Of a stretch of 33,607 nucleotides of DNA, positions 1 to 33,607 are shown piece by piece; the stretch's first letter is position 1; each line of letters begins with the position of its first letter. The stretch is taken from positions 1-33,607 of the IMG/VR virus record IMGVR_UViG_3300010371_000082; one strand, 5' to 3'. The translations under genes were made by a program, and so were the position numbers. The stretch comes from a virus. The notes beneath the pieces were generated by a model. That model did not search any database and was not told where the DNA came from. It worked only from the letters and a program-made list of their open reading frames with translations.

Positions 1-29
1 AGCGCTCCTCCCCGCTACGAAGCACGCGG

Positions 30-365
30 ATGAAGCGGAAGCCCCCGAGGCGCCTATCGCGTCCCGGCGCTGACCCGGCGTACGTCTCGTGGCTGCACGC
101 CCGGCCGTGCGTCGGCCCCAAGGTCGACTCGTTCCACCGCTGCTGCGGCCGCCTCGAGCAATCCCACCTGCGCAGCATGACCGGGATGGGCCGCAAGGAG
201 CCCGATAAGCGCTCGGTCACCATGTGCTCGGAGCTCCACCGAGAGTGGGAGCAGCACCGGGGCGTGTTCCTCGGGATGTCGAAGTCGGACCGGCTGGCGT
301 GGGTGATTCTGCGCATCGCAGAGGAGCACCTCGCGTACCAGCTCGGCGGCGGGGTTCTGGCGTGA
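30..365 (+). CDS. HNH-type putative nuclease (DUF968/Ref-like)
   Basis: This 111-residue protein has the layout of small phage HNH-like proteins (DUF968/Ref-like). Cys27, Cys38-Cys39 and His46 are followed by GMGRKEPD (residues 53-60), then Cys66, His70 and His76 in a CSELHREWEQH context. The conserved G-x-K-x-x-D step before the C/H cluster is typical of that group. Members are thought to bind zinc and nick or process DNA during phage recombination, and cytoplasmic action is expected. The start is the first ATG; the window edge lies just upstream, so upstream context is missing. Its stop overlaps the GTG of the next gene, so it is part of the early plus-strand operon. Family assignment comes from motif pattern only. 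Confidence 0.6.
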   Translation: MKRKPPRRLSRPGADPAYVSWLHARPCVGPKVDSFHRCCGRLEQSHLRSMTGMGRKEPDKRSVTMCSELHREWEQHRGVFLGMSKSDRLAWVILRIAEEHLAYQLGGGVLA

Positions 366-844
366 GCTTCGCCGAGGGCACGACCGTCCCGGTGGAGCGA
401 AGCCGGGCGGAGATTGAGGCCACGGTTACTCGCTACGGCGCAACGCGCTTCGCCTCTGGCTGGGACGGCGACAAGGCGGCGATCAACTTCGTGGCGCGCG
501 GCCGACTAGTCCGGTTTGTGCTCCCGCTTCCGACGCGAGAGACGGTACTAGCCGCGCTCAAGAAGACCGATCGGTATCGGTGGCGGACGCCGGCAGAAGG
601 TGTCATCACGGACGCGCTAGCGAAAGAACTACGTCGTCGGTGGCGCTGCCTATTGCTCGCCATCAAGTCAAAGCTGGAAATCGTAGAGACCGGCATCGAG
701 ACGTTCGAGCAGGCGTTCTTAGCGAACATCGTCACCGCCGGCAACCTGACCATCTACGAGCGCATCACACTCGCTGACTCACCGGTTAAGATGCTAGCCG
801 CTGCGGAGGAGGTTAAGATGCTAGCCGCTGCGGAGGATTCATGA
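362..844 (+). CDS. conserved hypothetical early protein, 160 aa
   Basis: I do not recognise this protein. The start is taken as the GTG at 362, which overlaps the preceding stop as GTGA, the coupling used throughout this operon; a longer in-frame ATG at 224 would run deep into the previous gene. The body is mixed alpha/beta, with a basic segment (KELRRRWRCLLLAIKSKLE) near the middle. It ends in a duplicated peptide, VKMLAAAEE then VKMLAAAED, encoded by a perfect 27-bp tandem repeat. The following gene starts within its stop (ATGA). Position beside nuclease- and replication-type genes suggests a role in DNA metabolism, but nothing in the sequence fixes one. Confidence 0.7.
   Translation: MSFAEGTTVPVERSRAEIEATVTRYGATRFASGWDGDKAAINFVARGRLVRFVLPLPTRETVLAALKKTDRYRWRTPAEGVITDALAKELRRRWRCLLLAIKSKLEIVETGIETFEQAFLANIVTAGNLTIYERITLADSPVKMLAAAEEVKMLAAAEDS
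784..837 (+). repeat. perfect 27-bp tandem duplication inside a gene
   Basis: Two identical 27-bp units lie head to tail at 784-810 and 811-837. The unit is a multiple of three and duplicates nine residues at the C-terminus of the 160-aa protein. Identity without drift suggests a recent slippage event. Confidence 0.95.
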
Positions 845-1008
845 GGTCCCCCGAGCGCGCCGCCGCCATCGCTGCAGCAGACGCCGCGTGGGAACGCTGG
901 TGGGAATCAGAGGGGACGCTATTCCCCGATCTGTCCCTGCTCGAGGCGGCCAAGGAGGCCGAGAGGCGTTTTGAGGCCGTGTTCTGGAGGGAGTGGCGCT
1001 CGCAATGA
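841..1008 (+). CDS. small early protein, 55 aa
   Basis: This 55-residue reading frame starts at an ATG overlapping the previous stop (ATGA) and ends in an ATGA overlap with the next gene, so it fits the operon exactly. It is rich in Ala, Glu, Arg and Trp (AAWERWWE near residues 16-23, VFWREWRSQ at the C-terminus) and should be mostly helical and amphipathic. I recognise no family. The exact overlaps at both ends are the main reason to believe it is translated. Confidence 0.65.
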   Translation: MRSPERAAAIAAADAAWERWWESEGTLFPDLSLLEAAKEAERRFEAVFWREWRSQ

Positions 1009-1604
1009 AGGTCGCCGCTCTCTACGTCGAGACCGGCGGATGCTATTTCGGCCTGCCCGACGTCGACCCGTGGGACAAAGAGCGGGACGCGAGGCTGTAC
1101 GCGGGACCGTGGCCGGTTGTGGCGCATCCGCCGTGTCAACTCTGGGTGAACATGGCCGGCGTGAACTTTCGGCGCTACGGCAAACCGAAGAACCGTCCCG
1201 GCAACGACAGTGGTTGTTTCGCGCGAGCCCTTGAGGCCGTGCGGCGCTGGGGCGGCGTACTTGAGCACCCTGCTGGATCGTTCGCCTGGTCTACGTTCGC
1301 CCTGCAAAGACCGTCCGGTGTAGGTAATTGGATCGGCGGAAGGGAGAACCGCTCGGCATACGTCGCCGAGGTGTGGCAGAGCGCCTATGGGCATCGAGCT
1401 CGCAAACGCACGTGGCTCTATTGCGTGCCGCCGGGAGCTCTCCCCGTGCTCAATGGCATCCAACCCTCAGGCGCTCATCAAATCGGATGGTTCGACCGCA
1501 TCAAGCCGACGTTGTCGAAGAAGGCCGCGAACGCCACCCCAATCCCCTTCCGAGACCTCCTTCTCAGCATCGCTCGCAGCGCGCGCGCAGAGGTTGCCGC
1601 TTGA
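1005..1604 (+). CDS. minimal cytosine-C5 methyltransferase-like phage protein
   Basis: The 199-residue protein belongs, by pattern, to a widespread phage group distantly resembling DNA cytosine-5 methyltransferases. It has an N-terminal strand (KVAALYVETGG), then VVAHPPCQLW (residues 38-47), which matches the Pro-Cys catalytic loop, and GGVLEHPAGS (residues 83-92), resembling the region after motif VI. The usual N-terminal F-x-G-x-G cofactor loop and the large target-recognition domain are absent, and length is about half that of a normal enzyme. It may still be a compact modification enzyme or a non-catalytic derivative. The start at 1005 is preferred over 993 because it gives the ATGA overlap. 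The downstream gene starts in its stop (TTGA). Confidence 0.6.
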   Translation: MKVAALYVETGGCYFGLPDVDPWDKERDARLYAGPWPVVAHPPCQLWVNMAGVNFRRYGKPKNRPGNDSGCFARALEAVRRWGGVLEHPAGSFAWSTFALQRPSGVGNWIGGRENRSAYVAEVWQSAYGHRARKRTWLYCVPPGALPVLNGIQPSGAHQIGWFDRIKPTLSKKAANATPIPFRDLLLSIARSARAEVAA

Positions 1605-2257
1605 AGCGGGCGGCCCACAGGGCACGCATCGTCTGCTCGGCCTGCCACGACAAGGGTCCCGGAGTCGAGCTGACCACGCTTTCGGTGGTGGTGAAGGCGG
1701 GAGGCCCTGAGCTCCTGGCGCTCTGCCTGGACTGCGTTGGTGAGCTGATCACGGTCTGTCAACGCAACGTCAACGCAAGTGCCAACGCTAGCGTTAACGC
1801 AGGCTCAACGCAGAGACCAACGCAAGGTCAACGCAAGGTAAACGCAACCGAAAACGCACCGATTAACGGGTATGTTTCTGGATCTGATTCTGATCTTTCT
1901 CTTCTTCCTCTCGAAGCCTCTGATCCGGAGCGCGCGCGCGTAGAGCCAAAGTATTCCGCGGAGTTCGAAGCGTTCTGGGCGCAGTGCCAGGGCAAGAAGG
2001 GGAACAAGTGGCCAGCGTTCAAGCACTTCCAACGCTTGAAGCCGCCGGTAGCGTTAACGGTCCAACGCTGGAACCTCTGGATGGCCACAACGCAGTGGCA
2101 ACGCGGCTACTCGAAGCACATGGAAGGCTGGCTCAACGCAAGGGGATGGGAGAACGAGCCGGACCCGTCCGAGTTCGACAACGCACCGTCAACGCTACCC
2201 GCCAAGGTGGCCGCCAGTCGCGCCACGGTGACGGCCTGGGCGAAAGGAACCGGATGA
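1601..2257 (+). CDS. lambda O-like replication initiator with internal origin
   Basis: This 218-residue protein probably initiates phage replication. It starts at a TTG overlapping the previous stop (TTGA). An N-terminal zinc-ribbon-like part has C-x2-C pairs at residues 12/15 and 42/45. Residues 53-100 are low-complexity, Asn/Ala/Gln/Ser rich, and lie over the iteron array. Residues 118-187 match the C-terminal pattern common in phage replication proteins: EFEAFW, a basic GKKGNKWPA turn, an aromatic-rich helix, and WLNARGWEN at the end. The neighbour downstream resembles a helicase loader, the same order as lambda O-P. The N-terminus is not the usual winged-helix origin-binding domain, so the DNA-binding part is either this zinc region or very diverged. 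Confidence 0.6.
   Translation: MKRAAHRARIVCSACHDKGPGVELTTLSVVVKAGGPELLALCLDCVGELITVCQRNVNASANASVNAGSTQRPTQGQRKVNATENAPINGYVSGSDSDLSLLPLEASDPERARVEPKYSAEFEAFWAQCQGKKGNKWPAFKHFQRLKPPVALTVQRWNLWMATTQWQRGYSKHMEGWLNARGWENEPDPSEFDNAPSTLPAKVAASRATVTAWAKGTG
1761..1915 (+). other. putative replication origin: nine AACGC iterons plus AT-rich tract
   Basis: AACGC starts at 1761, 1772, 1784, 1796, 1807, 1819, 1830, 1841 and 1853, a spacing of 11 or 12 bp, close to one helical turn. Most copies extend to CAACGCAA; the copy at 1796 lies in the palindrome GCGTTAACGC (1791-1800). The repeat is read in all three codon phases (Asn-Ala, Gln-Arg and Thr-Gln), so selection is on the DNA and not on the peptide. 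Immediately downstream, 1871-1910 is about 38% GC and pyrimidine-rich, a candidate unwinding element. Iterons followed by an AT-rich stretch inside the initiator gene is the arrangement of lambda ori. Seven further AACGC copies occur at 2031-2195. Confidence 0.72.
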
Positions 2258-2574
2258 CCAAGCGCGAAAAATTCGGGGTGGTGCTGCAGACGCTGGCCGA
2301 GACCTTCAACCGCCAGATCACGCCGCTGATGCTCGAAGGCTACTGGATGGGTCTCCAGGACCTCCCGGAGACCGAGATAGCAGCGGCTGCCAGGCTGGCG
2401 CTGCGCGCGTGCAGGTTCATGCCGACCCCGGCCGACATCCGCGGGTTCGTGCGCGACGTCAGGGCCAATGGCCTGGCGCGCTCCACGACTCTCCTGCTCG
2501 AGGCGCAGCGGGACTGCGTGCCGGCGACGGCGGACCAGCTGGCGGAGCTCCGACAGGGAAAGGTGGGAGCGTGA
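2254..2574 (+). CDS. helicase-loader-like protein (G40P loader/inhibitor type)
   Basis: The 106-residue protein begins at an ATG overlapping the initiator stop (ATGA). Its pattern, a helix with LAETFNRQITPLMLEGYW (residues 14-31), then LQDLPETEIAAAARLALR and FMPTPADIRGF, matches small phage replication proteins of the G40P loader/inhibitor (gp39) type, which bind the replicative helicase and deliver it to the initiator-bound origin. Placement directly after an O-like initiator supports this. It lacks an ATP-binding loop, as expected for this class and unlike DnaC. No replicative helicase gene is visible in the window, so the phage may use the host DnaB or encode one outside. Confidence 0.6.
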   Translation: MTKREKFGVVLQTLAETFNRQITPLMLEGYWMGLQDLPETEIAAAARLALRACRFMPTPADIRGFVRDVRANGLARSTTLLLEAQRDCVPATADQLAELRQGKVGA

Positions 2575-2813
2575 GTAGGCTTGTTTATACGCGCGGGGCG
2601 AAGCGGAGCGGCGGCGGGAAGTTGAGCGAGAAAACCAAACCAGGCGCGCTTCCGTTTTTCAGCACTGAGGAGATTTTCGTCAACCGGAAGGATCCGAAGT
2701 ACCTGGAGGCACGAAGCCGCATAATTCGGGTCGACCGCCACTTCGCCCTCAAGCGCCTTGTCGAGGCTCGCAAGTTCATTGCCGGGGTCAAGGCCAGAAA
2801 GGCGGGAGCGTGA
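2571..2813 (+). CDS. small basic hypothetical protein, 80 aa
   Basis: The start is the GTG at 2571, which overlaps the preceding stop as GTGA; an in-frame ATG at 2409 would overlap the loader gene extensively. The protein is strongly basic (RGAKRSGGGK near the N-terminus, a Lys/Arg-rich C-terminal helix), which would suit nucleic-acid binding. I recognise no family. It ends in a GTGA overlap with the next gene. Confidence 0.6.
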   Translation: MSRLVYTRGAKRSGGGKLSEKTKPGALPFFSTEEIFVNRKDPKYLEARSRIIRVDRHFALKRLVEARKFIAGVKARKAGA

Positions 2814-3226
2814 GCCAAGCCGAGTACAAGCGCACCCTGTACCTCGAGGCGGTCAAGGCCGGCCTCTGTGTCATGTGCAGACGCCGCTCCTCGGACGATG
2901 GAAAGACCAGGTGCGCGACGTGCCGCGCTCGGCAGAACGACAGGGAGGGCAAGCGCGGCCGCCCCAAGTCGGACCCCACCCTCTGCCTGGTGGTGACCTG
3001 CCTTCGCCCCGCCGCCGCCTCTCGCCTCTGCCGCAAGCACTACGACGCCCAACCGGGGCGACAGAGCTGGTCCACGCCGGGCGGCAGCAAGAGCGAGTGG
3101 GGACCGGCGGACGCCCGCCTAGCTGCGGCCGGGCGCTGCCCCTGCGGCCTCCTGCTTCCCTGCGACTGCGGAAAGACCCGCGCGACGCTCTTGCACGCTG
3201 CCACGTCGCGGCCAGGAGCCCAATGA
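2810..3226 (+). CDS. small multi-zinc-ribbon protein
   Basis: This 138-residue protein starts at a GTG overlapping the previous stop. It contains several cysteine pairs: CVMC (residues 20-23), CATC about 15 residues later, a C-x5-C-x8-C-x2-H segment around residues 59-77, and CPCGLLLPCDCG near the C-terminus. The first part, CVMCRRR then CATCRARQ, resembles the zinc-ribbon segment of small phage proteins with a Cys4 knuckle followed by a basic helix. It probably binds nucleic acid or another protein in the early replication region. The next gene overlaps its stop (ATGA). Confidence 0.6.
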   Translation: MSQAEYKRTLYLEAVKAGLCVMCRRRSSDDGKTRCATCRARQNDREGKRGRPKSDPTLCLVVTCLRPAAASRLCRKHYDAQPGRQSWSTPGGSKSEWGPADARLAAAGRCPCGLLLPCDCGKTRATLLHAATSRPGAQ

Positions 3227-3522
3227 GCGCCTGCCTCGTCGAGGCCCGCACCGGCAGGCCCTGCGCGAGCTGCATGCGGCGGTATCTGTCCCGGGGCCCG
3301 CAGGTGGGCGGCAGTCGATACCAAACCGCTCGCGCCTCCGGCATGTGCGGCTGGTGCCGGCATCGGCCGGCCGGTCGCGGGGCGCTGTGTCCCGGCTGCT
3401 ACGACAAACAGGCTGCCCGCAACCGGAAGATCCCCCGCAAGACGGGGCGTCGCTGGATCTGCCGCAACTGCGATGGGCGCGGCCACTCGGCCAAGACGTG
3501 CCACCTCGGGTCAACGGCATGA
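3223..3522 (+). CDS. zinc-binding protein with C-terminal CCHC knuckle
   Basis: The start is the ATG at 3223, which overlaps the previous stop. The 99-residue protein has CASC (residues 14-17), CGWC with a following CPGC (a four-Cys ribbon), a basic linker (NRKIPRKTGRRW), and then CRNCDGRGHSAKTC, a perfect C-x2-C-x4-H-x4-C zinc knuckle. Such knuckles bind single-stranded RNA or DNA in retroviral nucleocapsid and related cellular proteins; they are less usual in phages. The role is unknown, but single-stranded nucleic-acid binding is a reasonable inference. Downstream gene overlap is ATGA. Confidence 0.65.
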   Translation: MSACLVEARTGRPCASCMRRYLSRGPQVGGSRYQTARASGMCGWCRHRPAGRGALCPGCYDKQAARNRKIPRKTGRRWICRNCDGRGHSAKTCHLGSTA

Positions 3523-3767
3523 GCGCGCCCGTTGTTTTACGTGGAACCTCGGCTATTTCGACCTACGTCGTCGTCCGTCTGCCGCACGGAGACGGCATGG
3601 CGCGCAAGCCCCCGGCGCTGGCGCGGCTCCTCTCGCGGTCGGGGGGCAAGGTCACCGTGAGCCTGCGGCGCGGGCACCGCGCGTGGGCGGGACCGCGGGA
3701 GCTGGACGCCTCGGCAGTGATACGAGAGGCGACGCCGCGGGAGGTGACGTTGGGGTTTCCGGTCTAG
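3519..3767 (+). CDS. small basic hypothetical protein, last gene of early plus operon
   Basis: The 82-residue frame starts at an ATG in the previous stop. It is Arg/Pro rich, with repeated short beta-strand patterns (STYVVVRLPHG, GKVTVSLRRGH), and I recognise no family. It ends at 3767 where the convergent minus-strand operon ends, and its last codons lie over one arm of ribozyme A on the opposite strand. This is the last gene before the strand switch. Confidence 0.55.
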   Translation: MSAPVVLRGTSAISTYVVVRLPHGDGMARKPPALARLLSRSGGKVTVSLRRGHRAWAGPRELDASAVIREATPREVTLGFPV

Positions 3768-3824
3768 GGTCTCATCAGCGCCGGCATTACCGGCGGACGG
3801 GGCTCGCGCCCCGTTTCGGCCTAG
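3764..3824 (-). ncRNA. type II hammerhead ribozyme A
   Basis: Read on the minus strand from 3824 down, all conserved hammerhead elements are present in type II order. Stem II 5' arm ends in C (3818), then GAA (3817-3815). Stem III is seven pairs, 3814-3808 with 3803-3797, starting with the required A-U pair and closed by a GCGA tetraloop. The cleavage-site C is at 3796. Stem I is six pairs, 3795-3790 with 3784-3779, loop UAAUG. CUGAUGA follows (3778-3772), then the G of stem II (3771). Stem II has the core C-G pair, a small internal loop, and five outer pairs (3824-3820 with 3768-3764). Predicted cleavage is between 3796 and 3795. The TAG stop of the upstream gene (3823-3821) is inside stem II. 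Confidence 0.93.
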
Positions 3825-4012
3825 TATGCGCCGCAGGTGCAGTTCGCGTCGGGCGTCTCGTAGTCCCAGCAGACGCACGCGGCGCGGCCGATGACCTTGC
3901 GGAGTTCGCGGCGTTTATCGCGCTCTTCGATGCGTCTCGTCCCCTTGTCCGGACTCCCTTCAGGGTCTCTCTGTCGGTCACAGGGACCGGCGGAGGTGCA
4001 GGGGGAGGTCAT
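3821..4012 (-). CDS. small Cys-rich protein, third gene of ribozyme-bracketed cassette
   Basis: The 63-residue frame starts at an ATG overlapping the upstream stop (ATGA on the minus strand) and ends with TAG within ribozyme A. The sequence has two N-terminal cysteines, a charged central helix (RRIEERDKRRELRKV), and a C-terminal cluster CVCWDYETPDANCTCG. I recognise no family. The four C-terminal cysteines could bind a metal. Its exact overlap with the upstream gene and position between two ribozymes argue that it is a real cassette member. Confidence 0.6.
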   Translation of the reverse strand: MTSPCTSAGPCDRQRDPEGSPDKGTRRIEERDKRRELRKVIGRAACVCWDYETPDANCTCGAY

Positions 4013-4251
4013 CAGCGCCACCGGGCCGCGCCGTGCGTGCGCCCGTAGGGAGGCCAGATCGGCTCGCCATCCAGCGATGCGAGCCGATCGTTGCGTCGCC
4101 TGGCGATCACCGCCGAGGTGATGCCGCCGCGAGCTCTTATGACGCGGTTCCGCTCCTCGACATCCGACTCGGCCTCCGACTCTGTCGCTCGGACAGGCCC
4201 CGACCAGTCGGTCAGGGTCTCGTAGGCGCGATACTCTCCGCCGCCGCCCAT
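4012..4251 (-). CDS. small hypothetical protein, second cassette gene
   Basis: The start chosen is the ATG at 4251, which overlaps the upstream TAA by one base (TAATG); an ATG five codons earlier would overlap more. The 79-residue protein begins MGGGGEYRAYETL, has an acidic middle, and then a basic segment (VIRARGGITSAVIARRRNDRL). I recognise no family. It lies wholly within the 706-nt RNA that would be released by the two ribozymes. Confidence 0.6.
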   Translation of the reverse strand: MGGGGEYRAYETLTDWSGPVRATESEAESDVEERNRVIRARGGITSAVIARRRNDRLASLDGEPIWPPYGRTHGAARWR

Positions 4252-4448
4252 TATGCAACCTCCCACTCACGGACCTGGTGGCTGCCGTCGAGCGCGGTCC
4301 GCGCCGCCTCAAGATCGTCGTCGTCGATGGTCACGATAACGACCTTGCCTCCGTTGTGCTTCGCACTCGCGCTCCGGATGTCGGCCAGTATGTCGGCCCG
4401 GCGAGCGTCAGAATTGTTCGTCATCACGATCCGCAGCTTCGTCGTCAT
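4251..4448 (-). CDS. small alpha/beta protein, first cassette gene
   Basis: The 65-residue protein starts MTTKLRIVMTN. The ATG at 4448 is chosen because AAGGAG (4460-4455) lies six bases upstream; earlier in-frame ATGs sit on or before that site. The body is a short ferredoxin-like pattern: strand, helix (ARRADILADIRSASAK), strand (KVVIVTID), an acidic DDDD turn, then helix. It could be a small regulator but no family is recognised. The ribosome-binding site lies 13 bases beyond ribozyme B, so this would be the first gene read on the released RNA. Confidence 0.65.
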   Translation of the reverse strand: MTTKLRIVMTNNSDARRADILADIRSASAKHNGGKVVIVTIDDDDLEAARTALDGSHQVREWEVA

Positions 4449-4473
4449 CGTCATCTCCTTGTTGGCGTCCATC

Positions 4474-4527
4474 GGGCTCATCAGTCGGCGCACTACGCCG
4501 AGACGCGGCCGCAGCCGCGTTTCGCCC
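4474..4527 (-). ncRNA. type II hammerhead ribozyme B
   Basis: Read on the minus strand from 4527 down: stem II 5' arm GGGC (4527-4524), GAA (4523-4521), stem III of seven pairs (4520-4514 with 4509-4503, A-U first, loop UGCG), cleavage-site C at 4502, stem I of six pairs (4501-4496 with 4490-4485, loop UAGUG), CUGAUGA (4484-4478), and stem II 3' arm GCCC (4477-4474), a perfect four-pair stem. Every invariant core base is present. Compared with ribozyme A, five of six stem I pairs and one stem III pair differ but still pair. Predicted cleavage is between 4502 and 4501. It begins at the last base of the TAG stop (4529-4527) of the secreted-protein gene. Confidence 0.95.
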
Positions 4528-4775
4528 TACCTGTACGACGTCTTCCGTCCGCCGTGGCTCCGTGCGGGCGAGCCATCCGCCCAGGAAGCCACGCCACCGT
4601 GTCCCGAGCAAGCCCCCCGGTGCTCCGCCGGGTTGGTGCCCATCATGGTCTTGCCGTCGTTGCAGGTGGCCACGGGGACGAGCTCCGGTTTCTTGGTGGC
4701 GGCCGGCGCGGCGAGCGCCAGCGAACCCGAGAAGGCGGCGAGCGAGAGAGCGAGGATGGCGATGCGGATTTTCAT
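4527..4775 (-). CDS. secreted DUF3761-like protein with signal peptide
   Basis: The 82-residue protein starts at an ATG with AAAGGA six bases upstream. Residues 1-23 form a classic signal peptide: MKIRIAI basic start, hydrophobic core, then SLALAAPA with a likely signal-peptidase I site after Ala22 or Ala23. The mature part has ATCNDGKTMMGTN and GACSGHGGVASW, the pattern of the small DUF3761 family (C-x-D-G, a gap, then G-A-C-x-x-H-G-G-V). Cys38 and Cys56 could form a disulfide in the periplasm or outside the cell. DUF3761 function is unknown. A secreted protein in an early phage operon suggests modification of the host envelope or exclusion of other phages, which is inference. The stop runs into ribozyme B. 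Confidence 0.75.
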   Translation of the reverse strand: MKIRIAILALSLAAFSGSLALAAPAATKKPELVPVATCNDGKTMMGTNPAEHRGACSGHGGVASWADGSPARSHGGRKTSYR

Positions 4776-4797
4776 GGCGGGTCCTTTCGTGTGGGGT

Positions 4798-4819
4798 TTT
4801 TGCAGTGATTTTGCAGTAA
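4798..4819. repeat. 11-bp tandem repeat between two minus-strand genes
   Basis: TTTTGCAGTGA (4798-4808) is followed directly by TTTTGCAGTAA (4809-4819), ten of eleven bases alike. It occupies much of the 47-bp gap between the 141-aa gene and the secreted-protein gene. It may be a protein-binding site or chance; no promoter boxes are clear beside it. Confidence 0.5.
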
Positions 4820-4822
4820 CGG

Positions 4823-5248
4823 TCACTCTTGGGTATCGCAGGGCGCGTCGGCATCGTTGCCGCGTGCGTGGCCGGCGCAGAGGCAGCCCATCGAGGCGGC
4901 GCACGGCGGGACGCGCTCCGGCTGCTGCGCGAGGTCGATAAACTGCTGCACGTAGCGGCGTGCCTCCCATCGGTCGCGGCAGACACCGGACTCGTCGAGG
5001 AGAAGCGCCAACGCCTCGGCCGTCCCTTCGAGGTGCGGCTTACTCTCCGAGATGCAGGCGACAAACGCGCGCGCGGCGTCCAGCTGCAGGCCGCAGGCAT
5101 CACAGGGATCGGCGTCCGCGTCCGCGACCTCCAAAAGGAATTCTCGGACCTCATCCGTCTCGATCTGAAGACCACTACACGCGGTGGCGCGATAGATCTC
5201 GTTCTCCATCGTGAGCGCTTGGTTTTGGATCTCGGTGAGAGTGGCCAT
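4823..5248 (-). CDS. Cys-rich hypothetical protein, first gene of minus operon
   Basis: The 141-residue protein starts at MATLTEIQ. The ATG at 5248 is chosen because AGGAGG lies seven bases upstream, and the ATG ten codons earlier has no such site. The protein is acidic with many cysteines: DPCDACG in the middle, a CRDRWEARRYVQQF helix, and PPCAASMGCLCAG near the C-terminus. Early sequence is helical (IQNQALTMENEIYRA). I recognise no family; metal binding by the cysteines is possible. It is the first gene after the divergent promoter region, so it and the four downstream genes probably form one transcript. Confidence 0.65.
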   Translation of the reverse strand: MATLTEIQNQALTMENEIYRATACSGLQIETDEVREFLLEVADADADPCDACGLQLDAARAFVACISESKPHLEGTAEALALLLDESGVCRDRWEARRYVQQFIDLAQQPERVPPCAASMGCLCAGHARGNDADAPCDTQE

Positions 5249-5450
5249 CTTCGTTCCTCCTGGCCAAACGTATAGCAAACGCTATACCTAACGAACGACC
5301 GCGCGAAACCGGCCCCGCGCTGGCCCAACTGCGAAACGTATTACGCTAAACTGCGAAGCGCTATACGCACCCCGCGTAGAACGCTATACACTTCTCCCGC
5401 GGAATCCCGGGCTCGACACGTAGGCCCCGGAATTGCTGTACGTACGCCTG
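5249..5450. promoter_or_regulatory. divergent promoter/operator region with GTATAGC repeats
   Basis: This 202-bp gap separates the divergent minus and plus operons. It holds an inverted repeat GTATAGC-N4-GCTATAC (5270-5287), two further CGCTATAC copies (5359-5366 and 5382-5389), and a degenerate 22-bp tandem repeat beginning AACTGCGAA at 5327 and 5349. The base composition is lower in GC than the flanks at these sites. These are good operator candidates for the ribbon-helix-helix or helix-turn-helix proteins encoded next door. The TATAGC elements could also serve as -10 boxes for the minus-strand operon. I could not identify a convincing -35/-10 pair for either direction. Confidence 0.6.
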
Positions 5451-5618
5451 ATGCCCCGCAAAAATCACGACCGGACGGTAGCGGCGCCGGTGATGGTGCG
5501 CCTATCGCCGGACGAGCGCCGGGCGCTCGAGGAGAAGGCGGCGCGGGCGGGCCTGATACTCTCCGAGGCGGCCCGGCTGGCGTTCGCAGCCTGGGACCCG
5601 AAGCCCGTGGTACGCTGA
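5451..5618 (+). CDS. ribbon-helix-helix DNA-binding protein
   Basis: The 55-residue protein has the ribbon-helix-helix layout: a short strand VMVRLSPDE, helix RRALEEKAARAG, then LILSEAARLAFAAW. Such proteins dimerise, insert the paired strands into the major groove and usually regulate their own promoter, often at inverted repeats like those just upstream. The ATG at 5451 is chosen; an in-frame TTG at 5433 would add six residues. No good ribosome-binding site precedes either. It is the first plus-strand gene after the divergent control region. Target and effect are not known. Confidence 0.65.
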   Translation: MPRKNHDRTVAAPVMVRLSPDERRALEEKAARAGLILSEAARLAFAAWDPKPVVR

Positions 5619-5622
5619 CGGC

Positions 5623-5853
5623 GTGAGTCCTGAGGACGCTGAGGCGCTGCGCCTGGGGCTTCCGACGGTGCGTAAGCGACCTCGGCCGTGGTCGCGCGCG
5701 CGCGTCGAATACGCGACGACTGAGGACGTGGCGCGGGCCCTCGGGGTCACACGCCGGACCGTGCAGCGCTGGATCAGGGGGGTGCATCGGCCGCGGGCGA
5801 TCCGGCTACGCACGGTCGATGTGATGGAGTTCGTGCGGCGGCTCGGACGGTGA
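5623..5853 (+). CDS. helix-turn-helix regulator (excisionase/HTH_17-like)
   Basis: The 76-residue protein starts at a GTG four bases after the previous stop. Residues 32-52 read as a helix-turn-helix: TTEDVARALGVTRRTVQRWI, the pattern found in excisionase-like and MerR-type DNA-binding proteins (VA-x-x-LGV-x-x-x-TVxRW). The C-terminal part, RAIRLRTVDVMEFVRRL, resembles the short strand and helix after such motifs. With the ribbon-helix-helix gene it makes a two-regulator pair beside a set of operator-like repeats. No integrase is seen, so control of transcription is more likely than excision. The next frame overlaps its stop as GTGA. Confidence 0.7.
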   Translation: MSPEDAEALRLGLPTVRKRPRPWSRARVEYATTEDVARALGVTRRTVQRWIRGVHRPRAIRLRTVDVMEFVRRLGR

Positions 5854-5990
5854 CTGAGCCAGTAGATTGGATCCCACTCGCCCTGTCCCAGGTCTACCCG
5901 GCTCCATTCCCGGGTCAGGTCCGCCGAGGCGACAGGCGAGGCGCATGCGTAATCTGCACGCCACCGACAGCGGTGCGCGCGCGCCGGTGA
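5850..5990 (+). CDS. putative small protein, 46 aa
   Basis: A 46-residue frame starts at a GTG overlapping the regulator stop (GTGA), the coupling typical of this genome. It contains one C-x2-C pair (ACVICTPP) and an Arg-rich tail. No family is recognised. Evidence for translation is only the exact overlap, so this is tentative. Confidence 0.4.
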   Translation: MTEPVDWIPLALSQVYPAPFPGQVRRGDRRGACVICTPPTAVRARR

Positions 5991-6059
5991 CCAGGCCCCA
6001 GGTGGCTCCAGGGCTGCGCGAAAGACCCCTCCCACCCCCCAAAGTGGCGATGACGAGAT

Positions 6060-6257
6060 GTGTCTAGATCTGGCTCACCCCGAAGAGTCAGCGCCTATTA
6101 CGGTTGCCGCGCCGAGCGGATTGCGCAACGGTCGCACCCGACTCCCCATGAATACCCCGAGGGTGACTGCGATGCGCGCCGGATCCGACCGGGCCATCGC
6201 GACAGGGCGACCGACGCTGACCCGGCGCTCCACCGGCTAGGGGGGGATGGCACATAG
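6060..6257 (+). CDS. doubtful small protein, 65 aa
   Basis: This frame (GTG at 6060) encodes 65 residues rich in Arg, His and Asp, with two cysteines (YYGCRAERIA, EGDCDARRI). A competing frame at 6058-6240 has a more repetitive composition. Neither has a clear ribosome-binding site or known family. It is listed because the stretch 5991-6375 otherwise holds no gene. Confidence 0.25.
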   Translation: MSRSGSPRRVSAYYGCRAERIAQRSHPTPHEYPEGDCDARRIRPGHRDRATDADPALHRLGGDGT

Positions 6258-6303
6258 CCCCGGCGAGCGCTGCGAGCCTCCGACGGGTGAACCGACGTAG
6301 AGA

Positions 6304-6339
6304 GCCTGAACCAGATTCAGAATGGTCAGAGGTTTAGGC
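6304..6339 (+). other. candidate RNA hairpin with an alternative fold
   Basis: GCCTGAACC (6304-6312) pairs with GGTTTAGGC (6331-6339), nine pairs with one G-U. An alternative shorter stem, CTGAA with TTCAG (6306-6310 and 6316-6320), uses the same 5' arm and excludes the first. The element lies in the otherwise empty 6258-6375 gap upstream of the gene starting at 6376. It could be a leader or attenuator; no run of T follows. Confidence 0.4.
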
Positions 6340-6375
6340 TTGCGTCCGGAGGGGGAATGAAGACAGGTTGAGTTC

Positions 6376-6534
6376 GTGGGCATCACGTCGGACCAGGCCA
6401 AGGTGCTTGCCGCGCACCTGTTCGCCTGGGCAGTCCTCCGGGCGCGCATCCAGAAGATGGTCTGGTCGGGGGAACCGTACTCCGACGTCGAGCACGACCA
6501 GTTGGTCCGGTGGGCGATGCTGGTGAACGCGTAG
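6376..6534 (+). CDS. small helical hypothetical protein, 52 aa
   Basis: The 52-residue frame starts at GTG 6376, the only usable start after an in-frame stop at 6358. It reads as one long helix with a Trp-rich hydrophobic face (AAHLFAWAVLRARIQKMVW) and an acidic then hydrophobic tail. The sequence is protein-like and shows no shadow character, but I recognise no family. The next gene begins three bases after its stop. Confidence 0.5.
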   Translation: MGITSDQAKVLAAHLFAWAVLRARIQKMVWSGEPYSDVEHDQLVRWAMLVNA

Positions 6535-6536
6535 CC

Positions 6537-6848
6537 ATGGGCATCGGCATGTTCAGGCGTGGTTGCTACACCTCACCGGCGGCTCCGGCGCCGAATCCCG
6601 ATCCGTCCCGTTGGGAGTTGATCCAGGTCGCGCAGTTTAAGCACGCCCACGTGCTGCACGTCCGCTATCTCGACTGCACCAACTTCGAGGGGGTCAAGAT
6701 CCTTGTGATGCGCGGGCCTCACATCCCCGGCCGCCGCCCACTCGACCCGCACTTCTCAGAGGCCGCGACGTCGCTCATCGCCCGCTTCCGACCTGACGCC
6801 GAGGGAATGCGAATGGCGCTCGAATTGGCCGAGAAAATTCAGATATGA
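6537..6848 (+). CDS. conserved phage hypothetical protein, 103 aa
   Basis: The start chosen is the ATG at 6537, just after the previous stop; an earlier in-frame ATG overlaps that gene. The core reads HVLHVRYLDCTNFEGVKILVMRG, then LDPHFSE, then LIARFRPDAEGMRMAL. This arrangement (V-R-Y-x-D-C-T-N-F-E-G, D-P-H-F, I-A-R-F-x-P) is a pattern I associate with small phage and bacterial proteins of unknown function. It is probably cytoplasmic and compact. The stop overlaps the next small frame as ATGA. Confidence 0.6.
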   Translation: MGIGMFRRGCYTSPAAPAPNPDPSRWELIQVAQFKHAHVLHVRYLDCTNFEGVKILVMRGPHIPGRRPLDPHFSEAATSLIARFRPDAEGMRMALELAEKIQI

Positions 6849-6931
6849 CCCTCGTCCTTGCCCACCGAGGAGTGCTGTTCTTGCTCGGCTTGATGCTCTG
6901 GCTGTTCAACGACCCCGAGAGGACCCGATGA
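6845..6931 (+). CDS. tiny single-span membrane peptide, 28 aa
   Basis: A 28-residue frame starts within the previous stop (ATGA) and ends in an ATGA overlap with the KGG gene. Residues 9-21 are hydrophobic (GVLFLLGLMLWLF), enough for a short membrane span. The perfect overlap at both ends favours translation. Function unknown. Confidence 0.5.
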   Translation: MTLVLAHRGVLFLLGLMLWLFNDPERTR

Positions 6932-7116
6932 TCCAACCGAATAAAACCAAACCGCGCGGCTTCGCCGCCATGGACCCCGAGAGGCGCCGCGCGCTCGCGC
7001 GCCTGGGGGGCGTACGCGCCCACGAGCTCGGCGTCGCGCACGAATTCACCCCCGCCGAGGCGGCCGAGGCCGGGAAGAAGGGCGGCCGCGCCCTTCGTGG
7101 GACCGTCGCGGGGTAG
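6928..7116 (+). CDS. KGG-repeat (stress-induced) small protein
   Basis: The 62-residue protein contains two copies of the KGG repeat motif known from bacterial general-stress proteins such as GsiB: GFAAMDPERRRALARLGG (residues 11-28) and EFTPAEAAEAGKKGG (residues 39-53), separated by AHELGVAH. The first copy has LGG in place of KGG. The family is hydrophilic and its function is uncertain; in bacteria it accompanies desiccation or stress responses. In phages such genes are found among small accessory genes. Start at the ATG overlapping the previous stop. Confidence 0.75.
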   Translation: MIQPNKTKPRGFAAMDPERRRALARLGGVRAHELGVAHEFTPAEAAEAGKKGGRALRGTVAG

Positions 7117-7119
7117 TCG

Positions 7120-7290
7120 GTGCCGTTCGCGTCAAAGGCCCAGCAGAGGTTCATGTTCGCGGCGGAGGCCAGGGGCGACCTGAAGCCGGGGACGGCGATG
7201 GAATTCGCCCACGCAACGCCGAACATCTCCCGGCTCCCGCAACACGTCGGCGACAAGGCAAAAAAACGGCGTAGAATCGGTCTCCAGTAG
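7120..7290 (+). CDS. DUF3008-like small phage protein
   Basis: The 56-residue frame starts at a GTG three bases after the previous stop and begins PFASKAQQRFMFAAEARG, the hallmark of a small phage family (P-F-x-S-K-A-Q-x-R-F-M). The tail has a PNISRLPQHVGDK pattern and a basic end (KAKKRRR). Members usually lie near structural genes and have no assigned function; they are often placed in DUF3008. Strong motif match, unknown role. Confidence 0.6.
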   Translation: MPFASKAQQRFMFAAEARGDLKPGTAMEFAHATPNISRLPQHVGDKAKKRRRIGLQ

Positions 7291-7296
7291 CCGAAC

Positions 7297-7806
7297 ATGG
7301 CCGACAACAAATACGTCGAATCGCTCCCGTACCTCGGTTTCAAGAAGACCGGCGCCTTCTACAGCGTAATGGAACCGCCCGGACGGCCAGATCTGCCGTT
7401 CCGTCCTCCCGGCCAGGAACCGGCGCGACTTCCTCCGCCGCTTCCACCGAAACAGGACGCGGTCCCGCGCAACTTTTACATCGACCGCATCGACGAAGGC
7501 CGCGCCGTCCTCCTCGACGACAAGGGAATGCCCACCGAGGTCCCCGCGAAACCGGGCTGGCGCGAGTCGATGATGACCGACGGCTCCGTCCCGCCTCGCT
7601 CGGCTGGCGAGGACATCCGGAAGCGACTCTCGGCCGGCGACAAGGGCGGGAACATCTACCTCGACGAGATCGGAAACTCGCTCCCGAAGGTCCCGCTGGC
7701 CCCGGGAAGCCCTGGGCCGCCGCTCCCGCCGCCCGCGGACGCCTTCATCGGCCAGAAGAAGGGCGGCCAGAAGAAAAAAGCCGCCCCCAATCCCCCCGGC
7801 ACTTGA
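7297..7806 (+). CDS. proline-rich hypothetical protein, 169 aa
   Basis: The protein starts at an ATG six bases after the previous stop. It has a proline-rich segment (about residues 28-52), a central beta pattern FYIDRIDEGRAVLLDDKG that faintly recalls the DUF3006 core (D-R-I-x-x-x-x-A-V-L), and a C-terminal proline/lysine tail (GQKKGGQKKK). Low-complexity ends with a small folded middle suggest a scaffold-like or virion-associated protein, but nothing is certain. It is the last gene before the first late-promoter-like motif. Confidence 0.5.
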   Translation: MADNKYVESLPYLGFKKTGAFYSVMEPPGRPDLPFRPPGQEPARLPPPLPPKQDAVPRNFYIDRIDEGRAVLLDDKGMPTEVPAKPGWRESMMTDGSVPPRSAGEDIRKRLSAGDKGGNIYLDEIGNSLPKVPLAPGSPGPPLPPPADAFIGQKKGGQKKKAAPNPPGT

Positions 7807-7826
7807 CAGTCGCTCTGCCATTGTGT
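7803..7826 (+). promoter_or_regulatory. promoter-like motif TTGAC-N11-CATTGTGT, copy 1
   Basis: TTGAC (7803-7807) is followed after eleven bases by CATTGTGT (7819-7826). The same two boxes at the same spacing recur at 15053-15076. Both lie at the start of the two largest gaps in the virion module. TTGAC resembles a -35 box, but no normal -10 box sits at 16-18 bp, so this could be a phage-specific late promoter or an activator site. It overlaps the end of the preceding gene by four bases. Confidence 0.55.
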
Positions 7827-7855
7827 CCGTCTCGGACTCGATGGTCAGTCCTGGC

Positions 7856-7890
7856 GCCCCGGAGAGAGTCCCCTTTCCTCTCTCCGGGGC
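7856..7890 (+). other. strong 13-bp RNA hairpin in the 5' leader
   Basis: GCCCCGGAGAGAG (7856-7868) and CTCTCTCCGGGGC (7878-7890) form a perfect 13-pair stem with a nine-base loop. No T run follows on the plus strand, so it is not a typical intrinsic terminator. It lies between the promoter-like motif and the AGGAG site of the gene at 7916, and may protect or attenuate the late message. Confidence 0.6.
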
Positions 7891-7915
7891 CGCCTCCTAG
7901 GGAACAGGAGCAACG

Positions 7916-8194
7916 ATGACGCCCGGAGATATCTCGATGTACACGGATCAAGGCGGAGTTTCTCACCCCGCGATCGTCTCGGCGGTTCATCCCGACGGGA
8001 CGGTGGACCTGGCGGTCCTCAGGACCACCCACCGGAACGTTCCCCGGAGCACGGACATGGAGCCGGGGAAGTTTTTCGACCCGACCTTGGCCGACGAGGC
8101 TCCGTTGGTGGATGCCGCCGCCGACGCCGCCGCCGACGCCGCCGACGAGCAGCCGGCGCAGGCGGATGTCGCGGAAACGCCGTCCGAGGGCTGA
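7916..8194 (+). CDS. small hypothetical protein at start of virion module
   Basis: The 92-residue protein starts at an ATG with AGGAG six bases upstream. Residues 1-36 read as a small beta-barrel, MYTDQGGVSHPAIVSAVHPDG then VDLAVLRT, a pattern often seen in a small phage protein near the packaging genes. The tail is a repeated Ala-Asp tract (AAADAAADAADE) encoded by GCC-rich 12-bp repeats near 8113-8147. Position directly upstream of the terminase region suggests a virion or packaging accessory role. The stop overlaps the next ATG (TGATG). Confidence 0.6.
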   Translation: MTPGDISMYTDQGGVSHPAIVSAVHPDGTVDLAVLRTTHRNVPRSTDMEPGKFFDPTLADEAPLVDAAADAAADAADEQPAQADVAETPSEG

Positions 8195-8613
8195 TGGGAG
8201 AGCACAAGACGAACCCTCGCGCGCTCGAGAAGGCGATGCGGCCGTCGTTCCCGCCGGGGATGGAGATCGTCGGCTTCCGGCTCGACACGACGATCGAGTT
8301 CAACCGGGAGACGATGGACGAAGTCACCCGCGCCGCCGACGCCGCCACTTTGAACGGTGAAGATCCGCGCCGCGCGCTCCACCTTGCCTCGCAGCAGTGG
8401 AATCCCAAGGACAACCCGGAGCGATTCGACGTCGTGGTGTGGAACGTGCTCACCCTCGGGCGGCCGTCTCCGATCCTGCCCGACCCGAGGCAGATCCCGA
8501 CGGCCCTGGTTCGCATCGGAGAGCACGCCAGGATGCCGCTCGCCACGCTGCGCGCGCGCGCGGACGAGGCATTCGAGGCGATGAGCGCCGCCGGGCGGTC
8601 CGAGTTGCAGTAA
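8194..8613 (+). CDS. hypothetical protein upstream of terminase, 139 aa
   Basis: The protein starts at an ATG overlapping the previous stop by one base. The N-terminal half contains MEIVGFRLDTTIEFNRETMDE and LHLASQQWNPKDNPERFDV, then LGRPSPILPDPRQIPTAL and a C-terminal helix. I recognise no family. It sits between a small beta-barrel-like protein and the probable small terminase, so a role in DNA packaging or head assembly is plausible but unsupported by any motif. Confidence 0.6.
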   Translation: MGEHKTNPRALEKAMRPSFPPGMEIVGFRLDTTIEFNRETMDEVTRAADAATLNGEDPRRALHLASQQWNPKDNPERFDVVVWNVLTLGRPSPILPDPRQIPTALVRIGEHARMPLATLRARADEAFEAMSAAGRSELQ

Positions 8614-8620
8614 GGGGCGC

Positions 8621-9049
8621 ATGGGAAGCGAGCTGGCGGCGCGGCCGGTAGATGCAGTCGATGAGCTGCGAGCCAAGTACGAGAAGCTCCAGGCCCGGGA
8701 CCTCGGAACCGTCCGGGCCATCAACCGCTTCGCCGATTTGCCCTCCCGGCTCGAGGATCCGGAGGGGGAGCAGATCGCGGCGATGCTGTCCCTCTCGGAC
8801 GACGAGCTCAAGACCATCGGCTGGACGCGCCGGGAGCTTCGCCTCGCCTACTACGGCACCCGGCCCAAAAAGGACTGGCCGGCCGCCGCTCAGGCGGCTC
8901 ACGAGCGCGTGGGGATGCGCATTCGGAAACAGGGCGCCGTGAAGTCGGCCAGCACGTTCAACCTGAACGTGATCAACATCCCCGCCCAGAAGCCCGCCGA
9001 GCCCTCCCGGATCATCACCATCGACGTCGAGGAGAAGCCGGAGACCTGA
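8621..9049 (+). CDS. terS: probable terminase small subunit
   Basis: This 142-residue protein lies one gene upstream of the large terminase. It has an N-terminal coiled helix (VDAVDELRAKYEKLQARDLG), a central segment LSDDELKTIGWTRRELRLA that could form a helix-turn-helix, and a C-terminal tail with alternating hydrophobic residues. Terminase small subunits recognise packaging sites through an N-terminal DNA-binding part and oligomerise by coiled coils. Length and place fit. Sequence in this family diverges strongly, so the assignment rests mainly on location. The stop overlaps the next start (TGATG). Confidence 0.5.
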   Translation: MGSELAARPVDAVDELRAKYEKLQARDLGTVRAINRFADLPSRLEDPEGEQIAAMLSLSDDELKTIGWTRRELRLAYYGTRPKKDWPAAAQAAHERVGMRIRKQGAVKSASTFNLNVINIPAQKPAEPSRIITIDVEEKPET

Positions 9050-9531
9050 TGGACGCGACGACGCTGCCCCCGGCCCTCATCGAGAGGCGATCTCGGGAGC
9101 GGGAGGTGTTTCTGCTCGTCAACGCCCTCCGCAGGCGCGCCCAGGGCGGCCAGCCGACCGGATCCGGGGCCCTGTTGTCGATGCGGATCGGCCGCGGCGA
9201 CGTCTTCAAGGACTCCTCGGGTAACGAGCTGATCATCGACCAATTCGAGATGCCAATCGCCGTCGGATCCTTCGGCGTCACCTTCGCGGGACGCGGTTCT
9301 TCGGTGTCCGGGTCGGCCATTTTCCGCGTTCGCCTCGGCGGAACGGACGGCCTCGCGACCGACGGCGTCGTCATCGCCGAAATTGTCGCGGCGTCGCCGT
9401 CGATCCAGCGCATCGCAACGACCCCGGCCGTTGTCACCAACACGGCTTTCGCGACGCTGATCAAGATCACCGGGCAGAGCACGGCAGGACATCAGGCGCA
9501 GTTTCGAAACGGCACCCTGGCGCTCAATTGA
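9049..9531 (+). CDS. beta-rich protein between terminase genes
   Basis: The 160-residue protein starts in a TGATG overlap and ends in a TTGA overlap with the large terminase, so it is translated with both. After a basic helical start (ALIERRSREREVFLLVNALRRRA) it becomes a series of beta-strands with Gly/Ser/Thr-rich turns (SMRIGRGDVF, FGVTFAGRGSS, SAIFRVRLGG), resembling small virion decoration or fibre domains and not an enzyme. I recognise no family. A structural-type gene between small and large terminase is not the usual order. Confidence 0.6.
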   Translation: MDATTLPPALIERRSREREVFLLVNALRRRAQGGQPTGSGALLSMRIGRGDVFKDSSGNELIIDQFEMPIAVGSFGVTFAGRGSSVSGSAIFRVRLGGTDGLATDGVVIAEIVAASPSIQRIATTPAVVTNTAFATLIKITGQSTAGHQAQFRNGTLALN

Positions 9532-11027
9532 CGGTCGCATTCGTCAATGACGGCAGATTTCGCGGCCCATTCCCGGGCCAGCAGACGAAGTTTTTCGAGT
9601 GCTCGGCGCGTGAGATCTTCTATGGCGGCGCCGGTGGTGGTGGAAAGTCGATCTGCGGGATGGGGAAGTTCGGGCAGCAGCTCGCCGTCGAGCGCGAGCG
9701 CTGCGAGCGCGGAGAGATCACGAAGTCAAAGGCATGGGGGATGTACTTCCGGCGCACGATGCCTGACCTCGTGCAGGCGATTGACAGGTCGCACCAGTTC
9801 TTCAAGGACATCGACCCCGACGCCGAGTACAACGTCAACGGCCACATCTGGACGATCCCGAGCTGCGGAGACGCGAAGTTTCAGTTCGGGCACATCGAGA
9901 ACGAGAGCAGCAAGTACAAGTACAAGTCGGCGGAGTGGACGTACATCTTCGTCGACGAGCTGACCGAGTTCACGGAGACCATGTACGAGTACATGGACAC
10001 CCGCCTCCGCACGACAGATCCGGTGCTCCAGGGGATGCTTCAGATCTGCTCCGGCTCGAACCCCGACGGCCCCGGCCTCCTCTGGGTGCGCAAGCGCTTC
10101 GTCGAAGGGAAGGAGCCCGAGATCATCTACCGCCGGATGATGAAGCTCCGGGACGGCAGGAAGATCCCGTACGAGACCACGTTTATTCCCGCGCGCCTCA
10201 AGGACAACCCCGTCCTCATGGAGGCCGGAACCTACGAGGCGTCGCTCCTGACCAAACGGCCCGAGGTGCGGCGGGCGATTCTCGACGGCGACTGGTACAT
10301 CAACCCCGGCGCCTTCTTCGCCGAGAGCTGGGACCCACGCTACCACGTCGTCCCGAACCACGAGGTTCCGAGGAATGCTCACGTCTTCCGGTCCTGTGAC
10401 CCCGGCCTCTCGGCTCCTTCCTCGGTGACCTGGTGGTACGTCGATCGCAACGGCGCCTTCACCGCGATCCACAACCTCTACGTCAAGGGACACGACGCCG
10501 CGATGCTGGCCGGCCGAATCCGCGAAGTGGAGATTCACTACGGCTGGTGGGACGAGGAGGCGAACGTCTCTCGCCTCTCCGGCCCCATCGACGAGGACGC
10601 CTTCTCCCGTAACCTGGCCGGCGGCCCCAGCTACTCCAAGGTGATGGCGTCCTGCGGCGTCCGCTGGGTCCGGTCGAAGAAGGACCGCTTCAACGGCACC
10701 GCCGAGATGCTGCGCCGGATGAACGCGCGCTACAAGCCCCTGCACCCGGGCGAGGACGACGTTGCGGGTATCCGGTGGATGGAGCGGTGCAAGGCTCCGA
10801 TCGAAACGATCCCCGTCTTGCAGGCCGACAAGAACGACCCCGACGACGTGGACACCAAGGGGGAGGACCATGCGTTCGACGACACTCGGTACGCCTGCAT
10901 GTACCGGACCCTGCGCCGGACTGAGGCATTGACAGACGACGACGATGATGACCGTGTCATCGACATGAGCAAGTACCGCCGCTCGGGCACCGACGGGCGC
11001 CTTATGGAGCCGCCGGGGGGCTGGTGA
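9528..11027 (+). CDS. terL: terminase large subunit
   Basis: The 499-residue protein is the packaging motor: an N-terminal ATPase drives DNA into the procapsid and a C-terminal RNase H-like nuclease cuts the concatemer. Walker A is GGAGGGGKS (residues 33-41), Walker B is YIFVDE (139-144) with catalytic Glu144, the coupling motif is SGSNP (175-179), and LDGDW (252-256) precedes the nuclease. Nuclease acidic residues include Asp291 in SCDPG, an IDEDAF segment, and DHAFDDTRY near the C-terminus. Length is typical. The start is a TTG overlapping the previous stop (TTGA). The C-terminus has a DDDDDD run that may contact the portal or be disordered. Confidence 0.92.
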   Translation: MTVAFVNDGRFRGPFPGQQTKFFECSAREIFYGGAGGGGKSICGMGKFGQQLAVERERCERGEITKSKAWGMYFRRTMPDLVQAIDRSHQFFKDIDPDAEYNVNGHIWTIPSCGDAKFQFGHIENESSKYKYKSAEWTYIFVDELTEFTETMYEYMDTRLRTTDPVLQGMLQICSGSNPDGPGLLWVRKRFVEGKEPEIIYRRMMKLRDGRKIPYETTFIPARLKDNPVLMEAGTYEASLLTKRPEVRRAILDGDWYINPGAFFAESWDPRYHVVPNHEVPRNAHVFRSCDPGLSAPSSVTWWYVDRNGAFTAIHNLYVKGHDAAMLAGRIREVEIHYGWWDEEANVSRLSGPIDEDAFSRNLAGGPSYSKVMASCGVRWVRSKKDRFNGTAEMLRRMNARYKPLHPGEDDVAGIRWMERCKAPIETIPVLQADKNDPDDVDTKGEDHAFDDTRYACMYRTLRRTEALTDDDDDDRVIDMSKYRRSGTDGRLMEPPGGW

Positions 11028-13432
11028 TGGATCTGGTCGACGAGACGCCCGAGGACCAGCCCGACAACGAGACGGGGGAGCCCGCGCCCGAGGCGCCTGC
11101 CAACGATCCCGCCGACAACGTCATCGAGGCGATCAACATCCTCCCCGCGCTCGTCAAGGCCAAGCCGGAGTGGGTGAAGAAGGTCTCGGCCCGCGCCGTC
11201 TCGGCGGCGATCGAGGACAACGAGAGCCGCGCGGACTTCATGAAGCGCTACGCGAACCAGCTCAAGTTGTTCGCGGGCGTGGTGAAGGATTTCGGCTACC
11301 CGGCGCAGGGGGCGAAGGCGCCGCACATCGCCATCATGTGCAAGGCCATCCTGCACCTCTGGGCACGGATCTACGACCAGGTGGTCCCGGCCAAGGGCGA
11401 CATCGTGAAGGGCTCGGCGCTGGGACCCGCTGACCTCGCGCGCGCCGAGCGCGTCGAGAAGCACATGAACTGGCAGCTCCGCCACCGGATGCCGGAGTGG
11501 TCGACGGGGATTCTATTCACGATCCTGGGCTGGCTCCTGGCCGGATCGCGCTTCCGCGCGTACCGCTGGGACCCGATCGCCCACACGCACGTCATCGACG
11601 ATCTGCCGATGGACGACATCATCATCTCCTACACGGAGACCGATCAGTCGCCGCAGATGAAGAACGTCGAGCGCGTGACGCGCGTGCGGCGCATGGCCCG
11701 CTGGGAGATCGAAAAGTACGCCGCGGCGGGGTTCTTCTCGAACATCGACGCCATCTTCCCGGACCTCAAAGATCCCGACGCGCCCGACGACACCGAGAGC
11801 GGGAGCACGACCGACGGCGACAGCCTCCCGACGACCGAGGAGGACGACAGCCCGGTGCGCGAGGCCGCCGACAAGGTCGGGGGTGTCGAGCCGCCGAAGA
11901 CGAAGTCGAAGTACGCGAAGCGCGAGATTTACGAGCAGCACACGTTCCTGGCCTTCCCGAAGGGGATCGGAATCGACGGTCTCGACGGAGAGACGAAGCC
12001 GGTCATCATCACGGTCGACAAGAAGACCAAGAAGCCGCTGGCGATCACGATTCGCGAAGAGCCCGACGCCGTCGATCAGGAGCGGTTCAACCAGGAGACC
12101 GCCGCCTACCAGCAGGCCGTCCAGAACATCCAGCAGACCGCCGCGCAGGCGCCTCAGCAACTCGACGAGAGCGGGGCGCCGATTCCCGCTCCTACGCCAC
12201 CTGCCCCGAAGAAGCCGCGGCCGGTGCGGATGCAGACCGTCTATCGGATCATCCACTTCGGTCTCTTCCCGAACCCCGAGGGATTCTACCGGCTCGGCGT
12301 GGGGTACTTGCTCGAGGGATCAAACGAGCTGGCGAACGCGCTGGCCGGCGAGTACACGCTGACTGCGAAGTTCCAGAACCTCATCACGGGCTTCATGGCC
12401 CGGGGGACGAAAGAGAAGCGCGGGGACATCCAGGTCAACCACGGCAAGATCATGGAGACGGACCTCGAGCCCGAGTTCCTCGACAAGGCGATCAAGCTGA
12501 TCGAGTTCCACCCGCCGTCGGAGGGGCTGATGAACGTGGTGGCGAAACTGGAGGAAAACTCCGAGATCGCCGCCAGCGCCGATATCCTCTCGGGCGAGAA
12601 GGGATCGTCGAACGAAACGGCGAAGGGGACCGCGATCAGGAACGCCAACGCGATGTCCCTGATCTCGGTCATGACCCGGCTGTTCCTCGACCCGCTCAAG
12701 TACGAACTGAAGCTCATCGCCCACGCCAATTCGATCTACCTCGATGAGTCGGAGTACTTCCCGTTCGTGAGCCTGGTTCCCGATCTGATGGGAAAGCCCC
12801 AGATCGAAAACATCCAGGTCTTCCGCGCCGACTACGTCGAGGACGTCCATCTCGAGTTCACCGCCGACGCGCGGGTGACCTCGAAGCCGGAGCGCATCTC
12901 GGACGCCAAGGACGCGCTCCAGATGATCCTCACCTCTCCGCTCCAGGAGAACGTCCAGCTCGTCGACTTCGCGATGCGAAAGTACTTCGAGGTCTCCGAC
13001 GGCTTCGACTACCTGGCGAAGATGGGGCCGCCCCCGCAGCCCCCGCAACCTCCCCCGCCGCCGACGCCGCAGTCACAGGACACGGAGAACGCCGGGTTCT
13101 TCAACGAGAAGGACCACCCTGTTCTCCCCGACGACAACCACGTCGCGCACCTCCACAGGATCAACGAGCTGAAGCAGTCGCCGCTGCACGAGCACATGTC
13201 GTCCACCGGCAAGCAACTGCTCGATCGGCACGAACGCGCGCACGTCGCGCAGTTCTACTTGCAGCTCCAGGCCGAACAGGAAAGGACGGGCATCCCGATT
13301 CATGAGCTGGCTAAGCAAGTCGGACTTGGAAGAGTGGCTCCAGGACCCCCTGGCGCAACGGCTGCGGGAGGTCCTGGAACGCAAGCGCCAGGAGGGAATG
13401 TCCCGGTTGAGGCAAATGGCGCGCCTGGCTGA
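11027..13432 (+). CDS. portal protein
   Basis: At 801 residues, and directly after the large terminase, this is the portal, the dodecameric ring through which DNA enters and leaves. It resembles large P22-type portals: an acidic N-terminus, a helical core with DFMKRYANQLKLFAGV, a wing with WRDP-like segments, the stem and crown helices (ISVMTRLFLDPLKYELKLIA), and a long C-terminus. Residues about 666-681 are a proline run. Either GTG 11024 or ATG 11027 could start it; ATG has better spacing from the GGGGGG site. The last 131 bases overlap the next gene in another frame, and the Gly/Pro-rich C-terminus is low complexity. Confidence 0.85.
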   Translation: MDLVDETPEDQPDNETGEPAPEAPANDPADNVIEAINILPALVKAKPEWVKKVSARAVSAAIEDNESRADFMKRYANQLKLFAGVVKDFGYPAQGAKAPHIAIMCKAILHLWARIYDQVVPAKGDIVKGSALGPADLARAERVEKHMNWQLRHRMPEWSTGILFTILGWLLAGSRFRAYRWDPIAHTHVIDDLPMDDIIISYTETDQSPQMKNVERVTRVRRMARWEIEKYAAAGFFSNIDAIFPDLKDPDAPDDTESGSTTDGDSLPTTEEDDSPVREAADKVGGVEPPKTKSKYAKREIYEQHTFLAFPKGIGIDGLDGETKPVIITVDKKTKKPLAITIREEPDAVDQERFNQETAAYQQAVQNIQQTAAQAPQQLDESGAPIPAPTPPAPKKPRPVRMQTVYRIIHFGLFPNPEGFYRLGVGYLLEGSNELANALAGEYTLTAKFQNLITGFMARGTKEKRGDIQVNHGKIMETDLEPEFLDKAIKLIEFHPPSEGLMNVVAKLEENSEIAASADILSGEKGSSNETAKGTAIRNANAMSLISVMTRLFLDPLKYELKLIAHANSIYLDESEYFPFVSLVPDLMGKPQIENIQVFRADYVEDVHLEFTADARVTSKPERISDAKDALQMILTSPLQENVQLVDFAMRKYFEVSDGFDYLAKMGPPPQPPQPPPPPTPQSQDTENAGFFNEKDHPVLPDDNHVAHLHRINELKQSPLHEHMSSTGKQLLDRHERAHVAQFYLQLQAEQERTGIPIHELAKQVGLGRVAPGPPGATAAGGPGTQAPGGNVPVEANGAPG

Positions 13433-13511
13433 TCTGCCCAAGATCGTCGAGGCGGAGGCCAGGGTTGCGACCCTGGAAGATGTCCTCACCTATTTCAAGG
13501 AGTCCGAATGA
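13302..13511 (+). CDS. small coiled-coil protein overlapping the portal end
   Basis: The 69-residue frame starts inside the portal gene and overlaps it by 131 bases in a different frame. It reads as a natural protein: MSWLSKSDLEEWLQDP, then a charged helix and IVEAEARVATLEDVLTYF. This pattern, a WLxDP start followed by a helical tail, is known to me from small phage genes after the portal. Its stop overlaps the next ATG (ATGA). The portal C-terminus in the overlap is Gly/Pro/Ala rich, which suggests the portal tail was the frame that adapted. Confidence 0.65.
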   Translation: MSWLSKSDLEEWLQDPLAQRLREVLERKRQEGMSRLRQMARLADLPKIVEAEARVATLEDVLTYFKESE

Positions 13512-14095
13512 GCAAGGCGATCACGAAGTTGTCGGCGATGGAGCGGCTCTATCATCGCCCGGTCTGGTACGAGACGAAGAAGCTGGAGGCGCGCTGCAAG
13601 GAGATCGGAGTCGACCCTCCGACCTTCGCCCCCATGGACAACAACGTCGTGTGCTGGCGCCTGCCGCCGCTCGAAATGTCCAGGGGGGGAATCGTGATCC
13701 CCTCCGAGCACGCCTCGCCGCACATCAAGGGCATCCTGATGGCGGTCGGCCCGCGCGCGCGGGACGTCCTCTTCTCGAACGGAATCGAGCTGGGAGACAT
13801 CGTCATCTGGGCAAGGTTCTCGGGCTGGGAGCTGAAGGACAAGACCGTCTCCGCGGAGCGCGCCGACGAATTTTGCGTCCTCAAGGACCGGGACATCCTC
13901 GGCTCCGATGATCTCGCCGCCGATCTGGCGAACGGGCGGGCCGCCTACCAGCTCGACGACAAGACCGGCCGCTACTGCCTGACGCGGAAGATGCTGGGCA
14001 GCCGGAAGGTCCAGAAGCTTCGGGCGCTGGCCGCGTCCACCACGAACCCACACGAAGCCGAGACGGCGCGGCGTCTCGCCGACGAGATCAAATAA
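13508..14095 (+). CDS. GroES-like protein with DUF2786-like tail
   Basis: Residues 45-132 follow the Cpn10/GroES fold pattern closely: NVVCWRLPPLE, GGIVIPSE, IKGILMAVGP, then GIELGDIVIW and EFCVLKDRDILG. In E. coli GroES the matching elements are the strand after Arg, the GGIVL mobile-loop region, EVLAVG, VGDIVIF and ESDIL. The C-terminal part (167-195: KVQKLRALAASTTNPHEAETARRLADEI) matches DUF2786. GroES caps the host GroEL during folding; T4 gp31 does this for its capsid protein. Here it lies between portal and scaffold, which points to capsid folding. No GroEL is visible. It starts in the previous stop (ATGA). Confidence 0.75.
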   Translation: MSKAITKLSAMERLYHRPVWYETKKLEARCKEIGVDPPTFAPMDNNVVCWRLPPLEMSRGGIVIPSEHASPHIKGILMAVGPRARDVLFSNGIELGDIVIWARFSGWELKDKTVSAERADEFCVLKDRDILGSDDLAADLANGRAAYQLDDKTGRYCLTRKMLGSRKVQKLRALAASTTNPHEAETARRLADEIK

Positions 14096-14104
14096 GGAGA
14101 CACC

Positions 14105-15043
14105 ATGGCGAAGAACGCTGGAGAGAAGCTGGAACTGGACGAGCCCGTCGAGCCGACCATCGCGATCGACACCTCGGAGGAAGACGACGAGACGGAGGGC
14201 GCAGAAACCGAGCGCGCCGCGGCCGACGACGGCGGCGCGGAGGAGCAGGCCCAGACCCCGCGCGAGCGCGATCCGGCCACCGGGAAGTGGAAGGCCCGCA
14301 AGCAGGAGCGCGGCCGCCAGAATCGCGAGCGCCAGGAGGGCGGCCTCCGGGCGGAGCTCGACGCTCGCTTCCGCCGGATCGAGGATTCCCATCGCGAGGA
14401 GGTGGCGCAGCTTCGCCGCGACCTCGCCCAGGCGAGACAGCCAGCCGGCGCGCAGCCCCCCGCCGACCCCTACGCGGGGCCTATCGGCGATCTCAACAAG
14501 CAGATCAACGCCGAGCTGAAGCTCATCGAGGGCGATCCGAAGTACGGGTACGACCGCTACAACGAGCTGGTCGAGAAGAAGAACGAGCTCATCGCCGAGC
14601 GCGTGGCGATGCGGGTGGCCCAGAAGAACGCCCAGCAGCAGCCTCAGGGACGCCCCAATCCCTACGACAACCGCATCCCCTTCATCGAGGCGGAGTTCCC
14701 TTGGACCCGCGACGCCCGCTACGCCGATCTGGCGCGAAAGGCCGGCGCCCATCGGGCCTATCTGATTCAGTTCGAGGGGCGCCCGGACACCATCGAGACC
14801 GATCGCGAGGCGCTCATGGCCACCGTGGCGAGGTTCGGCGCCGAGTACGGCCTCCGGGCGCCCGCCGCGCCGTCGCAGCGCACCCGGGCCATCTACCAGG
14901 GTCCGGCCGCCGGCTCCGGCCCGGTCCGCGGCGAGCGGCCGGCGGAGACCGAGGTAGAGGTCCCGCGCGCGCTGGCGGCGGCCTCCGGCCTCTCCGCATC
15001 TGCCCTGCGGGCGGCCCTGCGGTCCACGCTTCCGGAGGGCTGA
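14105..15043 (+). CDS. probable scaffolding protein
   Basis: The 312-residue protein has a strong AAGGAG site and lies between the portal/GroES-like genes and the capsid. It is acidic at the N-terminus, then highly charged and helical (residues about 75-110 and 125-170 with repeated Glu/Arg/Lys heptad-like spacing), with a low-complexity Ala/Pro-rich C-terminus. This composition, length and position are typical of scaffolds that shape the procapsid and leave before DNA packaging. No protease gene is evident, so scaffold release without cleavage, as in P22, is possible. Confidence 0.7.
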   Translation: MAKNAGEKLELDEPVEPTIAIDTSEEDDETEGAETERAAADDGGAEEQAQTPRERDPATGKWKARKQERGRQNRERQEGGLRAELDARFRRIEDSHREEVAQLRRDLAQARQPAGAQPPADPYAGPIGDLNKQINAELKLIEGDPKYGYDRYNELVEKKNELIAERVAMRVAQKNAQQQPQGRPNPYDNRIPFIEAEFPWTRDARYADLARKAGAHRAYLIQFEGRPDTIETDREALMATVARFGAEYGLRAPAAPSQRTRAIYQGPAAGSGPVRGERPAETEVEVPRALAAASGLSASALRAALRSTLPEG

Positions 15044-15052
15044 AAATAATTC

Positions 15053-15076
15053 TTGACGCCCGCCAGGGCATTGTGT
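15053..15076 (+). promoter_or_regulatory. promoter-like motif TTGAC-N11-CATTGTGT, copy 2
   Basis: TTGAC (15053-15057) and CATTGTGT (15069-15076) occur with the same 11-bp spacing as at 7803-7826. The motif starts nine bases after the scaffold stop, at the head of the 188-bp gap before the capsid group. It is a candidate promoter giving extra transcription of the capsid genes. Bases after the second box are not shared by the two copies. Confidence 0.6.
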
Positions 15077-15098
15077 TGCAGACTTAGATCAATCGCAT

Positions 15099-15225
15099 AG
15101 CGGCCTGGTCCCTCGGGACTGAACGGCTGGCGACTGAAGCGGCCTGGCGAAAGCAGGGTGGCTGAGAAAACCGAATACGAGCTGACGCAAGTCGCGAAGC
15201 TCGGTTTGAGTCTCTCTCAGGAGCC
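15099..15225 (+). promoter_or_regulatory. structured 5' leader masking a ribosome-binding site
   Basis: The leader before the gene at 15232 can fold strongly. CGAGCT (15178-15183) pairs with AGCTCG (15198-15203), enclosing GAC-GCAA-GTC (15184-15193) with a GNRA-type loop. Outside it, AAAC (15168-15171) can pair with GTTT (15204-15207), and CTGAG (15162-15166) with CTCAG (15216-15220), which overlaps the AGGAG site (15219-15223). Upstream, three near copies of GCGGCCTGG occur at about 15099, 15123 and 15139, two with GACTGAA. This may set translation of the first capsid-group gene. Confidence 0.5.
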
Positions 15226-15231
15226 GCCCGA

Positions 15232-15756
15232 ATGGCCAAGGACCAGCAACCCGCAGTCGAAGCACCGAAGAAGCCGCCCGCACGGAGGCGCGTGCGCAAG
15301 TCGGACGCCGAGGAGGTGCTGGGCGTCAAGTTCCTGAGCCGGTTCGACCCGGACGAGGACTTTTCGGATGTCGACGGCGATCCGCAAAACGAGTTCGGCC
15401 TCCGCGAGGAGGAATCGGACCGTCACTACCATTGGGCGCGGAACACGCCCGACGACATCGGGCTCTACAAGGGCGGCGTCGTTCCCTACCGCGTCGAGTA
15501 CGCGGAGAAGGACGGCGTGCGGCCGGCGATGTCCTCGGAGATTCCGATCGGCGAGCCGATCGCGAAGCGGGATCTCGTGCTGGTGTCCTGCGACAAGGCG
15601 CTCTGGCAGAAGCGCAACCGCTTCGAGCGCTCGCGCCAGGTGAAGACGAACGAGCGGATGTTCCGGCGCCGCCAGCGCGACACGGACTTCTCTCACGGCG
15701 ACCGCGCGCAGATGCGGGCGCAGATCGAAGCCGAACAAGAAGAGATGGGAGCCTGA
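15232..15756 (+). CDS. hypothetical head-module protein, 174 aa
   Basis: The protein starts at an ATG with AGGAG eight bases upstream. It has a Pro/Lys/Arg-rich N-terminus (PKKPPARRRVRK), an acidic stretch (DPDEDFSDVDGD), and a central domain with YHWARNTPDDIGLYKGG and RDLVLVSCDK, followed by a basic helical tail. No family is recognised. Position right before the decoration-like and capsid genes, and behind a possible promoter, suggests a virion or assembly factor made in quantity. Confidence 0.6.
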   Translation: MAKDQQPAVEAPKKPPARRRVRKSDAEEVLGVKFLSRFDPDEDFSDVDGDPQNEFGLREEESDRHYHWARNTPDDIGLYKGGVVPYRVEYAEKDGVRPAMSSEIPIGEPIAKRDLVLVSCDKALWQKRNRFERSRQVKTNERMFRRRQRDTDFSHGDRAQMRAQIEAEQEEMGA

Positions 15757-15759
15757 GCC

Positions 15760-16350
15760 ATGTCGAACATCGTCAGAGGCGGATTTCACCCCCGGCGCGG
15801 GATCGCGTGCGTCGCCAAGCCGCGGCGCTACGAGGTGCCGAGCGGCTACGCGACGGCGCTCTTTCCCGGCGATCTGGTCACGCTCGACACCACCGGCACC
15901 GTGAAGGCGATCGCCGCCGGATCGGGCACGATCCTCGGCGCCATCGCCCACGTCTCCTACTGGTCCGGGACGCCGGCCCGCCAGTACGGCCAGTACGTCC
16001 CGGCGAACACGACCTACTCGCCGACCTCGCGGGGGAGCTATCAGGCGACCTACGTGTACGTCTGGGACGACCCCTCCATCGAGTACATCGCCTCGGTGAA
16101 GGTGGCGACCACGGCGGCCCTGAACTATGCGGGCGTCGGCGCGAACATGAACGTGGCCACCGACGCGGGGGACACGACCTACGGCCGCTCGGGTCACAAG
16201 CTCGACGGCACCTACGTCGCCGGGGACGCGCAGATGCGCATCCTGGAGATGCTCCGCATGACGGCCAACGACCTGACGTCGCAGTTTCAGCAGGTGGTCT
16301 GCATGATCAACGACGGCTTCCACCCCTTCTTCTCGAACGCGGGGATCTGA
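15760..16350 (+). CDS. probable head decoration/stabilising protein
   Basis: The 196-residue protein starts three bases after the previous stop and precedes the major capsid gene. It is beta-rich: ALFPGDLVTLDTTGTVKAIAAG, then TILGAIAHVSY, then Tyr/Thr-rich strands. That first pattern (P-G-D-x-V, a strand, then a G-x-x-x-G-A-I/V strand) is common in phage head decoration proteins of the DUF2190 type. Such proteins bind the outside of the expanded capsid and strengthen it. Order, size and sequence character agree, but no diagnostic motif exists. Confidence 0.6.
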   Translation: MSNIVRGGFHPRRGIACVAKPRRYEVPSGYATALFPGDLVTLDTTGTVKAIAAGSGTILGAIAHVSYWSGTPARQYGQYVPANTTYSPTSRGSYQATYVYVWDDPSIEYIASVKVATTAALNYAGVGANMNVATDAGDTTYGRSGHKLDGTYVAGDAQMRILEMLRMTANDLTSQFQQVVCMINDGFHPFFSNAGI

Positions 16351-16352
16351 CC

Positions 16353-17417
16353 ATGACCTTCCTCCAACTGTTCGTGCTGGCTCTGTTCTGCGGGTGGCTC
16401 GCCTACTTCGGCGGCTCCCGGCCCGTCCGCGCCGTCGCCGGCTTCCTGCGGCGGAACTTCCCGCGCGCCTACGCCTTCCTGGGGGCCGTCGCCACGCCGA
16501 GCGGCGTCCTGGCGTCGATCTACTCCGGAAACTTCCCGAGCGTCTATCACAAGATCCTCGGTGCGGTCTGGAGAGACGAGGAGGTCAAGAGCGAGCCCGT
16601 CTGGAAGCGCTACCTCCAGGAGAAGTCGACGGAGAAGAAATACTTCGACGACGTTGAGCTCGTCGAGCCCGATCTCTGGAACGAGACGGACGAGGGCGCC
16701 GACATGGACCTCGACGACTACAGCCAGGGGATCACGAAGCGCTACGAGCCAAAGAAGTTCTCGAAGCGCCTCATCATCCCGGAGGAGTTGCTCGAGGACT
16801 CGCAGTACCCCGAGATCACAGACGCCGTCCGGATGCTCCAGAACACCTGCCGCCTCACGCAGGACTACGACGCGGTGGGCATCCTGAACGACGGCTTCGC
16901 GGGCACCACGGACTCCGGGCTCGCGGGCGACAACGTGGCCGTCTGCTCGGCCTCGCACCTGATCCGCGGCGGAGCCACGGTGTCGAACATCCTCTCTCCG
17001 TCGGTGTCGCCGTCGAACGTGGCGATCCAGTCGTTGCTCATCACGGCGGAGAAGATGCCGGGGACGAACGGCCGGGTGCGGTCGATCAAGCTGCTCAAGA
17101 TCGTGTGCCCGACGAACCAGAAGTGGCGGTTCAAGGAGATCTTGAAGTCCGAGCAGAAGGACGACACCGCCAACAACGCCATCAACGCGCTCAAGGGCGA
17201 GCTGTCGAGCGATCCGCAGTCGGTCCCCTTCATGTCCTCGACCACCAACTACTTCGGCATCACGGACGTCCCCCGCGGGGCGATGTTCATCTGGCGCCGC
17301 AAGCCCCGGTTCAAGGTCGGCAACATGCAGGAGAACGAGACGATCATGCACACCGGGAGCGCCCGGTGGACGAAGGGCGTCTCGAACTGGCGCTACTTCA
17401 TCGGGGTCCAGGCGTAA
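16353..17417 (+). CDS. major capsid protein (HK97 fold, Mu gpT-like)
   Basis: The 354-residue protein carries the pattern of HK97-fold capsids of the Mu gpT type: an early segment with SIYSGNFPSVYHKI, an extended arm with acidic residues, KKFSKRLIIPEELLEDSQY (residues 135-152) and the long spine helix after it, then QDYDAVGILNDGF and strands ending in WRYFIGVQA. It forms the icosahedral shell. The chosen ATG at 16353 adds a hydrophobic N-terminal segment (residues 3-20, membrane-like) and about 50 residues before the usual start region; no internal ATG, GTG or TTG near residue 45-55 offers a shorter form. Upstream site is weak (GGGG, eight bases). Confidence 0.8.
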   Translation: MTFLQLFVLALFCGWLAYFGGSRPVRAVAGFLRRNFPRAYAFLGAVATPSGVLASIYSGNFPSVYHKILGAVWRDEEVKSEPVWKRYLQEKSTEKKYFDDVELVEPDLWNETDEGADMDLDDYSQGITKRYEPKKFSKRLIIPEELLEDSQYPEITDAVRMLQNTCRLTQDYDAVGILNDGFAGTTDSGLAGDNVAVCSASHLIRGGATVSNILSPSVSPSNVAIQSLLITAEKMPGTNGRVRSIKLLKIVCPTNQKWRFKEILKSEQKDDTANNAINALKGELSSDPQSVPFMSSTTNYFGITDVPRGAMFIWRRKPRFKVGNMQENETIMHTGSARWTKGVSNWRYFIGVQA

Positions 17418-17426
17418 GGAGCGGCC

Positions 17427-18359
17427 ATGCCCATCCAGGACATCAACCTCAATGGCCCGATCGTCATCCCGTCGATCGGCGCCTTGGACCTGCCGACCGG
17501 CGGGAACGTCCGCTACGTCTACCAGGACGCGAACGGCAACGGCATCGCCTCGCTCTCCAACGTCACGGCGAGCCTCCAGGACGCGAGCGACCTGACGGTC
17601 GCGGCCGCCTTCGGAAGGTGCCGCGCCAATCGGGGGGACCGCATCATCGTCCTCCCTGGTCACGTCGAGGCGATCGCGACCACCGGCTGGCCGGTGGTCG
17701 CGGGCGTCACGGTCATCAGTCTCGGCAACGACGACAGCGACATGCCGAACTTCAACTGGACGGCCGCGGGTTCGAACATCGCGTTCAACGCCAAGGGCGT
17801 CCGGGTGATCGGCGGCGTCTTCAACTTCGCCGTCACCGCGGCCACGAACGTCGCCGAGGCCTGCACCATCTCCGCGGCCACGCGCTTCGAGCGCCTGAAG
17901 GTCATCTTCTCGACCTCCAGCACCGTCACCTGCACGAACGGCTTCAACTTCGTGACCGGGGCGGATCGCTCGGGGTTCGACTCCTGCTACGGCGTCGGAA
18001 ACGCGGCGGGCGCCTCGAAGCCGATCTTGCTGACCAACGCCATCGACAGCTTCTCGTGCAAGCGGTCGACGTTCATCGCGGGGACCTCGGGGACCGGACA
18101 GGGCGTCATCCAGGCGGCGGCAGCGGCCACCAACTGGACGATGGACGACTGCGTCTTCCTCAACTCCATCACGAGCTCCACGGCGGCGGTCGTCGGGTTC
18201 GCCGGGGCGACGGGGTTCTTCTCGTACGTCCTGGCCGGCATCACCGCCGCGACGGGCGGCGCGACAGCCATCGGCACCCCCGGCAACATCGTCATGGCCC
18301 AATGCTTCGGCGGTGTCCTCGGCAAGGACGCCATCGCCATCACCCCGGCCTCCGGCTAA
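17427..18359 (+). CDS. beta-helix-like virion protein, first of a pair
   Basis: The 310-residue protein follows the capsid gene with a good AAGGAG site. After a short N-terminal region it has GDRIIVLPGHVEAI, then many short alternating strands rich in Val, Ala, Thr and Gly (VRVIGGVFNFAV, FERLKVIFSTSSTV), as in right-handed beta-helices. The next gene shares this layout, so the two look like a tandem duplication. Likely surface proteins of the head or fibre. No catalytic motif is seen. Confidence 0.65.
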   Translation: MPIQDINLNGPIVIPSIGALDLPTGGNVRYVYQDANGNGIASLSNVTASLQDASDLTVAAAFGRCRANRGDRIIVLPGHVEAIATTGWPVVAGVTVISLGNDDSDMPNFNWTAAGSNIAFNAKGVRVIGGVFNFAVTAATNVAEACTISAATRFERLKVIFSTSSTVTCTNGFNFVTGADRSGFDSCYGVGNAAGASKPILLTNAIDSFSCKRSTFIAGTSGTGQGVIQAAAAATNWTMDDCVFLNSITSSTAAVVGFAGATGFFSYVLAGITAATGGATAIGTPGNIVMAQCFGGVLGKDAIAITPASG

Positions 18360-18380
18360 CCGAACCACCAGGAGGGACCC

Positions 18381-19181
18381 TTGTCGAGCATCCGGTCCTA
18401 CAAGAACGGGGCCGGGGGCTCGGCGGGGGCCGACCTCGCGGTTCTCTCGCCCACGTACCAGTCGGGCAACTACTGGTACGTGGGGAATACCGTGGCGGGC
18501 GCCTCGGACGCCAACGCCGGCACGGAGCGGGCCAAGCCCCTCCTCACGTCGGCGCAGGCGAACACGAACGCCGCGGCGGGCGACACGATCGTCTACCTCG
18601 CCGGCCACAGCGAGATCATCGGGACGTCCGTCGTCCTGGCGCACGCCGGGCTCTCGCTGGTCGGGGAAGGGACGGGCGCCTCGGTGCCGCGCTTCACCTG
18701 CTCGGCCGGGATCGCAATGTTCGACATCACGGGCGCCTCCATCCTGCTCGACAACCTCTACTTCCCGGCCTCGACCTCGGTCCCCACCGCGCGCGTGCGC
18801 GTCGGGGGCGCCTCTGTCCAGCTCAACGCCTTGCAGTTCGACTGCGGCTCGAGCGACACGAACCGCGCCCTCTCGTTCGTCACCGGGGCCGCGCAGGCGA
18901 CCCTTCGTAACTCGCGCTTCACCTCGGTCGGGGCCGGGGCGGCCGTGGGCATCGAGATCATCAACGCCACCGCGGACATCTCCATGGACATGGTGACGCT
19001 CGACGGCGGCTCGTTCGGCTGGTCGGACTACGCCATCAAGGGCACCGCCGCCGCCACCCGCATGCGGTGGAAGCGCATCTACCAGCTCAACGGCTCCCAC
19101 ATCCTCCTGCCCACGGGCTCGACCGGGACCGTGAACGTAATCTCGGCCACGGGCGATTCCAGATGCGACTGGACTCCCTAA
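18381..19181 (+). CDS. beta-helix-like virion protein, second of a pair
   Basis: The start is a TTG with AGGAGG seven bases upstream. The 266-residue protein shares with its upstream neighbour the block GDTIVYLAGHSEIIGTS followed by a rise in glycines, then repeating strands (VRVGGASVQLNALQF, ATLRNSRFTSV). It also has a WYVGN and Ala/Asn-rich N-terminal region. It ends with CDWTP and overlaps the end of the antisense HNH gene by four bases, so the insertion of that gene could have replaced its natural 3' end. Confidence 0.65.
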   Translation: MSSIRSYKNGAGGSAGADLAVLSPTYQSGNYWYVGNTVAGASDANAGTERAKPLLTSAQANTNAAAGDTIVYLAGHSEIIGTSVVLAHAGLSLVGEGTGASVPRFTCSAGIAMFDITGASILLDNLYFPASTSVPTARVRVGGASVQLNALQFDCGSSDTNRALSFVTGAAQATLRNSRFTSVGAGAAVGIEIINATADISMDMVTLDGGSFGWSDYAIKGTAAATRMRWKRIYQLNGSHILLPTGSTGTVNVISATGDSRCDWTP

Positions 19182-19684
19182 TGATTCGACACGAGATGAG
19201 CCCAGGTTACGCCGTTCGCGATGTTGGAAATCGACGTTACGACGACCCCGAGATGTCTCGCTATGGAGCCTCTGGTTTCCCCGGCGGCAAGCCTCGCACG
19301 AATTGCCAGGACGTCCCCTTCGGTGAATTTGGTATTCGGGTTGTTCGCCCCGCGCCGATCGTACCAGCCGGTCTTGTTCCTTCCCTTCGTGACCATGTCA
19401 TGGACGTTGTCATTTGGCGATCCGTCAAAGAGATGGTCGATGCGGAAGCAAGGACGGTTGTCGCAATGATGGAGGACGAGCGCGTCAGTGTCGCCGTGGA
19501 CGAGTGCCCACGCGAGACGGTGAACTTTGTATGCACGGCCGCAGACCTTGAGGCGCCCGTACCCGCTCACGAGACGCGAGCCAGACCATTCGAGGCAATC
19601 GCCCCTCCTCACGCCCATGGCGACGAGATCGGCGATGTCGATCCGTTGCAGAACTTCGACTGGAATCGGCTTCACTGTGGCCAT
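19178..19684 (-). CDS. HNH homing-type endonuclease, antisense insertion
   Basis: The 168-residue protein has a full HNH_3-type core: CLEWSGSRLVSGYGRLKV (30-47), YKVHRLAWALVHGD (52-65), VLHHCDNRPCFRIDHLFDG (70-88) and NDNVHDMVTKGR (91-102), giving catalytic His73, metal ligand His84 and Asn93. The C-terminus is a helix-turn-helix (TRGSIARHLGVVVTSISNI, 137-155) like that of phage-borne homing nucleases. Such enzymes cut phage lacking the insertion and spread by repair. It is the only minus-strand gene in the virion module and its base composition is lower in GC than its neighbours, both signs of transfer. No clear ribosome-binding site. Confidence 0.85.
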   Translation of the reverse strand: MATVKPIPVEVLQRIDIADLVAMGVRRGDCLEWSGSRLVSGYGRLKVCGRAYKVHRLAWALVHGDTDALVLHHCDNRPCFRIDHLFDGSPNDNVHDMVTKGRNKTGWYDRRGANNPNTKFTEGDVLAIRARLAAGETRGSIARHLGVVVTSISNIANGVTWAHLVSNH

Positions 19685-19712
19685 GGAGACATCATGGACT
19701 GGATGGTCCTGG

Positions 19713-21251
19713 ATGGCGACTGATACTGGCTATAAAAAGCATGATTATCTGCGGTGCTGCGACGTGTGCGGCCACAGGTTTCACTTCTCGGACCTGAGGC
19801 CGATCGGAGAGCTGCGGTGGGCGTGCCCTGACGACTCGCCGGGCTTGACGGCGATGCAGATCAGCCGCTTCAACGCGCGCGCGCGGCCGCTCAAGGTCCG
19901 CCCGAACAAGTGGGCCAAGGGCATCATCCAGACGCCGACCTACCAGCTCCCCGAGGCGGCCACGTTCAACTTCATCGCCTCCGTGGCGCCGTCCCAGGTC
20001 CAGGACGGGCCGCCGGTGGCGCTCGCGGCGGCGTGGGCGGCCATCTACATGGCCGACATCGTGAGCCAGGAGCTCCGGCCGCCGATCTGGATCGCCCAGG
20101 CGAAGCTGACCCTCCGCGCGTGCCTGAACTACCTCCTGACCCAGCAATATGGGTCGCCTACTGGCGTCTCTCCCGCCGGAAGCGCAACCGATCCGCGCTA
20201 CGGCGGCATCCTGACCAGCGGCTTTTACCTCACGGGGACCGCCATCGCAGCCGGGGTGGCCTTCGTCAAGGGCGCGGCTGCGCTCGGTGACTCGACTCTC
20301 CTCCTGGCGGCTGACCGGGTCGCGACATTCCTGCGGCACGTCCAGTGCGGAGACCTCCAGGCGTCGCAGTGGACGGTCTACCCGTCGGGAGGCTCCCCGT
20401 ACCACATCGGAGGGCTCGCCTCGGGCGTACTGGACTCGACGGGGCTGTTTTTCGCGAACTACCTCATCGCCGACGTCGCGGCGCTCTGGTTCCTGGGTCT
20501 TTTGGCGGCCGTGCGGAGTCCATCTGAGGTCTATGGGGACGGCACGGCCACCGCATTCTTCACCGCCCCCACCGCGGCTCCCCTGTCGCAGATGATCGCC
20601 GAGATCGGCGCCTTCGCCGCCGCGGGAGCCAAGGACGCGACGGCCGGCGGCGCGCTCGTCACGGGCCTCTCGCCCGCTAAGCCGCAGGCCTCCTACGGGG
20701 CCGCCCTGCACGGCGCCGGCGGCGCCGCGGCGTGGACGTTCTCTTCGACCATCGCCAGCGATTCCATCGCCCTGGCGACTCTCGGCGTCTATCAGGCGTC
20801 GGGCCTGAACGCCCAGGTCATGGGCATCCTGGCGTGGCTGGCGTCCTTCACGCCCAACCCGGCCAACGCCGTGCCGAACCAGCCCGAGTCGGTGACCATC
20901 CTCGGCAACGCGGGCACCTACAACCCATCCCTGGCGCCCGCCAACACCCTCCAGGCGTCCGCACCGTTCACCGAGGCCGCCGGGGCGGCCTATTCGTGGG
21001 CCTCGGAGGGCCTCCTGTCGCCGATGCTGAGCCAGCCAGGGCTTCCGGGCCTCCGGGCGTCGAAGGACACCCTGGCGCAGCCCCAGCGCGTCTCCACGGC
21101 CAACGTGAGCCTGCGCTACCTCGGCCCCCAGGGGCTCTCCGGGCTCTCTCTCCAGCCGGGAACCCGGGCCTCTGACGTCGCACTGGCGGCCAAGGCCGGC
21201 ATGATCTGGCGCCAGCCCCCCGGCATCTACCCCCGCGTGGCCCTCTTCTGA
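19713..21251 (+). CDS. large virion protein with N-terminal zinc motif
   Basis: The 512-residue protein starts at ATG 19713; an ATG at 19683, on the edge of the HNH gene, is an alternative. Residues about 14-45 hold CCDVCGHRFHFSDL and a later WACPDD, a zinc-ribbon-like arrangement, followed by a basic helix (RFNARARPLKVRPNKW). The rest is Ala/Gly/Leu/Thr rich with long hydrophobic stretches (ALWFLGLLAAV) and a predicted helical-barrel-like character. No family is recognised. Place between head genes and the gp4-like gene suggests a structural role. The start region may have been altered when the HNH gene arrived. Confidence 0.55.
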   Translation: MATDTGYKKHDYLRCCDVCGHRFHFSDLRPIGELRWACPDDSPGLTAMQISRFNARARPLKVRPNKWAKGIIQTPTYQLPEAATFNFIASVAPSQVQDGPPVALAAAWAAIYMADIVSQELRPPIWIAQAKLTLRACLNYLLTQQYGSPTGVSPAGSATDPRYGGILTSGFYLTGTAIAAGVAFVKGAAALGDSTLLLAADRVATFLRHVQCGDLQASQWTVYPSGGSPYHIGGLASGVLDSTGLFFANYLIADVAALWFLGLLAAVRSPSEVYGDGTATAFFTAPTAAPLSQMIAEIGAFAAAGAKDATAGGALVTGLSPAKPQASYGAALHGAGGAAAWTFSSTIASDSIALATLGVYQASGLNAQVMGILAWLASFTPNPANAVPNQPESVTILGNAGTYNPSLAPANTLQASAPFTEAAGAAYSWASEGLLSPMLSQPGLPGLRASKDTLAQPQRVSTANVSLRYLGPQGLSGLSLQPGTRASDVALAAKAGMIWRQPPGIYPRVALF

Positions 21252-21946
21252 TGACCACCACCTACAACTTCAACCCGACCGCCGACCAGATGGTCAAGAG
21301 CGCCCTGCAAAAGTGCGGGGTGCTCGGCCTCGGCCGCGCCCCGAACCCGGAGCACCTCCAGGACGGGCGGGACACCCTGTCGACCATCCTCAAGGCGCTC
21401 CAGGCCCGCGGCGTCACCCTGACGCAGATGATCCCGTCGACCCTCACTCTCACGCCCGGCGTGGCGAGCTATGCGCTCCCGACGAACTTCATCGACGTCG
21501 AGAACGAGCCCACCACGATCTTGCAGCCCGACGGCTCGACGACAGAGACCTACGTCGAGCGGATGACGTACGGCGACTACCGGATCATCTCCGACAAGAG
21601 CGTGTCGGCGATCCCAACCCGGGTCTACGTCCAGAAGCTCTCCACGCTGACCGCCTTCTTCTGGTCGGTGCCCGACAAGGCCTACACCTGGAACTACCGC
21701 GGCCTCCAGCTCCTCCCCGACATGTCCGACGGCTCCCAGGGGAGCGGTCTCACGCAGCGGTGGATGGCCGCGCTCGAATGGAGGCTCGCCTACTGGCTCT
21801 CCTTCCCGCTCAACATCCCGGGCCAGAAGCGCGCCGAGCTGAAGGCCGAGGCGGACGCGCAGGAGGCCGTCGTCATGGGTCAGGAGTCGGAGCGCTGCGA
21901 CCTCAATTTCATGCTCCCGATGGACCCCTGGGGGAGCTGGTCTTGA
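21251..21946 (+). CDS. P22 gp4-like head-to-tail adaptor
   Basis: The 231-residue protein overlaps the previous stop by one base. It has the gp4 layout: an N-terminal helix (ADQMVKSALQKCGVLG), a helix with DTLSTILKALQARGVTLTQ, the strand pair TLTLTPGVASYALP, an MTYGDYRIISDK segment, PTRVYV with WSVPDKAYT, and a helical C-terminus. In P22, gp4 binds under the portal to extend the neck, and phage proteins of this kind are widespread. This anchors the assignment of a podovirus neck. About 230 residues is slightly longer than P22 gp4 (166). Confidence 0.75.
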   Translation: MTTTYNFNPTADQMVKSALQKCGVLGLGRAPNPEHLQDGRDTLSTILKALQARGVTLTQMIPSTLTLTPGVASYALPTNFIDVENEPTTILQPDGSTTETYVERMTYGDYRIISDKSVSAIPTRVYVQKLSTLTAFFWSVPDKAYTWNYRGLQLLPDMSDGSQGSGLTQRWMAALEWRLAYWLSFPLNIPGQKRAELKAEADAQEAVVMGQESERCDLNFMLPMDPWGSWS

Positions 21947-22007
21947 CCGCCATGGCAGAGCTTATTACGGTTGAGGGATGCCGACCATCACTCGCCGGGG
22001 GTTTGTC

Positions 22008-23552
22008 ATGTCCAACCTGATTACGAGCCTCGCCGTCGCCGGCTGCAGGAAGTCCGACGGGACGCCGAACGCCTCGGGCTACGTCTTCCTGTACGCGCCG
22101 GGGACGACCACGATCGTTCCCGGGTACAAGGACGACGCGCTCACGGAGCAGTGGACCACCGTCGGCGGCGGGATTCCGCTCGACGCCGCCGGCCGCGCCA
22201 ACATTTGGGTCGGCGGCAAGGTGGACGTGCTCATCACCGACGCCAGCGGGGCGACCGTGAACAGCCTCCTCGGCTTCAACGGCACCACCGCCAGCTCCGT
22301 CGAGGTCGAGAACGCCGGCTACACGGGCGCCATCGTTGACCCCGTCACGGAGGCCGTCTCCCAGGGGGCCGGCGGGCTCACGGACCTCGACACGGTGCTG
22401 TCGCGGCTCGCGGCGTCGGTGGGCGGGACCGACGGACAGTACAAGGAGAGCAAGGGTGCAACGCCGCGGCTCATCGCCGACGTGCTCCGAGAGACCCACG
22501 TATCGGTCAAGGACTTCGGGGCGCTGGGGAACGGGAAAAACGACGACACGTCGGCGTGCCAGCAGGCGATCACCGAAGCGGTGAAGCTGGGCGGCGGGGT
22601 CGTCTATTTTCCGCCCGGAATCTACAAAACCTCGTCGGCACTGCTCGTGCCCTCGACAACGGGGGTACGTCTGCTCGGCGCTGGACGTAGCTGCGCGCAG
22701 ATTCAATGTACGAACGGCGCGCAGGACGGCGTTCAGTTCTCGGGCGCAACCGAGTGCAGTCTCGGCGGCCTGACGATTACGCACACCGGGACCAGCACGG
22801 GAAGCGCCCTCAAGCTGACGGGCGTGACTGATTTTTACGCCTACGAGTCGATCCTCTGCGACAACGTCCAGTTCGCATTTGGGCTGACCACGTCGGGCGA
22901 TTGCTCCCTGGTGCGGGTTGACTCATCGACGGTAACGGGAAGCACGAGCGCCGCTGTCGTCTCCGGCGTCAACGGGGCCTGGCTGGACAAGGCGCTGTTG
23001 GCCGCGGGGTCGGGGTATTGCGTCGACATCACGGGTGCGACCAGCAACGTGTTCATCAGCAAGTGCGGCGCCAATGCCACGAACGGCATTCGATTCAACA
23101 CCAGCGGAGTCGACGAGCAGGAGATCGTCATCGTCGACAGCCCCGACTTCGGGCAGAGGACAACGACCCCGTTGACGCTGACCGCCCTGGGAACGGCTCC
23201 GTACATCGTTCAGCGAGGAAACTCGATCCCCACGACGGCGACAAGCTCCGCGGTCGGGGCGACGCAGACCCCGGTAGTCGTCCTGTCGGACGGAATCAAG
23301 CTGACCGCCGCCAGCGGCGGCGCCGGGACCGTGACCGTCGCCGCGCCTGCGATCGTTCCCGCGAACGTTGACGACGGTAGGGTCTACACGTTCACGTTCG
23401 TGAACGCATCAGGTGGTGCGGTTACGTGGTCGCTCAATGCGATCTACAAGTTCAACGCGATTCCGACCACCGACGGTCACACGATCGGCGTCATGTGCCG
23501 GTGGGACGGCGCCGCGTTCAGGGAGATCGGCCGGGCCGATACCGTTACGTAA
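22008..23552 (+). CDS. tailspike with pectate-lyase-type beta-helix
   Basis: The 514-residue protein starts at ATG 22008 (GGGGG six to seven bases upstream); an ATG at 21978 would add ten residues. Residues 1-110 resemble a short head-binding domain (ITSLAVAGCRKSDGTPNASG). Residues 165-210, VSVKDFGALGNGKNDDT and GGGVVYFPPGIYKTS, are the classic start of a pectate_lyase_3 beta-helix, used by phage spikes to bind and cleave surface polysaccharide. The helix continues to about residue 420, followed by a small C-terminal beta domain, perhaps for trimerisation. Catalytic residues cannot be assigned by eye. Sits between the gp4 and gp10-like genes, so it is attached to the tail. Confidence 0.8.
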   Translation: MSNLITSLAVAGCRKSDGTPNASGYVFLYAPGTTTIVPGYKDDALTEQWTTVGGGIPLDAAGRANIWVGGKVDVLITDASGATVNSLLGFNGTTASSVEVENAGYTGAIVDPVTEAVSQGAGGLTDLDTVLSRLAASVGGTDGQYKESKGATPRLIADVLRETHVSVKDFGALGNGKNDDTSACQQAITEAVKLGGGVVYFPPGIYKTSSALLVPSTTGVRLLGAGRSCAQIQCTNGAQDGVQFSGATECSLGGLTITHTGTSTGSALKLTGVTDFYAYESILCDNVQFAFGLTTSGDCSLVRVDSSTVTGSTSAAVVSGVNGAWLDKALLAAGSGYCVDITGATSNVFISKCGANATNGIRFNTSGVDEQEIVIVDSPDFGQRTTTPLTLTALGTAPYIVQRGNSIPTTATSSAVGATQTPVVVLSDGIKLTAASGGAGTVTVAAPAIVPANVDDGRVYTFTFVNASGGAVTWSLNAIYKFNAIPTTDGHTIGVMCRWDGAAFREIGRADTVT

Positions 23553-24994
23553 TGGCAGAAACGCGGGAACCCATAGACTTTGCCTCGGGGCAGAAGTCGT
23601 CGAGTGACCCGCTCGGGGGATCCATCCCTCGGACCGTCAATATGCTCGTCGACATCACGGGCGCCATGCACCTGCGGCCCGGCATCTCGGCGTGGTCCGA
23701 CTTCGGACCGACTCCATCGCTCGACGCTTCGACGTCCATCGACGGCATTCAGGCGTGGAACGGATACGTCGTCTACGTCTCCAGCGATCGGCGCCTGCAC
23801 GCGCAGCTCTCGCCGGGCTACGGCATCGACATCTCGGACGGCACCGCCGACACGCAGCTCGACGGCGGCGGACGCCCGGTCTTCTACGCCGCGCGCACGC
23901 GCGTCGTCATCGCGGGCGCGGGCCTGATCCAGAAGTGGGAGGGACCGGGGGCCGGGCTGAGTGCGCGCCTCGGGGGCAACCCTCCGGCCGCCTCGCACGT
24001 CGTCGCCATCTCGCAGCGGCTCGTGGTGAATCCCCTCGGCCTCTCGGGGCAGATCATGTGGTCCGACGTCGGGGACATCGGCAACGAGACGTGGTCGGGC
24101 TTCACGGTGCCGAACTTCCTCGAGCTATCCAGCGACCCCGACCCGCTGACGGCGCTCTACTCGAACACCGGCGAGATCATCGGCATCGGCACGCGCACCG
24201 TCCAGACGCTCGACCCCGACCCCACGGAGATCTTCCTCCCCGTCCGCACCTGGACCCAGGGCTCCGGCGCCCCCTACTCCGTCGCCCAGAACGACGAGAC
24301 CTTCGCCTTTCTCGACAACCTCAAGAGGATCCAGCTCTCCGACGGCCGCCAGTACACGCCCATCTCCGACCCCGCCATCACCGACAGCCTCAAGCAGCTC
24401 ACGACGGTCTCCGATTGCTGGGGCTTCCGCATGGCCATCGGCTCGTGGGACCTCCTCGGCTTCCACTTCCCGACGGAGGGCCGCACGTTCGTCTATGACA
24501 CGACGGCCAAGCAGTGGCAGGAGTGGGCGGGCTTCGCGGGAGGGAACTTCGCGGGCTGGATGGCGAAGTCCCACTACCACTGGCCCGAGCAAGACCTTCA
24601 CCTCATCGGCCTCGGCGACGGGACCGTCGCGAAGATGGACGTCAACGCCGTCACCGACATGGGCCAGCCGATCGTCGCGGAGGCGGTCTCCGGCTTCAAC
24701 GACTTCGGGACCGACGTGTGGAAGCAGCACATCTCGACCCGGTTCTACTTCCGCCGCGGCGTCGGATCGGGCGTGGCGCCCGGACCCCAATGCCAACTTT
24801 TTTGGCGCGACGGCCCCGGCGCCTGGCAGGGACCCGAGAGTCTCTCGCTCGGCGACCCGAGCGACCAAGCCCCCGTCGTCGAAATTCGCTCATTGGGAAT
24901 CTACCGTATGCGACAATACAGGCTAAGGATGAGCGATTCCGTTCCTTTGACCTTCGTGCGGGCGATCGAAACCTTCGAGCCCGGGGAGATGTGA
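23552..24994 (+). CDS. P22 gp10-like tail-plug/DNA-stabilisation protein
   Basis: The 480-residue protein starts at ATG 23552, which overlaps the tailspike TAA (TAATG). It has the features of the gp10 family: an N-terminal segment with GSIPRTVNMLVDITGAMHLRPG, repeated blades of a beta-propeller with W-x-D and G-x-Y turns (GQIMWSDVGDIGN, TEIFLPVRTW, RMAIGSWDLLGFHFP), and a C-terminal segment with GIYRMRQYRLRMSD. In P22, gp10 follows gp4 and supports the tailspikes while holding packaged DNA. Length matches (P22 gp10 is 472). A gp26-like needle gene was not found in the window. Confidence 0.75.
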   Translation: MAETREPIDFASGQKSSSDPLGGSIPRTVNMLVDITGAMHLRPGISAWSDFGPTPSLDASTSIDGIQAWNGYVVYVSSDRRLHAQLSPGYGIDISDGTADTQLDGGGRPVFYAARTRVVIAGAGLIQKWEGPGAGLSARLGGNPPAASHVVAISQRLVVNPLGLSGQIMWSDVGDIGNETWSGFTVPNFLELSSDPDPLTALYSNTGEIIGIGTRTVQTLDPDPTEIFLPVRTWTQGSGAPYSVAQNDETFAFLDNLKRIQLSDGRQYTPISDPAITDSLKQLTTVSDCWGFRMAIGSWDLLGFHFPTEGRTFVYDTTAKQWQEWAGFAGGNFAGWMAKSHYHWPEQDLHLIGLGDGTVAKMDVNAVTDMGQPIVAEAVSGFNDFGTDVWKQHISTRFYFRRGVGSGVAPGPQCQLFWRDGPGAWQGPESLSLGDPSDQAPVVEIRSLGIYRMRQYRLRMSDSVPLTFVRAIETFEPGEM

Positions 24995-24998
24995 CGCT

Positions 24999-25346
24999 TT
25001 GTCATGGTACGATTACGTTCCGATCGTTGGATCCGTCGTCGAGGCGACGAAGGGGAACTACGGGCACGCCGCGGCCGATCTCGTCCCTGGCGTTGGGCCT
25101 GCCGCTTACGACGTCTACGAAAAGTACAAGGGCGCCATCAACGAGCAGAAACAGGGCGACCTCCAGGCGTCTGCCGCCGCATCCGCGCTCGGCAAGAATC
25201 TCTATGGTGAGTCGATGACCGGGCTCGCGCGCGCCAACAACTTCTATCAGCCCGCCCGGGAGGCGATCAACGGCGCCTACGGCGCTCCCGGCTCGATGAC
25301 CGGAGGCCCCGCCCAATACCCCGTCGCCCCGGCGCCAACGCGATGA
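24999..25346 (+). CDS. small virion or ejection-related protein
   Basis: The 115-residue frame starts at TTG 24999 (SWYDYVPIVGSVVEA), with GGGGAG ten bases upstream. It has a hydrophobic, Gly/Ala-rich N-terminus, a charged middle (VYEKYKGAINEQKQGDLQA) and a Pro/Ala tail. It overlaps the next gene (ATGA). Place and composition match the first of a set of proteins ejected into the host with P22- or T7-like DNA, though no sequence family is recognised. Confidence 0.5.
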   Translation: MSWYDYVPIVGSVVEATKGNYGHAAADLVPGVGPAAYDVYEKYKGAINEQKQGDLQASAAASALGKNLYGESMTGLARANNFYQPAREAINGAYGAPGSMTGGPAQYPVAPAPTR

Positions 25347-26230
25347 CCGCCTCCAATCCGTTCTACACGGGCGCCGCGGCGCCGAACACCCAGACGCAGG
25401 GCGCCGGTCCGTTCTACACGAACCCAAACGGCACCCCGAGCCAGTACAACCCCGCCAACAACTACGGCGACTCGGGGATGTCCTATGCCGACTACACGGC
25501 GAAGTACGGGACGCCCGCTCAGCAGGCATCCGCGGGGAGCGCCGCGGGCGCCGCGGCCAATGCGGCGGGAATTGCCGCGGCGAACAACCCCGCCGTCAAT
25601 CCCACCCTTCCAAACACGACGGTCGGACAGACGCCCGGAAGCACGCCGCCCCTTCAGGGGCCTGGCTACGGAGAGACGGAATTCGCGGCCCACGGCAACG
25701 ACCTCATGGGCGGCACGAACAGCCAAGCCCTCTTCAACGAGGGTGACGCGGGCTCAAACCCGTTCTACGACGACGCGATCAACAAGACGAACGAGGCCAT
25801 CAATAACCAGGAGTGGGCGCGCGGCGAATGGAACGGCGGCGGCGCGCTCGCGGCCATCGGTTCGGCGGACGCGGATCTGCGCGGCCAGCAGGCTCTCGGC
25901 CTGACGAACCTGGCGAACCAGGCCGACAGCGCGAACGAGGGTGCCTACACATCCACCATGAACGCGGCGAACGGGGCCGAGACCGAGACGAACAACCGGG
26001 TTAGCGGCGGCGTGACGGCGAACATGAACCTGTCGAACGACCAGGCCAACCTGGTCGACAACTTCTACCAGATGGCGGAGAGCGGCCAGCTGACTACCGG
26101 CATGGCCTCCATCGAAGCTCAGCTCGCGGCCTCGGGGGTTGACGCCGCGACGGCACAGGCACTCACGAACGACATCCTACAGGCTGGCGGGATCGCCGCG
26201 AAGGTGTCGGGCGGGTCGGGGGGGAAATGA
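25343..26230 (+). CDS. putative ejection protein 1, Asn/Ala/Gly-rich
   Basis: The 295-residue protein starts in the previous stop and is unusually rich in Asn, Ala, Gly, Thr and Pro, with repeats such as NPFYTGAAAPN and GPFYTNPNG at the start. From about residue 140 it is helical (INKTNEAINNQEW, ALGLTNLANQADSANEG). Low-complexity, helical proteins in this position are commonly internal virion proteins ejected into the host. No enzymatic motif is visible. Its closeness to two other long helical genes supports a shared role in crossing the envelope. Confidence 0.55.
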   Translation: MTASNPFYTGAAAPNTQTQGAGPFYTNPNGTPSQYNPANNYGDSGMSYADYTAKYGTPAQQASAGSAAGAAANAAGIAAANNPAVNPTLPNTTVGQTPGSTPPLQGPGYGETEFAAHGNDLMGGTNSQALFNEGDAGSNPFYDDAINKTNEAINNQEWARGEWNGGGALAAIGSADADLRGQQALGLTNLANQADSANEGAYTSTMNAANGAETETNNRVSGGVTANMNLSNDQANLVDNFYQMAESGQLTTGMASIEAQLAASGVDAATAQALTNDILQAGGIAAKVSGGSGGK

Positions 26231-26234
26231 CCTG

Positions 26235-27995
26235 ATGGCCTACTTCGACCCCTCCGCATACGGCCCGCAGAAGTCGGCCCTCGACTTCAGCACGGGTCTT
26301 TCTTCCCTCGGCGACGCCCTGACCGACGTCCTGAACCGCCGCCAGAAGCAGCGGGAGGTCGACGCCAAGATGGCGCTCGACAAGACCCAGCAGGACATCA
26401 ACGGTCGCAAGGCGCTCGAGGACACCCTGCGCTTCCGCCGCGAGGAGGCCGCGGACCAGTCCAGGGCCACCCTCGAGGCCCAGAAGTACATGGGCCAGGG
26501 TAATCCCCAGGCCGCGGCGGCGGTCATGCACGGTGTCGTTTCGTACGACCCCGCCACGGGAGCCGAAACCGGACGGGGCGAGCTCGTCCCGGGACCAGCT
26601 CGCGACGTCGGCCCCGCACCGCAGGCCCCCGTCGCCCCCGAGGCGCCGGCTCCGGTGCCCCCGGAGGTGCTCGCGCGCCGCCGCGGCCGCACCTCGACGT
26701 CGGAAGACGAGGGCGCGGGGTTCTACCAGTCCGAGGGCCGCCCGATGCCGGCGGCACAGGGCGTGGATCCGCTGGCGCCACCGGAATTCACGGACGACGG
26801 CAAACCCCCGGCGCCTGGCCTCTTCCGCGAGTACTCGCCGGAGGCCCAGGCGTCGCGCGAGGAGGACACCCGCGACGCGCTCGCAGAGCAGCAGGCCCGG
26901 ATGGATGCCGAGAAGTACGGCGCCGAGAAGGCCTCCTACGACAAGGCCGCGGCCGACTTTCCGGGCCAGAAGGCCGATTACGACCGCGAGCGCACCATCG
27001 CCGACAACGAGCGCCCCTACACGCTCCGGTTCGGCAAGAACGATCCCGGCGTGACCGTGGACGTGGCGGCGCAGCGCTACCGGGCGCGCGACCAGGCCGC
27101 CGAGGACTTCGCGGCGTCCCTGGACGGCCTCACCCTCGACGAGCAGGGGAAGCAGGCCGCCAGGGCCGCCTACTCGGCCATCAAGGCAGGGTCCGACCCG
27201 CGTGCGGCCATCAAGCAGTTCAACGCCGAGAGGATCGGCCTGCACGGCGAAGAGTTCAAGCACGGCGAGGGTCTCCTGCGCGACCAGGCGGCCCTCGAGC
27301 GGGCTCAGATCGCCGGCCCCCGCGGCGGGGACTACCACATCGGGCAGCTCCACGAGCAGCAGGAAGCCGGGACCGTCCGCGACATGAAGGAGTTTCAGCA
27401 GGATTTCCGCGATTGGGAGCAGAAGGCCGCCGGCATCCCGCTTCAGAGCAAGAGCTACGCGCGCCTCTCGATGGCCCTCAAGAACATCAACTCGGGCAAC
27501 GGCCCCCTCCAGCGGGACGCGCAGTCGGCGCTCGTCTCCTACTTCTCGGGCGGCGGTGTCGTCCGCGAGTTCGAGCAGAAGTTCCTGCTCTCGAACCTCG
27601 CCGGCCTCGGCGCCCAGGGGGAGACGGCGCTCGAGCACCTCAAGTCCGGCAAGCTCGGCCCCACCGACCTCCGCGTCATGCAGGAGGCCACCCGCCGAGC
27701 CCTCCAGGAGCAGCAGGACCGGGCCGAGGAGCTGGCCCAGTCGGCGCACGTTCGCTTCGGCCCCGGCAGCGGGTACGAGAACTTCGGCGGCAACGTGGAC
27801 GCCGCCGTGGGCGGCACCCTCCGCGCGCTCGGCTACGACGCCGAGCCCATGTACCCTGGCCAGGAGGCCGTCAGGCTCGGCGACATCGTTCGCCCCTACC
27901 GCGCCCAGGGGAAGCGTCCCGCTGGCGCGCCGCCCCAGGTCCAGGCCCGCGACAAGGCGAAGCACACCTCCTCTCTCGACGACGCCATGCAGTAA
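26235..27995 (+). CDS. putative ejection protein 2, coiled-coil-rich
   Basis: The 586-residue protein starts at ATG 26235, four bases after the previous stop. An N-terminal helical region (TDVLNRRQKQREVDAKMALD) and many charged heptad-like segments (about residues 205-300 and 390-440) alternate with Pro/Ala-rich linkers. It has the size and character of internal ejection proteins such as P22 gp20 or T7 gp16-type factors, but no motif ties it to either. A peptidoglycan hydrolase motif is not visible. Confidence 0.55.
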   Translation: MAYFDPSAYGPQKSALDFSTGLSSLGDALTDVLNRRQKQREVDAKMALDKTQQDINGRKALEDTLRFRREEAADQSRATLEAQKYMGQGNPQAAAAVMHGVVSYDPATGAETGRGELVPGPARDVGPAPQAPVAPEAPAPVPPEVLARRRGRTSTSEDEGAGFYQSEGRPMPAAQGVDPLAPPEFTDDGKPPAPGLFREYSPEAQASREEDTRDALAEQQARMDAEKYGAEKASYDKAAADFPGQKADYDRERTIADNERPYTLRFGKNDPGVTVDVAAQRYRARDQAAEDFAASLDGLTLDEQGKQAARAAYSAIKAGSDPRAAIKQFNAERIGLHGEEFKHGEGLLRDQAALERAQIAGPRGGDYHIGQLHEQQEAGTVRDMKEFQQDFRDWEQKAAGIPLQSKSYARLSMALKNINSGNGPLQRDAQSALVSYFSGGGVVREFEQKFLLSNLAGLGAQGETALEHLKSGKLGPTDLRVMQEATRRALQEQQDRAEELAQSAHVRFGPGSGYENFGGNVDAAVGGTLRALGYDAEPMYPGQEAVRLGDIVRPYRAQGKRPAGAPPQVQARDKAKHTSSLDDAMQ

Positions 27996-27998
27996 CAG

Positions 27999-29795
27999 AT
28001 GGAAGCCGCCGAGAAAATCGCCCGCCTATCCCAGGCCCTCCAGGAGCCCGAGGGGAAGTACACCCACGCCCAGATTCGGGCCAAGCTGAACGAGCTGGTC
28101 CAGTCGGCCGGCGAGCCGGCGGTGTCAGGGCCGGGCGCGGACGTCCCGGAACCGCAGCCGGAGCCCCAGGGCGGCGCGGGAGGCTCGCTCCCCGTGCGCC
28201 TCGGCGCGCGCGCCCTCGATGCCGCCTCCTTCGGCATGTACGACCGGGGTCTCAACGCCCTGGACGCCCTCACGGGCCACCGCACCCACTTCGGGGTGCC
28301 ACCGGAGCAGGCGGCCCAGGACGAGCAGGAACACCCGCTCCTGGCGCACACCGCCGACGCGGTGGGCTACGTCATGCCCGGCACGCCGGTCGCGCGGACG
28401 GCGGAGGCCGCGGGAAAGGGGGTGGACGCGCTCACGAACGCGCTGGTGAAGCGCAAGCTCCTCACCGAGGCGCCCGGGGCCGTACCGACCGCAGCGCGCG
28501 TGGCGGCCCGCGGGCTGGCCGGCGCGGCGAAGGGCTCGCTCACCGCCGGGACGACCCGGGGCGTCGAGGGCGTGGTCGCGGGGGAGGACCCAGAGACCGC
28601 CGGGCGCGCCGCGATGGACGCCGCGTCGAGCCCGGTGGCGCCGGTGGCCGGGGCGGCGCTCGGGGGCGCGCACGGGGCGGCGGACGAGGGGGCGCGGATG
28701 GCGCGGGGGGCGAGCTCGGACCTCCGAGTGCTCCACAAGGCAGGCCTCGAACCGGGCCCCGTCCCGGGACGGCCGGTGATCCGCGAGGACCAGCCGATCT
28801 ACCGCCAGCTCCCGGGGGCGTCGGAGCCGCCGCTGGGCGTCTCGACGGCCACGCCCGCCACGCGCGGCGCGGCGGCGCGGCGCGCGGCGGATGACATTCT
28901 CCCGGACCTTCAGGCCCGCTCGACGGCCAACAACCAGCGATTCGGCGAGCTGAAGCAGGAGGCGGTCGCGCGCCAGGGGAAGAACCCGGCCGCACTGAGC
29001 CCGATCTTCCGGGAAATCGACCGCCACCTTGCCGATCCGGGCCTCTCGGACTCGACCCGCAGCCGCCTCGAGGGCCTCCGAGAGAAGCTGGTCGCCAATT
29101 CGACCCCCACGCGAGGAGGCACGTTCGCCACGGCGGCCGATCTGGACCGCCTCCGCGACTACGCCGACGATCTCGCGCGCCAGGAGCGCGCCGCGAAGGC
29201 CAGCGACGTCCCTCTGCGCAAGGTCTCCGACATGATGCGCGACAGCGTCGCCGAGGCGGCCCCCTCCATCGCCCGCGTGAACGCGCAACAGCACGACGTG
29301 CTGAGCGGCTTCGAGGAGCGGCGCGCCCTCCTCGGCATGCCCCGCTCGCAGCTCCGCGGGGCGCCGACCTCGGAGGCCACGCGCCGGGCGGTCGCCCGCA
29401 GGATCCGACAAGGGGGTGAAGAGACGGCCACGGCCGGCGTGGGGACCGCGAGCGAGGGGAGCGCGGCCGACCGCCTCGCGCGCGCCGGAGCCCCGCCGAC
29501 GCTGCCCGGAACGAAGGGGCTGCCGCCGGAGCCGACCTACGGGGCGAGCCTGGCGATGCCGCGGCTCCAACTCGCCCAGGAGAACCTCCAGCTCTCGCCA
29601 TCGAAGCTGTTTTCGGGGGCGCACTCGGGGGCTGGGATCGCACACCGGGCGCTCCACTACCTCCCGATGCGCGTGGGGTACCCGGCCATGCGGAGATTCG
29701 GGGACTCTGACGTGGGAGGCGGACCGCTGGCGGCGGATGCGCTGATTCGAGCAATTCGAGGAAGAGACAAGCAGGAGAACAACGATGCCGATTGA
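27999..29795 (+). CDS. putative ejection protein 3, Ala/Arg-rich
   Basis: The 598-residue protein starts three bases after the previous stop. An N-terminal helix (EKIARLSQALQEPEG), a weakly hydrophobic central region (GLAGAAKGSLTAGTTRGVEG, PVAPVAGAALGGAHG) that could interact with membranes, and charged helical stretches (DRLRDYADDLARQERAAK) follow. Such a mix is typical of large phage ejection proteins. It is extremely GC-rich, so the antisense frames in this region stay open by chance. The last 11 bases overlap the next gene. Confidence 0.55.
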   Translation: MEAAEKIARLSQALQEPEGKYTHAQIRAKLNELVQSAGEPAVSGPGADVPEPQPEPQGGAGGSLPVRLGARALDAASFGMYDRGLNALDALTGHRTHFGVPPEQAAQDEQEHPLLAHTADAVGYVMPGTPVARTAEAAGKGVDALTNALVKRKLLTEAPGAVPTAARVAARGLAGAAKGSLTAGTTRGVEGVVAGEDPETAGRAAMDAASSPVAPVAGAALGGAHGAADEGARMARGASSDLRVLHKAGLEPGPVPGRPVIREDQPIYRQLPGASEPPLGVSTATPATRGAAARRAADDILPDLQARSTANNQRFGELKQEAVARQGKNPAALSPIFREIDRHLADPGLSDSTRSRLEGLREKLVANSTPTRGGTFATAADLDRLRDYADDLARQERAAKASDVPLRKVSDMMRDSVAEAAPSIARVNAQQHDVLSGFEERRALLGMPRSQLRGAPTSEATRRAVARRIRQGGEETATAGVGTASEGSAADRLARAGAPPTLPGTKGLPPEPTYGASLAMPRLQLAQENLQLSPSKLFSGAHSGAGIAHRALHYLPMRVGYPAMRRFGDSDVGGGPLAADALIRAIRGRDKQENNDAD

Positions 29796-30183
29796 AGACG
29801 TTTCAATAGGGGTGTCCGGCGGAACGCCGGGGGCCGACGCGAACGATTACGTGCTGTTCGACTCGACGAAACATCTGTCGGGGGCGATCTGGAAAAGCTG
29901 CGGCTTCGACCGCGCGCAGTTCATAGTCAACAACGCGCAGGCCGGCATCCTCAAGTCCTACTGGTCCCCCGACGGCGGGACGACCTGGAACCTGAATAGC
30001 TGGACGGCGGTCGCCGCAAACAGCGGCGTCGTCACCGGCGCGGGTGTCGCGCTAACCCCGTACGACTTCGCGCTCTCCGGATTCCCGGACTGGAAGCTCA
30101 TTTGGACGAACGGCGGATCTGCTCAGAACCCCTGGCAGCCGACCTTGACCCTCTCGCGGGGCCAGAAGCAGGCGAGCGTCTGA
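29785..30183 (+). CDS. small beta-rich virion protein, 132 aa
   Basis: The protein starts at ATG 29785 with AGGAG nine bases upstream, inside the end of the previous gene. It is beta-rich with Trp, Gly and Asn turns (AIWKSCGFDRAQFIVNN, KSYWSPDGGTTWNLNSW, GFPDWKLIWTNGG), similar to small carbohydrate-binding or fibre domains. The SPDGGTTWN block resembles Asp-box turns seen in beta-propellers and fibres. No family is certain. It probably belongs with the fibre genes that follow. Confidence 0.55.
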   Translation: MPIEDVSIGVSGGTPGADANDYVLFDSTKHLSGAIWKSCGFDRAQFIVNNAQAGILKSYWSPDGGTTWNLNSWTAVAANSGVVTGAGVALTPYDFALSGFPDWKLIWTNGGSAQNPWQPTLTLSRGQKQASV

Positions 30184-30926
30184 TGGGAACGTCTATTCCT
30201 ACGGCCGGAGGCGGCGGCGGCTCCGGGTTCGGCACTCCATTCACGATCGATCAGCTCAACAGCGTCGGGGCCAATGTTCAGACGTGGGAGTTCCAGAACC
30301 AGCTTTTGGTGAACACGTCTGGGTCAGAGACGGCGAACATGCTGATCACGGTCCCCGTGAACGGCGCCCAAGTGTCCCTGGACCTGGCCTCGCTCAATGC
30401 CAGGGGCAGGCAGACCGCTTCGACGAACGCCGCCACCCCCACGGTAGCGCTCAGCCCACGCGCCGACATCCTGGTGATTTCCATCGGCGCCGATACCACG
30501 TCGTTAACGATCACCGGGACGGACCTGGATACCGATTTCGAGTACGAGGTTAGTCTAGACCCCTACGTCGGTGCGACTACGCCGTCCGCAATCACCTGCG
30601 ACCTCAACGGCTCGACGAGCACGTACGTTGGTCTCGCCTTCGCCGCGCATGGTACTGGCTCCGGTTCGATTCTGAGCAGAATCCAGTTGGCCGACACGGA
30701 TCTGACCGGAACTGTCGGCATGGCAAAGGTCAATGTCCGAAAAACCCCAGGAAAGGCAGCGACCTGGAACGGCCAGAACTTCACGACCGAGGGTGGCGGA
30801 ACGTTCCTTGAGTTCGTGCAGGGCAACAGCAACATCACCGCGAACGTGACGAGCCTGGTATTGAACGGGAACATCGGAAACGGCTCGGTCGTCGTGCTCA
30901 AGCGGAACCGCTGCACGGTGCTGTGA
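30183..30926 (+). CDS. fibre- or baseplate-type virion protein, 247 aa
   Basis: The start is ATG 30183, in a TGATG overlap. After a Gly-rich linker (TAGGGGGSGFG) the protein consists of many short beta strands (MLITVPVNGAQVSLDL, ADILVISIGADTTSLTI) with Ser/Thr/Gly turns, typical of fibre or receptor-binding modules. Near the C-terminus is FLEFVQGNSNITANVTSLVL. No enzyme motif. Probably part of the adsorption apparatus with its neighbours. Confidence 0.55.
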   Translation: MGTSIPTAGGGGGSGFGTPFTIDQLNSVGANVQTWEFQNQLLVNTSGSETANMLITVPVNGAQVSLDLASLNARGRQTASTNAATPTVALSPRADILVISIGADTTSLTITGTDLDTDFEYEVSLDPYVGATTPSAITCDLNGSTSTYVGLAFAAHGTGSGSILSRIQLADTDLTGTVGMAKVNVRKTPGKAATWNGQNFTTEGGGTFLEFVQGNSNITANVTSLVLNGNIGNGSVVVLKRNRCTVL

Positions 30927-30929
30927 CAC

Positions 30930-31637
30930 ATGGCGGTGACGGTCCGCAGCGGTAACCTGCTGCTGTTCACCGGCGACAGCATCACGGACTCGCGGGTATG
31001 GTTCGATCAGCCTGGCGGGTTGCTCGATCTCATCAACGCTGGCCTGAAGAAGATCGGAGGTTCCCCCGGAACCGGATTCATCGCGGGCAAGCAGGGATCG
31101 TCCTTCATCGCCGGCAGGCTCCTGGGCTGCGCCGTCCGTAATACCGGAGTCAACGGCAACGTGACTGGCGACATCGCCGCCGACGTCCCGGGCCGCATCA
31201 CGAACTACAACCCGGACGTGGTTGTGATTCTCATTGGCGTCAACGACGTCGCTGGTCGAGTGGCAACGGCGACCACGCTCGCCAACATGACGACGATCCT
31301 GTCATCGACGAGAGCGAGCCTTCCGAGCGCGCAAATCGGAGTCGTCTCAATCATGTGCTACGGGGAAGCGTGGACGGCCGGCCCACCCCTCGCCTGGAAC
31401 AACGGCGTCACCGACACAAGCTTCCTCGAACCTGACAACGTCAACTTCCAAGCCCTTTGCGCCACGTATAACGCGACATTCATCGACATCCGTACGCCGC
31501 TCCTCGCCATCGAGCCCACTATCAATCCGACCAGTCAGAACCAGGCATTCACCATCGACGGAGTCCATCCGGTCGAGCCGGCGTCATGCGTGCAAATGGG
31601 TACCTGGGCCTTCCCGTACTTCACGGTGGTCCCGTGA
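30930..31637 (+). CDS. SGNH/GDSL-family esterase
   Basis: The 235-residue protein has the SGNH blocks in order: GDSIT (15-19, nucleophile Ser17), the Gly of NTGVNG (block II, about residue 73), GVND (103-106, Asn105) and DGVHP (210-214, Asp210 and His213). These enzymes hydrolyse O-acetyl or other ester groups. In a fibre region next to a pectate-lyase-type spike, the likely substrate is acetylated surface polysaccharide. There is no signal peptide, so it is expected to act as part of the virion. The next gene overlaps its stop (GTGA). Confidence 0.85.
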   Translation: MAVTVRSGNLLLFTGDSITDSRVWFDQPGGLLDLINAGLKKIGGSPGTGFIAGKQGSSFIAGRLLGCAVRNTGVNGNVTGDIAADVPGRITNYNPDVVVILIGVNDVAGRVATATTLANMTTILSSTRASLPSAQIGVVSIMCYGEAWTAGPPLAWNNGVTDTSFLEPDNVNFQALCATYNATFIDIRTPLLAIEPTINPTSQNQAFTIDGVHPVEPASCVQMGTWAFPYFTVVP

Positions 31638-33493
31638 AGTTACTCCGGTACATCCCTCTCGCGCTCCTGCTCGTCGCCGTCTCCGCCGTTGTCGCCCATT
31701 CCCAGGTGGCGCCGCAAACCTGGGACGCCCCGCAAGACGGAGGGGGAAACGCCCTCTATGACGTGGCATCGCTCCAGGTTAACAACCTCGCGGGGATCGG
31801 GACCCGATGCGTCGAGGTCGACGCGGCGGGGAACATCATGCCGATGACCGTTGCCTGCAACGCCGGGACCGTAACGAACGTGATCGGCGCGGGAGGATTG
31901 ACGTGCTCTCCGTCGTCTCCGAATCCGACCTGCACGCTGGTGAATTTCACGTGTCCGGCCAATGAATTCGCGTCATCCGCGAGCGCAGCATCCGGACTTC
32001 AATGCTCCCAGCCTACTTATGCCAATATCGGAGGATCCGTTCCGGCCATTACGCAGCTAACGACGGACGTCCTTGCCGGTCCCGGCTCCGGCTCCCAGTC
32101 CGCGACCATCGCCGGCCATGCCGTTACCTACGCGAAGATGCAGCATGAGGGAGCATCGACTCTCCTTGGCAACTCCACGGCATCATCGGCCGACATCGAG
32201 GAGATTGGGCTCGGAAATGGACTCGGTTTTACGCACCCCGGCCCGGGCGTTGACCAGGTCGAAAACACGAGCGCACTCTTCATGCTGACCGCCGTCACGC
32301 CGCTGGCGTTCAACGTCGGCGCGAACACGCTCACGGGGCCGGGCGTGGTCTACACGGGGGGCACGTCGCCGATCGACATCGGGACCGCCGTCGGCAATGG
32401 CATCTTCGCGTGCTCGACGGTGGCCGGCGTGTGCTCGCCCGCGCCCGCCACCGTGACGGGCGGCGTGGCGTACAACGGTGCCACCGGGTTCCTCACCGAC
32501 GCTGCGTTTTCGTGCGGAGCGAACACGTGGGTGTCGTCGACCAGCACGAGCGGGCCGGCGTGCACGCAGCCGGCGTTCTCAAGCCTGAGCGGGTCGGCGA
32601 CGTGCGCGCAGCTCCCGGCGCTCACCGGCGTGATCAATACAAGCGCGGGATCGTGTGCCACCGCATTTCAGAACATCGCCGCGCATACTATCTGGGCAAA
32701 CGGAACCGGGCTGGCTGCACCAGCGGCTCAGACCCCCATCGGGACGACGATGGCGTTTGACGGAACGGGGCAGCTCCAGAACGTCGGCCTTCGCGACGGC
32801 GGCGGCGTCAATCACGTCACGACGGGGACGTGGCCCATCTCCAGCGTCATCGAGACGGACGTGAGCGGCAACATCGCCGCCGAGGCGCAGCTGGCGTGCG
32901 GGCAGAGTGAAGGGCCGTGGACGGGAGACGCGCGCAAGTCGGCCGGCTCCTGCGCGGTGACCAACGTCGCGATCACCGAGACGAGCGGACCGACATCGCT
33001 GACCATCGGCGCCATCCCGGACTCGGCGCCCGAGGCGACGGTTCTTATCCGTCCCGCGGGCTCGCCGACGGTCGTCGGAGTTGCCGCCCATAACGTCGCC
33101 ATCCAAGCAACGAAGCTGCACTTTTCCTACACGTTTGCGTCCTCGTCCAACGTAACGTCGTGCTGGCTAACCCCAGGAGGACCGTTCGCGAATTGCGGGA
33201 CCCTCGAATACCCAAACGATTTCCTGGCTGGACATATTCAGGTCAGGTTGAACATCAACACCAATGGAGTAACAGCAGGAAATCTAACCTTCTTCGCGAC
33301 CCGCAACGGAACCGGAATCGGCGGAACCGGAATAAACGTAACGTCTGCAACTAGCACCGGCGTACATGTTGGGACTGCGGTCGTAACCAGCTCTGCGTCC
33401 TCGAATGATACCTATGGGGCGGCGTGGAGCACTGATGCCGGGTTTGCGAACAACTTCAACATCATGTCGCTCGAGGTGATCCTGACGCCATGA
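31634..33493 (+). CDS. long fibre-like protein with a signal-peptide-like N-terminus
   Basis: The 619-residue protein starts at a GTG overlapping the SGNH stop. Residues 1-25 read as a signal peptide: KLLRYIPLALLLVAVSAVV, then AHSQ, a plausible cleavage site. The rest is a repetitive beta-rich fibre: recurring GNGLGF or GNGIFAC units, TLLGNSTASSADIEE and TIWANGTGLAAPAAQ blocks, and many Gly/Thr/Ala turns. Cysteines occur in many of the repeats, which is unusual for a cytoplasmically assembled fibre. The last 150 residues form a different beta domain. A secretion signal on a virion fibre needs explanation. Confidence 0.65.
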   Translation: MKLLRYIPLALLLVAVSAVVAHSQVAPQTWDAPQDGGGNALYDVASLQVNNLAGIGTRCVEVDAAGNIMPMTVACNAGTVTNVIGAGGLTCSPSSPNPTCTLVNFTCPANEFASSASAASGLQCSQPTYANIGGSVPAITQLTTDVLAGPGSGSQSATIAGHAVTYAKMQHEGASTLLGNSTASSADIEEIGLGNGLGFTHPGPGVDQVENTSALFMLTAVTPLAFNVGANTLTGPGVVYTGGTSPIDIGTAVGNGIFACSTVAGVCSPAPATVTGGVAYNGATGFLTDAAFSCGANTWVSSTSTSGPACTQPAFSSLSGSATCAQLPALTGVINTSAGSCATAFQNIAAHTIWANGTGLAAPAAQTPIGTTMAFDGTGQLQNVGLRDGGGVNHVTTGTWPISSVIETDVSGNIAAEAQLACGQSEGPWTGDARKSAGSCAVTNVAITETSGPTSLTIGAIPDSAPEATVLIRPAGSPTVVGVAAHNVAIQATKLHFSYTFASSSNVTSCWLTPGGPFANCGTLEYPNDFLAGHIQVRLNINTNGVTAGNLTFFATRNGTGIGGTGINVTSATSTGVHVGTAVVTSSASSNDTYGAAWSTDAGFANNFNIMSLEVILTP

Positions 33494-33607
33494 TCGAAGC
33501 GACCATCGGCGTCGGAGTCACCATCCTGCTCGGCCTGGCGGGCGTGATCTACACCTACGGGCGCAACGTCCAGGCCCTCACCATCCTCACCAAGGAAGTG
33601 TCGGAGA
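33490..33607 (+). CDS. small membrane protein, partial (start of lysis region?)
   Basis: The frame starts at an ATG in the previous stop (ATGA) and runs off the window after 39 codons. Residues 2-22 are one membrane span (ATIGVGVTILLGLAGVIY), followed by a charged helix (ALTILTKEVSE). This is the layout of a phage holin-like or spanin-like protein with a cytoplasmic or periplasmic coiled tail, which fits the place after the fibre genes, but it could be any small membrane protein. Confidence 0.55.
   Translation, partial: MIEATIGVGVTILLGLAGVIYTYGRNVQALTILTKEVSE

Follow-up and report, generated by a model that had tools for sequence, protein, structure and literature searches.

What could two hammerhead ribozymes, small self-cleaving RNAs, do on the same strand of a phage genome, one on either side of a block of three small genes? 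The question is raised by a stretch of 33,607 nucleotides, hereafter designated as the window, which covers positions 1 to 33,607 of the IMG/VR virus record IMGVR_UViG_3300010371_000082. A previous reading of the letters alone (the sequence-only reading) had proposed that the pair sits in a phage context, and this was borne out by genes found in the window, namely a terminase large subunit (TerL), a head-closure protein and a tail spike. The TerL product is ca. 30 to 33% identical to the TerLs of Pelagibacter, Roseobacter and Puniceispirillum phages, and no similarity of the ribozyme region to known phages was found at the DNA level.

Anatomy and gene context of the hammerhead pair

Read on the minus strand, the two elements (HHR1 and HHR2, Table 1) display the same succession of GAAA, a closed stem III, UC, a closed stem I and CUGAUGA, with stem II being open. 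The invariant core (C3 U4 G5 A6 N7 G8 A9, G12 A13 A14, the A15.1-U16.1 pair and H17) is complete in both copies. The core-adjacent pairs 10.1-11.1, 1.1-2.1 and 15.1-16.1, a requirement according to Perreault et al. 2011 (PMC3088659), are intact in both as well. Five of the six stem I pairs are changed on both sides between HHR1 and HHR2 with pairing kept, and in stem III one pair of seven is G-C in one copy and C-G in the other. Direct reading of the sequence confirmed the sequence-only reading on each of these points, that is, the location and strand of the two elements, their type II order, their full core and the pair changes that preserve stems I and III; the cut sites that it expected, 3796/3795 and 4502/4501, also hold as predictions. 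For both RNAs, folding to minimum free energy yields the hammerhead (z -2.7 and -2.8). The motif CTGATGA occurs a third time in this region, at minus-strand position 4015, and was rejected there as a further ribozyme, since it is the stop/start overlap of genes D and E and has no stems.

Among 4227 Rfam families searched with E-values up to 1, RF02276 (Hammerhead_II) was the only one that matched the window, and it did so at exactly two places. The match at 4527-4470 (HHR2) scored 34.9 bits, with an E-value of 0.0013 for the whole window and 5.4e-5 for the sub-region, and the match at 3821-3763 (HHR1) scored 32.7 bits (0.005 and 2.1e-4, respectively). Both scores are 2 to 4 bits below the Rfam gathering score of 37 bits, which is a curation threshold and not a biochemical definition, and a default Rfam scan of the window is silent for this reason. 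The significant covariance-model match anticipated by the sequence-only reading was thus obtained as far as the E-values are concerned, while neither copy reached the gathering score. No other Rfam family, including other ribozymes, was found in the window or in the fetched stretches of four relatives. A strict descriptor (full core, A15.1-U16.1, H17, stems I and III) retrieved HHR1 and HHR2 and no other place in the window, versus a single match when the whole window was dinucleotide-shuffled 300 times. Together, the core, the stem order, the cut sites and the significant RF02276 E-values support the assignment to type II.

Pairing between loop I and the 3' tail is part of the Rfam consensus; it is common in the class without being required, and a loop I-tail complement is present in most of 145 phage copies. 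In HHR1 and HHR2, loop I is a five-base UNNNG, and no complement of at least 3 bases was found that could form this pseudoknot with the 3' tail. Five-base UNNNG loops (e.g. UAGUG, UAAUG, UAGGG, UUAGG) define a subclass represented by the window pair, the relative L003 and the array of contig G007 (see below). The window pair shares with RF02276 the core letters, the three stems with an open stem II, the order of the elements and the cut site, but differs by this UNNNG loop I devoid of a tail pseudoknot, which probably explains the sub-threshold scores. Since the subclass without pseudoknot can be missed by default Rfam cut-offs, the number of these ribozymes in phage genomes is probably underestimated.

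The pair is embedded in a minus-strand operon of small genes, in the order A-B-HHR2-C-D-E-HHR1, each gene having the best codon score of the six frames. Gene A had no match in Pfam. Gene B matched PF12587 with an E-value of 7.6e-6, slightly under the Pfam cut-off, and has homologues in the relatives L003 and L004; no known-phage protein matches were found for genes B, C and D. HHR2 starts at the TAG that ends gene B (4529-4527), and the AAGGAG Shine-Dalgarno (SD) sequence of gene C (4460-4455) is located directly 3' of it. At the other end of the block, the TAG that ends gene E (3823-3821) falls inside stem II of HHR1. Genes C, D and E look translationally coupled, and the overlaps at the C-D and D-E junctions leave no space for a ribozyme. 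Beyond HHR1 lies a convergent plus-strand gene whose stop meets the edge of the ribozyme, so that HHR1 takes up the space left where the minus-strand unit ends. The RNA predicted to be released by the two cuts would consist of the stem I hairpin of HHR2, the SD, C-D-E, and GAAA with the stem III hairpin of HHR1. No terminator or sigma-70 promoter adjoining the ribozymes was found in the window. Just upstream of gene A (5400-5265), the window contains three or four GTATAGCG-type copies, one of which is the inverted repeat GTATAGCGTTTGCTATAC; these repeats might be the operator or promoter region of the operon.

Table 1. Position of the hammerheads, their parts and the neighbouring genes in the window
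Feature	Position	Strand	Remarks
Gene A	4823-5248	minus	141 aa, no assigned function; AGGAGG-like SD; best codon score
Gene B	4527-4775	minus	82 aa, DUF3761-like, signal-peptide-like N terminus; stop adjoins HHR2
HHR2, type II hammerhead	4470-4529	minus	RF02276, 34.9 bits; predicted cut C4502/U4501
HHR2 GAAA	4523-4520	minus	
HHR2 stem III	4520-4503	minus	7 bp
HHR2 C17	4502	minus	
HHR2 stem I	4501-4485	minus	6 bp, loop UAGUG
HHR2 CUGAUGA	4484-4478	minus	
HHR2 stem II		minus	GGGC/GCCC, 4 bp
Gene C	4251-4448	minus	65 aa, first gene of the predicted released unit; best codon score
Gene D	4012-4251	minus	79 aa, start overlaps the stop of C (TAATG); best codon score
Gene E	3821-4012	minus	63 aa, start overlaps the stop of D (TGATG); best codon score
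HHR1, type II hammerhead	3764-3824	minus	RF02276, 32.7 bits; predicted cut C3796/C3795
HHR1 GAAA	3817-3814	minus	
HHR1 stem III	3814-3797	minus	7 bp, loop GCGA
HHR1 C17	3796	minus	
HHR1 stem I	3795-3779	minus	6 bp, loop UAAUG
HHR1 CUGAUGA	3778-3772	minus	
HHR1 stem II		minus	C3818-G3771 pair, 1x2 internal loop, then CUAGG/CCUAG
Convergent gene	3519-3767	plus	82 aa, best of six frames; stop meets the 3' edge of HHR1
Predicted released RNA	3796-4501	minus	706 nt, deduced from the two cut sites

Distribution in relatives and in other viral contigs

Terminase searches revealed five relatives of the window phage, then two more distant ones. In the relative L003 (TerL 74% identical), a type II hammerhead of 40.4 bits adjoins the stop codon of the DUF3761 homologue and precedes AAGGAG and ATG, which is the same junction as that of HHR2 in the window. 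Three genes beyond this intact copy is a decayed hammerhead (17544-17607 of the contig; 4864-4812, minus strand; 11.9 bits), in which stem I, CUGAUGAG and a stem II holding the stop codon are kept, and which is followed by an SD and ATG. This decayed copy was rejected as an active ribozyme, being devoid of stem III and of the A15.1-U16.1 pair and having a G in place of H17. The relative L004 (70%) has kept the DUF3761 gene, followed by a plain hairpin instead of a ribozyme (2189-2150, minus strand); a ribozyme is thus found after this gene in two of the three phages seen with it (the window and L003, not L004). Chance-level RF02276 matches aside, no hammerhead was found in the records of L004, L006 and L007. 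Given the plain hairpin of L004 and the three records without hammerhead, the element is, as far as these genomes tell, one that comes and goes and that the clade can do without. A further hammerhead, preceded by a stop and followed by an SD-ATG, occurs in the relative G018 (49%). Weak RF02276 matches in the relatives G003 (16.6 bits, without GAAA) and G005 (13.0 and 10.6 bits) are regarded as chance level, since the search also gives matches in control genomes, including E. coli.

A type II hammerhead pattern was then run over viral contigs, the counts being those of a sample, the matches listed. One hammerhead was counted per locus, the window and L003 were left out, and a copy was scored as flanked when it was preceded on the same strand by a stop ending a frame of 40 or more codons and followed within 60 nt by an SD-start. 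Among the matches listed, 54 of 72 hammerheads were flanked in this manner on their own strand, as compared with 0 of 73 on the opposite strand and 41 of 1480 random places (2.8%). Looser limits applied to all copies gave 105 of 139 versus 5.4%, again among the matches listed. At the commonest distance in this sample, the stop codon lies no more than a few bases from the core-side end of stem II, and every copy of the multi-copy contigs listed is on one strand. The placement suggests that hammerheads may be a regular gene-separating device in many phages.

Long arrays were also identified. Contig G006 (L136, IMGVR_UViG_3300017605_000570), a tailed-phage sequence of 57 kb that encodes terminase, portal, protease and major head protein, contains 24 type II hammerheads on the minus strand between 9932 and 17520 (7.6 kb), and whole-record searches gave 10 matches in G007 and 9 in G015. 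Almost every interval in G006 is occupied by one gene, which has its SD (GAGGUG or similar) behind the preceding ribozyme and its stop in contact with the next. In an alignment of 20 G006 copies, 99.7% of the pairs are kept and 70 double-sided changes were counted (shuffled mean 20), this covariation including a compensated change in the loop I-tail pseudoknot. Stem II is constant within arrays such as that of G006.

A proposed role in mRNA processing

With a probability of roughly 80%, we consider both elements of the window to be real type II hammerheads that would process a minus-strand polycistronic mRNA into protected gene blocks, a judgement drawn from their sequence, fold and placement and from their recurrence in other phages. 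The mRNA-processing role is proposed because the position relative to stop codon and SD is common to many phages. The bond cut in type II hammerheads has a closed hairpin on either side. The HHR2 cut would separate A-B from C-D-E and the HHR1 cut would trim the 3' end downstream of E, at the boundary with the opposing gene, the two cuts freeing a three-gene mRNA (C-D-E) with a hairpin at each end. HHR1 is a trimmer only and cannot be a separator, since there is no downstream gene on its strand. From known hammerhead chemistry, cutting would leave a 2',3'-cyclic phosphate on the upstream mRNA, whose last structure would be the stem III hairpin, and a 5'-OH on the downstream mRNA, which would open with the stem I hairpin directly before the SD. 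Known RNase behaviour suggests that such structured ends would be hard for exonucleases and for the 5'-monophosphate-dependent RNase E, and the gene blocks would gain separate stabilities. Situated between stop and SD, a ribozyme would cut the polycistronic mRNA with both reading frames unharmed. With the stop codon inside stem II or beside it, a ribosome ending translation there would be expected to hold this stem open and to interfere with folding, which, like the sub-threshold scores, the dispensability of the element in the clade and the absence of a gene downstream of HHR1 on its strand, speaks against the proposed role. For the window pair, cleavage, the chemistry of the ends and the effects on stability or translation are predictions.

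A broader proposal, towards which we lean slightly, is that many tailed phages carry a fixed stop-ribozyme-SD unit, up to one per gene, that would dice their operons, and that ribosomes can delay the cut. If true, operon transcripts would become mRNAs of one or a few genes, their 5'-OH and cyclic-phosphate ends protected by hairpins.

Other readings have to be weighed. It is unlikely that the elements are remnants of a spreading sequence, either inactive or neutral. The L003 copy without stem III and the L004 junction without element are consistent with such a history, but the window copies have kept the full core and both stems despite their sequence differences, the strict stop/SD placement in unrelated phages would be unexpected for neutral debris, and covariation is heavy in the arrays.

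Retrozymes are defined by type I or III hammerheads in repeats, a non-coding insert and a circular RNA intermediate. Those of plants (type III) and animals (type I) resemble the window pair in that two hammerheads share a strand at a distance of a few hundred bases; the pair differs by its type II hammerheads, non-repeated flanks, protein-coding content and location in a phage genome. With type II hammerheads, phage genes on the flanks and three coding frames in the insert, the pair was rejected as a retrozyme. It is also quite improbable that the hammerheads excise the 706-nt RNA for ligation into a retrozyme-like circle carrying C-D-E. Such a scheme would account for a single block between two same-strand hammerheads, which are able to ligate, and the constant stem II of arrays such as that of G006 means that neighbouring halves could re-form a hammerhead. 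However, the stem IIs of the window differ (GGGC/GCCC vs CUAGG.C/G.CCUAG), so that the halves present on the excised RNA match poorly, and circular or spliced products were sought by Perreault et al. 2011 (PMC3088659) and none were found.

The structures might also act uncut, as hairpins that insulate the translation of neighbouring genes or stop 3' exonucleases. Each element does comprise two strong GC hairpins, and a plain hairpin occupies the same junction in L004, but hairpins of this kind would not need GAAA, CUGAUGA, H17 and A15.1-U16.1, all of which are kept, and we regard this reading as very improbable. A chance resemblance in a GC-rich genome, to which both scores below the Rfam gathering score could point, is hardly credible in view of the shuffled windows, of the whole-window E-values over all families with no other family matching, and of the 40.4-bit hammerhead found at the same position in L003.

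Known systems and cultured phages

Natural type II hammerheads were discovered by Perreault et al. 2011 (PMC3088659). The sequence-only reading took the occurrence of hammerheads in some phages and bacteria as established. In Figure 3 of the 2011 paper, clustered prophage hammerheads flank genes or short blocks, as in an Agrobacterium triple around ardA, in Azorhizobium and in Clostridium scindens, and its authors proposed that long phage transcripts become operon- or gene-length mRNAs. Their tandem prophage hammerheads cleaved in vitro, those of Agrobacterium also in E. coli. The window pair is similar to these clusters, with several hammerheads close together on one strand of a phage genome, around a gene or a short gene block, but differs in the phage and in the genes, which are DUF3761-like upstream and three small genes inside. 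The general arrangement, clustered hammerheads flanking prophage genes, is already known since 2011. The role of prokaryotic hammerheads was presented as an open question in a later review (PMC6155905). Stop codons, Shine-Dalgarno sequences and ribosomes are unmentioned in the text of Perreault et al. 2011 (PMC3088659), and no description of arrays of 10 to 24 copies was found there. Relative to the open-licence literature, what is added here is a layout in which stop, ribozyme and SD have a fixed order, together with the long arrays and with cultured phages that carry such arrays. The strict stop/SD placement argues for a role of the hammerheads in cutting operon mRNA into gene-sized messages, and the layout makes their disputed function testable.

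Cultured phages were reached by DNA search with the G006 array. Type II hammerheads, themselves unannotated, were found between annotated genes in the Streptomyces phages Salutena (12 copies; MT708548.1, 37921-47357) and Marav (13 copies; OQ995441.1, 40820-49689), and of the 20 copies examined in the two phages, 19 are clear of annotated genes. Rhodobacter phage RcWaterboi (MW677528.1) has one unannotated type II hammerhead of 65.8 bits at 10392-10462 (genes 19/20). No annotated features were found under the matches in these three phages. The announcement of Salutena (PMC8407740) mentions neither ribozyme nor hammerhead and reports a single terminator. With about a dozen copies each, the cultured Streptomyces phages make direct testing possible. 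RcWaterboi has Mu-like genes, which fits the association of ribozymes with Mu-like phages described in the literature. In Marav, two hammerheads are placed back to back in one gap, at 49555-49620 and 49622-49689.
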